Shown: positions 1-64,000 of the stretch, piece by piece | How positions within the stretch are numbered: position 1 is the stretch's first letter | How the letters are laid out: the number at the start of each line of letters is the position of its first letter | NCBI RefSeq assembly: GCF_034044635.1 | Contig: NZ_JAXCLX010000001.1 | Span: forward strand, 930,001 to 994,000 | Direction of reading: 5' to 3' | Origin: Dongia rigui | GTDB taxonomy: Bacteria > Pseudomonadota > Alphaproteobacteria > Dongiales > Dongiaceae | DNA length: 64,000 bases | Position numbers and translations under genes: made by a program | Notes under the pieces: model-generated | The model's input: the letters and a program-made list of their open reading frames with translations, nothing else | What the model was told of the DNA's origin: nothing | The model's database searches: none

Positions 1-165
1 GCAGCAGGTAGACTGGAAACCGCGTCGGCGGCCGAGGCAGGATCGGCCGGGGACGGAAGCGGCAGTAATTTGGGAGATGGGCGGCCTCGGCTTTACGTAG
101 AACTGCGCCATAACGGCCAGCCATTCGATCCGGCGCCGATTTTCAAAACCAACAACAGCAACTAA
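1..165 (+). CDS. Murein hydrolase activator EnvC-like, C-terminal end (partial)
   Basis: Only the last 54 codons are in the window, open from base 1 to the TAA at 163-165. The end reads LYVELRHNGQPFDP, which matches the C-terminus of the LytM/M23 fold in EnvC-type proteins (pattern LYFEVRxNGxPxxP). EnvC-like proteins are periplasmic, usually catalytically degenerate, and activate septal amidases such as AmiC, whose gene is at 60691-62121 here. The stop is 15 bp before ctpA, so co-transcription is likely. A true M23 peptidase cannot be excluded because the metal-ligand region lies outside the window. Confidence 0.7.
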   Translation, partial: AAGRLETASAAEAGSAGDGSGSNLGDGRPRLYVELRHNGQPFDPAPIFKTNNSN

Positions 166-180
166 AGGTCATTTACGCAC

Positions 181-1596
181 ATGTTCCGCCAATCGCTCCT
201 CGTCGCCACCGCGCTGGCCGCCGGCATCATCATCGGCACCGTCGCTTTCGGCCCTGCACTGGTCCAGGCAGAATCCAACGCCACGACCGACGCGCCGCCG
301 GTCAACACCTATGAGCAGCTGAACCTGTTCGGCGAAGTGTTCGAGCGCGTGCGCGCCGCCTATGTCGAGCCGGTGAAGGACGACCAGCTCATCGAATCCG
401 CCATCAATGGCATGCTGACCTCGCTGGACCCGCATTCGAGCTATATGAATGCGAAGGAATACCAGGACATGCAGGTGCAGACCAAAGGCGAATTCGGCGG
501 TCTCGGCATCGAAGTCACCATGCAGGACGGCCTCATCAAGGTCGTGACGCCGATGGACGATACGCCCGCGGCCAAGGCCGGCATGCAGCCCGGCGACCTC
601 ATCGCCCAGATCGACGGCCAGCCGGTACAGGGCCTGTCGCTCAACGAAGCGGTCGAGAAGATGCGCGGCGAAATCGGCAGCAGTGTGACCCTCACCGTGC
701 TGCGTGGCGACCAGGATCCGTTCGAAGTCACCCTGAAGCGCGACGTCATCCAGTTGAAGTCGGTGCGCTGGGAACTTGAGGACGGCAATATCGGCTATGT
801 CCGCATCACCTCCTTCAGCGAGAAGACCGATAGCGGCCTGCGCGCCGCGATCGACGAACTGAAGAAGGCGACCAAGAACGACCTGCAAGGCCTGGTGCTG
901 GATCTCAGGAACAACCCGGGCGGTCTGCTCGACCAGGCGATTTCGGTCTCTGACGACTTCCTTGAAAAGGGCGAGATCGTTTCGACCCGCGGCCGCGATC
1001 CCAATGATGCCCAGCGCTGGAACGCCGAGAGCGGCGACATCATCGGTGGCAAGCCGATCATCGTGCTCATCAATGGCGGTTCGGCCTCGGCCTCGGAAAT
1101 CGTTTCCGGCGCCTTGCAGGATCACGGCCGTGCCGTGCTGATCGGCACCAAGTCGTTCGGCAAAGGCTCGGTACAGTCGATCATGGCGATCCCCGGCCAC
1201 GGCGCCATGCGCCTCACCACGGCGCGCTATTACACGCCGTCGGGCCGCTCGATCCAGGCCACTGGCATCGACCCCGACATCTTGGTGGAGCAGGCCAAGG
1301 TCGAGAAGCTCGGCGCCGAGAACCGGCCGCATGAATCCGATCTCAAGGGCGCCCTTGCCAACCCGGGCACGGGCGAAGGCCAGGAAGGCAAGAAGGACAC
1401 CGTGCCGGCGCAAGCGGTTGACCAGGCGCCCGGCACCGACACCAAGAAGGACGGCGAGAAGAAGGAAGACGCGACACCCTTCGTCGGTTCGGAACGTGAG
1501 CAGATCGCGCGCCCGGATGACGACTTCCAGCTGGCGCGTGCGCTCGATCTGCTCCGGGGTCTCAACCTCATCCAAGGAAAGTCAGCGGCGAACTGA
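181..1596 (+). CDS. ctpA: Carboxyl-terminal processing protease CtpA (S41 family)
   Basis: 471 aa. An N-terminal signal peptide or anchor covers about residues 1-30. A tail-protease N-terminal region follows, then a PDZ domain at about 95-185 and the S41 catalytic domain. The catalytic serine is S303 in GSASASEI, with K328 and Q332 in FGKGSVQ; the S-to-K spacing of 25 residues fits the Ser-Lys dyad of CtpA enzymes. The last 90 residues are a Lys/Asp/Pro-rich linker. These enzymes trim or degrade periplasmic proteins from unstructured C-termini, including murein hydrolases and lipoproteins. It sits between the EnvC-like gene and the YibQ-like gene, a common alphaproteobacterial order. Confidence 0.95.
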   Translation: MFRQSLLVATALAAGIIIGTVAFGPALVQAESNATTDAPPVNTYEQLNLFGEVFERVRAAYVEPVKDDQLIESAINGMLTSLDPHSSYMNAKEYQDMQVQTKGEFGGLGIEVTMQDGLIKVVTPMDDTPAAKAGMQPGDLIAQIDGQPVQGLSLNEAVEKMRGEIGSSVTLTVLRGDQDPFEVTLKRDVIQLKSVRWELEDGNIGYVRITSFSEKTDSGLRAAIDELKKATKNDLQGLVLDLRNNPGGLLDQAISVSDDFLEKGEIVSTRGRDPNDAQRWNAESGDIIGGKPIIVLINGGSASASEIVSGALQDHGRAVLIGTKSFGKGSVQSIMAIPGHGAMRLTTARYYTPSGRSIQATGIDPDILVEQAKVEKLGAENRPHESDLKGALANPGTGEGQEGKKDTVPAQAVDQAPGTDTKKDGEKKEDATPFVGSEREQIARPDDDFQLARALDLLRGLNLIQGKSAAN

Positions 1597-1613
1597 CCCC
1601 GCCAGCGCGACAG

Positions 1614-2753
1614 ATGCGCGCCAAGCGAGACGAGCCCGGTGACATGCCGGGTCGCGATACTGGGCCGCTCGATCCCTACCCACCCGTGACCAGCGGGCGT
1701 GGTGGCTGGATCGGCGGCCCAGGCTTTATCTTCCTCGTCCTCATCCTGCTGATCCTTGCTGGCGCAGGGCTCTATCTGCAGGCGACCGGCCAGTTGGCTG
1801 GCCTGCTGGCACAAGGCGGCCAGATCATCGATCTTGGCCGCACGCCGGATCCGGCCACGACATCAGCCTCGGAAGATGGACCGGCACTGCAGTCGATGGC
1901 GTCGATGGATGCGGCGCCAGCCCCGGCGGCACCGGTGAAGCCGCTGGTGCTGGCGGCGATGGGCCCGGCCGAGTTGCTGGAGAAGCGTCCGCCGCCCAAA
2001 TCATTGCGCCTCGTGCCGGGCGAGTTCGACCAGCCGCCGGTCCTGCGCTTCTCGCGTCCAGCCCTGTTCCTCGGCACCCGCGCGCGCATCGGCGTGCTGG
2101 TCACGGGCCTCGGCCTCAATCGCGGTGTCACGGCGGCGGCTATCGCCGATCTGCCGCCAGAAATCACCTTGAGCTTCAGCCCCTATGCGCCGGAGCTTGC
2201 TGCCTGGATCGACGCCGCGCAGGCTTACGGCCACGAGGTGCTGCTCGACCTGCCGCTGGAGCCGCGGAACTATCCGCAGGATGATCCGGGGCCGCTGGGG
2301 CTGCTCACCGCCCTCAACGCGGAGGAAAATCTGCGCCGCCTCGGCGAACTCCTGAAAGAATCGGATGGCGTTGCTGGACTGGCCACGCAATTCGGCGACC
2401 GGTTCCTTGCCGACGAGACGGCCCTGCGCCCGATCCTTTCGGAACTGGGTCAGCGCGGATTGGGACTGGTCACCAGCGCCGACCTGGCTGATGCGACCAC
2501 CGGCATGGCCGACGCACCCCTGCATATTCGCGTTGACGAAATGCTGCCGCAGGATGCCTCGCGCCAGGCGCTGACGGCAGAGATCGAAGGTCTGCTCGCC
2601 GCCGCCAAGGCGAAGGGAAAAGTGCTGACGGCCGTTCCGGCCTATCCGCTTTCCATCGCCGCCTTGACGAGCCTCACGGCGGCAGCCAAGGATCGGGGCA
2701 TGGCGCTGGTCCCGGCCACTGCCTTCCTCAACAGACAAGGAACGGCCCCATGA
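1614..2753 (+). CDS. Divergent polysaccharide deacetylase family protein (YibQ-like)
   Basis: 379 aa. It has a short cytoplasmic N-terminus, one membrane segment at about residues 38-60 (FIFLVLILLILAGAGLYL), a Pro/Ala-rich linker, and a C-terminal domain of about 220 residues beginning near RIGVLVTGLGLNRGVT. That opening resembles the divergent polysaccharide deacetylase (DUF610/YibQ) family, in which the beta-barrel fold is kept but catalysis is uncertain. The LLDLPLEPRNYP segment is also typical. It lies 17 bp after ctpA, and its stop overlaps the rppH start (ATGA). The role is presumably in the cell envelope; the substrate is unknown. Confidence 0.8.
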   Translation: MRAKRDEPGDMPGRDTGPLDPYPPVTSGRGGWIGGPGFIFLVLILLILAGAGLYLQATGQLAGLLAQGGQIIDLGRTPDPATTSASEDGPALQSMASMDAAPAPAAPVKPLVLAAMGPAELLEKRPPPKSLRLVPGEFDQPPVLRFSRPALFLGTRARIGVLVTGLGLNRGVTAAAIADLPPEITLSFSPYAPELAAWIDAAQAYGHEVLLDLPLEPRNYPQDDPGPLGLLTALNAEENLRRLGELLKESDGVAGLATQFGDRFLADETALRPILSELGQRGLGLVTSADLADATTGMADAPLHIRVDEMLPQDASRQALTAEIEGLLAAAKAKGKVLTAVPAYPLSIAALTSLTAAAKDRGMALVPATAFLNRQGTAP

Positions 2754-3238
2754 GCGCAATCACCGATATCGAGATTGACCAGCTGCCTTATCGCAAAGGT
2801 GTTGGCATCGTGCTGTTAAACGGGCACGACCTGGTCTTCGTGGCACAGCGCCTCGACAGCCCGGAACCTGCTTGGCAGATGCCCCAGGGCGGTATCGACA
2901 AGGGCGAGGAACCGATCGCCGCCGCCTGGCGCGAGCTTTATGAGGAGACGGGCGTCAAATCAGCGGTGCTGATCGCCGAGACGCCGGACTGGCTGCGCTA
3001 CGATCTGCCGCGCGAGCTCGTGCCGCATATCTGGAAGGGCCGTTATCGCGGGCAGAAGCAGAAATGGTTCGCCTTCCGCTTCACCGGCACCGATGCCGAG
3101 ATCAACATCAACGGCGAGCACCCGGAATTCAGCGAGTGGCGCTGGGCCGATTTCAAAAAAACGCCTGATCTCATCGTCGCCTTCAAGCGCCCGCTCTATG
3201 AGCAGGTGGTCAGTGCCTTTGGGCATTTGGTGGGGTAA
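2750..3238 (+). CDS. rppH: RNA pyrophosphohydrolase RppH (Nudix)
   Basis: 162 aa, the usual length. The full Nudix box runs from G47 to V69 (G-x5-E-x7-RELYEETGV) with catalytic glutamates at E65 and E66. Flanking RppH signatures are present: YRKGVGIVLLN near the start and WQMPQGGID before the box. RppH removes pyrophosphate from 5'-triphosphorylated RNA and so starts RNase E-dependent decay; the rne gene is at the other end of the window. The start ATG overlaps the preceding stop (ATGA), indicating translational coupling. Confidence 0.95.
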   Translation: MSAITDIEIDQLPYRKGVGIVLLNGHDLVFVAQRLDSPEPAWQMPQGGIDKGEEPIAAAWRELYEETGVKSAVLIAETPDWLRYDLPRELVPHIWKGRYRGQKQKWFAFRFTGTDAEININGEHPEFSEWRWADFKKTPDLIVAFKRPLYEQVVSAFGHLVG

Positions 3239-3252
3239 CAACTCCCAGAAGA

Positions 3253-3334
3253 CGTCATGCCCGGGCTTGACCCGGGCATCCACTCTCTCTCCGTTGCAAC
3301 AGTGGATCCCCGGGTCTTCGCCCGGGGATGACGA
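3253..3334. repeat. Double-hairpin palindromic intergenic repeat, copy 1
   Basis: Two GC-rich hairpins stand back to back: ATGCCCGGG-cttga-CCCGGGCAT at about 3258-3280, and ATCCCCGGG...CCCGGGGAT at about 3306-3329. They are flanked by cgtcat / atgacg and joined through mirrored atccact / agtggat. The same architecture recurs at 48626-48703. It resembles the REP-like elements often found between genes in alphaproteobacteria. Here it lies between the convergent genes rppH and acs and may act as a bidirectional transcription end. Confidence 0.85.
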
Positions 3335-3346
3335 CTGATATGTGGC

Positions 3347-5284
3347 CTACCTGTTCATCCGGTTGTCGACCAGATCGGTCACCACGTTGGGATCGGCGAG
3401 CGTCGAAGTATCGCCGAGGGCGCCGTATTCGTTTTCGGCGATCTTGCGCAGGATTCGGCGCATGATCTTCCCCGAACGCGTCTTGGGCAGGCCCGGCGCC
3501 CATTGGATGAGGTCGGGGGCTGCGATCGGCCCGATCTCCTTACGCACCCACAGCACCAACTCTTTGCGCAATTCCTCGGTCGCAGTGACGCCGGTCTTCA
3601 AGGTCACATAGGCGTAGATGCCCTGCCCCTTGATGTCGTGGGGATAACCGACAACGGCGGCCTCGGCGACTTGCGGATGCGCCACGAGGGCACTTTCCAC
3701 TTCCGCCGTGCCCATGCGATGGCCGGAGACATTGATGACGTCGTCGACGCGGCCCGTGATCCAATAATAGCCGTCGGCATCGCGCCGGCAGCCGTCACCG
3801 GTGAAGTACTTGCCCGGATAGGCACTGAAATAGGTCTCGGCGAAGCGTTTGTGATCGCCATAGACCGTGCGCATCTGCCCCGGCCAGGAATCCGCAATGC
3901 ACAGATTGCCCTCGCATGCCCCTTCGAGCACGTTGCCATTTGCGTCAACGATCTGCGGCATCACGCCGGGCAGCGGCTTGGTGGCCGAACCAGGTTTCGT
4001 CTTCGTGGCACCAGGCAAAGGCGAAATGAGGATGCCGCCGGTTTCCGTCTGCCACCAGGTATCGACAATGGGGCAGCGGTTCTTGCCGATGACGCGGTGA
4101 TACCACAGCCACGCTTCGGGATTGATCGGTTCGCCCACCGAGCCGAGGAGACGCAGGCTGTCCAGCTTGCATTTCTGCACCGGTGCCTCGCCCTCGCGCA
4201 TAAGCGCGCGGATCGCGGTCGGGGCAGTGTAGAAGATATTGACCTTGTGCTTGTCGCAGACCTGCCAGAAACGCGAGGAATCGGGATAGTTCGGCACACC
4301 TTCGAACATGAGCGTCGTGGCACCGTTGGCGAGCGGGCCATAGACGATGTAGCTGTGCCCGGTCACCCAGCCCACATCCGCCGTGCACCAATAGATATCG
4401 CCCTCGTGATAATCGAAGACGTATTGATGGGTGAAGGAGGCATAGACCAGATAGCCGCCCGAGGTGTGGAGCACGCCCTTGGGTTTGCCAGTAGAACCCG
4501 ACGTATAGAGGATGAAGAGCGGGTCTTCGGCATTCATCGCCTCGGCCGGGCAGTCGGGCGAAACCTTGGCCGCTTCCTCGTGATACCAGACATCGCGGCC
4601 CGATTTCATCTCGACATTGCCACCGGTACGCTTCACCACGATGCAGGCCGAGACATCCGGGCACTGCTTCAACGCGGCGTCGACATTGGCTTTCAGCGGC
4701 ACCTTCTTGCCGCCGCGCAGGCCCTCATCGGCCGTGATGACGACACGGGAGTCGCAATCGACGATGCGCCCAGCCAGGCTGTCTGGCGAAAAGCCGCCGA
4801 AGACCACGGAATGCACGGCACCGATGCGGGCGCAGGCCAGCATGGCGTAGGCAGCCTCGGGAATCATCGGCATGTAGATGGTGACGCGGTCGCCCTTCTT
4901 GACGCCCTTGGCCTTCAACACATTGGACATGCGGCCGACATGCTCGGCCAGTTCGCCATAGGTGATGTGCTTTGATTCAGAAGGGTCGTCGCCTTCCCAG
5001 ATGATCGCCGTCTGCTTGGCGCGCTTGGCGAGGTGGCGATCGATGCAATTGGCGGCCACATTGAGGGTGCCGTCGTGATACCAGCGGATTCGGACCGCGC
5101 CGGTATAGTCGACATCCTTCACCTGGGTATAGGGCTTGATCCAGTCGACGCGGCGTCCCTGCTCGCCCCAGAAGCCGGCATTGTCCTCGACCGACTTCTT
5201 GTACATGGCATCGTATTGCGCCGCATTGACGAGAGCGCGCGCGGCGGAACTCGCCGGCACATCGAAAACCTGCTGATCACTCAT
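3347..5284 (-). CDS. acs: Acetyl-CoA synthetase (AMP-forming)
   Basis: 645 aa. It activates acetate to acetyl-CoA through acetyl-AMP. Visible ANL-superfamily motifs are the phosphate loop [12 protein letters not shown], the acetate/adenine region WWQTETGG, the hinge region [19 protein letters not shown], and the C-terminal acetylation-site motif [12 protein letters not shown]. The start at MSDQQVF (5284) is chosen over an ATG six codons upstream because GGGAGG lies about 10 nt before it. It is monocistronic, convergent with rppH and separated from it by the palindromic repeat. Confidence 0.97.
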
Positions 5285-5420
5285 ACCCGCCGGGCCTCCC
5301 AACCCGAGAAATCGTCTTGTTTTTCAAGGCGTCGGAGCGTATCCGCCAACGCCTTATCAAGATCGATTATCGACAGATCGCATGGCCGTTACAAGACTTT
5401 GCCGCATTGCGACAAAGGAA

Positions 5421-5448
5421 CGGCCGGGATGCGAGTGCACCCCGGCCG
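5421..5448 (-). terminator. Probable terminator of the chemoreceptor gene
   Basis: An inverted repeat CGGCCGGG / CCCGGCCG with an 11-12 nt loop lies about 70 bp downstream of the chemoreceptor stop. On the minus strand it is followed by a weakly T-rich run (ttcctttg). Confidence 0.5.
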
Positions 5449-5518
5449 GGCCGGAAAAGATATCCCTACAAAAGGCGTAGGGGACGCGCGGCCATGCCGC
5501 GCAAATGCGAAGCGATTG

Positions 5519-7594
5519 CTAGCGCGCCTGCACCTTTGTGAGGAACGCTTCGACTGCCTGCCTGAGATTGGTCTGCTCGCGCAGCATGCCTTCAAGCGAA
5601 TTGGTCACATCGGTTGCAGCCGACCCTGTGCGGTGGCTCGATTCCGCCACCACGGCGATGGTATGGGTCACTTCCTGGGTGCCCTGCGCCGCCTGCTGGA
5701 CGCTGCTGGCAATTTCACCGGTGGCCGCACCCTGTTCTTCGACAGCAGCGGCGATGGCCGTGGCACCTTCGCTGATGGCGTTGATCGAGACCGTGATGTC
5801 GCGGATCGCGATGACCGCCTGATTGGTGGTCGTTTGGATCTCGGTCACCAGTTCAGAAATCTCCTGTGTGGCCTTGGAGGTCTGGCCGGCGAGGTTCTTC
5901 ACCTCGGAGGCGACAACCGCGAAACCCTTGCCGGCATCGCCAGCGCGCGCCGCCTCGATGGTGGCATTGAGGGCCAGAAGGTTGGTCTGGGCCGCGATCT
6001 CACTGATCAGCCCCAGCACGTCGCCGATCCGCTGGGCCGATTTCGCCAGCGCGTCGAAGGTCCGGTTGGTCTCCTCGGCCTTCAACACCGCCGCCTTCGA
6101 GCCATCTGCGCTGCTGGTCACGCGTTGCGAGATCTCGGCGATGGAAGCCGAAAGTTCCTCAGTCGCTGCGGCCACGGTTTGCACATTGCCCGCTGCCTGA
6201 TTGGCGGCATTGGCGACCGTCTGGGCCTGGGTGCTGGAATTGGTCGCGGTGTCGCGCATTGTGTCTGCGGTGCTGCGCAACGAGTCCGTGGCCTGACTGA
6301 TCGTCACCAACGATTGTTTGACCTGATTGTCAAACTGGCGGCAAAGCTCCTGCAACTCGCGCGCCTTTTCCAGTTCTGCCGCAGAACGCTTCTGCGCTTC
6401 AGCCTCCAGGCGCTCGGCCTCAAGGGCGCTGATGCGCAGGCTTTCAAGTGCCGTCGAGAGCTTGCCCAGTTCGTCGGGCTGCACCGGTGCCGGGACGGGG
6501 TCGACAAAGTTGCGGTCGGTCAGCTTGCCGACGGCAATCATCAGTTTGTGAATGGGGCGCGAGAACCGGTTGAGAACCGACCAGATGCCGATGACCGCAA
6601 GAAGCAGGGCAACACCCAACCCAATGAGGGCCGCGACCAGCGTCAGCAGCGCGGCGCTCTTTCTCTCTTCGACATGGGCCTTCGATTGGTCGAAAGCCGT
6701 AAAGCTGATTGCCAGCATCGGCTTGAACGGCGCGTTGCAAAGGTCGCTGAACGCCTTGGCTTCCATGGCCGGCTTGCCGCTGCCGTCAAATTTGGCGACC
6801 AGATCATTCATCTGCTTTTGCGTATCCTCGGTAACACCCCGTGCCTTCTCAACGACCTCTTTGATCTCCGGCAGTGTGCCGGGCGTCGCCAGCAATTCGT
6901 CGAGGACGATCCAGGCGCCTTTATAAACGCCGATACCTTCGTGCCATTCGTTGGTCTTTTCCGGGGTAAGCGGCTCGCTCTTGGCCGCCGGTGTCCGCAA
7001 CAAGGTGCATTGCGGTCCATAGTTGTCGCGCAGCATCCAGCCGATACGCCGCACCTGAACCATCTCCGCCAGGAACGGATCCTGCAGGCGCACCAGATTG
7101 CCCATCGCCGTCGAAATTTCCGTAAAGGCGCCAAAGCCGCCATAGACAGCCGTACGCCAATCCATCGTGCGCTTGAGATCGCGTTGGTCCTTGGGGAGCG
7201 CCGCTTCGTCGTAGATGGCTTTCTGAATGTCCTTCACCGCCTTCAGCTTGGCATCGACATTGGCGAGAAACTGGTCCTTGCCGTCGAGTTCCAGGCCCCT
7301 CACCGCCTCGATCGCTGCTTGGGCGCTGGCATCTGCCTTCGCCACGACGGCATCGATTGTTGCCTTGGGATCGTCTTCGGTCTGAATAGCCGTTTGCGTC
7401 GTGCCGATCTGGCCGCGCACATCAATGACGGCCTGGAACACAGTGCGGTCGGTGTTCACCGCCTGCAGCGCAAAGCTCGAGGCGGAGTAATCGTGCCAAG
7501 CGTTAATCGCAAAAATACCCATGGCCACAACCAGGCCCGTTAAAATAATGACCTGCAGTGTGATGAGCAGATTCGAAATCGACGATTTGAACAC
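5519..7594 (-). CDS. Methyl-accepting chemotaxis protein
   Basis: 691 aa from a proposed GTG start at 7594. The first membrane segment is [22 protein letters not shown] periplasmic sensor region of about 320 residues follows, containing Cys in PQCTLL and DLCNAPF. Then come a second membrane segment ([19 protein letters not shown]), a HAMP region and the signalling domain, whose hairpin tip carries the conserved [19 protein letters not shown]. The GTG is preferred over the ATG at 7720 because GTGAGG lies 6 nt upstream of it and the longer version would run through a palindrome at 7678-7723. No CheA/W/Y genes are nearby, so this is an orphan receptor; its ligand is unknown. Confidence 0.9.
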
Positions 7595-7603
7595 GGTTGG
7601 CCT

Positions 7604-7638
7604 CACGATTATCGATGCAAATGTCTGACGATTATCGT
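7604..7638. promoter_or_regulatory. Direct repeat upstream of the chemoreceptor gene
   Basis: The sequence acgattatcg occurs twice, at about 7605-7614 and 7628-7637 (period about 23 bp), just upstream of the proposed GTG start. The position fits an operator or promoter element. No matching regulator is known to me. Confidence 0.3.
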
Positions 7639-7677
7639 GCGCAAAACCTGTGTATTTAGTTAACCCACGAGAATAAA

Positions 7678-7723
7678 CCTTTGGAAGATCTAGGCTTAAA
7701 TTCAAGATTAGATCTCCCAAAGG
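7678..7723. terminator. 15-bp inverted repeat between creD and the chemoreceptor gene
   Basis: Arms cctttggaagatcta (7678-7692) and tagatctcccaaagg (7709-7723) match at 14 of 15 positions around a 16-nt spacer that is itself partly self-complementary. Read on the minus strand it lies about 40 bp past the creD stop and is followed by tttattc, so it may end creD transcription. An operator for the chemoreceptor gene is the alternative. Confidence 0.5.
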
Positions 7724-7763
7724 TAAATATTCATAGGCTCATTACTGTAATGTCCGTGTGTTC

Positions 7764-9155
7764 CTATGCCCGTGCGGCGGCGTCTTCGCCGATGGCGTAC
7801 CAATCCACTTTCCGGGTCGCCACCATGGTGAGGACCAGGATCAGCAGCAGGCCGATCGTGCCGGAAAGCAGCGCATAACTTTCCATCTGCAACAGCACAT
7901 ACATGTATCCATGAAGTGCCGCGAGGATGAGGCCGGTGAGCAGGCCGATGAAACGCCGGATGGTGGCACCGGCATAGGTGGCGACGATGGCGATATCGAC
8001 CAGGCTGGCGATCAGATAGGCGCCGCCGAACGACATTTGCTCGGCCAATGACAGCAGCAGCAGATAGAAGAGCGAGATCGCCGCGCCGATCAGCAGATAT
8101 TGCACCAGATGCACGCGGTCGCGCTTCAGCAAACCCATGAGGAAGATGGTGCCGAAAGTGAGCGCCACCACCAGCATGCCGTATTTGACGATGCGGTCGG
8201 TCTGCTGGTGCACATCGCCGGGTTCGGTCAGCGCCACGCCGACGACATTCATGCCGGCGGTATCGAGGCTGAACTCGCCGTCGCGCCAGGCCAGCGGAAT
8301 GCCCGTTGCCAGGTGATTGATCGACCAATGGCCGCTGAAACCGTCCTTGGTGATCTCGCGCGACGCGGGCAGCGGCGAACCGATGAAATTGGGATGCGGC
8401 CAATCGCTGGAAAGATCGATCTCGCTCTGGCCACCCAGCGGCCAGATGCTCAATGAATCGCGGCCGTTCAGCGCCAGCTTGATCGAGTAATCGAAGGGCT
8501 TGCCGGCGCCAAGATCAAGGTCGGCGCGGAGGCCCTGCCCGCGCGGATGCTGCGGGAGGAGACCGGCATCGACCTTCTGTGCCTTGCCATCAACACTGAG
8601 ATCGATCGAGCGCAAGGCACGGGCACCCGGCAGCAGAATGGCCAGGCTCGCCTCGTTCCAATAGATCTGGTCCGGCGACACATTCCAGCGCGTAAAATCC
8701 GGCGCCTCGAAATGCCCGTTGATGGTGAGGTCGGCGCCATAAACCAGCACCTCATAGATGCTCTTGTGGCGCTTCTCGACCTTGGTCTTGGCAACGATGT
8801 GATTGGCGGCCGGCAGGAAGGTCGCATAATGCCGGATGCGGGTCAGCAGCTCGGTGCCATCGGCCTTGGGCCGCATTTCCATCGTGTCATAGGGGATTAC
8901 CAGCACGGGGGCACTCACGGCCTGGAGCGGCCCCCATTGTTCGCCCACCTCGGCGATGACATCGAGCTTGCGCTGCGCCCGCTCCTGCACTACGCCCTCC
9001 ACCATGCCGAGCGGGATCATCATCGCCAGGATGAGCAGGCTGAGAAAAAGAATGCGCTTGGCGGCCTCGAAACCGGAGCCGCGCCAGCGCCTGGCCCAGG
9101 GATTGGGGGCCGAGATTGGCTCGGGCGGTTGGTCGGCGAATGTGGAATCAGTCAT
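7764..9155 (-). CDS. creD: Inner-membrane protein of the CreD family
   Basis: 463 aa, typical family length. The N-terminal membrane segment is at about residues 34-55 (ILFLSLLILAMMIPLGMV). A long periplasmic domain follows, with the family-typical DLSVDGKAQ-type segments and the conserved DVHQQTDRIVKYGMLVVALTF. About five C-terminal membrane segments close the protein. In enterobacteria creD is regulated by the CreBC two-component system and linked to envelope integrity and beta-lactam or colicin response; no creBC genes are visible here. The start codon lies directly after a hairpin that contains its ribosome-binding sequence. Confidence 0.9.
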   Translation of the reverse strand: MTDSTFADQPPEPISAPNPWARRWRGSGFEAAKRILFLSLLILAMMIPLGMVEGVVQERAQRKLDVIAEVGEQWGPLQAVSAPVLVIPYDTMEMRPKADGTELLTRIRHYATFLPAANHIVAKTKVEKRHKSIYEVLVYGADLTINGHFEAPDFTRWNVSPDQIYWNEASLAILLPGARALRSIDLSVDGKAQKVDAGLLPQHPRGQGLRADLDLGAGKPFDYSIKLALNGRDSLSIWPLGGQSEIDLSSDWPHPNFIGSPLPASREITKDGFSGHWSINHLATGIPLAWRDGEFSLDTAGMNVVGVALTEPGDVHQQTDRIVKYGMLVVALTFGTIFLMGLLKRDRVHLVQYLLIGAAISLFYLLLLSLAEQMSFGGAYLIASLVDIAIVATYAGATIRRFIGLLTGLILAALHGYMYVLLQMESYALLSGTIGLLLILVLTMVATRKVDWYAIGEDAAARA

Positions 9156-9157
9156 GA

Positions 9158-9186
9158 AAAACCCCTGTCAGTTGCGTGAACAGGGG
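9158..9186 (-). terminator. Hairpin with T-tract just before creD start
   Basis: On the minus strand CCCCTGT (9180-9186) pairs with ACAGGGG (9162-9168) around an 11-nt loop and is followed by TTTTTC, then the creD ATG. It looks like the intrinsic terminator of the upstream tsaD-yciI-EVE operon. AGGGG in its 3' arm is also the only Shine-Dalgarno candidate for creD, so folding would hide it. Confidence 0.6.
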
Positions 9187-9253
9187 CTTTGTCGCTTTGG
9201 ATCCTGTCAGACCGGGGACGGGATCATGGCAAGATCGGGGCCATAGTTGGATT

Positions 9254-9667
9254 TCAGGGCTTCACGCCGCCCATCTTGCAGATGAGCTTCCATTGTGCCG
9301 GCGTGATCGGCATCACGGATAGGCGCGATTGCTTGATGAGGGCGATGTCGGCCAAGGCCGGCTCGGCCTTGATTGCCTGCAAGGTCACAGGCGTCTTCAA
9401 GGGCCGCGACGGCTTCACATCCACCATGCCGAACCTGCCGCTCTCATCGGTGTGGTCCGGGTAGTATTCCTTGGCGATCTCGCAGATGCCGACGATCTCC
9501 AGTCCCTCATTGGAATGATAGAAGAAGGCTTCATCGCCCTTCTTCATCGCCTTGAGGTTGTTGGCGGCCTGGTAATTGCGGACACCGTTCCAGAAGGTCT
9601 TGCCGTCCTTCACCAACTGGTCCCAGGCATATTTGACGGGTTCCGATTTCACCAACCAATGGTTCAT
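9254..9667 (-). CDS. EVE domain-containing protein
   Basis: 137 aa. It is a single EVE domain (PUA-like fold) beginning NHWLVKSEPVKYAWDQL, with the conserved WNGVRNYQAANNL and FYHSNEGLEIVG segments. EVE proteins resemble YTH domains and are thought to recognise modified bases in nucleic acid; the target is unknown. Its start overlaps the yciI-like stop by 4 bp (ATGA), and the operon begins with tsaD, a tRNA-modification gene, which fits a nucleic-acid role. Confidence 0.92.
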   Translation of the reverse strand: MNHWLVKSEPVKYAWDQLVKDGKTFWNGVRNYQAANNLKAMKKGDEAFFYHSNEGLEIVGICEIAKEYYPDHTDESGRFGMVDVKPSRPLKTPVTLQAIKAEPALADIALIKQSRLSVMPITPAQWKLICKMGGVKP

Positions 9668-9954
9668 TTGCCGCTCCGCGGGAAGACATTGCGATAGGGC
9701 TTCACGGTGACCGATTGGAACAAGCCCGCCTTGCTGTAGGGATCGGCGGCGAGGAACGCATCGACCGCGGCCCGGTCGGCAAAATCGACCACCAGCAGGC
9801 TGCCGATCATGGTCTCGCCATCATCGGTCAGGAGCGGGCCGGCCGAGATGAGATGGCTTTCGTGCTTGGTCAGATGTTCGACATGGGCCGGGCGGTTGGC
9901 GAGGCGCGTTTCCACATGGTTGGGCTTATCGAGGCAGAAGATCATGAAGGCCAT
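9664..9954 (-). CDS. YciI-like family protein
   Basis: 96 aa. It is a small ferredoxin-like-fold protein of the YciI family: MAFMIFCLDKPNH at the start, the R-x-x-R-x-x-H segment (TRLANRPAHVEHL), SAGPLLTDDGETMIGSLLV, and a DPYSKAGLF segment near the end. Biochemical activity is poorly defined for most members. It lies 24 bp downstream of tsaD and overlaps the EVE gene. Confidence 0.9.
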   Translation of the reverse strand: MAFMIFCLDKPNHVETRLANRPAHVEHLTKHESHLISAGPLLTDDGETMIGSLLVVDFADRAAVDAFLAADPYSKAGLFQSVTVKPYRNVFPRSGK

Positions 9955-9978
9955 GGCTTTATCCTTATGCGTGAGAGG

Positions 9979-11040
9979 TCAGGCTTTGACGCCAGCGCCG
10001 GCCAAGGCCGGGGCTGCGGAATCGAGTGGCCAGCGCGGCCGGGGGGCGTAATCGAAGCCGCTGCGCTCACCGGCATGGAGGCGTTCGATGCCGGCCCAGG
10101 CGATCATGGCGGCATTGTCGGTACAGAGGCGCGGCGGCGGGGCCACGATGGGAATGCCATGCTTGGCGGCGAGCTTGTGCAAGGCTTCGCGCAGATGCTG
10201 GTTGGCGGCGACACCGCCCGCGACGACCAGCGCGCTTAAAGTCGGATGCGCGGCTTGCGCCAGTTCAAGCGCATGGCGTGTCCGGTCGATGAGGCAGTCG
10301 ACCACGGCCGCCTGGAAGCCGGCGGCCAGATTGGCGCGCGTCGCGTCGTCAAAGGCATGCTCGGCTTTGAGCGCGTCGACGCGCTGGCGCAAGGCCGTCT
10401 TCAGGCCGCTGAAGGAGAAATTGCAATCGGGGCGACCCTTCATCGGCCGCGGCAGGTTACGAAAGGGCGCGGTGGCACCAGCCGCCGCCTTGGCGACCGC
10501 TGGGCCACCGGGGAAGCCGAGACCCATGAGCTTGGCCGCCTTGTCGAAGGCCTCGCCCGCCGCGTCGTCGATGGTGGCCCCCAAGCGCTGATAGCGCCCG
10601 ACACCTTCGACGACGAGCAGCTGGCAATGCCCACCGGAAACGAGCAGCAGCAGATAGGGGAAGGCCACATCGTCGGTGAGGCGCGCGGTCAGCGCATGAC
10701 CTTCCAGATGGTTGACGGCGATGAAGGGCTTCTTGTGGGCAAGGGCGATGGCCTTGGCCATCATCACGCCGACGATAACGCCACCGATGAGCCCGGGACC
10801 GCCGGTCACCGCGACGGCGTCGAGATCGGCGAATTTCATGCCCGCCTGGCGCATGGCAGCGGCAATGGTGTCGTCGAGATGGTCGAGATGGGCGCGGGCG
10901 GCAATTTCTGGGACCACACCCCCGAAAGGGGTGTGTTCGGCAATTTGGGCAAAGATCGTGTCAGCCAGGATGCGCCGGTCGTCGGTCACAATCGCCGCCG
11001 CCGTCTCGTCGCAGGAAGATTCGATACCCAGAACGACCAT
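9979..11040 (-). CDS. tsaD: tRNA N6-adenosine threonylcarbamoyltransferase TsaD
   Basis: 353 aa from ATG at 11040; the open frame continues upstream, but only as the antisense of hemC. It transfers the threonylcarbamoyl group to A37 of ANN-decoding tRNAs. Visible are the start VLGIESSCDETAAAIV, the metal-binding HLEGH (H-x3-H), the nucleotide-binding LLVSGGHCQL, and SGLKTALR. It is first in a minus-strand operon with the YciI and EVE genes and divergent from hemC across 72 bp. Confidence 0.97.
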   Translation of the reverse strand: MVVLGIESSCDETAAAIVTDDRRILADTIFAQIAEHTPFGGVVPEIAARAHLDHLDDTIAAAMRQAGMKFADLDAVAVTGGPGLIGGVIVGVMMAKAIALAHKKPFIAVNHLEGHALTARLTDDVAFPYLLLLVSGGHCQLLVVEGVGRYQRLGATIDDAAGEAFDKAAKLMGLGFPGGPAVAKAAAGATAPFRNLPRPMKGRPDCNFSFSGLKTALRQRVDALKAEHAFDDATRANLAAGFQAAVVDCLIDRTRHALELAQAAHPTLSALVVAGGVAANQHLREALHKLAAKHGIPIVAPPPRLCTDNAAMIAWAGIERLHAGERSGFDYAPRPRWPLDSAAPALAGAGVKA

Positions 11041-11112
11041 TTTGCGCGTTTTCCGCCATTTGCAATCGCCCCGCCGGGCCGCTAGGAAAGGGCCAGCAGA
11101 ATTGAGGTAGTT

Positions 11113-12081
11113 ATGGCCGGTTCGGAACCAGGGATCAACCAGAGCAGCACCCCCAAAAGCGCCGCGGCGGTGCGCATCGGCACGCGCGGGTCGCCCCTGG
11201 CGCTCGCCCAGGCGGAAATGGTGAAAGCCGGCCTGGGTGCCGCCCATGAAGCCCTGGCTGCCCCCGGGGCGGTCGAGATCGTCATCATCAAGACGACCGG
11301 CGACCAGATCCAGGACCGGGCGCTGTCCGAGATCGGCGGCAAGGGCCTCTTTACGAAAGAGATCGAGGAAGCCCTCATCGACGGCCGCATCGATGTGGCC
11401 GTGCATTCGATGAAGGATGTGCCGACACAACTGCCAGATGGGCTGGTCATCGCCTGCCTGCTGGAACGCGAGGATCCGCGCGACGTGCTGATCAGCCGCC
11501 AGGGCAACAGCATCGCGACATTGCCGCAAGGCGCCGTGATCGGCTCGGCGTCGCTCCGCCGCCAGGCGCAGCTGCTGGCGCTGCGGCCGGACCTTAAGGT
11601 CGTGACCTTGCGCGGCAATGTGGGGACGCGGCTCACGAAGCTTGCCAATGGCGATGCCGACGCGACATTGCTGGCCCTGGCCGGATTGAAGCGGCTCGGC
11701 AAGGCGGATGTGGCGACGGCCATCCTCGATATGACGGAAATGTTGCCGGCCGTGGCGCAAGGGGCGATCGGCCTTGAAATCCGCGCGACCGATCGCCGCA
11801 TACAGGATCTGCTGGCGCCGCTGCACCATGCGGCGACCGCGGCGGCCGTCGCGGCCGAGCGGGCGTGCCTGGCGGAACTGGAAGGGTCCTGCCGCACGCC
11901 GATTGCAGCCCATGCCGAGATCGCTGGGGACCAATTGCACCTGACGGCCCTGATCGCGCTGCCAAACGGTGCCACCGTGCATCGTGATGAACGGCAGGGA
12001 TCGGTCCAGGATGCCGAGAAACTCGGGCGCGACTCGGGGCGTGCCCTTAAGTCACTAGCCGGGCCGGACTTCCTGGCTTAA
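11113..12081 (+). CDS. hemC: Hydroxymethylbilane synthase (porphobilinogen deaminase)
   Basis: 322 aa. It polymerises four porphobilinogens into hydroxymethylbilane. Visible are RIGTRGSPLALAQAE at the N-terminus, HSMKDVPT, the GSASLRRQAQL phosphate/substrate region, and the dipyrromethane cofactor cysteine C260 in LEGSCRTPI. The start ATG is preceded by ttgaggtagtt. hemD begins 10 bp after its stop. Confidence 0.97.
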   Translation: MAGSEPGINQSSTPKSAAAVRIGTRGSPLALAQAEMVKAGLGAAHEALAAPGAVEIVIIKTTGDQIQDRALSEIGGKGLFTKEIEEALIDGRIDVAVHSMKDVPTQLPDGLVIACLLEREDPRDVLISRQGNSIATLPQGAVIGSASLRRQAQLLALRPDLKVVTLRGNVGTRLTKLANGDADATLLALAGLKRLGKADVATAILDMTEMLPAVAQGAIGLEIRATDRRIQDLLAPLHHAATAAAVAAERACLAELEGSCRTPIAAHAEIAGDQLHLTALIALPNGATVHRDERQGSVQDAEKLGRDSGRALKSLAGPDFLA

Positions 12082-12091
12082 TTTTCACCCC

Positions 12092-14233
12092 ATGCGCATC
12101 CTCATCACGCGACCCAGGGAAGACGCCGACAGCTTCGCCGCGAGCCTTGCCGCGCGCGGGATCGATGTCGCGGTCGAACCGCTGCTGACGATCCAGCCGG
12201 TGCCCAATCCGCCAATCGATCTGGGCAATGTCCAGGCCGTGCTGTTCACCAGCGCCAATGGCGCCCGCTGCTTTGCGGCAGCCGAGGCGCGCCGCGACAT
12301 CAAGGTTTTCACCGTCGGCGACGGATCCGCAACGACCGCAAGGGCGCTGGGCTTCACCGATATCGAAAGTGCCGCCGGCGACGTGACGAGCCTTGCCACA
12401 CTTGTGGCTGATCGCCTCAAGGCCGGCGACGGCGCCTTGCTGCATGCGGCGGGATCCAGTCTTGCTGGCGATCTCAAAGGCCAATTGGAAGCAGCGGGCT
12501 TCACGGTGCGGCGCGTGACGCTTTATGACGCGGTGCCTGCCAGCGAACTGCCACCCGGCACCTTGATGAATCTGCGCCTGGGCGGGATCGATGCCGTGGC
12601 ATTGTTCTCGCCGCGCTCGGCCCGCACCTTCGTCGATCTCTGGCGCAAGGCCGGTGGCGCCAAGGACGGCTTGAAGGATGTGACGGCGCTGTGCCTCAGT
12701 GCCGCCGTGGCGCGCGAACTCAAGGATCTCGATTGGCGCCGCGTCGAAATCGCGGCGCAACCCGACATCGCGGCCCTGCTGGCCCTGGTCGATGCGGAGC
12801 AGAAAAGGAGAGAGACGGAAATGTCCCATCCAGCGACCGAAGGCAAAGACGGCCGCGCTCCCGGCACGGCGGCGGAAATCGACGAGAAGACCCGCGCTGC
12901 TGCAGCGAGCGATGCCGTGGCCGGCGCCGCCATCGTCGCCGCCATGCCCAAGCCGGCCAGCACCGGCCGGGGCGGCGCCCTTGTCCTTGGCCTCATCGCC
13001 GGCGCCGTCGCCGGGGCCGGCATGGTCGTCGCCGAACCCTATTGGCGCCCCTATCTGCCGATCGCCGCCGTACCGGCAACCGACGCAAATGCGCTCACGG
13101 CCCTGCAGGCCGATGTCGCCGCATTGAAGGACGCGCTGGGCAATCGCGAGGCGGTGGACAGCGAAGCGCGCCACGATATCGAAGCGCTGCAGAGCGAGAT
13201 CACCAGTTGGAAAGACCAGCTGGCCCAGGCGACCGGCAATACGGCCAACACGGCAACGCCCTTGGATCTTGGGCCCATCGAGATGCGCCTGGCGGCGCTC
13301 GAAGACCAGTTAAAGAACCTGCCCGCGCCGGAAGCTGCCGCCGCGGCCAGCACATCCGATGCCACCAGCGCCGCGATGCCGGAAGTGCCGGCCGCCGATG
13401 TCAGCGCGCTCACCGCACGCATCGCCGAGCTCGAAGGTAAATTCGCCGCCCTCGGCGACACGACGACGCGGCTCGATTTCCTCAGCAACGAGACGGCAGC
13501 GCAAAAGGCGCAGATCGAAACGACCAAGGCCAAGCTCGACAATGTCAGCGCGCTCGGCGACCGGCTCACCGCACTCGAGACCCAGGCCAAATCCCTCGGC
13601 GTCGATCTTGGCAACCTGTCGCAGGAGAATGCCGAAGCCGGCTTCAAGCGTCAGCGCGCTGCGGCCTTGGTGCTGACGGTCGGCCAGCTGCGCGCTGCGC
13701 TGGGGAGCGAGGCACCGTTCGCCGCGGAGCTTGCGGCCACCGAGGATCTGGGCCGCGCCGATGCCGATCTGGCGGCAAGGCTTGCCCCCACCCTTGGCGC
13801 CCTGAAGCCCTTTGCCAATGACGGCGCGCCGACCTTGGCGCAACTCCAGGCCGCGTTCCCGGCCGAAAAGATCGCGCAAGGTGCCGCTGCCGACACGGCC
13901 GGTGAATCGGTCGGCATCGAGACGTCCTGGCTGCAGAAGACCTTTGCGCGCCTCTCCGAACTCGTGACCGTGCGGCCGGTGGGCGAGGTCGAAGGGGATG
14001 GTGCGCTCGCACATCTTGCCCGTGGCGAAGCGCGGCTTAGCAGCGGCGACCTTGCCGGCGCCGCTGCCGAGATCAAGGCACTGACCGGCCAGGCCGGCGA
14101 AGCGGCGAAGGTCTGGCTCAGCCAGGCCGAGGCAAGGCTCGCTGTCGATGCGGCGGGGGCCGATCTCGCGGTGATCTCCGCCGAGGCGCTGGCGCCCGCG
14201 GTCGGCGCGCCAGCCGCTGAACCGTCGAACTGA
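12092..14233 (+). CDS. hemD: Uroporphyrinogen-III synthase fused in frame to a Mic60/mitofilin-like membrane protein
   Basis: 713 aa with no stop between two modules. Residues 1 to about 240 are HemD (starts MRILITRPREDA, contains VLFTSANGAR and ALFSPRSARTFV), which cyclises hydroxymethylbilane. From residue 244 the protein reads as a separate gene: a short Ala/Pro-rich cytosolic stretch, one membrane segment at about 294-313 (GGALVLGLIAGAVAGAGMVV), a long coiled-coil region to about 540, and a C-terminal mitofilin-type domain with RGEARLSSGDLAGAAAE. Alphaproteobacterial Mic60 homologues shape inner-membrane invaginations and are normally a separate gene between hemD and hemY. AAGGAG lies just upstream of an in-frame ATG at 12821, so a separate 470-aa Mic60 product is also possible. 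Confidence 0.9.
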   Translation: MRILITRPREDADSFAASLAARGIDVAVEPLLTIQPVPNPPIDLGNVQAVLFTSANGARCFAAAEARRDIKVFTVGDGSATTARALGFTDIESAAGDVTSLATLVADRLKAGDGALLHAAGSSLAGDLKGQLEAAGFTVRRVTLYDAVPASELPPGTLMNLRLGGIDAVALFSPRSARTFVDLWRKAGGAKDGLKDVTALCLSAAVARELKDLDWRRVEIAAQPDIAALLALVDAEQKRRETEMSHPATEGKDGRAPGTAAEIDEKTRAAAASDAVAGAAIVAAMPKPASTGRGGALVLGLIAGAVAGAGMVVAEPYWRPYLPIAAVPATDANALTALQADVAALKDALGNREAVDSEARHDIEALQSEITSWKDQLAQATGNTANTATPLDLGPIEMRLAALEDQLKNLPAPEAAAAASTSDATSAAMPEVPAADVSALTARIAELEGKFAALGDTTTRLDFLSNETAAQKAQIETTKAKLDNVSALGDRLTALETQAKSLGVDLGNLSQENAEAGFKRQRAAALVLTVGQLRAALGSEAPFAAELAATEDLGRADADLAARLAPTLGALKPFANDGAPTLAQLQAAFPAEKIAQGAAADTAGESVGIETSWLQKTFARLSELVTVRPVGEVEGDGALAHLARGEARLSSGDLAGAAAEIKALTGQAGEAAKVWLSQAEARLAVDAAGADLAVISAEALAPAVGAPAAEPSN
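12806..12823 (+). promoter_or_regulatory. Internal ribosome-binding site and ATG inside the hemD-Mic60 frame
   Basis: AAGGAGAGAGA at about 12805-12815 is followed by ATG at 12821-12823, codon 244 of the fused frame. The spacing (about 10 nt from AAGGAG) would support independent translation of the Mic60-like module from the same mRNA. Confidence 0.6.
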
Positions 14234-14246
14234 GAGGCAAGCGGCG

Positions 14247-15779
14247 ATGACCTTCTTCCGCGTCCTCTGGTTCGTCATCAAGCTGGCCATCCTGGTCACG
14301 GTCGCCGTCTACCTTGCCAACCAGCCCGGCAATCTGTCCCTGGTTTGGTTCGGCTATCGCATCGACCTGCACCCGATCGCGCTGTCTCTACTGGGAGTGC
14401 TGGTCTGCTTGGTGCTGCTTTATGCGGTCGGTCGCATCGTCGCGCGCATCATCGCGGTGCCCGGCGATATCGGCGCCATGCGCGGGGCGGCGCGGGAAGC
14501 CAAGGGCTACCAGATCCTGACGCGCGGTCTTGCGGCTGCCGCGGCCGGTGATGCGCGGGAGGCGAAGCGCCTGTCCCTGCAGGCCCGCAAACTGCTCGCC
14601 AAACGGGATGGCGAACCACCCATTACGCGCCTGCTGGCGGCCCAGGCAGCACAGCTTGAAGGCGATGACGTGGCGGCCCACGCCCATTTCAAAGCGCTGG
14701 CCGAGACGCCGGAAACCGCGATCCTCGGCCTGCGCGGACTTGCCCATGCGGCGATGAAAGAAGGCAACGAGACGGAAGCGCGGCGCCTCGCGGAACGCGC
14801 GCTTGCCGCCAACCCGCATGCGCAATGGGCGGCGGAAACGGCTTTGCGCCTGCAGGCCAAGGCGGGCCGCTTCGATTCCGCCGATGAAAGCCTGAAGGCC
14901 CTGGTGCGGGCCGGCGCTATCGACGCCAAGATTGGGCAGCGCCGCCGCGCCGCTCTGCTGACCGAGAAAGCGCGGCAGGCGCTCATCCCGGACGGCACAG
15001 ACGTCTCGGTCGATGTCGCCATGAGTGCGGCGCGCGAAGCCGTGAAGCTTGCCGGTGATTTCGCCCCGGCGCGCTATGTGCTGGTGCGCCTGATGTTGCG
15101 CCAGGGCAAGCGCAAGGAGGCGATGCGCCTCGTCGAGCAGATCTGGGACGATCATCCACACGAAATCCTGGGCGAGCTTTATCTGACCCTGGGCGAGAAC
15201 GAGAAGCCGCTGGAGCGCACACAGCGCCTGGAACGCCTGCAGAAGCAGAACCCGGATCATGTCGAAAGCCATCGCATCCTGGCGGAGGCCGATATCGCCG
15301 CCGAGCTTTGGGGCGAAGCCCGCCGTCACGTCGACCGCCTTGCCGCCATCGAAACCGAGCAGCTGGGTGGCCCGGCCCGCGCCACCTGCCGGGCCCTGGC
15401 TGTGCTCGAGGAGCGAGAGCGGCACGATCCGGTGACGGCGCACCATTGGCTCGACGCCGCCAGTGCTGCACGGCCGGACGCTGCCTGGATTTGCCGCCAG
15501 TGCGGCCATCGCGGCGAGGCCGGCCCGGAAAGCGGTCATTGGCAGCTGGTTTGTCCGCAATGCCAGGCGATCGACAGCCTGGAATGGCGCCATGGCGCCG
15601 CCGCCCGGCTGGGTGGCGCCGCTCTTAGCCTTGCTGCAAAGCCCGCTGGCGGAGCAGAACCTGTTGATCGGACAAGGGAAATCACGATTCTGACCGCCGG
15701 CAGCGACGCTGGGCGAAAGACGGAGGCCGGTGCGAATTCCGATGCCGCCTCTGTTGACGCCGCCCGGCTGATAAACTAG
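14247..15779 (+). CDS. hemY: HemY-like TPR membrane protein with C-terminal zinc ribbon
   Basis: 510 aa (COG3898 type, not protoporphyrinogen oxidase). Two N-terminal membrane segments (about 8-24 and 43-63) enclose the family motif LVWFGYRIDL. TPR-like helices fill most of the rest. Near the C-terminus four cysteines, C416, C419, C436 and C439 (CRQC...CPQC), form a rubredoxin-type zinc ribbon like that closing the TPR protein LapB/YciM. The molecular role of HemY is unsettled; linkage to hemC-hemD suggests heme-pathway scaffolding. The last 60 residues are low-complexity. The gene follows the fused hemD by 13 bp. Confidence 0.88.
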   Translation: MTFFRVLWFVIKLAILVTVAVYLANQPGNLSLVWFGYRIDLHPIALSLLGVLVCLVLLYAVGRIVARIIAVPGDIGAMRGAAREAKGYQILTRGLAAAAAGDAREAKRLSLQARKLLAKRDGEPPITRLLAAQAAQLEGDDVAAHAHFKALAETPETAILGLRGLAHAAMKEGNETEARRLAERALAANPHAQWAAETALRLQAKAGRFDSADESLKALVRAGAIDAKIGQRRRAALLTEKARQALIPDGTDVSVDVAMSAAREAVKLAGDFAPARYVLVRLMLRQGKRKEAMRLVEQIWDDHPHEILGELYLTLGENEKPLERTQRLERLQKQNPDHVESHRILAEADIAAELWGEARRHVDRLAAIETEQLGGPARATCRALAVLEERERHDPVTAHHWLDAASAARPDAAWICRQCGHRGEAGPESGHWQLVCPQCQAIDSLEWRHGAAARLGGAALSLAAKPAGGAEPVDRTREITILTAGSDAGRKTEAGANSDAASVDAARLIN

Positions 15780-15807
15780 CTTCCGGCCCGCGCCAACAAG
15801 GCCCGGC

Positions 15808-15882
<75 letters not shown>

Positions 15883-15914
15883 TCTTTCCCTTAGATCCGA
15901 ATAGTTTGTCCGCA

Positions 15915-15949
15915 TTCCCGCGCGCTGTCGACGGGGCCGCTTTTTTTTT
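15915..15949 (+). terminator. Possible tRNA terminator (T9 run)
   Basis: A run of nine T at 15941-15949 follows a GC-rich stretch with only a weak CCCG...CGGG stem. It lies about 60 bp past the tRNA. Confidence 0.4.
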
Positions 15950-16072
15950 GCCGTTGAAACTCGAGCCATGAAACTTAAGTGGCCGGCCGCCATTTCAACT
16001 CTCATCGGGGCCTTATCCGCAAGCTCAGCCAAATGATGGCGGGCAGCCGCGGCCCGACAGGGAGAAATGAAA

Positions 16073-16459
16073 ATGTCGGAAGAAGATGTGAAAACGCCTG
16101 ACCCACAAGACATCATGAATGGCGGGCGCCCCTTCACACTCGACGGACTGGCCGAACGCTGGGAATGCTCTGGCAGTCATGTGCGCAAGCTTTGTGCAGC
16201 CGGCAAACTGCGTCATTTCCGGATCGGCAGTCTCTATCGCATTCCAGTCGATGCCGTGCTGGAATTTGAAGTCGGCGATTATGGAAACGACCGGCTAGGC
16301 ATGGCGGCCGCAATGAACTCAGCGGCCGAAGTCATCACCCTGCCGGATAGGGACGACCCCGTCGCCACCTATGTGCGCTCGTTCCGCGAGCGGATATCGA
16401 GCCAAGCCACAACACCACATTTGCCAACGGCACCGCGCCCCGACGCCAAGGAAAACTGA
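16073..16459 (+). CDS. Small helix-turn-helix (excisionase/MerR-like) DNA-binding protein
   Basis: 128 aa from the ATG at 16073, which has GGAG 8 nt upstream; the ATG at 16067 is only 2 nt from the same GGAG. Residues about 22-70 read FTLDGLAERWECSGSHVRKL then GKLRHFRIGSLYRIPVDAVLEF. This is the winged helix-turn-helix of excisionase-type (HTH_17) proteins. The C-terminal half is acidic then Pro/Thr-rich, without recognisable domains. Such proteins can be phage or plasmid excisionases or plain regulators. It lies 190 bp after a tRNA gene, a usual integration site, but no integrase is present. Confidence 0.7.
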   Translation: MSEEDVKTPDPQDIMNGGRPFTLDGLAERWECSGSHVRKLCAAGKLRHFRIGSLYRIPVDAVLEFEVGDYGNDRLGMAAAMNSAAEVITLPDRDDPVATYVRSFRERISSQATTPHLPTAPRPDAKEN

Positions 16460-16577
16460 GCGACCAGGTCTAATTTTGCCCAAGAACACATACTTAAATA
16501 TATCGATTTATCTCTTTCAGTTGTGAAGAACCGTCGGACATTCTACCCTCCTGCCATCATAGCGCTCGGAAGGTGGC

Positions 16578-17099
16578 ATGACGGCGTGGCTGGATATCAA
16601 GCGATCCCAATCGGCGCGGGTGAGGGAACTTGATGCTTGGTGGCGCAAGAACGCCCTCGACCGCCCATTGCCCGACAGGGCCGATCTCGATCCGGCCGCC
16701 ATTCCCCTCCTGCTGCCCTATATCCTCATCTCGGAAGTCGAGCGCCCTTTCCGGGTGCGCTATCGGTTGGTCGGCACCGAAGTGGTGCATGTGACCGGCC
16801 TCAACTTCACCGGCCACTATCTCGACCAGCTCATTCCGCCCGGCGAGGAAGAAAGCTGGCTGGCGCATTACCGGCATTGCTTCGAGACGGCGCAGCCAGT
16901 CTATGGACTGAGCACCGTGAAGACGCTGGTCGGCGGATCCTTCAGCTATGAATATGGCATCTGGCCGCTCACGAAAGGTGGGCCTGAGGTCAGCCAGTTC
17001 ATTGCCTTGGAAGATTACGGCCCCCATCGCGCCAGGTCGCGGGAATTGCTCGATCAAGCCAAGCTGTGGCGCCGCGCTGATCCCTCACCCGCCGATTGA
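16578..17099 (+). CDS. PAS domain protein (PAS_5/DUF1457-like)
   Basis: 173 aa and essentially one PAS-like domain. Family-typical segments are LDAWWRKNALDRPLPDRADLDP near the N-terminus, LLLPYILISEVE, RYRLVGTEVV, TGLNFTGHYLDQL, and a closing beta strand (VSQFIALEDYG). PAS_5-like proteins are numerous in Rhodospirillales and usually consist of this domain alone; ligand and output are unknown. It faces a second, divergent family member at 17167-17655. No other signalling domain is attached. Confidence 0.8.
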   Translation: MTAWLDIKRSQSARVRELDAWWRKNALDRPLPDRADLDPAAIPLLLPYILISEVERPFRVRYRLVGTEVVHVTGLNFTGHYLDQLIPPGEEESWLAHYRHCFETAQPVYGLSTVKTLVGGSFSYEYGIWPLTKGGPEVSQFIALEDYGPHRARSRELLDQAKLWRRADPSPAD

Positions 17100-17166
17100 C
17101 GATCCGCCGATGTCTTGGCGGCAAAGACACCCGCGCGCGGGGCATCGAACATGGCGTGAACCTGTC

Positions 17167-17655
17167 TTATCTTGCAGACTTGGCGGCCATGGCGGCACTG
17201 CCGATGAAGTCGACGGCGAACAGCAACATGTCGACCGACTGGCCATCAGCGGCAAGCGGCAGGATCACACTCTCGACAAAGAGGAAATCCTTGTGCGGGC
17301 CGATATAAGGCGGCCGCGCCAGCAATGGACGCCGCTCTTTCAACACGCGAAGATTATTGTCCCAGACGGTCGAACCCTGGCGTTGGAAGGGAATGTCGCT
17401 CAGATAGCGGCCGGTCCAGTCCTCGGCCATGTGCCGGCGCAGGGCGGAGCCCACCAGGCGGTAGCGAAAATCGAGCGGATCGTGCTGCACATCCATCAGC
17501 ATCAGATGCGGTAGCAGGCGCGGAACATCGAGGACGGGATCGAGGTCGCGACGCGCCGGCAACATGTCCGGGTCGCCGAGCGCACGCTGCTTGCCAAGCC
17601 AGTAGTCATAGCCGGCCAGGACGCTCGCGGATCTTATGTCACCCCGATCGAACAT
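17167..17655 (-). CDS. PAS domain protein (PAS_5/DUF1457-like), second copy
   Basis: 162 aa with the same architecture as the gene at 16578-17099: YDYWLGKQRALGDPDMLPARRDLDP, VPRLLPHLMLMDV, FRYRLVGSALRRHM, DWTGRYLSDI, and a terminal strand MLLFAVDFIG. Identity with the neighbour is low outside the motifs, so this is an old duplication. The two genes converge with 67 bp between stops. Its start is 8 bp before the ligA stop on the same strand, so it could be the last gene of the ligA transcript. Confidence 0.8.
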   Translation of the reverse strand: MFDRGDIRSASVLAGYDYWLGKQRALGDPDMLPARRDLDPVLDVPRLLPHLMLMDVQHDPLDFRYRLVGSALRRHMAEDWTGRYLSDIPFQRQGSTVWDNNLRVLKERRPLLARPPYIGPHKDFLFVESVILPLAADGQSVDMLLFAVDFIGSAAMAAKSAR

Positions 17656-17663
17656 TCGATGGG

Positions 17664-21439
<3,776 letters not shown>

Positions 21440-21456
21440 GGTCCGCCGGCCCAGGC

Positions 21457-22584
21457 TTATTGCGGAGCCGGGGTTTCACCCGGCGGCAGCAGGACCTGCT
21501 CGCCGGAAGGATCGTTCCCCGGCTCCGGAGCCATCAAATCCTCGGTCGAATTAGTCGAAAGCGCCGGGCCCTGACCGCCGTCACTCGGAGCCGCCGGCAC
21601 GGGTGCCGCGCTGGCATCGGACAAGGGCAGGCCCGTCACCGGGTCGACCGGCACGGCGTCAGGCGCCGGCGCCACATCCGAAGGCGGTGCTGTCAGCGCG
21701 TCAGGCGTCGCTTCCGTTGTCGCTGCTCCACCCAGGCCCTTGACCGTGGCAGGGTCGACCAGCGCGATCGGCGCGTCGGCCTCGCTCCCTTCGGGCGTCA
21801 GGCCCTTGCTGGTGATGAGGGCGTAGGCATCCTGATACCATTGCGAACCCGGATAGTTGTAGCCGAGTACCGCCGTCGTCTTCTGCGCTTCGGCGAAGAC
21901 ACCGAGTGCCACATAGGATTCTGTCAGGCGCTCCAGCGCCTCCGGCACATGGCTGGTGGTCTGGAACTTGTCGACCACGGTCTTGAAGCGGTTGATCGCT
22001 GCCAGATACTGGCCGCGCTTCTGGTAATAGCGGCCGACATCCATTTCCTTGCCGGCCAAATGATCGCGCACCAGATCGAGTTTCACCGTGGCATCGCGCG
22101 AATAGGGCGTGTTCGGAAAGCGCGCCACCACGTCTGAGAGCGCACGCTGCGCCAACTCGGTATTGCCCTGGTCGCGAGTCACGTCCTCGATCTGCTCGTA
22201 GTAGCAGAGCGCACGCAGATAAAAGGCATAGGCGGCGCTGCGATTGCCCGGATGCAATTCGATGAAACGCTCGAGCGCTGGAATGGCATCGTCGTATTTG
22301 TCGACCTGGTAATAGGAATAGGCCGACATCAACTGGGCCTGTGTCGCCCATTTCGAATAGGGGTGTTGGCGCTCGACTTCGTCAAACAGCTTCGCAGCCT
22401 TTTCCGGCTGGCCGGAATCGAGCGAATCCTTGGCGTTGTTATAAAGCGTCTCGACCGGGGTATCGGGAATTTCCGGGTCGGGAGTGGAACAGGCGGCAAG
22501 CCAGCCCGCCGTCAGCAGGGTGGCCATCGCTCCGACCGGAATGCGGCGCCAAGCACTTGATTTCAAACTGTTTCGAGTCGCCAT
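21457..22584 (-). CDS. bamD: Outer-membrane assembly lipoprotein BamD with C-terminal extension
   Basis: 375 aa. The lipobox LAAC places the lipidated cysteine at C32. Five TPR-like repeats follow at about 42-250 (LYNNAKDSLDSGQPEKAAKLFDE begins the first). BamD helps BamA insert outer-membrane beta-barrel proteins. The last 110 residues are Pro/Ala/Asp-rich and beyond the usual 240-290 aa length, probably disordered. It is downstream of ftsZ but behind a terminator, so it probably has its own promoter. Confidence 0.93.
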   Translation of the reverse strand: MATRNSLKSSAWRRIPVGAMATLLTAGWLAACSTPDPEIPDTPVETLYNNAKDSLDSGQPEKAAKLFDEVERQHPYSKWATQAQLMSAYSYYQVDKYDDAIPALERFIELHPGNRSAAYAFYLRALCYYEQIEDVTRDQGNTELAQRALSDVVARFPNTPYSRDATVKLDLVRDHLAGKEMDVGRYYQKRGQYLAAINRFKTVVDKFQTTSHVPEALERLTESYVALGVFAEAQKTTAVLGYNYPGSQWYQDAYALITSKGLTPEGSEADAPIALVDPATVKGLGGAATTEATPDALTAPPSDVAPAPDAVPVDPVTGLPLSDASAAPVPAAPSDGGQGPALSTNSTEDLMAPEPGNDPSGEQVLLPPGETPAPQ

Positions 22585-22692
22585 AGATCCATTTCCCCGG
22601 GCCGAAGCGGCTCGACTATAGGCGGGCGGCGCGTCCCGCTCAAGTATAAGGGTGGGGTCGGGTCACTTTACCCAAGTGATTGTTATCGGAGC

Positions 22693-22727
22693 AAAAAAGG
22701 AGCCCGGGCAGCCATCGCCACCCAGGC
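22693..22727 (-). terminator. Intrinsic terminator after ftsZ
   Basis: On the minus strand GCCTGGG (22721-22727) pairs with CCCGGGC (22702-22708, one G-T wobble), followed shortly by TTTTTT (22693-22698). It ends the dcw transcript before bamD. Confidence 0.8.
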
Positions 22728-22806
22728 CCTGATCAGTTCATAGGCACCTCGGGAAGAGGCCGAATTGCCCCCTTCCCGCTCGGAACAAGCTCAGCTTGCC
22801 CCAGGC

Positions 22807-24588
22807 TCAGTTCGCCTGGCGGCGCAGGAAGGCCGGAATATCCAGCGTTTCCTCCTCATGACGGATCTGCGTCAGGCGCTCCGTCGGATCGAGGTTAAGC
22901 GAGGGCTGGACCGGCGCTTCCGGACGCGTCACCCGCGGCTCCGGACGCTGCACACCGGCCGGGACCGCATCGCGGGTCGGCATGGCGGTCTTGCCCTGGC
23001 CAGCGAAGCGGCTGGTCATCTTTTCAAACAGCGTCGGTGCCTTCTTGCGCGCTTCACCCTGCCCGGTCGGCTGCTGCATGGCGTTCTGCAAAGCCTGGGC
23101 CGGCACCGTTTCCGCCCGCGGCTGTTCAAACGCCGGCCGCGCCGACAGGTTGAGGCTGGAGGCGGAGACGCTCGGCTGCACCACCGGCTGGGCCATCATC
23201 GGCTGCTGCCGGGCTTCCATCGCCGGCGGGGCGATGAAAGCGCTGGACGAGGGCCGATCGGGCTGACGTTCCGGCTGCTTCTGGCCGACACTGACTTCCA
23301 GTGCCGTCATCTCGTCCTTCAGGATCGGCCGGACTGGCTGGGCCTGCAGGGCAGTGGCCCCCATGGTCGGGGTCATCATCGCCGTGTGACCCATCTGCGG
23401 GTGGCCCATCGTCGTGGCCGAGCGCGCCGAAGCGTTCACGGCCTGGACGCCGACCGACTGTGCCGCAAGCGAACCTGACCCAACTGCATCCATCCGCGGC
23501 TCGGCGGTGAAGCCGCCGGACTGCGGGTTAGCAGCAAAGCTGCCGGGCTGCGGGTTGGGATTGCGGGCGACGATCGAAAGACCGCTCGACATGCCGTTGC
23601 CGCGCGGCTGCACCTGGGCGATGGATTCAATGCCGGTCGCCACCACCGAGATGCGGATCTTGCCATCGAGCGCCTGGTCGAAGGTCGAACCGAAGATGAT
23701 GTTGGCATCGGGGTCGACCTCGTCGCGGATGCGGTTGGCCGCCTCGTCGACTTCGAACAGGGTCATGTCCATGCCGCCGGTGATGTTGATGAGGACGCCG
23801 CGAGCGCCCTTCATGCTGACTTCATCCAGCAGCGGGTTGGAGATGGCCGCCTCGGCCGCGGCGATGGCGCGGTTTTCGCCGGTGGCTTCGCCGGTGCCCA
23901 TCATCGCCTTGCCCATCTCGCTCATGACAGCGCGGATATCCGCAAAGTCGAGGTTGATGAGGCCCGGCATGACCATCAGATCCGTGACACCGCGCACACC
24001 CGAATAGAGCACTTCGTCGGCCATCTTGAAGGCGTCGGCGAAGGTGGTCTTTTCGTTGGCGATGCGGAACAGGTTCTGGTTGGGGATGATGATGAGGGTA
24101 TCGACGTATTGCTGCAGTTCCTGGATGCCGGAATCAGCCAGGCGCATGCGATGCGCACCTTCAAAATGGAAGGGCTTGGTCACCACGCCGACGGTAAGGA
24201 TGCCCTGTTCGCGGGCGATCTGCGCAACGACGGGGGCCGCACCGGTACCCGTGCCACCGCCCATGCCGGCGGTGATGAAGGCCATGTTGGACCCGGCCAG
24301 CTGCTCGGCGATTTCACGCACCGCTTCTTCGGCAGATGCACGGCCGATATCCGGTCGGGCACCGGCACCAAGACCCTTGGTGACGGTGTTGCCAAGCTGA
24401 ATGCGACGTTCGCACAAGGATTGTTGCAGAGCCTGGGCATCGGTATTGGCCACCATGAACTCGACGCCTTCCAGCTTCGAGCGGATCATGTTGGAAACGG
24501 CATTGCCGCCGGCGCCACCCACACCGATCACAGTGATCTTCGGGCGGATATCGAACGGGTCTTGGGGCAGAGAGAGATTGAGCGTCAT
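22807..24588 (-). CDS. ftsZ: Cell division GTPase FtsZ
   Basis: 593 aa, long for FtsZ. The GTPase core covers about residues 14-325, with VGGAGGNAV and the tubulin signature GGGTGTGAA at 110-118. The synergy-loop aspartates are in NLDFADI. A variable linker of about 255 residues follows (Met/Gln/Pro-rich). The conserved terminal peptide [12 protein letters not shown] (582-593) binds FtsA. Long linkers are usual in alphaproteobacteria. A strong AAGGAGG lies 7 nt before the ATG. Confidence 0.98.
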
Positions 24589-24631
24589 TGAGGTGCCTCC
24601 TTTTTTAAGGTCGCTTATTCCGTACGCATGA

Positions 24632-25888
24632 TCAGAAATTGTCTTTTAGCCAGGTACCGAAACGGCCCATGAAGCCGCCAGATGCCTGTTCGCGGGGTTT
24701 GCCGGGGTGAAGTGCCTCGGCGTCGGTTTCGAGGGCGTAAGAGAGCAGGCCGGATGCCGTGGCAAAGGCCGGCCCGTTGGTCGCATCGGCAAGACCGTGG
24801 ACGCGCAAGGGACGGCCCATGCGCACCTGCTTGTCGAGCACGAGGGATGACAGTTCGCGCACGCCGGAAAGCTGGCTGGCGCCGCCGGTCAAGACGACGC
24901 GGCGCCCCGCCACCTTGTCGAAGCCGGAGCTCTCCAAGCGCGAACGAACCAGTTCGAAGGTTTCTTCCAGCCGCGGCTGGATGATGCCGATGAGGATCGA
25001 GCGCGGAATGGCGTTCATCAGGCCATTCTCTTCCTCGCCCACCTGCGGCACCTGGATGATTTCCCGCTCGTCCGCCGGCGTGGCCAGGCAATTGCCATAG
25101 AGCGTCTTCATGCGCTCGGCATGGGTGAGCGGCGTGGAGAGGCCGCGGGCGATGTCGTTGGTGACATGGCCACCGCCGATCGGCACCGAATCGGTATAGA
25201 CGACGTGACCATCGAAGAAGACGGCAAGCGACGTGGTGCCGGCACCCATGTCGATCACCGTGACGCCGAGATCCATTTCGTCATCCACCAGAGTCGAGAG
25301 ACCCGAGGCGAAAGGCGATACCACGAGCGCCTTGATATCGAGGTGACATTTCGCAACACAATTGGTGAGGTTGCGCACGGCACCGGCGGCAGCGGTGATG
25401 ACATGCATGTCGACGCCGAGTCGCTCACCGAACATGCCGCGCGGGTCGCGGATGCCCTTGGACCCATCGATCGAATAGCCGACCGGGATCGAGTGAATGA
25501 GGCGCCGCTCGGCATTGCCGTTGATCTGGCTGCCATGCATCAGCACGCGCTCCAGATCATGCTCGGCCACTTCGCGCCCCGACAGCGGCACTTCGACGCC
25601 GACGGTCTGCGAGGCCGGGTAACCGCCCGAAAGATTGAGCACCACTTCCTGGATCGTCTCACCGGCCATCTGCTCGGCGGCGTGGACGGTCGAAAGGATC
25701 GCCATCTCGGCCTGTTCCATGTCGACGATCGTCCCGGCGCGAACACCGCGCGAAACCTGATGGCCGATGCCGACCACGTTCGGCCGCCCGTCATCCGCGA
25801 CACGGGCGATGAAGCAGCAGATCTTGCTGCTGCCGACATCGATGGCGGCAATCAATCCGTTCTTGGGCGCGATACGTGGCTTCTTCAT
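24632..25888 (-). CDS. ftsA: Cell division protein FtsA
   Basis: 418 aa actin-like ATPase that tethers FtsZ filaments to the membrane. The phosphate-1 motif is [16 protein letters not shown], and the second phosphate motif is [27 protein letters not shown] marks the adenosine region. The final [11 protein letters not shown] forms the amphipathic membrane-targeting helix. It lies 43 bp upstream of ftsZ. Confidence 0.97.
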
Positions 25889-25905
25889 CTCTTTGTCTTC
25901 CCGCC

Positions 25906-26916
25906 TCAGGTCGCGTTGTTCTTCGCGCCCGGGGCCGAAACCGGCGTCGCCGCCGGCGTCAGGACCGGATTCGCTTCCGGCTCAGTCTTGTCCTGGGTCT
26001 TGGTCGATTTCTTGGCACCATCGCCGGCTGCGTCCTCGGCGACGGCGGGATGCGCCTGGCGCACCACCAGCTTGTCGTCCTGGCGCAGGTCGATGATGCT
26101 GATATCCTTGTCGAGCAGATGATGCTGCTTCTCGAGCGCGGCGAATTTCTGCCAGGCGGTGTCGGCCGCCACTTCCGGCAGCTTGATATCGACGCCGTTG
26201 TCGAGGCGCAGGTTCCAGCGCCGGTTGCCGATGAGGACGGCCGCGGTCACCCGCTTCTGCAGGTCCGGCGCGAGGTTCAGCATGGCAAAGAGCGCTCCGG
26301 CTTTCTGGGGCGCCGCGTCGCCAACGATGACCGGCAGCTTGCCGAAGCGCGAGACATCCTTCACCGCCAGCACATCGCCGGTATCGCTCACCAGATAGAA
26401 ATCGCCCTTCTTCTGCCACAGCGCCAGCGGCTCGGCTTCGGTCAAGGTGACGCGCAGCGTGCCTGGCAGGCGCCGTTCGACCACGGCGCTGGTGACCCAG
26501 GGCAGATCGACGATGCGCTGGCGCGCCGCTTCGAGATCGATGTCGAGGATCGGATCGCCCTTCATGGCGCCCAAGGCCAGCATGATGTCGTCCTTGGGCG
26601 TTTCCTTGCGGCCGTCGACTTCCAGCGTCGACAGCGCATAGCCGGCATCGGCCGTCGCGGAGACGAAATGCTGGCTCACGCTTGCGGTGAGATAGCTCAC
26701 CCAACCGCTGCTGAAACTCCAATAGCCCAGGCCACCGACGGCAGCGCTGATGCCCACGACCAGCCCAAACGTGGTCAGGTGACGCTCGATCGCCGAGCGC
26801 GGACGCTTCCTGACCGGCACGCGCTGGGTAGCGCTGAGCTGGCGCTTGCGCGGCATCGGCCCCGCCATCGACAGGCTGGCGGCGGCGGCACCCTTATGCG
26901 CGCTTACACGTCGCAT
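25906..26916 (-). CDS. ftsQ: Cell division protein FtsQ
   Basis: 336 aa. It has a basic cytoplasmic N-terminus, one membrane segment at about 50-68, then a POTRA domain (STLEVDGRKET...) and the FtsQ beta domain (WVTSAVVERRLPGTLRVTLTEAEPLALW). The tail beyond about residue 295 is Lys/Pro-rich. It bridges early and late divisome proteins. Its start lies inside the last codons of ddl (13-bp overlap). Confidence 0.95.
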   Translation of the reverse strand: MRRVSAHKGAAAASLSMAGPMPRKRQLSATQRVPVRKRPRSAIERHLTTFGLVVGISAAVGGLGYWSFSSGWVSYLTASVSQHFVSATADAGYALSTLEVDGRKETPKDDIMLALGAMKGDPILDIDLEAARQRIVDLPWVTSAVVERRLPGTLRVTLTEAEPLALWQKKGDFYLVSDTGDVLAVKDVSRFGKLPVIVGDAAPQKAGALFAMLNLAPDLQKRVTAAVLIGNRRWNLRLDNGVDIKLPEVAADTAWQKFAALEKQHHLLDKDISIIDLRQDDKLVVRQAHPAVAEDAAGDGAKKSTKTQDKTEPEANPVLTPAATPVSAPGAKNNAT

Positions 26917-27827
26917 TGCGCGCGCTCCACCATCCAGGAAACGAGTTTCGGGTACGGAATGCCGGCATGGCGGGCCATTTCCGGCACCAAGCTCAAGGCC
27001 GTGAAGCCGGGCTGGGTGTTGATCTCCAGCAGATAGACCTCACCCACGCCGCCGGTGCCGGTATCGTCGTAGCGGAAGTCGCAGCGCGCAACACCCCGGC
27101 AACCGACCGCCTTGTAGGCAGCAACCGCCATGCGCTGGCATTCGGCATAGACATCTGCCGGCAGCGGCGCCGGAATGAGATGCTCGGTGAAGCCTTCGGT
27201 GTACTTGTTGGCGTAATCGTAGAAGCCGGATTTCGGCCGCAATTCGGTCACCGCCATCGCCTCGTCACCCATGATGCCGCAGGTGAGCTCGCGGCCAGGA
27301 ATGAAGCGCTCGACCAGGACGAACTCGCCATAGGGCCAGTCGATGCCGGCAAAGGGCTTGGCATTGTCGCCGGGGCGGATGATGTTGACGCCGACGCTGG
27401 AACCTTCGTTATAGGGTTTCACCACATAAGGGCGCGGCATCGGATCGCCGGCCATCACCTCGGCACGGCTCAGCAGCTTGCCTTCCGGCACGCGCAGGCC
27501 CGCATCGGTGAAGAGGCGCTTGGCCATGGTCTTGTCCATGGCGATGGAGGACGCCATCAGGCCGGAATGCGTATAGGGAATCTTCAGCAGGTTGAGGACG
27601 CCCTGGATGTTGCCGTCCTCGCCATAGCGGCCATGCAGCGCGTTGAAGACCACGTCCGGCTTCTGCTGCTGCAACTGCGCGATCAGATGCCCCAGATCGG
27701 TCCCGGCATCGAGCGTCTCGACGGCATAGCCGGCTTCCTTGAGAGCGGACGCGCAATTGGCCCCGGAGGCGAGGGAGACCTCACGCTCTGCCGACAAACC
27801 ACCCATCAGGACCGTCACGCGCTTCAT
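26904..27827 (-). CDS. ddl: D-alanine--D-alanine ligase
   Basis: 307 aa ATP-grasp enzyme that makes the D-Ala-D-Ala dipeptide. Visible are VTVLMGGLSAEREVSL, HGRYGEDGNIQGVLN, KPYNEGSSVGV, and EINTQPGFTALSLVPEMA. Length and order in the cluster indicate the DdlB type. Confidence 0.97.
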   Translation of the reverse strand: MKRVTVLMGGLSAEREVSLASGANCASALKEAGYAVETLDAGTDLGHLIAQLQQQKPDVVFNALHGRYGEDGNIQGVLNLLKIPYTHSGLMASSIAMDKTMAKRLFTDAGLRVPEGKLLSRAEVMAGDPMPRPYVVKPYNEGSSVGVNIIRPGDNAKPFAGIDWPYGEFVLVERFIPGRELTCGIMGDEAMAVTELRPKSGFYDYANKYTEGFTEHLIPAPLPADVYAECQRMAVAAYKAVGCRGVARCDFRYDDTGTGGVGEVYLLEINTQPGFTALSLVPEMARHAGIPYPKLVSWMVERAQCDV

Positions 27828-27844
27828 ACTACAACCAACTCCAC

Positions 27845-28804
27845 TTACGCTTCAGACTTTGCGGCGATCGCCAGCGGTGAGTCCGCGGTGACGCCGATAC
27901 GCTTGATTTCCCAGGCGAGCTCGATGCCGCTGGTTTCCTTGACGCGGCGGCGCACCGTCTCGCCCAGAGTCTCGATATCGGCCGCCGTGGCGGCGCCTGT
28001 ATTGATCAGAAAATTGCAGTGCTTTTCCGAGACCATGGCGCCGCCGACGCTTAAACCCCGGCAGCCCGCCTGGTCGACCAACTGCCACGCCTTGTGGCCG
28101 GTCGGATTGACGAAGGTGCTGCCACCGGTCCGCGCCCGCACCGGCTGGCTCTCTTCGCGCGCCGCTTGAATTTCGTTGAGGCGCTGCTGGATGAGAGCCG
28201 CGTCGGTCGGCTGTCCTTCCAACTCGGCGCCACAGAAAATCCAATCCTCAGCAATGGCGCTGTGGCGATAGGTGAAGCCCATGCCGTCCTTGTCGAGGCG
28301 ATGCATGACGCCTTGCCGATCAAGCGCCGTCGCCGACGCGAAGACAGCGGCAAGGTCGCTGCCATAGGCGCCGGCATTCATTCGGGCTGCGCCACCGATC
28401 GTTCCTGGAATGCCGGAGAGGAACTCGAGGCCACCGATACCAGCCGCCCGTGCTGCCAAGGCCACGTTGAGATCGAGCGCCGCGGCCCCAGCGAAGACTT
28501 TGCGGCCATCCGTGCGGATTTCCGCGAAGGCGCGGCCGAGGCGAATGACGACGCCCGGAATGCCGCCGTCGCGCACCAGGAGATTGGAACCGACGCCCAG
28601 CACCGTGAGCGGCACGTCTGCGGGGCAGCCGGCAAGGAAGGCCTGCAGGTCGGCGACGTCGGCCGGCTTGAACAGCACTTCGGCCGGCCCGCCGACGCGG
28701 AACCAGGTGACCTTCGCGAGACTGGCACCCTCGGTCAGCCGGCCACGGACGGCTGGCAACCTGTCGATGAGCGATGACTGTCTGGTCATGGCTGGCCTCA
28801 TCAT
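27845..28804 (-). CDS. murB: UDP-N-acetylenolpyruvoylglucosamine reductase MurB
   Basis: 319 aa FAD enzyme that reduces UDP-GlcNAc-enolpyruvate to UDP-MurNAc. Seen are [15 protein letters not shown], the FAD loop [41 protein letters not shown], and [18 protein letters not shown] with the catalytic serine region. It is the short type lacking the type I C-terminal domain. The start overlaps the murC stop (ATGA); MTRQSS five codons later is an alternative start. Confidence 0.97.
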
Positions 28805-30225
28805 TTGCCCTCGAGCAACGGCTTCAGTTCACCGGGCAGCGCATGCGCCCAGGTGGTGATGGTGCCCGCACCCAGGCACACGACCAGATCGCCCTTATGC
28901 GCGATCGGCGCCACCATCCCGGCCAGATCCTTGGGATCGCTGAGGTGTTCGACATGGCGATGGCCACGCTCGCGCAGGCCCTGGACCAGGGCCTGGCCGC
29001 TGACGCCCTCGATCGGCGCCTCACCCGCCGCATAGACCTCGGCGATGATGACGTGATCGGCGTCGTTGAAGCAGGTGCAGAAATCCTCGAACAGATTGCC
29101 AAGGCGCGAATAGCGGTGCGGCTGCATGACGGCGATGACCTTGCCGCCCGATCCTTGCGTCGCCTGGCGCGCTGCCTTCAGCACCGCCGAGATTTCGACC
29201 GGGTGATGGCCGTAATCGTCGATGACGGTGACGCCAGCCACTTCGCCGGTCCGCGTGAAGCGACGTTTGACACCCCCGAAGCCGGCAAGACCCTTGCGCA
29301 GCGTGTCGTCATCGACGCCCATCTCATTGGCAACCGCGATGGCGGCGAGGCTGTTCTGCACATTGTGCTGCCCGACCATGGGCAGCTTCATGTTCTTGAT
29401 CTCGCGCTCGGTTTCCCGGAAGCGGTCGCTGACGACGACGGTGAAGGTCGAGCCCGTGGGCGCCATTTCGATATCGATGGCGCGGATGTCGGCCTGCGGC
29501 GAGAAGCCATAGGTGATGATGCGCCGGTCAGCGAGACGCGGGATCATCGCCTGCACCACCGGGTGATCGATGCACAGGGCCGCAAAACCATAGAACGGGA
29601 TGTTCTTGACGAATTCCTCATAGGCCCGGTTCATCGCATCGACCGAGCCGTAATGGTCGAGATGTTCCGGGTCCATGTTGGTGACGATGGCGATGGTCGC
29701 CGGCAGCTTGACGAAGGTGCCGTCGCTTTCATCCGCCTCGACCACCATCCAGTCGCCGGCACCCAGGCGCGCATTGGTGCCGTAATTGTTGATGATGCCG
29801 CCATTGATGACGGTCGGATCGAAGCCGCCGGCCTCGAGCAGGGCCGCGACCAGCGAAGTCGTCGTCGTCTTGCCGTGCGTGCCGCCGATGGCGACCGACC
29901 ATTTGAGACGCATCAATTCGCCCAGCATCTCGGCACGGCGGACGACGGGCAGCAGCTTGGCGCGCGCGGCCAGAACTTCGGGATTATCCGGTTTCACCGC
30001 AGAGGAAATGACGATGACGGCAGCGTCGGCCAGATTCTCGGCGCGATGGCCGATCTCGACCGGGATGCCTTTGTCCTTGAGGCGCTTGGTGTTGTAGCTG
30101 TCGGCGAGATCCGAGCCGCGCACCTTGTAGCCGAGATTGTGCAGAATCTCGGCAATGCCGCTCATGCCGATACCGCCGATGCCGACGAAATGGATCACGC
30201 CGATGTCGAGTGGAAGGGCGCGCAT
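28801..30225 (-). CDS. murC: UDP-N-acetylmuramate--L-alanine ligase MurC
   Basis: 474 aa. The N-terminal Rossmann motif is [14 protein letters not shown], the ATP loop is [14 protein letters not shown], and the conserved YGHHPVEI and MQPHRYSR are in the C-terminal domain. It adds the first residue of the stem peptide. The start shares one base with the murG stop (TAATG). Confidence 0.98.
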
Positions 30226-31367
30226 TACGCTGGCTCCGTCTGCAAATGGGGTTTCCGGCTGGCCGGCACGAGGCTCATCACGACATCGGCCAGGCGCTCC
30301 GCCGCATCGCGCCGGCCAAGCTTCTTGGCAGCAGCGGCGGCAAGATCGAGCCGGTCGGGATGGCTCAAGATTGTCGTCAATCGCTCGGCGATCGAGGCCG
30401 GGGACATGGCGGATTCGGTGAGCACCCAGCCGGCGCCAGGCCCTTCGAGAGCGCGGGCATTGGCGAGCTGGTGATCGTCGATCGCGTTGGGGAGTGGGAT
30501 CATCAGCGAGGGGCGGCCGGCGGCGGTGAGTTCCGTCACGGTCGAGGCACCCGCGCGCGAGACGATGAGATGCGCTGCCGCGAGGCGCTGCGGCATGTCG
30601 TCGAAAAAGGATTTAAGTTCGACCGCGAGCCCGGTCGCCTTATAGGCGGCGGCAACCTCGTCGATATCCTCGGGGCGGCATTGCTGCACGATCTTAAGGC
30701 GGCTGCGCAGTTCCGGCGAAATGAGTGCCACACCAGCCGGGATATGACGCGAGAACGACCGCGCCCCCAGGCTGCCGCCGAATATCAGCAGATTGATCGG
30801 CTCGAAACCGCGCGGCGCGCGATAGGCCTGGTTGGCAAGGGCACTGATCGCCGGGCGTACCGGATTGCCGGTGACGATCATCTTGTCGGCCGGGAGTTCC
30901 TCGAAGAAGCGCACCTTGTCGAAGCTCAGAGCCACCTTGCTGGCGCGCTTCATCAGGAACCGATTGGCGCGGCCCGCGACCGCGTTCTGCTCATGCAGCA
31001 CCGTGCGGCTTTCGCGCTGTTGCGCGGCAAGGAGCGGCGGGACGGAGGGATAGCCGCCGAAACCGACCGTTACCACCGGATCCAGGCGCTTGATCAGCTT
31101 GCGGCATTGCAGATAACCCAGCGCCAGGCGGGCGAGATTCTTGATCTTGGGCACCAAACCCTTGCCGGCGACGCCGCCGGCTGCGACGTGGTGCACGTTC
31201 ACTTCCGGCAGGCGATTGCCGAAGCCCTGGCCGCGCTCGTCGGTGATGAGGTCGACGCGGCAGCCACGGCGCAGCAATTCCGTCGCCAGCGCCTCGGCCG
31301 GGAACATGTGGCCGCCGGTCCCGCCGGCGGCGAGCACGATCTGCACGCGGTTGTCGTTTGCGATCAT
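30225..31367 (-). CDS. murG: Undecaprenyl-PP-MurNAc-pentapeptide GlcNAc transferase MurG
   Basis: 380 aa GT28 glycosyltransferase that turns lipid I into lipid II at the cytoplasmic face of the membrane. Seen are [44 protein letters not shown], the second-domain [14 protein letters not shown], and [19 protein letters not shown]. Confidence 0.98.
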
Positions 31368-32491
31368 GGCTCGACGCTCCCCGGGAAGCGCCGGCGCGTG
31401 AGGGCCAGCAGCATGCCGACACCGAGGCCGATGGCGATGATCGACGAGCCGCCATAGGAAATGAACGGCAGGGTCATGCCCTTGGTCGGCATCAGATGCA
31501 GGGTCGAGGCCATGTTGACGATGGCCTGCAGGCCGAACGAGGTGACAAGGCCGGTGGCGGCCAGGATGATGAAATGGTTGTGCTCGCCGAGCAGCCGCGA
31601 CAGCGCGCGCAGCACGATGAAGGCAAAGAGCGCCACCAGGATCAGGCAGACGATGAGGCCGAATTCTTCGCCCGCCACCGCAAAGACGAAATCGGCATGG
31701 GCGTCGGGCAGGACCAGCTTCACCGAGCCTTCGCCCGGACCCTTGCCATAGAGACCGCCGTTCTGGAAGGCCTCAAGAGCGCGATCGATCTGGTAGGTGT
31801 CGCCGCTTTCCGGATTGAAGAACTGATCGACACGCTCGGTGACATGGGGCAGCGCGAAATAGGCGCCGACGAGGCCGGCGGCACCGAGACCCACCAGCAG
31901 CAGCACCCAGAAAATCGGCAGGCCGGCAATGAAGAATTGCGCCGCCCAAGTCGCGGTGACGACCGCCGTCATGCCGAGATCCGGCTGCTTCAACAGCAGG
32001 GCGATGGTCGCAAGATAGGCGCCGATGGCGATGATGTTGCCGGGGATATTGGGCGATGTCTTCTGCAGCGCGAACATCCAGGCGGCGAAGATCGCAAAGC
32101 AGGGCTTCAGGAATTCGGAAGGCTGCAGCGACAATGGCCCAAGCGAGATCCAGCGCGTGGCGCCCTTGATCTCGACGCCCGCGAAGAGGGTAAGTGCCGT
32201 GAGGCCGAAGAAGACGAAGAAGAGGATGACGCCCAAGCGCCGCACCTGCTTGGCCGACAGCATGGAGACGAAAATCACGGTGCCCAGCGCCAGCGGCAGC
32301 ATGGCGTAATGACGGCGCACGAGCGCGAAGCTGTCCATGCCGATCCGGGTGGCGACCGCGGGGCTTGCCGCCAGCACCAGGATGGCGCCGATGAAAGCGA
32401 GCGCGATCACCGCCGCCAGCATCCAGCGGTCGACCGTCCACCACCACTGGGCCACCATCGAGCGATCGGTGCGGGCGAAACCCCTGATCAT
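31364..32491 (-). CDS. ftsW: Lipid II polymerase FtsW (SEDS family)
   Basis: 375 aa with about ten membrane segments. Conserved SEDS motifs are GATRWISLGPLSLQPSEF and the late loop containing PTKGMTLPFISYGGSS. It works with FtsI as the septal glycan polymerase. It overlaps murG and murD by 4 bp at each end. Confidence 0.97.
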   Translation of the reverse strand: MIRGFARTDRSMVAQWWWTVDRWMLAAVIALAFIGAILVLAASPAVATRIGMDSFALVRRHYAMLPLALGTVIFVSMLSAKQVRRLGVILFFVFFGLTALTLFAGVEIKGATRWISLGPLSLQPSEFLKPCFAIFAAWMFALQKTSPNIPGNIIAIGAYLATIALLLKQPDLGMTAVVTATWAAQFFIAGLPIFWVLLLVGLGAAGLVGAYFALPHVTERVDQFFNPESGDTYQIDRALEAFQNGGLYGKGPGEGSVKLVLPDAHADFVFAVAGEEFGLIVCLILVALFAFIVLRALSRLLGEHNHFIILAATGLVTSFGLQAIVNMASTLHLMPTKGMTLPFISYGGSSIIAIGLGVGMLLALTRRRFPGSVEP

Positions 32492-33885
32492 GCTGCCCCC
32501 TTCACGCCGGTGGCTTGCTCGACGAGGGCACGAAAGCGGCTGCCGCGGATTTCGAAGTTCGGGTACTGGTCGAACGAGGCACAGGCCGGCGACAACAGCA
32601 CCACGGCGCCAGGCTTCTTCTCGCGCTGGGCCAGGGCATGCGCCTCAGCCACGGCCTTGTCGAGCGTGCCACTGATCGTCGTCGGAAAGGCGCGGTTGAT
32701 CTGTTTCAGGAACGCCGGTGCCGCTTCGCCGATCAGGAAGCCATGGCGGATGCGGTTGTAATAGGGTTCGAGACCGGCCAGGCCGCCCTCTTTCGCCTTG
32801 CCGCCGAGGATCCAATAGACGTTGTCATAGCAGGCGAGCGCCTTTTCGGCGGCATCGGCATTGGTCGCCTTGCTGTCATTGATGTAACGGACGCCGTTCA
32901 CCGTGGCGATCAGTTCCTGCCGATGGGCAAGGCCCGGATAGCTCTCGAAGCCGGCGACAATTGCTTCCGCCGACAGGCCCAGGGCCTTGCCGGTCACATA
33001 GGCCGCAACCGCGTTCTGCCAGTTATGCTTGCCCGGCAGGCGCGCGATCGACTTCAGATCGAGCACGGTCGTCGCGGCGCCGCGAACGGCATCGATCAGC
33101 AGGCCGTTCTTGTCGACATAGGCGCCGCCCGATGCCGGCTGTTCGACCGAGATCGGAATGAGGCGGCGCTCACCGCCCTTCAGCTTGGCAAAGAGCTGGC
33201 GGCAGGGTTCGTCATCCTGGCCGACGATGCCGAGGCTCGACTTGCCCTTCGCCCGCAGGATCAGTTCCTTGGCGGCGATATAGCCCGCCATCCCGCCATG
33301 CCGGTCGAGATGGTCGGGCGTGATATTGAGGAGGAGTGCTATGTCGGCGATCGGCGTCGGCGTGATGTCGAGCTGATAGGACGAGAGTTCCAGCACATAG
33401 ATGCCGTCGATCCCGACCGGCGCGAGGCTCAGCGCCGCCTGGCCGAGATTGCCACCCACTTCGACCTTGCGCCCCGCCGCCTTCAGCATATGGGCGATGA
33501 GGGTCGTCGTCGTCGACTTGCCATTGGTGCCGGTGATGCAGACGAAACGTGCCTGGGGCTGCGCCAGCGCCAGCAATTCGATATCGGAGATGATCGGCTT
33601 GCCCGCTGCCTTGGCAGCGAGAGCCACCGGATGCGGGACGGGATGCGTCAGCGGAATGCCGGGGCTCATCACCAGGGCATCAATTTCCGCAAAATCGACG
33701 GTCTTGAGGTCGATCAGGATGTCGGCCGGGACCATCGCCCGCGCCGTCTCGGAATCGTCCCAGGCCAGCACGCGCGCACCCGAACGGATCAGCGTCTCGG
33801 CCGTCGCGGCACCCGAACGGCCGAGGCCCAGCACCGCATAGGTGTGGCCGGCAATACCCGGGATATGGAGGCTGAGCTCGCTCAT
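32488..33885 (-). CDS. murD: UDP-N-acetylmuramoylalanine--D-glutamate ligase MurD
   Basis: 465 aa. The N-terminal VLGLGRSGAATAETL domain precedes the ATP loop ITGTNGKSTTTTLIA, the central LELSSYQLD and NITPDHLDRH motifs, and the C-terminal NDSKATNADA and LSPACASFDQYPNFEIRG. It adds D-glutamate. A 7-bp gap separates it from mraY. Confidence 0.98.
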   Translation of the reverse strand: MSELSLHIPGIAGHTYAVLGLGRSGAATAETLIRSGARVLAWDDSETARAMVPADILIDLKTVDFAEIDALVMSPGIPLTHPVPHPVALAAKAAGKPIISDIELLALAQPQARFVCITGTNGKSTTTTLIAHMLKAAGRKVEVGGNLGQAALSLAPVGIDGIYVLELSSYQLDITPTPIADIALLLNITPDHLDRHGGMAGYIAAKELILRAKGKSSLGIVGQDDEPCRQLFAKLKGGERRLIPISVEQPASGGAYVDKNGLLIDAVRGAATTVLDLKSIARLPGKHNWQNAVAAYVTGKALGLSAEAIVAGFESYPGLAHRQELIATVNGVRYINDSKATNADAAEKALACYDNVYWILGGKAKEGGLAGLEPYYNRIRHGFLIGEAAPAFLKQINRAFPTTISGTLDKAVAEAHALAQREKKPGAVVLLSPACASFDQYPNFEIRGSRFRALVEQATGVKGAA

Positions 33886-33892
33886 CTTTCCC

Positions 33893-34981
33893 TTAACGCA
33901 GCTTCAACGTGGCAAGGCCGATCAGCGCCAGAACGGCGGCGACGATCCAGAAGCGGATGACGATGGTCGGCTCCGCCAGGCCCTTCTTTTCGTAATGGTG
34001 ATGCAGCGGCGCCATGCGGAAGACGCGCTTGCCGGTCATCTTGAAGCTCATCACCTGGACGATCACCGAGACCGTCTCAAGGACGAAGAGGCCGCCGATG
34101 ATGGCCAGCACCAATTCGTGCTTGGTGATGACGCTGATGGCGCCCAAGGCGCCACCCATGCTGAGCGAGCCGGTATCGCCCATGAAGACCATGGCCGGCG
34201 GCGCGTTGAACCACAGGAAGCCGAGACCCGCACCACAAAGCGCGCCGCAGAAGACGGCAAGCTCACCGGAACCCGGCACGAAATGGAGCTGCAGATATTC
34301 GGCAAAGATCTGGTTGCCGACCAGATAGGCGATGAGCGCAAAGCAGGCCGCCGTGATCATCACCGGCACGGTGGCGAGGCCGTCGAGGCCGTCGGTGAGG
34401 TTGACCGCGTTCGAGGCGCCCATCATGACAAGCGCGCCGAAGACGATGAAACCAAACCCCAAGGGAATGAGCACGTCCTTGAAGAAGGGCAGCGCCACGC
34501 TGGTGCCGATCGAGGCCGGCTGATGCGACACGACGACGATGGTCGCAACGATGCCGATGACGGCCTGGCCGATCAGCTTGAAGCGGCCGTTGAGGCCCTT
34601 GGTATTGCGCTTGGTGAGTTTCAGGAAGTCGTCGGCAAAGCCGATGCTGCCATAGCCGATGGTGACGAACAGCACGACCCAGACATAGACATTGGTGAGG
34701 TCCGCCCAAAGCAGCGTGGTGATGCTGGCCGAGAGCAGGAACATGAGCCCGCCCATGGTCGGCGTGCCCTTCTTGGTGAGGAGATGGCTTTCCGGCCCGT
34801 CGCTGCGGATCGGTTGGCCGTCACGCTGCAGTTTCTTCAGCCAGCGAATCATGCCCGGGCCGATGACCAGGGTCAGGAAGAAGGCGAACAGGATCGCACC
34901 GCCGCTCCGGAACGTCAGATACCGGAACAGGTTGAAGACGCGGAGGTCTTCGGCCAATGGTGCGAGCAGATTGTAAAGCAT
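33893..34981 (-). CDS. mraY: Phospho-MurNAc-pentapeptide translocase MraY
   Basis: 362 aa from MLYNLLAPL at 34981; an ATG 19 codons upstream lies inside the murF end region and is less likely. Ten membrane segments are predicted. Catalytic motifs are KKGTPTMGG, the aspartate-rich [22 protein letters not shown] and [12 protein letters not shown]. It makes lipid I. Confidence 0.97.
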
Positions 34982-34991
34982 GTTCCCCTTG

Positions 34992-36434
34992 TTATCCCCT
35001 TGAGTTGCCGTTGGCGGCTTTCGGCCGTGCGGCAGCATTGATGTCCATGTCGCGGATGGCTTCGACGATCGGCGCCATGCGCGTCCCCAGCGATCCCTTC
35101 ACCAGCACGATGTCATTGGCGCGGATGCCCTTGGATGCCATGCTCGCCATCGCCACCGAATCCGGTGTGTGTGCGCCGCGGATCTCTTCCGGCAGCAGCG
35201 CAAAGAGCTCGGCCATCAGCGGGCCGACCAGATAGGCGGCATCGATGCCAGCCGCGATGAGATCGTCCTTCAGTCCGCGATGCAGGGCGGGACCTTCCTT
35301 GCCCAGTTCGCGCATGTCGCCCAGGATGGCGATGCGGCGCCCAGCGTCCGCAATCGGCAGGCCGGAAAGCACGGCAAAGGCCGCGCGCATGGCGGCGGGG
35401 CTGGCATTGTAGGATTCGTCGATCAGCGTGAAGCCACCGTTCGCAAGGGTGATCGTCTCGCGATAGCCGCGACCCTTGAGCGCCTTGGCGGCGCTGAGGT
35501 CACGGGCGGCCTGTGCCACGTCGCAACCGATCGCCTGGACCGCGGCAAGAACCGAGAGCGCGTTGATCGCCTGATGCCGTCCGGCAAGGCCGGTCGCAAA
35601 TTCGATCCGCGCGCCGAAGACGTCGGCCACGGCTTCGTTGCCGTCCGGCTTGGTCACGCAGGAAATGAGGCGCACATCGCTCAAAGCATCGGCGCCGAAA
35701 CCGACGATATGCTGGATACCCAATACCTTCGCGCGTGCCGCCAGGCGGGCGAAATGCTCGTTGTCCCTGGGCAGGATCGCGGTGCCGCCGGGCTCCAACC
35801 CTTCCATAATCTCGGCCTTGGCGTCGGCGATGCCGGCCACAGAATCGAAGAACTCAATATGGACCGCTTCGACCGTGGTGATGATGGCGGCATGCGGGCG
35901 CACCATCTTCGCCAAGGGACGGATTTCGTCGGCGTGGTTCATGCCAAGTTCGAAAATGCCGATTTCGGTATCGCGCGGCATGCGGGCGAGCGAGAGGGGC
36001 GCCCCCCAATGATTGTTGAGATTGCCCTCCGAGGCGAAGGTCTTCCCCTGCGTGGACAGCACCGTCTTCAGCGCTTCCTTGGTCGAGGTCTTGCCGACGC
36101 TGCCGGTGACGGCAACGAACTTCGCCTGCGAGCGGTTGCGCGCGGCGGCACCGAGATCCCGCAGCGCCTGCAGCGTATCCTGCGCCAGCACGAAGGGCGC
36201 GTCCTTGGCGACGTCATCGGGCAGGCGGTGCGCGATGACGCCCGCAGCACCCGCCTTCAAGGCCGCGGCGATATAATTGTGGCCGTCGAAATTCGGTCCC
36301 TGCAGCGCCACGAACAGATCGCCCTTGGCGATCTTGCGCGTGTCGATGGAGACGCCGGTTGCCGAAAAATCAGCCAGCGCCTGGCCCTTCACGGCCGCCG
36401 CCACTTCCGCTGCCGTCCAGAGGATCTCGCTCAT
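34992..36434 (-). CDS. murF: UDP-MurNAc-tripeptide--D-Ala-D-Ala ligase MurF
   Basis: 480 aa from MSEILW at 36434, which overlaps the murE stop by 4 bp; the ATG ten codons upstream would extend into murE. The ATP loop is [14 protein letters not shown], and the central motif [11 protein letters not shown] and the C-terminal [14 protein letters not shown] are typical of MurF. It attaches the D-Ala-D-Ala made by Ddl. Confidence 0.97.
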
Positions 36435-37900
36435 GCGGCCCCCTTGGATAGTTCGGCGGCGCACCCACGCGCCACTTCGCTGTCGTCGAAATCGAACTTC
36501 TTGTCGCCGACGATCTGATAGGTCTCGTGGCCTTTGCCGGCGATGACCAGAAGATCGCCGTTCTTCAAATCCTGCATGGCGGCACGGATCGCAGCGGCAC
36601 GGTCGCCGATCTCGATGGCGCCAGGCGCTGCAGCCAGTATTTCACGGCGGATCTGGGCCGGGTCTTCCGAGCGGGGGTTGTCGTCGGTGACGATCACCCG
36701 GTCGGCAAGCCGCGTGGCCAGCGCACCCATTTCCGGACGCTTGCCCTTGTCGCGATCGCCGCCGCAGCCAAAGACGACGACCAGGCGGCCGGTCGTGTGC
36801 GGGCGCAGGGTGGACAGCACGGCGTCAAGGCCAGCGGGCTTGTGCGCGTAATCGACATAGACCGCGGCACCCGAGGGCGTGGTTGCGACACGCTCGATGC
36901 GGCCATGGACACCGGTCAGGCGGTCGACCATGCGCAGGACCATGCGCGGCTCCTCGCCCTCGCCGATGACGAGGCCCATTGCCGCCAGGAGGTTCTCCGC
37001 CTGGAAGAGGCCGGCGACCGAGAAGGTCACGTCATAGCGCTCGCCAAAGACCGAAAGCGACAATTGCTGGCCGGTGGCGAGCGGCTGCTGGTTGAGGATC
37101 CTGAGGTCGCCCGACTTGCGGCCGAAGGTGATGACGCGGTGATGGCGCGCCTTGGCGAGACTGAGAATCTTCTCGCTCTCGGCGATATCGGCATTGATGA
37201 CCGCCGCCCCGCCCGCCGGCAGCAGTTCGGCAAAGAGGCGCAGCTTGGCCGTGAGATAGGCGTCCATCGTCAGGTGATAGTCGAGATGGTCGCGCGTCAG
37301 ATTGGTGAAGGCCGCCGCCGACACCTCGACCCCGTCCAGCCGGAACTGATCGAGCCCGTGGCTGGAGGCCTCCATCGCCAGATGGTCGATGTTCTTCTCG
37401 GCGAGTTCGGCGAGGAGCTGGTGCAGCTTCAAGGGGTCCGGCGTGGTCAGCGATTCGGGATAATGCACGTCCGGACCGATGAGGCCGATGGTGCCGAGGC
37501 TGGCCGCCCGGTGCCCCAGCAGCGACCACAGCTGCCGGGCAAAGACTGTGGTCGAGGTCTTGCCGCTGGTCCCGGTGACAGCCACGATGTTCTTGGGCTG
37601 CCGGCCATAAAAACGTGCCGCGATCTTGGCCAAAGCGAGACGCGGATGCTGGGCTTCGATGAGTGCCACATTGGCCGGCACCGGCGGACGCTGGCCGGTT
37701 CCGACCAGGATGGCCACGGCGCCGGCAGCAATCGCCGCCGGCACGAAGCTTAGGCCATCGACCTTGGCGCCGGGCAGGGCTGCAAAGAGGTTGCCGGTGG
37801 CAACGCTGCGCGAATCGAGCGCCAGGCCCGAGATGGTCATGCCATCCGAACCGGCCTGCACGATGCGGGCATGGCCGCCGATGAGATCATTCAACAGCAA
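36431..37900 (-). CDS. murE: UDP-MurNAc-dipeptide--diaminopimelate ligase MurE
   Basis: 489 aa. The ATP loop is VTGTSGKTSTTVF, and MEASSHGLDQFR and NLTRDHLDYH follow. The meso-diaminopimelate selectivity motif DDNPRSEDP predicts meso-DAP peptidoglycan. The start overlaps the ftsI stop by 14 bp. Confidence 0.98.
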   Translation of the reverse strand: MLLNDLIGGHARIVQAGSDGMTISGLALDSRSVATGNLFAALPGAKVDGLSFVPAAIAAGAVAILVGTGQRPPVPANVALIEAQHPRLALAKIAARFYGRQPKNIVAVTGTSGKTSTTVFARQLWSLLGHRAASLGTIGLIGPDVHYPESLTTPDPLKLHQLLAELAEKNIDHLAMEASSHGLDQFRLDGVEVSAAAFTNLTRDHLDYHLTMDAYLTAKLRLFAELLPAGGAAVINADIAESEKILSLAKARHHRVITFGRKSGDLRILNQQPLATGQQLSLSVFGERYDVTFSVAGLFQAENLLAAMGLVIGEGEEPRMVLRMVDRLTGVHGRIERVATTPSGAAVYVDYAHKPAGLDAVLSTLRPHTTGRLVVVFGCGGDRDKGKRPEMGALATRLADRVIVTDDNPRSEDPAQIRREILAAAPGAIEIGDRAAAIRAAMQDLKNGDLLVIAGKGHETYQIVGDKKFDFDDSEVARGCAAELSKGAA

Positions 37901-39839
37901 GGGGCAGTCCTTCCGTCTCCAAAGGCGCCTCCGGCGCCGGCGGAGTCGTCATGTCATTGCTGGTTGCCGATACAGGGGTGGCGCCGAACGGCTTGGCCTT
38001 GAAGACCGGCGCCGCATCATCGTTATCCGAATCGGCGGCAGGCGACTCTTTTGTCGGCGCGGAGACCTGAATGACTTTCGATTTTGCCTTTTTTGAGGCG
38101 GCCGAATCGTAATCGGCGACCATCGCAACCAACGGGTTCTGCGCCACGGGTGAATCATCCGGAATGGGCGAGATGCCCATCAAGGGCGCCATGCGCTGAA
38201 CCAGGGCGCCCACCACCGGTGCCGCCACCCAGCCCGCCGTCGCATAACCGTAAGAATGCGCGTTGGGCTTGGGTTCATCGACCAGGACCACCACCGCATA
38301 GCGTGGCGCGCTCATGGGGAAGGCGGCGACGAAGGCCGCCATGCGGGCGTTGTCGCTGTAGCCCTTGCCGACCTGCTTGTCGGCGGTGCCGGTCTTGCCG
38401 CCCACCAAGTAGCCCGGGGCATTGGCCTTCTTGCCGGTGCCGACCTGGACGACGAGGCGCATCAACTGGCGCATCTGGGCCGAGGTCTGTTCGGAAATGA
38501 TCCTGGTGCCGGTCGCCACTTCGTGGCTCTCGCGCTTCAGCAAGGTCGGGGCACGCATGATGCCGCCATTGGCGATCGCTGCAACGGCCGGCAGCACCTG
38601 GATCGGTGCCACCGAAATGCCATGGCCATAGGAGATGGTCATGGTGTTGATGCGCTTCCAATTGTTCTTCGGATATTGCGGCTCGCCCACTTCGGCGAGT
38701 TCCACCGGCGATTTCACCAGCATGCCCAAGCGCTGCAGATAGGTGCGCTGCACTTCCGCCCCGAACGCGTCGGCAAGCTTGGCCGAACCGATATTGGAGG
38801 AATAGGTGAAGATCTCGGGGATGCTGAGCCAGCGATGCTTGCCATGATAGTCATCGATCGAGAAGCGGCCGATCTTGATGGCATGGGTCGCGTCATAGCC
38901 GCCGGCCAGCGTCGTGGTGCCGGTATCGAGGCCGATCGCCGTGTTGAACAGCTTGAAGGTCGAGCCCATTTCGTAGGTGCCGAGCGTCGCACGGTTGAAG
39001 CGCGCATCCGCCGTCGCCTCGCCGGCGCGGGCCGGGTCGAAATCGGGCAGCGAGACCATGGCGAGCAGCTCGCCGGTCTGGATATCCATCACCATGCCGG
39101 CACCGCCGATGGCGGTGAAGTCCGTCATGGCGCGGCTGATCTCTTCATGCAGGATGTGCTGGATACGCACATCGATCGAGAGTGTGAGCGGCCGCTGCCC
39201 GCCGGCCAGCACGTCGTCGAACGAGCGCTCGACACCTGCAAGACCACGTGAATCGACATCGGTGAAGCCGACCACATGGGCGGTCAGGTTCCCCTGCGGA
39301 TAGACGCGCTTGGTCTCATACTGGAAATAGAGGCCGGGAATGCCGAGGCGGTTGACCGCCTGCTGCTGCTTCGGCGTCAGGTTCCGCTTCAGCCAGATGA
39401 AGCTTTTGTCGGCCGCGAGCTTGGCTGCCGTCGACGCCTCGGGAAGGTCGGCCAGCACCTCGGCCAATTGCACGGCGACCTCGTCCGGGTTCCGGATCTG
39501 GTGCGGATTGGCATAGAGCGAGGCGGTGGTGAGCGAGGTCGCCAGCACGACGCCGTTGCGATCGAGGATATCGGCACGGTCGGCGCTGGGCGCCACGGCG
39601 ACACGCATCGTGTCATGCTCGCCCGGCATCAGGGTGACCATGGCGAGGCGCGCCGCGATGACGACGAAGGCCACGGTAAAGAGGCCGAGGCCCAGCATGA
39701 GGCGGGTGTGGCTGACTTCCAGTGCCTTGCGCTGCAGGCCATCCGGTTCCGGCTGCAGGGCAATCGGATTGATGACCGGCTGGGCGCGCTGCGCCTTATA
39801 GCTCGGCTGCGGGGTCCCGCTGCGCAGGCGCCGGATCAT
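37887..39839 (-). CDS. ftsI: Septal peptidoglycan transpeptidase FtsI (PBP3)
   Basis: 650 aa class B penicillin-binding protein. A cytoplasmic tail precedes one membrane segment at about 50-70. The pedestal dimerisation domain starts at DRNGVVLATSL. Transpeptidase motifs are S-T-F-K in YEMGSTFKLFN, the S-x-N motif in YSSNIGS, and KTGTAD. About 70 Ala/Asp-rich residues follow the catalytic domain, an extension beyond the E. coli protein. It crosslinks septal murein made by FtsW. Confidence 0.97.
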   Translation of the reverse strand: MIRRLRSGTPQPSYKAQRAQPVINPIALQPEPDGLQRKALEVSHTRLMLGLGLFTVAFVVIAARLAMVTLMPGEHDTMRVAVAPSADRADILDRNGVVLATSLTTASLYANPHQIRNPDEVAVQLAEVLADLPEASTAAKLAADKSFIWLKRNLTPKQQQAVNRLGIPGLYFQYETKRVYPQGNLTAHVVGFTDVDSRGLAGVERSFDDVLAGGQRPLTLSIDVRIQHILHEEISRAMTDFTAIGGAGMVMDIQTGELLAMVSLPDFDPARAGEATADARFNRATLGTYEMGSTFKLFNTAIGLDTGTTTLAGGYDATHAIKIGRFSIDDYHGKHRWLSIPEIFTYSSNIGSAKLADAFGAEVQRTYLQRLGMLVKSPVELAEVGEPQYPKNNWKRINTMTISYGHGISVAPIQVLPAVAAIANGGIMRAPTLLKRESHEVATGTRIISEQTSAQMRQLMRLVVQVGTGKKANAPGYLVGGKTGTADKQVGKGYSDNARMAAFVAAFPMSAPRYAVVVLVDEPKPNAHSYGYATAGWVAAPVVGALVQRMAPLMGISPIPDDSPVAQNPLVAMVADYDSAASKKAKSKVIQVSAPTKESPAADSDNDDAAPVFKAKPFGATPVSATSNDMTTPPAPEAPLETEGLPLAVE

Positions 39840-40402
39840 TCGACACCTGTTTCATTGGCGGGTTCGGTCTTGCCCTTGCCGGCTTCGGGCTGCGCATCGG
39901 TGCCCTGGTTGGATTGCATGTCCTGGAGGATGGCGCGGATGGTGGCGTCGTCTTCCTCCGCCGCAGCAGGTTCGGCGGCCTTTGCCGACGAGGTGCTGAA
40001 GACCGGGTCATTTTCGGCAGCCGGCGCGGGTTCGATCGACTTCGCGGCAACCGGTGTTGCCACCACATCGGCCTGCGGGGCCGCGGCGATCGGCGGCAGG
40101 GCGGGCGCTGCTTCCGGCGCATCGGCCGGGCGCGGCGCCAGGCTGTCGAAGGTGGCAATCTGGCTCGCCATCACGGGTGTCAGATCCGTGTGGCGACGGG
40201 TGAGGTCGGCCAGGCGGACCGGGTCGTTGAGATAGCTCCACTCGGCCTCGAGCACGCGCATGGCGTCGCGATCGGCGGCGATCTGGCGGTTGACCTTCCT
40301 GAGCTCGCGCTCCTTCGCCTGCACAGCGTACTTAACCTGGAAGAGGCCCACGCCCAGCAGCGCCAGGACCACAAACCAGACGATGGTGCCGATGCGGATC
40401 AT
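39836..40402 (-). CDS. ftsL: Cell division protein FtsL-like
   Basis: 188 aa, assigned mainly from position between rsmH and ftsI. The N-terminal membrane segment is [22 protein letters not shown] short leucine-zipper-like coil follows ([26 protein letters not shown]) with the alphaproteobacterial motif [14 protein letters not shown]. About 110 Pro/Ala/Glu-rich residues beyond the coil are not part of the classic 100-120 aa FtsL and look disordered. It overlaps both neighbours by 4 bp. Confidence 0.88.
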
Positions 40403-41355
40403 GCCGCCACCTCGCCCAGCTTCTCGGCAACACGCAGGCGCGACGAGCGCGCGCGCGGATTGGCGGCGATCTCGGCATCCGACGGCGTGATTCCTTGCGC
40501 GGAAACAAGGCGCAGCGTCGCCGGCGTCTCGGCAATATCGGGCAGATGGCGCGAGCCCTTCGGGTTGCGCCCGGCACGCTCGCGCATGAAGTGCTTCACC
40601 CGGCGGTCTTCCAGCGAATGGAACGAGACGATCGCCATACGCCCACCAGGCGCCAGCAGCATTTCGGCGGCATCGAGGCCACGGTCGATTTCGCCCAGTT
40701 CATCATTGACGGCGATGCGCAGGGCCTGAAAGGTGCGGGTGGCAGGGTCGATCCGGTCCGGGCCGCTGGGCCCAACGGCCCGGCGCACGATTTCAGCAAG
40801 GCCAGCTGTCGTGGTGATCGGGGCCAATGCGCGGGCGGCAACAATGGCCTTGGCCACCCGGCGCGCCTTTTTCTCCTCACCGAAGGTGAAGATGAGGTCC
40901 GCCAGCGGCCGTTCGGCCATGGAATTGACGATATCGGCGGCACTTTCGCCCGCCTGCTCCATGCGCATGTCCAAGGGGCCGTCGAAGCGGAACGAGAAAC
41001 CGCGCTCGGCCTCATCGAGCTGCATCGAGGACACGCCGAGATCGAGCGTCACACCCTGGACCGCGCTGATACCGCGATCCTTCAGCAGCTCGACCATGTC
41101 GCCGAAGCGGCCCTGGATCACATGCAGGCGCCCGGCGAATTCCTTCACCAGATCGCCGGCACCGGCAATGGCATTGGGGTCGCGGTCGATCGCGAAGACC
41201 GTGCAATTGGCGGCCTGCAGGATGGCACGGGAGTAACCACCCGCACCAAACGTACCATCGACATAGATGGCGCCGTCCTGCGGACCCAAATTGTCGGCGC
41301 CAAGGGCTGCGACTACTTCAGCCAGCAGCACCGGTTGATGACGCTGGCCGCTCAT
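40399..41355 (-). CDS. rsmH: 16S rRNA (cytosine1402-N4)-methyltransferase RsmH
   Basis: 318 aa (formerly MraW). Motifs are [14 protein letters not shown] at the start, the SAM-binding [33 protein letters not shown], and [17 protein letters not shown] near the end. It methylates C1402 in the ribosomal P site. Confidence 0.98.
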
Positions 41356-41810
41356 TGCGCACCGCCGCCATTCTTGAGCGTCATGCCCTTCTCGAGCGCG
41401 CGACGACGGGCCTCGGCACGATGCGCCTCAAGCGCCGCCGGCTGCCAGATCTCGAAGATCTCGCCACGGCCGACGAAGGCTGCTTCGTCGACGAGCTTGG
41501 CGTGGGCGATCAGGCCCTCGGGCAGAACGATGCGCCCCTCGCCATCGAAGGCGAGCTGCTTGGCTTCCGAAAACAATGTGATGGAGAGGTCGTCATGGGC
41601 GTCGGAGAAGAGATCGACGCTGCCCATCTTCTCAACGAGCTTCTGCATCCAGTCGATGCCGGCGCATTGCAGGGCGTCGTAGCGGAAACCCGGCAGCGCG
41701 ACGATGCCGTTGAAGTTCTGACCCGTGAGGGCAGCACGAAACGTCGCCGGGACCGAGACACGGCCCTTCTTGTCGATCCGGTTGACGAATGTGTCGATGA
41801 ACAGAGCCAT
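41352..41810 (-). CDS. mraZ: Transcriptional regulator MraZ
   Basis: 152 aa with two SpoVT/AbrB-like halves, each carrying the DxxGRV-type signature: [16 protein letters not shown] and [12 protein letters not shown]. MraZ binds repeats upstream of its own gene and represses the dcw operon in E. coli. Matching repeats are at 41925-41959. It is the first gene of the cluster, and its stop overlaps rsmH. Confidence 0.97.
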
Positions 41811-41924
41811 CGGACGCCAGTAACCCCTTTAGGCCAATTTGCGCGCGTGACCGGCCAGTCACTCAGGTCCCCGCACGTCCGGCCCGGCTTTGCCGGTCGG
41901 TCGTGGGAAATCTCCTATTGGCAA

Positions 41925-41959
41925 TGGGATATCATGGGATGACATGGGCGTCAATGGGA
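41925..41959. promoter_or_regulatory. MraZ box: four TGGG repeats at 10-bp spacing
   Basis: TGGG begins at 41925, 41935, 41945 and 41955 (plus strand): TGGGA, TGGGA, TGGGC, TGGGA with 5-nt spacers. This is the known MraZ operator pattern (TGGGN with 5-nt spacers). It lies about 115-150 bp upstream of mraZ. The repeats read on the strand opposite to mraZ. A further TGGG at 41904 is out of register. Confidence 0.85.
41926..41954 (-). promoter_or_regulatory. Candidate dcw operon promoter inside the MraZ box
   Basis: On the minus strand TTGACG (41949-41954) and TATCCC (41926-41931) are 17 bp apart. The -35 match is good, the -10 match weak (3 of 6). Overlap with the MraZ repeats would explain repression by MraZ. 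Confidence 0.45.
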
Positions 41960-42356
41960 ATGAGCTGTAAAGCTATGGAAAATATTGGATTTTTCCGATT
42001 TTCCCCATTTCGGCAGAATCCCGATATGAATGTTAACAAGGGCTTGGCGGGCACCCCTGATAAGGAAAGTTAACGAGCTATATCAGGCACTTCCCCCGGA
42101 AACGCTTTTTGTTTGCATAATGTTCCCATTCGTTCCCTAATGTTGACGGCTCCGCAGGGGTGATAAGTCCGTGAAAGGATTCGAGCAAGCGTGCGCGGCA
42201 CTGCCGCCGGGTGTGTAACGCCGAGGAAAGATCGATGCTGGCCGAAACGGCGCGTATTGCGATTCCTGTTGGACGAAAATCATATCGACTGCGTGCGGCT
42301 GCAGGCCCTGCCCGGACGATCGTCCTGGCGCGCCCGGTCAAAAACCAGCTTCAAAA
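41960..42356. other. Intergenic region upstream of the dcw cluster
   Basis: About 400 bp without a convincing gene. The part up to 42140 is AT-rich compared with its surroundings and contains two gttaac sites and a GTTCCC direct repeat at 42122-42137. A 56-codon open frame from ATG 42235 (AGGAAAG upstream) overlaps the Sel1-like gene and has no recognisable domain. Confidence 0.5.
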
Positions 42357-42380
42357 GTGCCGACTGAAGGCCTTGGTGGC

Positions 42381-42775
42381 ATGGATCCCTGGCGCCGCAA
42401 ATTGAGCCGCCTCGACCGGTCCCGGAGATCGGCAGCCAGCATCGCCAACTGGGGCAAGGTCGCCCTTGGCATCGGCATCTGTGCCGCCCTCTGGTTCCTC
42501 CTAGGGGGGCGCCCGCAGGTTCTGGAGAAACAAAACATGGCGCCGGAAGAGGCTGCGTCGGCGACACCTGGCAAGGGGGATGCGTCACGCCTGTTGGAGC
42601 AAGAGAGATTTGCCGAAGCTCTGCCATGATGCTGGGCGTGATGGCCGTCCGCGGCCACGGCATGGCGCAGAATGTCGATACGGCCCTCGCCTATCTCGAC
42701 CGCGCCGACGCATTGGGCGACCCGCAGGCCCGTTTCTTGCGCGAAGCGGTCGCCGCTGGAGTGGTGCCGAAGTGA
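42381..42775 (+). pseudogene. Small membrane-anchored Sel1-repeat protein, broken by a frameshift
   Basis: Frame 1 runs from ATG 42381 (or 42357): MDPWRRKLSRLDRSRRSA, a membrane segment VALGIGICAALWFLLGG, a short linker and RLLEQERFAEALP, then stops at 42627-42629. Reading resumes one base back at 42623 as AMMLGVMAVRGHGMAQNVDTA, continuing to TGA at 42773-42775 with ALAYLDRADALGDPQARFL. That is a clear Sel1-type helical repeat continuing the first half. One missing base near 42623 explains both parts (ctgcc where ctggcc is expected). It could be a recent mutation or a sequencing error. Confidence 0.65.
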
Positions 42776-42936
42776 ACGCCGGCAAGGTTCACTGATCTGC
42801 CGCCAGGGAGCAGATAGGATTGGGGTGGCCCTTTTCAGCGCGGCCCGGCATGTTGAGCCTGACGGTCGACCCAGGTCCCAGCTGCGTGGGACCATTGTCT
42901 GTATGAAACCGAAAGTAGAGGACAAAGGAGCCGCCG

Positions 42937-43410
42937 GTGCCGTCGACGAGAAATGAACTGGATGCCAAGGATCTGGCGATCCTCGAATTGGTGCAACGCC
43001 ATGGCGATTGGTCCCATGCGGAAATCGGCCGCCAGATCGGCCTCTCCGTCTCGGCGGTCAATGACCGCATCCGCCGCCTGGTCGCCGACAAGACCATCAC
43101 CAGCTGGGCTGCCACGATCGACCCGGCGGCACTCGGTCTCCATCTCCTCGCCTTCGTCAACGTTCTCATCGACAGATCGGAGGCGATTCCCACTTTCACC
43201 GCAGCGATCGGCGAGTACGCCGAAATCCAGGAATGCCATCATCTGGCGGGCGAGTGGAATTACCTGCTCAAGGTGCGCGTGCGCACGACGGCAGAACTTG
43301 AGCGTTTCATCTCCGACGAACTGAAGGCCAAGCTGAAGGTGACCCGCACCTTCACCACCATCGCCCTTGATTCCATCAAGGACACGCATGCCCTGTCCGT
43401 GCGCCCATAG
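42937..43410 (+). CDS. Lrp/AsnC family transcriptional regulator
   Basis: 157 aa from a GTG start with AAAGGAG 6 nt upstream. The N-terminal winged helix-turn-helix reads LDAKDLAILELVQRHGDWSHAEIGRQIGLSVSAVNDRIRRL. The C-terminal RAM (ligand-binding, oligomerisation) domain contains AEIQECHHLAGEWNYLLKVRV. Such regulators sense amino acids. The effector and targets are unknown; no co-oriented transporter lies next to it. Confidence 0.93.
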   Translation: MPSTRNELDAKDLAILELVQRHGDWSHAEIGRQIGLSVSAVNDRIRRLVADKTITSWAATIDPAALGLHLLAFVNVLIDRSEAIPTFTAAIGEYAEIQECHHLAGEWNYLLKVRVRTTAELERFISDELKAKLKVTRTFTTIALDSIKDTHALSVRP

Positions 43411-43434
43411 CGGCTCACGGACAGAAGCAAAAGC

Positions 43435-43881
43435 GCCAGACGGCCTGTAAGCCGGGTTCTGTCCGGGGCCGCAGCCGCGCACGATATGGTGTTGCCACCA
43501 TCACTCACGCGCGTTCGGCCCCTGGATGGCCATTCATCTGGGACGCCCGTTACCGGACGCCTCGCGCGACCTACCCGAGGATCGATGCGGAAAAGCACCT
43601 GTCCGAGTTGCCCCAGTTTCCTGGTTGGCTCAGACGCGTCCTCCTATCTGGTCTTGCTCCCGGTGGGGTTTGCCGTGCCGCTTCCGTTGCCGGTCGCGCG
43701 GTGCGCTCTTACCGCACCGTTTCACCCTTGCCGCGCCCGAGGGCGAGGCGGTCTCTTCTCTGTGGCACTGTCCCTAGGCTTGACGCCCGCCGGACGTTAT
43801 CCGGCACCGTTTTTCCGTGGAGCCCGGACTTTCCTCCCTCGTCCCATCGCTGGGGCAAGAGCGGCCATCCGGCCATCTGGC
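43435..43881 (-). ncRNA. rnpB: RNase P RNA (class A)
   Basis: About 447 nt. The 5' P1 strand GCCAGATGGCC (43871-43881) pairs with the 3' strand GGCCGTCTGGC (43435-43445, one G-U pair). Universal segments are GAGGAAAGTCCGGGCTCC near the 5' end, a GGCAAACCCCACC segment in the middle, and CAGAACCCGGCTTACAGGCC at the 3' end. It is the ribozyme subunit that matures tRNA 5' ends. The ends are fixed only to a few bases. It begins 33 bp after the purC stop on the same strand. No protein gene overlaps convincingly. Confidence 0.96.
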
Positions 43882-43914
43882 TGCGGGTGGACGTAGGCTG
43901 TTGGCCTGCTGGAG

Positions 43915-44889
43915 TCAAGCTTTCGCGAAAAACGGCGCCAGATTGCGCCGGACGCGGTCGATGATCTTTTCACCGGCGACCGGCCTTTCGAACGTGCGGC
44001 CCGTGATCATCTCATAGGCCCGGATATAGACGGCCGAGGTCTCGAGGATGAGGTCGGCCGGGATCTCAGGGACATCGTCCTTGTAAGGGTCGCAGCGCGC
44101 CGCCACCCAATTGCGCACGAAATCCTTGTCAAAGCTCTCCGGCTTGTCGCCCTTGGCAAAACGTTCGGCATAGCTCGCCGCCACCCAATAGCGGCTGCTG
44201 TCCGGCGTGTGAATCTCGTCGGCCAGGATGATCTTGCCCGCCTTGTCGACCCCGAACTCGTATTTCGTGTCGACCAGAATGAGGCCGTTCTTTGCCGCCA
44301 TGTCCTGACCGCGCGCGAACAACGCCAAGGCATATTTGGAGAGGGTCGCCCATTGCTCGGCCGAGAGCAGTTTCTTCGCCACGATCTCGTCTGGCGTCAG
44401 CGGCTCGTCATGGGCACCGATCTCGGCCTTCGAGGTCGGCGTGATGATCGGTGTGGGAAGCTTCTCGTTGTCCTTCATCCCATCGGGGAAGGTGAAGCCG
44501 TACATGGTCCGCACACCCTTTTTGTATTGGGTGAGGATCGACGTCCCCGTCGTGCCGGCAAGATAGCCGCGCACCACGATCTCGACCGGCAGGATGGTGA
44601 CGCGCTGGCCGATCACCACATTGGGGTCGGGATAGTCGAGCACGTGATTGGGGCAGATGTCCTTGGTCGCCTCGAACCAATAGCGCGCGGTCTGTGTGAG
44701 GACCTGGCCCTTGAAGGGAATGCTGGCGAGGATCCGGTCGAAGGCCGAGAGACGGTCGCTGGCAATGATGATGCGCCGCCCATCGGGCAGGTCATAATTG
44801 TCGCGCACCTTGCCGCGATAATGATGGGGCAGTTCCGGAATGGTCGCATCGGCCAGAATTTGAGCCGGATCGAGTTTGGCTGTCGTCAT
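43915..44889 (-). CDS. purC: Phosphoribosylaminoimidazole-succinocarboxamide synthase
   Basis: 324 aa from MTTAKLDP at 44889; an ATG 21 codons upstream lacks a ribosome-binding site. It joins CAIR and aspartate in purine synthesis. Motifs: [28 protein letters not shown] is split here as [10 protein letters not shown] and [34 protein letters not shown] and [13 protein letters not shown] are also present. It is the longer type (about 300 aa) rather than the 237-aa E. coli form. It stands alone, without other pur genes. Confidence 0.96.
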
Positions 44890-44971
44890 TTTGTCCGCGG
44901 GGGAATTGGGTATGGAATACCCCCTTGTGCAGGCCCCCGCGGCAAAATGCAACGATGCCGTTTTAAGGGCG

Positions 44972-45841
44972 TTATTTGCCTTGGAACGACAGCTTGATGC
45001 TGCCGGAATCGCCCGAAACAGTGGTCGACTGCTTGCCCAGAACGCCTTTCAAGGGGCCGATTTGTGGCGGCAAAGCGGTACTGGCCAGCAGACTGACCTT
45101 GGCTGGGACGGCCCCCTTCATCGAGCTCTGGCCCTGGAACGTGCCTTGGACGGCGGTGCCCAATTGGTAGGTCGTGGTATTGCCGACCGTGTCGGTCTCC
45201 GCGATCAGGGTCAGGGCCTGCGGGTCGATGGGACTGGTCCCCTTCACCGTGGTGGTGTCGGTATAGGCGCCGTCACCACCCTCGCCGCCCGGGTCGCTGG
45301 TGACATAGGTGTCGTTCACACGCATCTCGCCGCTGCAGCTTTGCGCCGACCAGCTCTGATAGCGCAGCGGCCCGAGATCCGGGGTGAGACCGGCCATGTC
45401 CTTCTTGGCTTGCGCCTGCTTGCCGGCCATCGCCTGGGCCTCCGGCGTCTGCGACATCTTCATGACTTCGGCCGTGACACAGGCCTCGTCCTCGCCGCAT
45501 TTGTCGAAGATCGCCTGCGCGTTCTGCATCATGGTTTCGTCGGCGTAATTCTGCTGGAAGGCCTGGGCATTGACCTGCGACTGGGCGATCGCCGCCTGCT
45601 GTTGGGCGGTCGGGCCTGCCATGCCCACATTCATCGCCGGGCCGGCCACCATCAGGCATTGTGCCTTCAAGACGCGGTCTATGGCGGTGCTCGACCATTC
45701 GGATTTGGTCTTTTCCTTGACGCTCATCGTGATGTGGATGGTGGCCTTGGTGCCTTCCGGCACCGGGCCCTTGGCCTCGGCAAGGCTTGCAGCAAACGGC
45801 AGGCTAAGGACGGCAAGCGTGGTGGCGAGATGATGGCGCAT
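44972..45841 (-). CDS. Secreted protein of unknown function
   Basis: 289 aa from [12 protein letters not shown] at 45841, which gives a clean signal peptide ending near AEA/KGP. I recognise no family. The mature protein opens with a beta-rich stretch ([19 protein letters not shown]). A Met/Gln/Ala-rich helical stretch with two cysteines ([15 protein letters not shown]) follows, then a Thr/Ser/Gly-rich beta region to the end ([11 protein letters not shown]). Four cysteines in all (QCL, KCG, ACV, SCSG) could form disulphides in the periplasm. It lies 82 bp upstream of purC on the same strand. Confidence 0.75.
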
Positions 45842-45920
45842 CAGGTGTCCCCTGTTTAATGGCGCGGAATCACTATTTTGCCAGAGTGCCAAAGGTTCAA
45901 CCTCGGCGCAGTGACGCGCA

Positions 45921-47033
45921 TCACGTTACCGCGCCGCGCGCCTCCACCGCCCATATCTCCGCCACCTTCTCGCCGCGCACGGCGACAATCCAGTCATAAA
46001 GATTGACCGTCGGGTCGCAATGACCGGGAATGAGACGCAAAGTGTCGCCCAGCGCCGGCAGATCGCTGCCGCGGATGATGCCGTGCTCGTCCGAGGGATT
46101 ATCGAAGGCGAGATCGGGCCGCCCGGCCACCGCCGGAAAGCCGCTGTCGATCGAATGCGCCTTCAACCCCGCATCGATCACCGCAAAATCGGCCCGCCGG
46201 CTCATGACCGAGGTCAGCACGAACAGGCTGTGACGAAAGCGCGGGGCCGACGGATCGGCCGCGTTGTCGGCATAGTCGCGGTCCATGAAGATGTAGGAGC
46301 CGGGCTGGATCTCGTTATAGACGCCGCTGCCGGCTTCGTTGATGAAGGTGCCGGTGCCGCCGCCTGTCACCACCGGCACCTCGATGCCGTCCCGCACAAG
46401 CGCCGCAGCGAGTTCCGCCGACCGGGCAATGGCGACATCGATCGCGGCCTTGCGAGCATCCGGTGTGCGCAGATGCTGGGCGCCGCCGTGATAAGCGTGG
46501 ATGCCGCCAAAGCGCAGCACATTGCTGGCGGCGATACGCCGTGCCAAGGCGAGGCCATCGGCCGTCGAGGTGACGCCACAACGATTGCCGCCCACTTCCA
46601 GTTCGACATAGGCATCGATCGGCGCCGCCGCACCGGCCGCCGCCACCAGCAGCCGGTCGAGCCCCAGATCGCTGTCGACGCAGATGCCGATGCGCGCCTC
46701 TCCGCTCAGGGCCGCAAGGCGCGCGAGCTTGGCCGGGTGCAGCACTTCATTGCTGACCAGCACATCGGTGACGCCGCCTGCAACCAAGGCGATGGCTTCG
46801 CTCACCTTCTGGCAACACACGCCGACGGCACCCAAGGCCATTTGGCGCTTGGCGATTTCGGCGCATTTATGCGTCTTGGCATGGGCCCGCACCCGAACAC
46901 CCTTGGCCTTGGCATAGTCGGCCATGGCCGTGAGATTGGCCTCGAACGCGTCAAGATCGACGATCAGCGCCGGCGTCTCGATGGCCGCGACCGGATCACC
47001 GGGTGAAACACTGGGACGCGGTGTCGGCATCAA
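45921..47033 (-). CDS. D-threonine aldolase-like PLP enzyme (DSD1/alanine racemase N-terminal fold)
   Basis: 370 aa fold-type III PLP enzyme. The presumed PLP lysine is in RVRAHAKTHK. The N-terminal motif TPALIVDLDAFEANL and the barrel segment YVELEVGGNRCGV fit the D-threonine aldolase/D-serine dehydratase family. The C-terminal metal site reads PGHCDPTVNLYDW; His and Asp two residues apart (H-x-D) match D-threonine aldolases rather than the H-x-C of D-serine dehydratases. It would cleave D-beta-hydroxy amino acids to glycine and an aldehyde. The start overlaps the amidase stop (ATGA). Confidence 0.85.
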   Translation of the reverse strand: MMPTPRPSVSPGDPVAAIETPALIVDLDAFEANLTAMADYAKAKGVRVRAHAKTHKCAEIAKRQMALGAVGVCCQKVSEAIALVAGGVTDVLVSNEVLHPAKLARLAALSGEARIGICVDSDLGLDRLLVAAAGAAAPIDAYVELEVGGNRCGVTSTADGLALARRIAASNVLRFGGIHAYHGGAQHLRTPDARKAAIDVAIARSAELAAALVRDGIEVPVVTGGGTGTFINEAGSGVYNEIQPGSYIFMDRDYADNAADPSAPRFRHSLFVLTSVMSRRADFAVIDAGLKAHSIDSGFPAVAGRPDLAFDNPSDEHGIIRGSDLPALGDTLRLIPGHCDPTVNLYDWIVAVRGEKVAEIWAVEARGAVT

Positions 47034-47695
47034 ATGTCTCCGATCAGCAGGCCGTTGAGGAGCGCCATCATCTCGGCATCCGGCACATCGGCGATATGCG
47101 TCGGCCGGAAATGGCGGCAGAAAGCCCGGGCGGCCGCCGCCTCGTCGCCGATGTCATAGCCATAGCGCTCGAGATGGGTGAAGAAGGCGCCGTCGCTCCA
47201 ATCGGGTGCCTTGGCGCGCGGCCAGACACCGACGCCGGCAGTGGCAAGACCCTGCCAGTCGAAGAACTCGCCCGGATCTTCCTTGCGCTTAGGCGCCACA
47301 TCGCTGTGACCGATGACGCGGGAAGCGGGGATGGCATGGCGCGCGATGATGCCCAGCGACAATTCCTTCACCGCCTGCATTTGCACGGCCGGAAAGGGCC
47401 GGTAGCCGAATTCGTGGCCGGGATTGACGATCTCGATACCGATGGAGCGCTGGTTGATGTTATTGGCCCCTTGCCAGGTGGATACGCCCGCATGCCAAGC
47501 GCGGCGTTCTTCCGGCACCAGGTGGAAGATGCGGCCGTCTTCCTCCACCACGTAATGCGCGCTGACCTTGGCGTCGCGGTCGCGCAGCCGCGCCAGCGCC
47601 TCAGGCCCACTCTGCATCCCGGTATAATGCATCAGCAGGATATCGACCGGATGGCCGCCGCGATCATCGTGATTGGGGGATGGGGCGTCGATCAT
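47030..47695 (-). CDS. AmpD-like N-acetylmuramoyl-L-alanine amidase
   Basis: 221 aa Amidase_2 domain. The zinc ligands are His in DILLMHYTGM, His in VIGHSDVAP and Asp in KEDPGEFFDW. The substrate loop is SAHYVVEEDGRIFHLV, and RSIGIEIVNPGH is conserved. There is no signal peptide, so a cytoplasmic muropeptide-recycling role like AmpD is likely. It lies 8 bp after a DMT transporter and overlaps the D-threonine-aldolase-like gene. Confidence 0.92.
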   Translation of the reverse strand: MIDAPSPNHDDRGGHPVDILLMHYTGMQSGPEALARLRDRDAKVSAHYVVEEDGRIFHLVPEERRAWHAGVSTWQGANNINQRSIGIEIVNPGHEFGYRPFPAVQMQAVKELSLGIIARHAIPASRVIGHSDVAPKRKEDPGEFFDWQGLATAGVGVWPRAKAPDWSDGAFFTHLERYGYDIGDEAAAARAFCRHFRPTHIADVPDAEMMALLNGLLIGDI

Positions 47696-47703
47696 AGGCC
47701 AGC

Positions 47704-48585
47704 TCAGATGCCTGTCTTGGTCGATGGCGCCACCACGGCTGGGCGGCGGATGACGACGATAGCGACACCGGCGAGCGTCGCCAAGCCACCCAGCAGCATC
47801 TGCCAGGTGACGACCTCGTCAAGGAAGAGATGGCCGGAATAGACGCCGATCATCGGCAGCAGCAGGGTAAAGGGCATCACCTGATTGACCGGATACCGCC
47901 GCATCATGTTGTACCAGATCCAATAGCTGAAGATCGCGACGACGACGGATTGGAACAGCAAGGCGGCCCAGCCCATCCAATGCACGTCGACGACCGAGGG
48001 CCATTGATTGCCTTCGAGCAGGTAAGACACGATGAGCAGCTGCGGCGCCGCGAGGATGGCGATATAGCCATTGAGCTGCACGGCATCGAATTCGTCGCCC
48101 AGCGCCTTCACCTGCACATTGGCCGTGGCCCAGACCAGGGCGGCGCCGATCACCGAGAGCAGCGGCCACAGATTGCCGACGAAGCGCGGCTCGCCGGCGA
48201 TCAGCACCACGCCGGCAAAGGCCACCAGCATGCCGGTGATGCGCCGCCAGCCCAGCTTCTCCTTGAAGAAGAATGCCGCGAGGATCGCCGCGAATGGCAC
48301 CTGCAGCTGGACGGCAATCGAACTGGTGGCGGCATCGAGATAGCGCATGCCCGTAAAGATCAGGCTGAAATGCATGACCCCCATGGTCATGGAAAGTGGA
48401 ATGAGCTGCTTCAGCTTGCGCCGCGGCAGGCCGACGAAAGGCAGCAGCAACAAGGCCACCAGCGAAAAGCGGAGGGCCACGAAGAACAGCGGCTGGAAAT
48501 GCTGCAGGCCGATCTTGGCCGCAACAAAATTGACGCCCCAGAGGAGCTGGCACAGCAGCATGAGGGCGAGATGTTGCGGTTTCAT
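47704..48585 (-). CDS. EamA/DMT family transporter
   Basis: 293 aa from MKPQHLALM at 48585. Ten predicted membrane segments in two EamA repeats. LLCQLLWGVNFVAAKIGL opens the first half and ATSSIAVQLQVPFAAILAAFF follows. The second half ends ENQWPS-type loop, YPVNQVMPFTLLLPMIGVYSG. DMT proteins usually export amino acids or metabolites; substrate unknown. It is paralogous to the gene at 48731-49615 and first of a tight run with the amidase and the PLP enzyme. Confidence 0.92.
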   Translation of the reverse strand: MKPQHLALMLLCQLLWGVNFVAAKIGLQHFQPLFFVALRFSLVALLLLPFVGLPRRKLKQLIPLSMTMGVMHFSLIFTGMRYLDAATSSIAVQLQVPFAAILAAFFFKEKLGWRRITGMLVAFAGVVLIAGEPRFVGNLWPLLSVIGAALVWATANVQVKALGDEFDAVQLNGYIAILAAPQLLIVSYLLEGNQWPSVVDVHWMGWAALLFQSVVVAIFSYWIWYNMMRRYPVNQVMPFTLLLPMIGVYSGHLFLDEVVTWQMLLGGLATLAGVAIVVIRRPAVVAPSTKTGI

Positions 48586-48625
48586 TGAATGCTCACTCGT
48601 GTTGATTCTAAGCACCATCCCAGCA

Positions 48626-48703
48626 CGTCATCCCCGGGCTTGACCCGGGGATCCACTGTCCGCCTGAAGAGAGTGGATGCCCGGGTCAAGTCCGGGGATG
48701 ACG
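48626..48703. repeat. Double-hairpin palindromic intergenic repeat, copy 2
   Basis: ATCCCCGGG-cttga-CCCGGGGAT and ATGCCCGGG...CCGGGGAT hairpins are bounded by cgtcat and atgacg, with atccact / agtggat between them. It is the same element as 3253-3334 with the gc/cc variants swapped. It lies between the two paralogous transporter genes. Confidence 0.85.
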
Positions 48704-48730
48704 TTGTGTGTGAAAATCGACCGGACATCC

Positions 48731-49615
48731 TCACGCCCCCGGCCCCACCGGCTGTTCGACCGCCTGCGGCCGCCGCAGGATGATGATGGCAAGTCCCGAC
48801 ATGGTGAGCAGCGCACCAAGCACCAGGCGCATGTCCCAGCTTTCGCCCAGCAGCAGCACCGCCGTGGTGGCGCCGAAGATCGGCTCCAGCAGCGTGAACG
48901 GCATGACCTGGCTGACCGGATAGCGGCCCATCATCGCGTACCAGATCCCATAACAGAGGGCGGTGACGATGAGGACCTGATAGGCCATGGCGGCCCAGCC
49001 GGCAAGGCTCGCCTGGCTGACGGCCTCGATTTGCCCGCTTTCCGTCGCGAAGGACAGGCCCAGCATCAGGGGACCGGCAACCAGGCCGACCCAGGCATTG
49101 ATGCGCCAGCCATCCATATTCTCCGCCAACCGCTTGATGAGCAGGTTGGAGCCGACCCAGGAGACGGCCGCAAGGATCATGAGGCCCGTACCGATCCAGC
49201 CGCCGGTGAAGGACGGCCGCCCGACCAGGACGACGATGCCGACGAAGGCCAGCGCCATGCCGCTCCAGCGGCGCCAGCCGATCTTGTCGCCGAAGATCCA
49301 GGCGGCGGCCAGCGCCGAGAGCGGCACCTGGATCTGGATGATGATGGAACTGGTCGCGGCATCGACCCGGTTGATACCGTGGAAGATGGCGCCGAAATGG
49401 ATGACCCCCAGCGTCAGGCCCAGGGGCAGCAGCGCCTTCAAATCGCTTTTCTTCGGCAGGCCGATAAAGGGGCAGATGAGGGCCGCCACCGCCACCATGC
49501 GCAGGCCGGCAAAGAACAGCGGCGGCCAATCGGCCAAGCCCCATTTGACGACGGCGAAATTCGCCCCCCACAGGATCTGGGAGAAGGCCAGCAGGGCGAC
49601 GTGGCGGGCAAGCAT
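48731..49615 (-). CDS. EamA/DMT family transporter, paralogue
   Basis: 294 aa with ten predicted membrane segments in two EamA repeats. The start LLAFSQILWGANFAVVKWGL and DAATSSIIIQIQVPLSALAAA correspond closely to the neighbour at 47704-48585, as does RYPVSQVMPFTLLEPIFGA near the C-terminus. The pair is a tandem duplication separated by 145 bp holding the palindromic repeat. Substrate unknown. Confidence 0.92.
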   Translation of the reverse strand: MLARHVALLAFSQILWGANFAVVKWGLADWPPLFFAGLRMVAVAALICPFIGLPKKSDLKALLPLGLTLGVIHFGAIFHGINRVDAATSSIIIQIQVPLSALAAAWIFGDKIGWRRWSGMALAFVGIVVLVGRPSFTGGWIGTGLMILAAVSWVGSNLLIKRLAENMDGWRINAWVGLVAGPLMLGLSFATESGQIEAVSQASLAGWAAMAYQVLIVTALCYGIWYAMMGRYPVSQVMPFTLLEPIFGATTAVLLLGESWDMRLVLGALLTMSGLAIIILRRPQAVEQPVGPGA

Positions 49616-49881
49616 GATCGACTCTGGAGAACAGGGCGGCGGGGCTCCTGTTTAACCGAAGGCGACCCGCTTTAGTACCCGCGCGGGGCGCATGGGGGGC
49701 ATGGGTTCAAGACGGCAAAAATCTTCGCTTCCGCCCCCACCCTACCCTCCCCCTGAAGGGAGAGGGTTTTCCCAGCGAGTTCGCTCCGACGGCTTCGCTT
49801 AAAGCCCCTCTCCCTTCAGGGGGAGGGGTTGGGGTGGGGTGGGGGGCGCCGCCGCACGATCTTCGCAAGCAATCACCCCCC
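49616..49881. other. Intergenic region with a long inverted repeat
   Basis: No gene between the transporter start and the amtB terminator. The feature of note is the inverted repeat at 49745-49829; the rest shows no motif I can support beyond being the likely promoter region of the transporter operon. Confidence 0.6.
49745..49829. repeat. Inverted repeat with CCCCTGAAGGGAGAGGG arms
   Basis: The arm CCTCCCCCTGAAGGGAGAGG (about 49746-49765) and its reverse complement CCTCTCCCTTCAGGGGGAGG (about 49807-49826) are separated by about 40 nt, followed by ggttggggtggggtgggg. This is a dispersed intergenic palindrome type seen in many alphaproteobacterial genomes, distinct from the elements at 3253 and 48626. 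Confidence 0.75.
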
Positions 49882-49921
49882 AAAAAGAAACCGCCGCCGG
49901 GGCGTCCCAACCCCGGCGGCG
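49882..49921 (-). terminator. Intrinsic terminator of amtB
   Basis: A perfect 11-bp stem, CGCCGCCGGGG (49892-49902) with CCCCGGCGGCG (49911-49921), 8-nt loop. On the minus strand TTTCTTTTT follows. Confidence 0.9.
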
Positions 49922-49952
49922 TAGGCTTTCGCTCTGGGATAACGATTTGAGG

Positions 49953-51341
49953 TTACTGCACGGCCTCGCCATGCAGGCCGAGATCGAGACCGTCGCGCTC
50001 CACATCCTCGGGCACGCGGCAGCCGATGATGAGGTCGACGACCTTGTAGATGATGGCCGAGCCGATGCCAGCGACCAGGAAGGTCACGACGATGGCCTGG
50101 ATCTGGATCCACAGCTGGCCAATATTGCCGTCGATGACACCGACCGGGGCATCGCCGCCCTTGATCGCCACCGTGGCAAAGACGCCGGTCAGGAGCGCAC
50201 CCAGCGTACCGCCGACACCATGGATGCCGAAGGCATCGAGCGCGTCGTCATAGCCGAGCTTGTTCTTGATCGTGGTCGAGGCGAAGAAGCACACGATGCC
50301 GGTGGCAAGGCCGATGATGAGCGCACCACCCGGGGTCACGAAACCGGCCGCCGGGGTAATCCCGACGAGGCCAGCGACGATGCCGGAGATGATGCCGAGC
50401 ACCGAGGCCTTCTTGTGGACCAGCCACTCGATCGCGGCCCAGGAGACGCCGGCACCGGCCGCAGCGATCTGCGTGGTGACGGCGGTCATGCCCGCCGTGG
50501 TGCCCGCCGAGAGGGCCGAGCCGGAATTGAAGCCGAACCAGCCGCCCCACAGCAGACCGACACCGATCACCGAATAGACCAGGTTATGCGGCGTGAACGG
50601 CACCTTGCCGTGGCCACGGCGCTTGCCGATCATGAGGGCGATGACGAGGCCGGAGATGCCCGAGGCCATGTGCACGACGGTGCCGCCGGCAAAGTCGAGG
50701 GCGCCGAGGTTGAAGAAATAGCCCGAACCCGCCCAGACCATGTGGCAGATCGGTGCGTACACGATGAGCGACCACAGGATGTAGAAGAGGATCAGCGCCG
50801 AGAACTTCATGCGGTCGGCGAAGGCGCCGGTGATGAGCGCCGGCGTGATGATGGCGAAGGTCATCTGGAAGAAGAAGAAGACCGTCTCGGGGATCGTGCC
50901 CGACAGCGTGTCGGGCGCCACGCCCGCAAGGAACGCCTTCGATAGATCGCCGATGAAGGGGTTGTCGCCGCTGAAGGCCAGGCTGTAGCCGGCCACGAAC
51001 CAGACCAGCGTGATGACGCAGCAGGCGGCCAGCGATTGCGCCAGGACCGTCAGCACGTTGTTCTTGCGCACCAGGCCACCATAGAACAGCGCCAGGCCCG
51101 GCACCGTCATCATGAGGACGAGGACCGAGGAGGTCAGCATCCAGGCGGTATCGCCCTTGTCGACCGTCGGCACCGCATCCTGCGCGAAAGCCGCCACCGG
51201 CATCAGCAGCGCCGCCAGCGTGGCAGCACCAAACTTACCAGCCTTCGAAATAGCTGCGCGGGAGGCCCCGAACGCCTCACCCGCCTTGTGAGCCGGCAAA
51301 TCCCCGTTTGCTTCGGCCCCGATTGCCCCAATGGTGCGCAT
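49953..51341 (-). CDS. amtB: Ammonium transporter AmtB
   Basis: 462 aa from MRTIGAIG at 51341 (AGGAGAGGG upstream); an ATG 12 codons earlier lacks a ribosome-binding site. A signal-like segment GAATLAALLMPVAAFAQ precedes eleven predicted membrane segments. Family motifs are FYGGLVRKNNVL, GSGYFFNLGALDFAGGTVVH and GLLWGGWFGFNSGSA. The C-terminal tail PEDVERDGLDLGLHGEA is the GlnK/PII contact region. It conducts ammonium into the cell. glnK, which usually precedes amtB, is absent here. A sigma-54 promoter is at 51392-51408. Confidence 0.96.
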   Translation of the reverse strand: MRTIGAIGAEANGDLPAHKAGEAFGASRAAISKAGKFGAATLAALLMPVAAFAQDAVPTVDKGDTAWMLTSSVLVLMMTVPGLALFYGGLVRKNNVLTVLAQSLAACCVITLVWFVAGYSLAFSGDNPFIGDLSKAFLAGVAPDTLSGTIPETVFFFFQMTFAIITPALITGAFADRMKFSALILFYILWSLIVYAPICHMVWAGSGYFFNLGALDFAGGTVVHMASGISGLVIALMIGKRRGHGKVPFTPHNLVYSVIGVGLLWGGWFGFNSGSALSAGTTAGMTAVTTQIAAAGAGVSWAAIEWLVHKKASVLGIISGIVAGLVGITPAAGFVTPGGALIIGLATGIVCFFASTTIKNKLGYDDALDAFGIHGVGGTLGALLTGVFATVAIKGGDAPVGVIDGNIGQLWIQIQAIVVTFLVAGIGSAIIYKVVDLIIGCRVPEDVERDGLDLGLHGEAVQ

Positions 51342-51391
51342 GCGCCCTCTCCTGATTGAACCACTATTTTGCTGCAAAGCAGCGTCAGGAG

Positions 51392-51408
51392 AGCAACCGC
51401 CGTGCCAA
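51392..51408 (-). promoter_or_regulatory. Sigma-54 promoter of amtB
   Basis: On the minus strand TTGGCACGGCGGTTGCT matches the consensus TGGCAC-N5-TTGCW perfectly. The initiation point predicted 12 bp downstream leaves a leader of about 40 nt before the ATG at 51341. It implies NtrC-type, nitrogen-limitation control. Confidence 0.88.
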
Positions 51409-51667
51409 TTGTAAGATTTATTGATTCAAAACAAGAATCTAGCCGCCGCCGGCGGAACGTCGCCTAAAACGTCATCACTTGCCGACGCTTTGCCTATTTT
51501 TTGGGCGATGCGCTTGGGATATCCCCCCCCGAGATGCGCCTCCGGTTTCCCGGCACCATCGAGGTCGGACATCACTTTGAGGGGAAACAAGCGGCGGTAG
51601 CAACTTGCAAGCACACTTCAATCGCCTAAGCTGACGGTCCCTGATGCTGTTGGGCCATTCTATAACG
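51409..51667. other. Divergent intergenic region between amtB and the DUF2927-like gene
   Basis: AT-richer than its surroundings near the amtB side, as expected for the upstream activator region of a sigma-54 promoter. I see no clean NtrC palindrome and no gene. Confidence 0.45.
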
Positions 51668-52459
51668 ATGAGAGTTCGCGCAGCCCTTCGATCCTTTCGA
51701 CGCCTGGTGCTTGGATTGATGCTTTTCGGGGCCTTAGTCTCGCGAGCGACCGCAGAGGACCCAGCCGATACATTCTTCAGAGAGGGGGTATGGGGCGCGC
51801 CACCGCTGCTGCTGCCCACCCCCGAGCTTGCGGTCAGCTTCTATCGGCTCGACGCCATCAGTTATGGGGCTGAGGAAATGGCCGCCTTGTCGAAAAGGGC
51901 GCACGACCTCGCGTTCCCAGGCTCCCTTTACAGCAAGTTTGTCAGTTTCAAGAAGGCGAAGTTCGCCTTCACCGTCGACGCGAGGTTGCAGGTCTTTAAT
52001 CCACGGGACTTAGGCAACAATCGCCTTGCCGTTATATTTGCGGATATCGAAAAGGACGAGAAAGCTCTCTACGCGGCGAACCAGCAGGCGTACCAGAATG
52101 TGCTGTCACGAGAGCCGGATCTCAACGTCGAAACGCATTCGGTCTACGATCGCTGTGGGCTCTATATCTTCCGCAACAAGTCTTCGGCACTTGCGGCCAT
52201 TCTGGTCATTCCACCCAACGAGAAGCGAGAAATAGCTCACTACTGCATCACTTACTCATTGCTTGAGTCTGCTGGCTTTCGCGGACGGGTTGAATCTTTG
52301 CCACAGGGCATCTGCGTATCGGTGCGTTGCAGCCAACGTCCAAAGCTCATTTTGACCGACTGGGATGCTTCAGCACTCGGCGCGCTCTACGGTGTCGCAA
52401 CGCCAACCTACGACGCCACATATCGGCACTTCAGAGAAGTACTGCAAAAGCAGCCATAA
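51668..52459 (+). CDS. Secreted DUF2927-like protein
   Basis: 263 aa from MRVRAALRS at 51668 (an ATG at 51644 is eight codons upstream; neither has a clear ribosome-binding site). Signal peptide RRLVLGLMLFGALVSRATA. The mature part has a beta-rich N-terminal half, then the segment AHYCITYSLLESAGFRGRV and LTDWDASALGALYGV. That resembles DUF2927 (HCxxEExxQALG... and DxxLLxxLYDP), a family with conserved Cys and no known activity. Base composition is clearly less GC-rich than the neighbours, hinting at later acquisition. Confidence 0.7.
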   Translation: MRVRAALRSFRRLVLGLMLFGALVSRATAEDPADTFFREGVWGAPPLLLPTPELAVSFYRLDAISYGAEEMAALSKRAHDLAFPGSLYSKFVSFKKAKFAFTVDARLQVFNPRDLGNNRLAVIFADIEKDEKALYAANQQAYQNVLSREPDLNVETHSVYDRCGLYIFRNKSSALAAILVIPPNEKREIAHYCITYSLLESAGFRGRVESLPQGICVSVRCSQRPKLILTDWDASALGALYGVATPTYDATYRHFREVLQKQP

Positions 52460-52466
52460 ATATGTT

Positions 52467-53285
52467 CTAGGTGACCACTCGCTCAATCAGCCGATTGATC
52501 TCCTCATGCTTATGCCCATACCAGGACCCGTGCCCCATTCCCGCTAATAGATGCAGCTTCGCGCCCGGGATCAGGGCCGCCAGTTCTTCGCCGTCCTGGG
52601 GCGGGGCTTCGATGTCTTCCTCAAAAGCGAAGACATGGGCGGGGACGCGGACGGTCTTCAGGGCTTCGCGCTGGTCGAAACGGAGGCTCGCATCCCATTG
52701 CGGGATGAGCGAGGTCTCGTTGCTGTCATCCTCCATCCATTCCAGCATGAGCGCCTTCAGCTTGGGCCAGAGTTCGCGGTCGCCCAGGGCGCGTGCCGGA
52801 TAGAGCATGGCGGCGTAATGGGTGACGCTCATCAGGCCGTCAAGCCGGCCGCCCTTCTTGCGAAAGTCGATCTCCGCTTCCTGGTAGTCCCAGCCCCAGC
52901 CCGTCGACCAGGCGCCTGAGCCCATCAGCACCGCAACGCGCACCAACGCGGGATAGTCGATCATCACCTGCTGGATGATGGCCGAGCCCAGGCTTGAGCC
53001 GACCAGCGCCACTTTCCGGCCGCCGCAGGCGCCGCGAATGATCGCGGCCACGTCGGCCGCAAAATCCTCGATGGTCCAGGGCATCGGCGCCTGGCTGGTG
53101 GTCAGGCCGATGCCGCGATTGTCGAACACGGTCGAGCGGAATTTCGCGTCGAAATGGGGCGTCTGGAATCGCTGCCAGTCCCGGCCCTTGGTGCCGCCGC
53201 CACCCACCCAGACGATATCAGGAGCGCCTTCCGGACCCGTCTGCTCAAAGAAAAGCCGGGCATTTTCGGTTTCGATATAGGCCAT
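52467..53285 (-). CDS. Alpha/beta hydrolase
   Basis: 272 aa. The nucleophile elbow is G-S-S-L-G with S98. The oxyanion strand is IVWVGGGGTKGRDW, FDNRGIGLT precedes the cap, and the likely catalytic acid is in VFAFEEDIEAP and the histidine in LLAGMGHGSWYGH. The substrate cannot be told from sequence. It is transcribed away from the GNAT gene at 53419. Confidence 0.88.
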   Translation of the reverse strand: MAYIETENARLFFEQTGPEGAPDIVWVGGGGTKGRDWQRFQTPHFDAKFRSTVFDNRGIGLTTSQAPMPWTIEDFAADVAAIIRGACGGRKVALVGSSLGSAIIQQVMIDYPALVRVAVLMGSGAWSTGWGWDYQEAEIDFRKKGGRLDGLMSVTHYAAMLYPARALGDRELWPKLKALMLEWMEDDSNETSLIPQWDASLRFDQREALKTVRVPAHVFAFEEDIEAPPQDGEELAALIPGAKLHLLAGMGHGSWYGHKHEEINRLIERVVT

Positions 53286-53418
53286 GGTGTGCGCTCCGCA
53301 TGATTTCGTTTTTACATTTGTATAATAAGCTGTATACAGCGGTCAAATCTCGCCCTGGTTGCAGCAGTTTGCTAGATAAGGGCAACCAAATGCCAAACGA
53401 CGAGTCTCGATCAGCCCC

Positions 53419-53964
53419 ATGGCCCAAATACCTGTGCTGGAAACTGCCCGCCTGAAGCTGCGTGGCCACATGGAAGCGGATTTCGCCACCGCTGCCGAAA
53501 TCTGGAGCGACGAGGCGGTTTTCCGTTTCCTCGGACGCCCCTTCACATCGGAAGAAGTCTGGACCCGCTTGCTGCGCTATGTCGGGCATTGGAAATTGCT
53601 GGGCTATGGCTTCTGGGCGATCGAGGAGAAGGCCAGCGGTCGTTTCATCGGCGAGGGTGGGATCTGCGACTTCCGCCGCGACATCACCTGGCCCGCCTGT
53701 GTCACGGCCCAGGATGCCACGCGCGAGATCGGGTGGGCTCTGGGCGCTGCCTATCACGGCCAGGGGCTTGCGACCGAAGCCGTGCAGGCGATGACCCGCT
53801 GGGCCGATGGTCACTTTGGCGGCGCGCGCACGATCTGCATCATCAACCCGGCCAACGTCCCCTCGGTGCGGGTGGCCGAAAAGTGCGGCTATGGCGAGAT
53901 TGCCGGCGTGCGCTACAAGGAAAACGACCTGCGCGTCTTCGCGCGCGCTGCGGCAGGAATCTAG
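53419..53964 (+). CDS. GNAT family N-acetyltransferase (RimJ/RimL-like)
   Basis: 181 aa. It begins PVLETARLKLRGHMEADF, typical of the Acetyltransf_3 group. Acetyl-CoA loop region: EIGWALGAAYHGQGLATEAVQ; the final NVPSVRVAEKCGYGE is the conserved last helix and strand. The substrate is unknown; relatives acetylate ribosomal protein N-termini or small amines. Its TAG stop shares a CTAG palindrome with the stop of the convergent rhodanese gene. Confidence 0.93.
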   Translation: MAQIPVLETARLKLRGHMEADFATAAEIWSDEAVFRFLGRPFTSEEVWTRLLRYVGHWKLLGYGFWAIEEKASGRFIGEGGICDFRRDITWPACVTAQDATREIGWALGAAYHGQGLATEAVQAMTRWADGHFGGARTICIINPANVPSVRVAEKCGYGEIAGVRYKENDLRVFARAAAGI

Positions 53965-54359
53965 CGCGCTGGCACGGTTTCGACCGGCCCCGCGGCATTC
54001 TTCCACGCGGTGAAGCCGCCTTTCAGATGCGCAACGGGGGCGAGGCCCATCTCCTGCGCGGTCTTAGTGGCCAGCGCCGAGCGCCAGCCGCTGGCGCAAT
54101 AGAAAACGAAGCGCTTCTTCTCCGCAAAGATCGGCTTGTGATAGGGGCTCTCGGGATCGATCCAGAATTCCAGCATGCCGCGCGGGCAGTGAAAGGCACC
54201 AGGGATCTTGCCCTCGCGCTCCAGTTCCCGCGGGTCACGCAGATCGACAAAGACGACGTCTTCCCCACCCAGATCGGCAATGGCCGCCACAGGCTCCACC
54301 GCCTTTATGGCGGCATTGGCTTCCGCGAGCAGCTGTTGATAGCCTTTGGTAATGGGCAT
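53961..54359 (-). CDS. Rhodanese-like domain protein
   Basis: 132 aa single rhodanese domain from MPITKGYQQLL. DVVFVDLRDPRELEREGKIPGAFHCPRGMLEF is the CH2A-like region. The active-site loop is FYCASGWRSALA with the persulphide cysteine, and LKGGFTAWKNA closes the domain. The family moves sulphane sulphur; the acceptor is unknown. The start lies just after the hairpin at 54373-54409. Confidence 0.92.
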   Translation of the reverse strand: MPITKGYQQLLAEANAAIKAVEPVAAIADLGGEDVVFVDLRDPRELEREGKIPGAFHCPRGMLEFWIDPESPYHKPIFAEKKRFVFYCASGWRSALATKTAQEMGLAPVAHLKGGFTAWKNAAGPVETVPAR

Positions 54360-54365
54360 CTTGGG

Positions 54366-54409
54366 AAAAGACCTCCGGCAGGATCGGACTGCAAACCATC
54401 CTGCCGGAG
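54366..54409 (-). terminator. Perfect 12-bp hairpin between VOC and rhodanese genes
   Basis: CTCCGGCAGGAT (54373-54384) pairs with ATCCTGCCGGAG (54398-54409). On the minus strand gtcttttccc follows and then the rhodanese ATG. It probably terminates the VOC transcript; some readthrough would be needed if rhodanese has no promoter of its own. Confidence 0.7.
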
Positions 54410-54421
54410 CGGCAGCAGCCG

Positions 54422-54787
54422 TCAAGCGCCCATATAGACGGCCTCGACATTGTTGCCGTCGGGATCGATCAGAAAGGCCGCGAAATAGGTGGGGCTGTAA
54501 TCGGCGCGGAGGCCCGCCCCGCCATTGTCCTTGCCACCGGCCTTCAAGCCCGCGGCATGGAACTTCTCGACCGCCTTGCGATCGGGCGCCGTGAACGCAA
54601 TGTGGCTGCCAGGCCCCTTGGCACCCTTATGCGCATAGAGCCACAGCACCGCATTGCCATCGGGGCCGAGACCGGCGCCATTTTCATCCTGCGAGCAGAC
54701 CTTGGCGCCGAGCGGCGCCATCACCGCCTTATAGAAGGCGACGCTCGCCGCCACGTCTTTCACATGCAAACCCAGATGATCGAACAT
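54422..54787 (-). CDS. VOC family (glyoxalase/dioxygenase-like) protein
   Basis: 121 aa with two beta-alpha-beta-beta-beta units. MFDHLGLHVKDVAASVAFYKAV opens the first with a metal-type His, GSHIAFTAPDRKAVEKFHAAGL opens the second, and FLIDPDGNNVEAVY closes it with the Glu metal ligand. The fold covers glyoxalases, fosfomycin/bleomycin resistance proteins and dioxygenases; nothing here decides among them. It lies next to the AraC gene in the same direction. Confidence 0.9.
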   Translation of the reverse strand: MFDHLGLHVKDVAASVAFYKAVMAPLGAKVCSQDENGAGLGPDGNAVLWLYAHKGAKGPGSHIAFTAPDRKAVEKFHAAGLKAGGKDNGGAGLRADYSPTYFAAFLIDPDGNNVEAVYMGA

Positions 54788-54819
54788 TGAATGCCTCCAG
54801 TTGAATCGGGAGGCATGCT

Positions 54820-55683
54820 TTAGCCGGCGGTGCGGACTCGATCTTGGAGGATCTTGCGCTGGCCGGTGCCGGCCGCATGCGCGCGGCGGCGGAATTCGCG
54901 GGGGGAGAGGCCGGCGGCCCGGCCGAAGGTGCGCACGAAGTTGGAAAGATCGCCAAAGCCGATATCATAGGCGATGTCGGTGATCGGCTGGTCGCTTTCG
55001 GCAAGCAGCCGCGCCGCGCGCCGGAGGCGCGCACGAATGAGATACTGATGCGGCGTCGCGCCGACGATCCGGGCAAAGAGCCGCAGGAAATGAAAGGCGG
55101 AAAGTCCGCTCTCGCGCCCCGCCGTGGCCAAGTCGATGTCCTCATGTGCCCGCGCATCGATCCAATGCGCCGCATCGACGATGCGCTTGCGGTCCTGCGC
55201 CCGGATGCGCTCGCAGCCATGGCCGTCATCGCGCCCGGCCGCCGCCATTTTCCCGAGGATGGCAAGGCCCACTTCCTCCAGCGCCAGATCGGTCTTGCCG
55301 GCAGCGGTTGCATCGGCAAGTTCCCCCAGCACCATGAAATCGGCCCTGGGGGCCAGGGCGCCATGTTGCCAGCCGCCATATTGACTGGCACCACCGGCTT
55401 CCTCGACCAACGCCGGGGCCAGCTTGAAGCACAGGCACTCGTCGCCGCCGTCATGGTGATCGTGGGTGCAGGTATATTCCTCGCCCGGACGGCCGATCAG
55501 GAACGCGCCCGGCACCATGTCGAAATGGCGACCGCGATTGATGTAGCCGAAGCTGCCTTTGCGCACGAAAGCGAAGGAATAGGAATCATGCGCTTCCGCG
55601 TAAGGCTTCGCCCCCGGCCCCGCTTCGCAGCGATAGAGGGTGGCCGACAGATGCGGGGTTTGCGTCAGTTTGGTCGCAAGCAT
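54820..55683 (-). CDS. AraC family transcriptional regulator
   Basis: 287 aa from MLATKLTQTPHL at 55683. The N-terminal cupin-like sensing domain includes SYSFAFVRKGSFGY and GAFLIGRPGEEYTCTHDH, with a His/Cys cluster (HDHHDGGDECLCF) that could bind metal. The C-terminal double helix-turn-helix reads LATAGRESGLSAFHFLRLFARIVG and ITDIAYDIGFGDLSNFVRTF. The neighbouring VOC gene 32 bp downstream is a likely target or operon partner. Two direct repeats lie just upstream of the start. Confidence 0.92.
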   Translation of the reverse strand: MLATKLTQTPHLSATLYRCEAGPGAKPYAEAHDSYSFAFVRKGSFGYINRGRHFDMVPGAFLIGRPGEEYTCTHDHHDGGDECLCFKLAPALVEEAGGASQYGGWQHGALAPRADFMVLGELADATAAGKTDLALEEVGLAILGKMAAAGRDDGHGCERIRAQDRKRIVDAAHWIDARAHEDIDLATAGRESGLSAFHFLRLFARIVGATPHQYLIRARLRRAARLLAESDQPITDIAYDIGFGDLSNFVRTFGRAAGLSPREFRRRAHAAGTGQRKILQDRVRTAG

Positions 55684-55692
55684 GATGATCCA

Positions 55693-55724
55693 AAGCCTAA
55701 TGGGCCCGAGAAGCCTAATGGGCC
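55693..55724. repeat. Two 14-bp direct repeats before the AraC gene
   Basis: aagcctaatgggcc occurs at 55693-55706 and 55711-55724 (period 18 bp), 10-40 bp upstream of the chosen ATG. They could be an autoregulatory operator. If translation starts upstream they would encode a repeated GPIRL. Confidence 0.5.
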
Positions 55725-55786
55725 GGACAGCATCGGGCAAATCACAACGGCGGACTTGGCAAAAATTGCGGCCGCTCGGGTCGGTG

Positions 55787-56335
55787 CTAGACCGGCTTCA
55801 AGGGGCGCGCCGGACCTTCTGGCAGGCGCATGCGGATGGGATCGCCGACCCTTATATCGCCGCCCCGAATGACGACCGCCATGACGCCGGCCTTGCGGAT
55901 AAGAGCGCCATCGGCGTCCCGGTCGAGAACGGCCTGCATCAGGCCTTGCTGGAAGCGGTCGATCTGGACGCATGGATTGCGCAGGCCTGTGATCTCGACG
56001 ATTGCCTCTCCCCCGATCTCAAGGCGCGCTGCTTCGGGCAGGCGCAACAGATCGATGCCGCGCGTGGCGATGTTCTCGCCCATGTCGCCTGGCTGCACGT
56101 TGAAACCGCGTGCGGCCAGTTCGTCGAAAAGCTCGCTCTGGATGAGATGAACCTGGCGCAGATTGGGCTGCGTCGGATCCTTGGCGACGCGGCTTCGGTG
56201 CTTGACCGTCTCGCCCATATGCGCGTCGCCAGCAACACCGAGACCGGTGAGCAGCCGGATTTCAAGCGCCGGCTGCTTGGAGAAGTGGTGCCCGCGCGCC
56301 AGCGATACGCCGATGACGCGCGGGTGGTCGCTCAC
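55787..56335 (-). CDS. MOSC domain-containing protein
   Basis: 182 aa from a GTG at 56335 that overlaps the prfB stop (GTGA). Conserved MOSC features are [53 protein letters not shown], and [16 protein letters not shown] with the conserved cysteine. MOSC domains carry sulphur or bind molybdenum cofactor; this stand-alone type (YiiM-like) may reduce N-hydroxylated bases. Translation is coupled to prfB. Confidence 0.88.
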
Positions 56336-57451
56336 GCGTTCTCCGCTTCGCCGCCATGGATCTTGGCGGCGAGTGAGGCAGAGAGGAACAGGTCGATATC
56401 GCCGTCGAGCACGCCCTGGCTGTCGCTGGTTTCGGCGCCCGTGCGCAGGTCCTTGATCATCTGATAGGGCTGCAGCACGTAGGAGCGGATCTGGTGGCCC
56501 CAGCCGATATCGGTCTTGGAATCGGCAATCGCCTGCGCCTTCTCCTCGCGGATGCGCAGTTCGCGCTCGTAAAGGCGGGCCTTCAACATATCCATCGCCA
56601 TGGCGCGGTTGCGATGCTGCGAACGATCGGCCTGGCACGAGACGACGATGCCCGTCGGCTCGTGCGTGATGCGGATGGCGCTGTCGGTCTTGTTGATATG
56701 CTGGCCACCGGCGCCGGAGGCACGGAAGGTATCGACGCGCAGGTCCTTATCGAGGATTTCGATCTCGATATTGTCATCGATCACCGGATAGACCCAGATC
56801 GAGCTGAACGAGGTGTGGCGCCGCGCGTTGGAATCGAAGGGCGAGATGCGCACCAAGCGATGGACGCCGCTTTCCGATTTCAGCCAGCCATAGGCATTGG
56901 GCCCCTTGATCTCGATGGTGGCGGATTTGAGGCCCGCTTCTTCGCCGGCACTCTCTTCCAGCCATTCGACCTTGTAGCCATGCTGTTCGGCCCAGCGCGT
57001 ATACATGCGCAACAGGATCTGCGCCCAGTCCTGCGCCTCGGTCCCGCCGGCACCGGCATGGACTTCGAGATAGCAGTCGTTCTGGTCGGCCTCGCCCGAA
57101 AGCAGGCTTTCCAGCTCGCGCTGTGCGGCCTTCGCCTTCAATTCCTTGATCAGCTTTTCGGCCTCGTCGATCGAGGCGTTGTCGCCCTCGATCTCGCCCA
57201 GTTCGGCCAGAGTGAGCGCGTCGTCAAGCTCGCGCTCCAGCGATTTGTAGCCGTCGAGCGAGCTTTGCAGATGGGTGCGTTCGCGCATCACCTTCTGCGC
57301 CTTTTCGGGCTTGTCCCAGAGGGTCGGGTCTTCGGAGAGGGCGTTCAGTTCGTCGAGACGACGCAGGGCGTTGTCCCAGTCAAAGATGCCTCCTCAGCAG
57401 GGCCAGGGAAGAGCGAATCTCCCCCGCCGCCGCCTCGATCTCAGCGCGCAT
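56332..57451 (-). CDS. prfB: Peptide chain release factor 2, with programmed +1 frameshift
   Basis: Two frames make 372 aa. Codons 1-23 run from ATG 57451 to CTT, followed by an in-frame TGA at 57380-57382. Translation resumes one base on at GAC (57381-57379) as [15 protein letters not shown] and continues to the TGA at 56332. The peptidyl-hydrolysis motif is [10 protein letters not shown]. The RF2 stop-codon recognition tripeptide SPF is in [14 protein letters not shown]2 reads UGA and UAA, so low RF2 favours the frameshift and raises its own synthesis. The MOSC gene overlaps its end. Confidence 0.95.
57379..57394 (-). promoter_or_regulatory. prfB programmed frameshift site
   Basis: On the minus strand AGGAGG (57389-57394), then CAT, then CTT TGA C. 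The arrangement matches the E. coli prfB slip site (AGGGGG-TAT-CTT-TGA-C): an internal Shine-Dalgarno 3 nt before the slippery CTT and a UGA-C stop. Confidence 0.93.
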
Positions 57452-57550
57452 GTTCGTGCCTCAAATTACCGGATAGAGCGTTCGGGGCCGGAACATGCCG
57501 CAGGGTGACTGGGACGTCAACCTTTGGCGGCCAAGACGCTGTGATCACTC

Positions 57551-57580
57551 GAGAAAGAAGGCAGGCCGCAGCGTGCGGCC
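57551..57580 (-). terminator. Intrinsic terminator of mrcA
   Basis: GGCCGCA (57564-57570 complement) and TGCGGCC form a 7-bp stem with a 3-nt loop; on the minus strand tgccttctttctc follows. It lies about 60 bp past the mrcA stop and before prfB. Confidence 0.65.
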
Positions 57581-57637
57581 GACCTCTGCCGGGTGAGGGA
57601 CAATAGCCGACCAGATCGCTGCCGCCTGCGAATTGGC

Positions 57638-60481
57638 TCAGTAGAGGCCGGAATCGCCACCCGAGCTGGCGGGCGGCGGTACCAGGACCGGCGCCTGCTG
57701 TTGCTGGACCGGATATTGCGGCTGGGCCGGCACCTGTTGATTTGGCACCGCGCCCGGCACCGGGTTCACGGGAACCGGTTGGCCGGGCTGAATCACCATC
57801 GGCTGCTGCTGCTGATATTGCGGCTGCTGCTGGTAATCGGGCTGCGGCTGCTGGCCATAGACCGGCTGCTGCCCGTAAGCCGGCTGCTGGCCATAGGCCG
57901 GCTGCTGTTGCTGCTGGCCACCCTGATAGACGCCGGTCGAATCGATGATCGTCGTGCCGCTGTCGTTATAGACGCCCTGGTCACCGTAAGGATTGCCAAA
58001 GGGACCGGTCGGAATGACCGAGCCATAGCCCGCATCCTGGCCGTAATTGGCATAGCCTTCGATGATCTGCTGCTGGCCCGTGGGTTCGGTCCCTGGCTTG
58101 AAGGCTTCCCAGATGGCGAGGCCTTCGTCGCCGGCGACCCAGCGCTCGCCGGTCTTCTCATTGACCTTCACCAGGCGCACGCCGGGCGGCACGCGGAAGG
58201 GTGTTGCCGGCTTGTCCTTCAAGGCCTCGATCATGAAGTCGCGGAAGATCGGCGCCGACAGGCGGCCACCGGTGGCCTTGGCCCCCAATGAGCGCGGCTG
58301 GTCGAAGCCGAGATAGACACCCGCCACCAGATCGGGCGAGAAGCCGATGAACCAGACATCGCGGCCGTCATTGGTGGTGCCGGTCTTGCCGGCCAATGGC
58401 TTGCCGACGGCCTTCACCGCCGAGGCCGTGCCGCGCTGCACGACACCTTCCATCATCGAGACCATCTGATAGGCGTTGGCGGGATCAAGCACCTGCGCGC
58501 GGTCGTCCGGCAGTTCGGGCGGCGGCGAGCCATCATAAGTGCTGAGCTGGCAGCCCTCGCATTTGCGCTCGTCATGGCGATAGATGGTCCAGCCCTGCGC
58601 ATCCTGCACGCGGTCGATGAAGGTGGGGACCACCTTCTTGCCGCCATTGACGATCTCGGCATAGGCGCCGACCATCCTGAGTGCCGTGGTCTCCTGCGCG
58701 CCCAGCGACATGGCCAGCGTCTGCTGCAGCTTGTCGACGACGCCCAGACGCTCGGCCACTTCCGCAACCTTGGCCATGCCGATGGTCTGCGCCATGCGGA
58801 TGGTCATCAGGTTCCTGGAATGCTGCAAGCCTTGCCGCATGGTGGCCGGCCCCAGGAAGTTCTTCTCGAAATTCTCCGGCTGCCACAGCGGCAGGCCCGG
58901 GCCCTGGTCGATGGCGATCGGCGCATCGAGGATGATGGTCGAGGGCGTATAGCCGGCTTCAAGGGCCGCGAGATAGACGATCGGCTTGAACGATGAGCCC
59001 GGCTGACGCATCGCTTGCGTCGCACGGTTGAATTCGCTCTGCTTGTAGGACCAGCCGCCGGTCATGGCGAGAACGCGGCCGGTATGCGGGTCCATGGCGA
59101 TGAGCGCGCCGGAAATCTCCGGCACCTGGCGCAGCAGATAGACCGCGAGGCCTTCTTCCTTCTGCTGCTTCCCTTTGCCCGTGGTGGTGTCGAGGTCTTC
59201 GACGTCATCCGCCTTGTCCTTGTCCGAGACCTTGGCCTCGACCGCCACGACGTCGCCCACCTTGAAGACGTCGGCAACACTCTTCACCGCCGGGCCGACC
59301 TTGCCTTCGGGCGAGCGGCGGCGTGCCCAGGCGAGATCCTCGAGCTTTACCAATCCCTGGCTGCCGTCGATGAAGCCGATCTTCGCCTCGCCCTTTTCAA
59401 GGGCCAGCACCATCGCCGGCTTCCAGTCATAGAGCCAGGGCACGTTGCCGAGCTTGGCGAGCGTCTTTGGCCAATCATCCAGGCTGTCGCTGTGACCGAG
59501 CGGCCCGCGATAGCCCTGCGTGCGGTCATAGGCGACGAGGTGCTTGTGCAGCACCTTGTCGGCGATCTCCTGCAGATTGGCATCGACGGTTGCCTTGACG
59601 GTGAGACCCTTTTTATAGAGCCCGTCCTCGCCGAAGCGCTGCACCAGTTCGCGGCGTACTTCCTCGGCAAAATAATCGGCCTCGAAGCGCTCGCCGGTGC
59701 TGCGCGCGCGCTGTTGCAGCGGGGTGGCTGTCGCCTCTTGCGCTTCCTGGTCGGTGATGTGGCCGTCTTCCAGCATGCGCGAAATGACCCAGTCGCGCCG
59801 CTCCTTGGCGGCATCCGGAAACTTGGTCATCGAATAATTGTTGGGCGCCTTGGGCAGCGCCGCAAGGTAGGCGGCTTCCGCGACACTGAGTTCGTCGAGC
59901 GACTTGTTGAAATAATTGAGGGCGGCGGCAGCGACGCCGTAATTCCCCTGCCCCAGATAGATCTGGTTGAGATAGAGCTCGAGGATGCGGTCCTTTGAGA
60001 ACGCCTTTTCGATACGCAGGGCCAGGATCGCTTCCTTGATCTTGCGGTCGATCGAGCGCTCGTTGGTGAGCAGGAAGTTCTTGGTCACCTGCTGCGTGAT
60101 GGTCGAGGCGCCGACCGGCCGCTTGTCCGAGCCGTAATTCTTCAGATTGACCAGGATGGCGTTGATGAGGCCCGGGATGTCGATGCCGGCATGGCTGTAG
60201 AACGACTTGTCCTCGGCGGCGAGGAAGGCGTTGATCACGCGCTTTGGGATGACCTTGATCGGCACGAAAACGCGGTTCTCGACCGCGTATTCCGCCAGCA
60301 GCCGGCCGTCACCGGCATAGACGCGGGTCGTAACGGGCGGGTCATAGGCAGCCAGCTGGTAATAGTCCGGCAGGCCTTGCGAGTAGTGTTCGTAAACCAG
60401 CCAGGCACCGATGGCGCCGATGGTGGCCAGCACCATGAAGATGCCGACGAAGAAGGATAGGAGACGCGTCAATCGGTTCAT
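57638..60481 (-). CDS. mrcA: Penicillin-binding protein 1A (bifunctional glycan polymerase/transpeptidase)
   Basis: 947 aa from MNRLTRLLSF at 60481. Signal-anchor at about 6-30. The glycosyltransferase domain has the catalytic Glu in AAEDKSFYSHAGID and GASTITQQVTKN. An OB-like insert with KVSDKDKADDVEDL precedes the transpeptidase domain, which has S-S-F-K in QPGSSFKPIV, SRN in QHSRNLM, and GKTGTTN. About 100 C-terminal residues are Gln/Pro/Tyr repeats (YGQQPAYGQQPVYGQQP). It lies 209 bp after amiC on the same strand. Confidence 0.96.
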   Translation of the reverse strand: MNRLTRLLSFFVGIFMVLATIGAIGAWLVYEHYSQGLPDYYQLAAYDPPVTTRVYAGDGRLLAEYAVENRVFVPIKVIPKRVINAFLAAEDKSFYSHAGIDIPGLINAILVNLKNYGSDKRPVGASTITQQVTKNFLLTNERSIDRKIKEAILALRIEKAFSKDRILELYLNQIYLGQGNYGVAAAALNYFNKSLDELSVAEAAYLAALPKAPNNYSMTKFPDAAKERRDWVISRMLEDGHITDQEAQEATATPLQQRARSTGERFEADYFAEEVRRELVQRFGEDGLYKKGLTVKATVDANLQEIADKVLHKHLVAYDRTQGYRGPLGHSDSLDDWPKTLAKLGNVPWLYDWKPAMVLALEKGEAKIGFIDGSQGLVKLEDLAWARRRSPEGKVGPAVKSVADVFKVGDVVAVEAKVSDKDKADDVEDLDTTTGKGKQQKEEGLAVYLLRQVPEISGALIAMDPHTGRVLAMTGGWSYKQSEFNRATQAMRQPGSSFKPIVYLAALEAGYTPSTIILDAPIAIDQGPGLPLWQPENFEKNFLGPATMRQGLQHSRNLMTIRMAQTIGMAKVAEVAERLGVVDKLQQTLAMSLGAQETTALRMVGAYAEIVNGGKKVVPTFIDRVQDAQGWTIYRHDERKCEGCQLSTYDGSPPPELPDDRAQVLDPANAYQMVSMMEGVVQRGTASAVKAVGKPLAGKTGTTNDGRDVWFIGFSPDLVAGVYLGFDQPRSLGAKATGGRLSAPIFRDFMIEALKDKPATPFRVPPGVRLVKVNEKTGERWVAGDEGLAIWEAFKPGTEPTGQQQIIEGYANYGQDAGYGSVIPTGPFGNPYGDQGVYNDSGTTIIDSTGVYQGGQQQQQPAYGQQPAYGQQPVYGQQPQPDYQQQPQYQQQQPMVIQPGQPVPVNPVPGAVPNQQVPAQPQYPVQQQQAPVLVPPPASSGGDSGLY

Positions 60482-60690
60482 AATCGGCTTTTCGTCACGA
60501 GGTCTGGCGGGTTTGCGAATTCCACGGCCCTGGTAAGCCGCTTCGGGTAAGGCAGGCATGCCGCAAGATCAAGGCAATTTTACGACCTTTGGGCGCAGGC
60601 TGTCCCGATCCGGATCAAGGTCCGGGCGGGCGCTCCGCAGATTTCAATTAACCCTTGCCTGGCAATAGCTTGAAAGCGAAGCGGCTGGAA

Positions 60691-62121
60691 TCAGGTCCGT
60701 TTGATGCTGTCCTGCCAGTCGAAGAACGCCTGGATTGCGCGCGAAATGGCCTTAGCGAGGCCTTTCTGGTGGGTCTTGTTGGTCAAGAGCCGCTGGTCCT
60801 CATTGGACGAGATATAGCCCATCTCCAGAAGCACCGACGGCACATCCGGGGCCTTCAACACGGCAAAGCCGGCAAAGCGGTGGCTCTGCTCCAGCATAAG
60901 GGTGTCTTTTTTCAGCGACTTCACCAGCATCTTGGCAAAACGCGCCGAGAGATTGGTGGTCTCGCGCTGGGCCAGGTCGATGAGAATGCCGGTCACCAGC
61001 TTGCTTTCATTGGTGAGGTCGACACCGGCGATCACATCCGACTTGTTTTCCTTGGCCGCCAGCGCCTCGGCTTCGGAATCGGAGGCGTTCTCGGAGAGGG
61101 TATAGACCGAGGCGCCGCGCGTCTTCGAATTGGCGTGGCTGTCGGCATGGAGCGAGATGAACAGCTCGGCCGCATCGTCGCGCGCCAGCTTGAAACGGTC
61201 GCGCAACGGGATATAGACGTCCTTGTCGCGGGTCAGTTCGACCCGGAAACGGCCGGTCGCCAGCAATTCCTTCTTCAGCGCCTTGGCGACAGCCAGGGTG
61301 ATGGTCTTTTCCATCGTGCCATTGCCGATGGCGCCAGGATCGATGCCGCCATGGCCTGGATCGATGATGATGAGTGGCTTGCGCTTGACGTTCTTCTTCA
61401 GCGCCTGATCGCCGGGCTTGAGCGTCGGCACCAGGATGGCGGCGTCATTGGGCTCGGCCTTGGGGATGACGATCTCGTCGCTGCTTTTGGCAGCCACCTG
61501 GACCGCCATCGGGTCGGGATCGGCGCTGGGTGCATTGCCGCTTTCGACCGGGCCTTCCTGCACGATCGCCGGTTGCTTCGCCGCCGCCACATTCATGGCA
61601 TCAGGCGCAGGCACGGTCGAACCGTCGCTGGCAAAGAGGGTGCGCTTGATCTGGCCGCGGAAGCTGGCGTCGTCGCTGGGCTTCAAATCGATGAGCAGGC
61701 GACGGGGCAGCTTTTCGGTCTTGTCCACCAGGGCGACCTGGGAAACGGTCGCCGGAGCGGCCAAATCGAGCACGATGCGGGAGGTGCCGACCTTGAACAG
61801 GCCATAGCGCATGGCGGCAACCAGACCCCGCCCCTGCAGCTTGCGCCCGGCCGGTATCTGCCAGTCCACCTCATCAAGGTCGATGACGACGCGCTGCGGG
61901 TCGGCCAGGGCAAAGACCTTGAAACCGGTGGCGGCGCTGAGGTCGAGGACGACCCGGGTGAGGTCCGGCTCCACACCCAGCTTGGCGTCGGTGACAGCGG
62001 GTTTGGCCCAGGCACCCGGCCCCACCGGCAGAATCGCGGCCAGCACAAGCGCAGCCAAAACCAGCCCGACAAATTTCAAGCTGAAGCGCTGCGGCGCATT
62101 AAAAATGTGGCTCTTCCGCAT
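60691..62121 (-). CDS. amiC: N-acetylmuramoyl-L-alanine amidase AmiC (septal)
   Basis: 476 aa. A signal region at about 12-38 precedes an AMIN domain (TRVVLDLSAATGFKVFALADPQRVVIDL). A linker leads to the Amidase_3 domain, with zinc ligands His in IIDPGHGGIDPG, Glu in GTMEKTITLAVAKAL and His in LFISLHADS. The catalytic Glu is in VLLEMGYISS. The helix blocking the active site in EnvC-regulated enzymes appears as SDSEAEALAAKENKSD. It splits septal murein, and an EnvC-like activator gene lies at the window start. It is divergent from rne. Confidence 0.96.
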   Translation of the reverse strand: MRKSHIFNAPQRFSLKFVGLVLAALVLAAILPVGPGAWAKPAVTDAKLGVEPDLTRVVLDLSAATGFKVFALADPQRVVIDLDEVDWQIPAGRKLQGRGLVAAMRYGLFKVGTSRIVLDLAAPATVSQVALVDKTEKLPRRLLIDLKPSDDASFRGQIKRTLFASDGSTVPAPDAMNVAAAKQPAIVQEGPVESGNAPSADPDPMAVQVAAKSSDEIVIPKAEPNDAAILVPTLKPGDQALKKNVKRKPLIIIDPGHGGIDPGAIGNGTMEKTITLAVAKALKKELLATGRFRVELTRDKDVYIPLRDRFKLARDDAAELFISLHADSHANSKTRGASVYTLSENASDSEAEALAAKENKSDVIAGVDLTNESKLVTGILIDLAQRETTNLSARFAKMLVKSLKKDTLMLEQSHRFAGFAVLKAPDVPSVLLEMGYISSNEDQRLLTNKTHQKGLAKAISRAIQAFFDWQDSIKRT

Positions 62122-62613
62122 GTTGCCGGTTCGTCGCGTGAATCTCTCGCAATATAGTGCCGCAACTAGCTGAAAAGCAACAAGATATTGAATTTGCCTG
62201 AAAATTGGGCATCCGCCGCGTCAGGAACGGGACGGCCGACAAAGATCGCCCAGGAAGCGGGCAATTGCAGTTGTGTTGCTGGTCGACGGCCAGTATGGTG
62301 ACGTTCCGCGACCGTTCGGATCGCTCCAAATCGCCCAAATTGGCCGACTGGGGATCGAATCGACGGTTGGTCGTGAACTTGGCTATCGCCCGCCAACAGC
62401 CCTGAATATTGGATTTCCGGGGCCGGACGAGAACCAGGCACCGCTTACGCAGGACAAGGTCGCTCCCGACCTGAGACGGACCGGAGCCGAGGCTTGTTCT
62501 GTAGCAAAACCAACAGGTTGACATGACGCCACCCTGCCATTCAACAACCCTTTTCGCGCCGCCGACCGCTGTGAGAGCGATCGACGCTGGGCGCGTCACG
62601 GAGCTATGCATCT
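62122..62613. other. Divergent intergenic region amiC/rne, probable rne leader
   Basis: About 490 bp with no supportable gene; open frames here have no ribosome-binding site or family match. Its length fits a long rne 5' untranslated leader, which in other bacteria is the target of RNase E self-regulation. I cannot point to a specific stem structure. Confidence 0.5.
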
Positions 62614-64000
62614 ATGACCAAAATTATGCTGATCGACGCCACCCACCCGGAAGAAACCCGCGTTGCGGTGGTGGATGGCCGCAGGCTTGAAGAGTTCGAC
62701 GTCGAAGTCGCCAGCCGGCACCCGCTCAAAGGCAACATCTATCTCGCCAAGGTAACCAGGGTCGAACCGTCCCTGCAGGCCGCCTTTGTTGAATATGGCG
62801 GCAATCGCCACGGTTTCCTGGCGTTCAGCGAAATCCATCCCGATTACTACCGCATCCCGGTCGCCGATCGCGAAGCCTTGATGCGCGAGGATATCGAGGA
62901 GGCGGAAGAAGAAGAACAGCGCCGTGGGCGTGGTCGCCGTGACCGTGGCGGCCGCCGCCGCGACCGGGCACGCTCTGGGGCTGCCCAAGGCCATGCCGGC
63001 GAAGATGGCGCCCCAGCGGGGACTGCCGGCGAGCCAGAGCATGAGCATGAGCATGAGCATGAGCATGAGCATGAGCATGATCTGGGCCACGACCAGGATC
63101 ATCACGACGATCACGCGCATGATCACGACGATATCGACCATGATCACGACGATCTCGATCATGACCACGACGATCATGACCATGCCGAAGAGTCGCACGC
63201 CGGGGTGGCAGCGGCCGAGACCTTGGGCGCCGACAGCGGCGCCAATGTTGCTGCGGATGACGACCGTTCCGGCACCACGCAGGTCATGCCGCTTTCCGCC
63301 GGCCATGACAGCCTGCGCAGCGAGCCGGTGGCCCAACCGGCCGAAACAACTCAGCCAGAATCCTTTACCCAAGCTTCCTTTGCCCAAGCTTCCTTTGCTG
63401 AGGTGAGTGACTTCCCGGCCGCCGCAGTGGCCGAGGGCACCGACGCCGACGCCAGTCATGGCGATGTCCTTGATGCCGAGGTGCCGGCCGCGCCGCAGGG
63501 CGATATTGTCGAGGTTGTTCAGCCGCCCGAGGTCATCGACACCGTGGGCGGCGAAGAAGCGAGCCACGGCGACGACGCCGAGGAGGAGGACGAGGAAGAC
63601 GACGATTCCGATCGCCGCCGCCGGCAGCGTCACCTGCGTCGCTACAAGATCCAGGAAGTCATCAAGCGCCGCCAGATTCTGTTGGTGCAGGTCACCAAGG
63701 AAGAGCGCGGCAACAAGGGTGCGGCGCTCACCACCTACATGTCGCTGGCCGGGCGTTATTGCGTGCTGATGCCCAACACCGATCGCGGTGGCGGCATTTC
63801 GCGCCGCATCACCTCGGTTTCCGACCGCAAGCGACTGAAGTCGATCGTCGATGAACTGGATCCGCCGGAAGGGATGGCGGTCATCGTCCGCACCGCCGGC
63901 ATGGAACGCCAGCGCAGCGAGATCAAGCGCGACTTCGAATACCTGCTGCGCCTGTGGGACGAGATCCGCGAGAACACGCTGCGGTCCTCGGCGCCTTCGC
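62614..64000 (+). CDS. rne: Ribonuclease E, 5' part (runs off the window)
   Basis: At least 462 codons; the 3' end is outside. MTKIMLIDATHPEETRVAVV is the N-terminal RNase H-like strand. The S1 domain begins GNIYLAKVTRVEPSLQAAFVEYGGNRHGFL and resumes at QILLVQVTKEERGNKGAALT, with an insert of about 255 residues between. Residues 142-195 of the insert hold 20 histidines among Asp and Glu, beginning with seven Glu-His pairs. RRITSVSDRKRLK and the following 5' sensor region are normal. RNase E starts mRNA decay and processes rRNA and tRNA; RppH at 2750-3238 feeds it. Confidence 0.95.
   Translation, partial: MTKIMLIDATHPEETRVAVVDGRRLEEFDVEVASRHPLKGNIYLAKVTRVEPSLQAAFVEYGGNRHGFLAFSEIHPDYYRIPVADREALMREDIEEAEEEEQRRGRGRRDRGGRRRDRARSGAAQGHAGEDGAPAGTAGEPEHEHEHEHEHEHEHDLGHDQDHHDDHAHDHDDIDHDHDDLDHDHDDHDHAEESHAGVAAAETLGADSGANVAADDDRSGTTQVMPLSAGHDSLRSEPVAQPAETTQPESFTQASFAQASFAEVSDFPAAAVAEGTDADASHGDVLDAEVPAAPQGDIVEVVQPPEVIDTVGGEEASHGDDAEEEDEEDDDSDRRRRQRHLRRYKIQEVIKRRQILLVQVTKEERGNKGAALTTYMSLAGRYCVLMPNTDRGGGISRRITSVSDRKRLKSIVDELDPPEGMAVIVRTAGMERQRSEIKRDFEYLLRLWDEIRENTLRSSAPS
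63037..63199 (+). repeat. GAGCAT tandem repeat and His/Asp-coding repeats inside rne
   Basis: Seven perfect GAGCAT hexamers occupy 63037-63078. Irregular copies of catgatcacgacgat-type units continue to about 63190. Both are in frame. Because the unit is six bases, expansion or contraction keeps the frame, so length variation between strains is expected. Confidence 0.9.

Follow-up and report, generated by a model that had tools for sequence, protein, structure and literature searches.

Bacterial genes with two in-frame starts that give two proteoforms are a known kind of gene, and the core MICOS protein of mitochondria descends from bacterial Mic60. An operon of the order hemC-hemD-IMMP(mitofilin)-hemY, lying head to head with a tsaD-gpsA-yciI-EVE unit, has been described in Alphaproteobacteria (PMC7641849); in its accessible text HemD and IMMP are treated as separate genes and neither a fusion nor an inner start is mentioned. 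Alphaproteobacterial Mic60 proteins, as presented in the accessible parts of PMC12631773, PMC12136173 and PMC9764997, stand alone and consist of a membrane helix, a coiled-coil-like middle and a C-terminal mitofilin match. HemD is also found in the HemD-HemX fusion (NCBIfam NF005411 / PRK06975), in which it is joined to a single-pass membrane protein of the neighbouring gene. The locus of Dongia rigui studied here resembles each of these systems in part. Its window, the whole stretch of 64,000 nucleotides that was analysed, contained the following features at this locus.

9979 to 11085, minus strand: tsaD, head to head with hemC (PF00814, 308.4 bits)
11113 to 12081, plus strand: hemC, hydroxymethylbilane synthase (TIGR00212, 364.6 bits, cut-off 164; PF01379)
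12092 to 14233, plus strand: HemD-Mic60 fusion ORF, 713 codons, calculated mass 72.6 kDa
12092 to 12796, plus strand: HemD domain (uroporphyrinogen-III synthase), residues 1-235 (PF02602; phmmer match to 3mw8_A)
12805 to 12810, plus strand: AAGGAG, proposed internal ribosome-binding sequence, with codons 239-240 reading AGG-AGA
12821 to 12823, plus strand: ATG at codon 244, where free Mic60 is proposed to start (Met conservation, SD duplex energy)
12821 to 14233, plus strand: Mic60-like part, 470 codons from codon 244, calculated mass 47.2 kDa
12977 to 13033, plus strand: membrane-spanning helix predicted at residues 296-314 (hydropathy of 2.31 across 19 residues)
13562 to 14155, plus strand: mitofilin-domain match, residues 491-688 (PF09731, below cut-off alone; family profile to 7pv1)
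14247 to 15779, plus strand: HemY-like TPR protein, downstream operon gene (PF07219 HemY_N, 74.2 bits, cut-off 31)

The gene order and the head-to-head partner unit were like those in the accessible text of PMC7641849, except that gpsA was missing. Upstream in the operon, hemC ended 10 bases ahead of the fusion ORF. On the minus strand (7764-11085), the unit ran from tsaD through yciI and an EVE-domain gene to creD, with gpsA absent; the only over-cut-off match to the glycerol-3-phosphate dehydrogenase N-domain in the host genome was at G000:C1:1803299-1803751. The last operon gene also differed, since the 'HemY' of the same text is called coproporphyrinogen oxidase whereas the Dongia gene encodes a HemY_N/TPR protein. 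The C-terminal end of this protein was rich in CxxC and gave weak LapB-kind zinc-ribbon matches (Zn_ribbon_LapB at E 0.03 and the NCBIfam LapB model at E 5e-7, the first below and the second far below its cut-off), which suggests a HemY-LapB-like hybrid layout. Further downstream, two convergent neighbouring genes (16578-17096, plus strand; 17167-17655, minus strand) encoded a pair of PAS_5 proteins. An Rfam scan of the window at the gathering threshold found no RNA at the HemD-Mic60 junction; its only matches were an ordinary RNase P RNA (43432-43880, minus strand) and an ordinary tRNA (15808-15879, plus strand).

The first-pass annotation of this DNA had proposed one frame of 713 codons without a stop, encoding HemD and a mitofilin-type protein, and this frame was found as described, with HemD first, then a short linker and a single predicted membrane helix, and last the Mic60/mitofilin-like part. 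Residues 14-230 matched HEM4/HemD (PF02602) with 135.9 bits at a cut-off of 27.5. The cut-offs of the HemD equivalog models of NCBIfam were not reached, the best being NF006621 with 114.3 bits against 223, and phmmer with the HemD half found the uroporphyrinogen-III synthase 3mw8_A in the PDB (E 1.2e-4). The host genome of 4.66 Mb contained one HemD match and one mitofilin match, both in the fusion ORF. The N-terminal half, the sole HemD match of the genome and in an operon with hemC, is the putative maker of uroporphyrinogen III.

The second half was assigned less directly. Residues 491-688 matched Mitofilin (PF09731) with 20.2 bits, or 25.4 in the genome search, and did not reach the cut-off of 27.4. 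Among 60 aligned relatives, one per family and state after one long member (L152) was excluded from 61, PF09731 was matched by 51 at E of 0.01 or below, the best at 7.2e-31. A profile of these 60 relatives (A1) ranked 7pv1, a Mic60-Mic19 crystal construct, first of 330 PDB matches (E 9.7e-12), the aligned part being positions 346-408 of 429 in the profile, close to its C-terminal end. The remaining PDB matches were mostly coiled coils, as a coiled-coil middle would predict. The mitofilin relationship of the second half is seen at the family level, and the Dongia protein alone stays below the cut-off. The hydropathy peak at residues 296-314 corresponds to residues 52-70 of the Mic60 part, as for an N-terminal membrane helix, and the arrangement of helix, putative coiled-coil-like middle and mitofilin match resembled that of the alphaproteobacterial Mic60 proteins cited above; the difference is that in Dongia the only copy follows an enzyme in the same frame. 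HemX was also considered as the second half, since the plan of the HemD-HemX fusion is alike, and was found to be unsupported: the matches listed for the Dongia protein down to E 1 included no HemX family, the A1 profile finds MIC60-MIC19, and the Dongia protein scored 17.6 bits against NF005411 (cut-off 414), covering HemD residues 1-40 only, with a second half of the mitofilin kind. An AlphaFold2 model of the whole fusion, built with 5 sequences, had a mean pLDDT of 44.9 and was set aside.

A sequencing or assembly error that deleted a stop codon could in principle produce such a frame. We searched 17 Dongiaceae genomes and obtained a match in 16, all of them fused in one frame; the 17th, 68% complete, gave no match. 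These are separate assemblies, and error as the cause of the fusion was rejected, its probability being negligible. A conserved stop before codon 244, named beforehand as the result that would speak against the fusion, was looked for in the relatives and none was seen. The statement that relatives usually have two genes held for the sampled class but failed for Dongiaceae. Among the matches listed, which were ranked by likeness to Dongia HemD, 138 alphaproteobacterial loci comprised 56 fused, 79 split and 3 without a Mic60 match; outside Dongiaceae the counts were 40, 79 and 3. States were called with HemD and Mic60 profiles on stop-to-stop frames in the stretches around HemD. The class sample gave a match in 309 of 387 genomes, 22 listed genomes were outside this sample, some because their match was at a contig end, and the 138-locus set takes in G028, G030 and L039. 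Two of the three loci without a Mic60 match (L016, L044) were near contig ends. Fusions occurred in 23 of the 56 families sampled, that is in 22 besides Dongiaceae, and both states were present in 7 families. As judged from these loci, the HemD-Mic60 fusion is a recurrent variant within Alphaproteobacteria. One single-contig genome (G044; L020, L074) had three HemD-Mic60 copies, two head to head at the contig start and one near its end, possibly because the terminus was duplicated or the assembly is faulty.

Recurrence could be explained by a benefit of the fusion, or by tight gene packing with chance loss of the hemD stop, tolerated as a near-neutral by-product with no role in placing HemD. 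HemD and Mic60 adjoined in 135 of the 138 loci, and where the two were split, the start of mic60 often overlapped or almost touched the hemD stop, both as expected of a by-product. So is the repeated change of state: on the tree of these 135 loci at least 19 changes were needed, or 14 with branches below 80 collapsed and 5 with those below 95 collapsed, for a quick tree of two proteins in which 48 of 132 inner branches had support below 80. Parsimony on this tree did not give the direction of the changes. Stops are few in a G+C-rich genome, so an open junction by itself speaks only weakly for selection on the fusion. Against a by-product, the fusion was kept in every matched Dongiaceae genome and recurred in 22 other families. 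Such retention and recurrence fit a benefit or at least a low cost, and do not decide between the two. We regard the by-product explanation as a serious contender, although with somewhat less than an even chance. It concerns the benefit of the fusion and not its products, and overlaps with both accounts of the products given below.

The first-pass annotation had also placed an inner ATG with a ribosome-binding sequence at codon 244, and both elements were located. We consider the most probable state of the locus, with a probability of about 0.6, to be a fusion plus a working inner start, such that one mRNA would give both the HemD-Mic60 fusion and free Mic60. The alternative is an obligate HemD-Mic60 chain, in which the inner AUG and its ribosome-binding sequence are relics of the old mic60 start. 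A point against use of the inner start is that the Dongia gap between AAGGAG and ATG, at 10 bases, was longer than in several other fused loci (5 in G009, G013 and G015; likewise 5 for genus g4). Codon 244 had an SD duplex of -8.0 kcal/mol (synonymous-recoding p 0.02; duplex energies here and below were scored with anti-Shine-Dalgarno letters not taken from the host 16S RNA), and no second AGA besides codon 240 occurred among the 161 Arg codons in the 7 genes counted. In the alignment of five Dongia-genus proteins Met244 was invariant (5/5) within a poorly conserved linker. Glu236, Gln237, Arg239 and Arg240, whose codons carry the ribosome-binding sequence, were likewise invariant (5/5), and the linker that follows them varied. 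An AUG 9 or 10 codons past HemD was present in 10 of the 16 Dongiaceae members (6 of 7 of the Dongia genus, each of the 3 genus g4 genomes with a match, and G012) and was lacking in the other 6. Retention of this signal within the Dongia clade, at 57-84% protein identity and in excess of the synonymous-recoding prediction, argues against a mere relic.

The same signal was found across the fusions. Met made up 3.3% of residues at the junction outside Dongiaceae and 2.8% inside, compared with 0.8-1.2% in most other parts of the protein; the Dongiaceae linker beyond the junction had 2.8% too. In the 56 fused loci there were 47 junction Mets, located in 35 loci. Their mean SD duplex was -5.6 kcal/mol. 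The 372 Mets elsewhere averaged -2.6 (Mann-Whitney p 3e-13) and synonymous recodings of the junction Mets -3.9 (Wilcoxon p 9e-7), while those 372 showed no excess over synonymous recoding. An ATG with a duplex of -6 or lower occurred in 24 of the 56 junctions when 0.9 were expected from control windows of the same width, and when GTG and TTG were also allowed, 30 junctions qualified against 6.0 expected. Counted by locus against 200 synonymous simulations, 33 loci had the signal at -5 (mean 18.3, maximum 24) and 24 at -6 (mean 11.3, maximum 17). Because related sequences are not independent, the excess was also counted by family, where it was marginal: 14 of 23 families at -5 (mean 10.4, maximum 14 in 200 simulations) and 11 at -6 (mean 7.4, maximum 11). 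Local folding was weaker at junction Mets, -8.2 compared with -14.7 kcal/mol (47 and 369 Mets), and part of this may be explained by their lower surrounding G+C, 0.58 compared with 0.68 for the others. By these counts the inner start signal after HemD is more than chance, and a conserved in-frame start with a ribosome-binding sequence, as predicted for internal initiation, is present, if marginally so by family.

The start was not universal. Four of the 56 fused loci, including the Dongiaceae member G011, lacked ATG, GTG and TTG alike in the stretch from HemD to the helix, 12 had no ATG there, and within the Dongia genus itself the ATG was lost in G005. These losses are what an obligate chain would predict. 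Free Mic60 should be dispensable in the four loci whose linker has no start codon, and since the inner start was lost in some fusions, some loci probably give two products and others the fusion alone. The inner start signal as first proposed had comparative support in the genus and in the junctions as a group, and did not extend to every fusion. In three fused loci, L088 (G321), L111 (G255) and L172 (G051), ATG was absent near the junction and a TTG or GTG was kept, with strong ribosome-binding sequences of -11.3, -10.9 and -8.0 kcal/mol, respectively. For Dongia we consider a fusion-only product unlikely.

Another possibility is cleavage of the linker after synthesis, so that the two proteins work apart and fusion serves only as a means to equal amounts. 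Many loci had a long and variable linker with much Ala, Pro and Glu, and fused and split states interchange, so that physical linkage seems non-essential. No conserved cleavage motif was found in the 5-sequence alignment of the Dongia genus, and we hold cleavage to be quite improbable. Release of free HemD by a frameshift near the junction was also considered and found unlikely: the other two frames are open from the HemD end to 13125 and 13438, and a slip near the junction would not soon release HemD.

Fusion together with internal initiation could operate as follows. The hemD stop codon would have been lost, so that hemD reads in frame into mic60, and initiation at hemD would yield the 72.6 kDa protein. 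The former ribosome-binding sequence and AUG of mic60 would have been retained in frame at codon 244, and because this start signal is retained, the same mRNA most likely yields free Mic60 of 47.2 kDa too; the two calculated masses agree with the first estimates of near 72 and 47 kDa. Compared with known internal-start genes, the use of one frame with two starts is alike, with the difference that codon 244 of Dongia apparently began as the start of a gene of its own and was left inside the frame by the fusion. HemD would lie in the cytoplasm, tethered by the linker to the single membrane helix, with the Mic60 coiled coil and mitofilin part in the periplasm; this placement of HemD on the cytoplasmic membrane face by the Mic60 helix is predicted from the topology of Mic60 in general. 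Since the fusion ORF is the sole HemD match in the genome, HemD should exist only as a membrane-anchored fusion. There is no second match to HemD or mitofilin and the other frames have no early stop, so every ribosome that makes HemD would continue into Mic60. All HemD would then be at the membrane, in one chain with a subset of Mic60, and the resulting mixture of tethered and free Mic60 molecules could assemble together. Such a mixture may serve heme supply at respiratory membranes, equal dosage, or neither. The membrane invaginations at which the first-pass annotation placed uroporphyrinogen III synthesis are putative in this organism. We infer from the sequence the use of the inner start, the topology and any benefit of a membrane-placed HemD, and a link between heme supply and membrane shape likewise.

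The operon (PMC7641849) and the Mic60 homology (PMC7641849, PMC12631773, PMC12136173, PMC9764997) are already in print, as far as the accessible text of these papers goes, and the recurrent HemD-Mic60 fusion appears to be new. No description of such a fusion was found in the open literature; the main papers on bacterial Mic60 lay outside this search and may describe one. The accessible parts of the same four papers offered no explanation of why mic60 is among heme genes. As a speculation that we consider rather doubtful, Alphaproteobacteria may have repeatedly tied their sole HemD to the cristae-shaping Mic60, with a dual-product transitional form and a fusion-only end form; Mic60 would then act as a scaffold and bring tetrapyrrole synthesis to respiratory membrane domains, a link between heme and the inner membrane that would predate mitochondria. 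Fusions that keep the inner start and fusions that lack it together form a natural series from two genes to one protein by way of a dual-product stage. The recurrent covalent fusion makes the link between heme and Mic60 directly testable, namely whether HemD is at particular membrane sites and whether the enzyme is needed or merely tolerated by Mic60.
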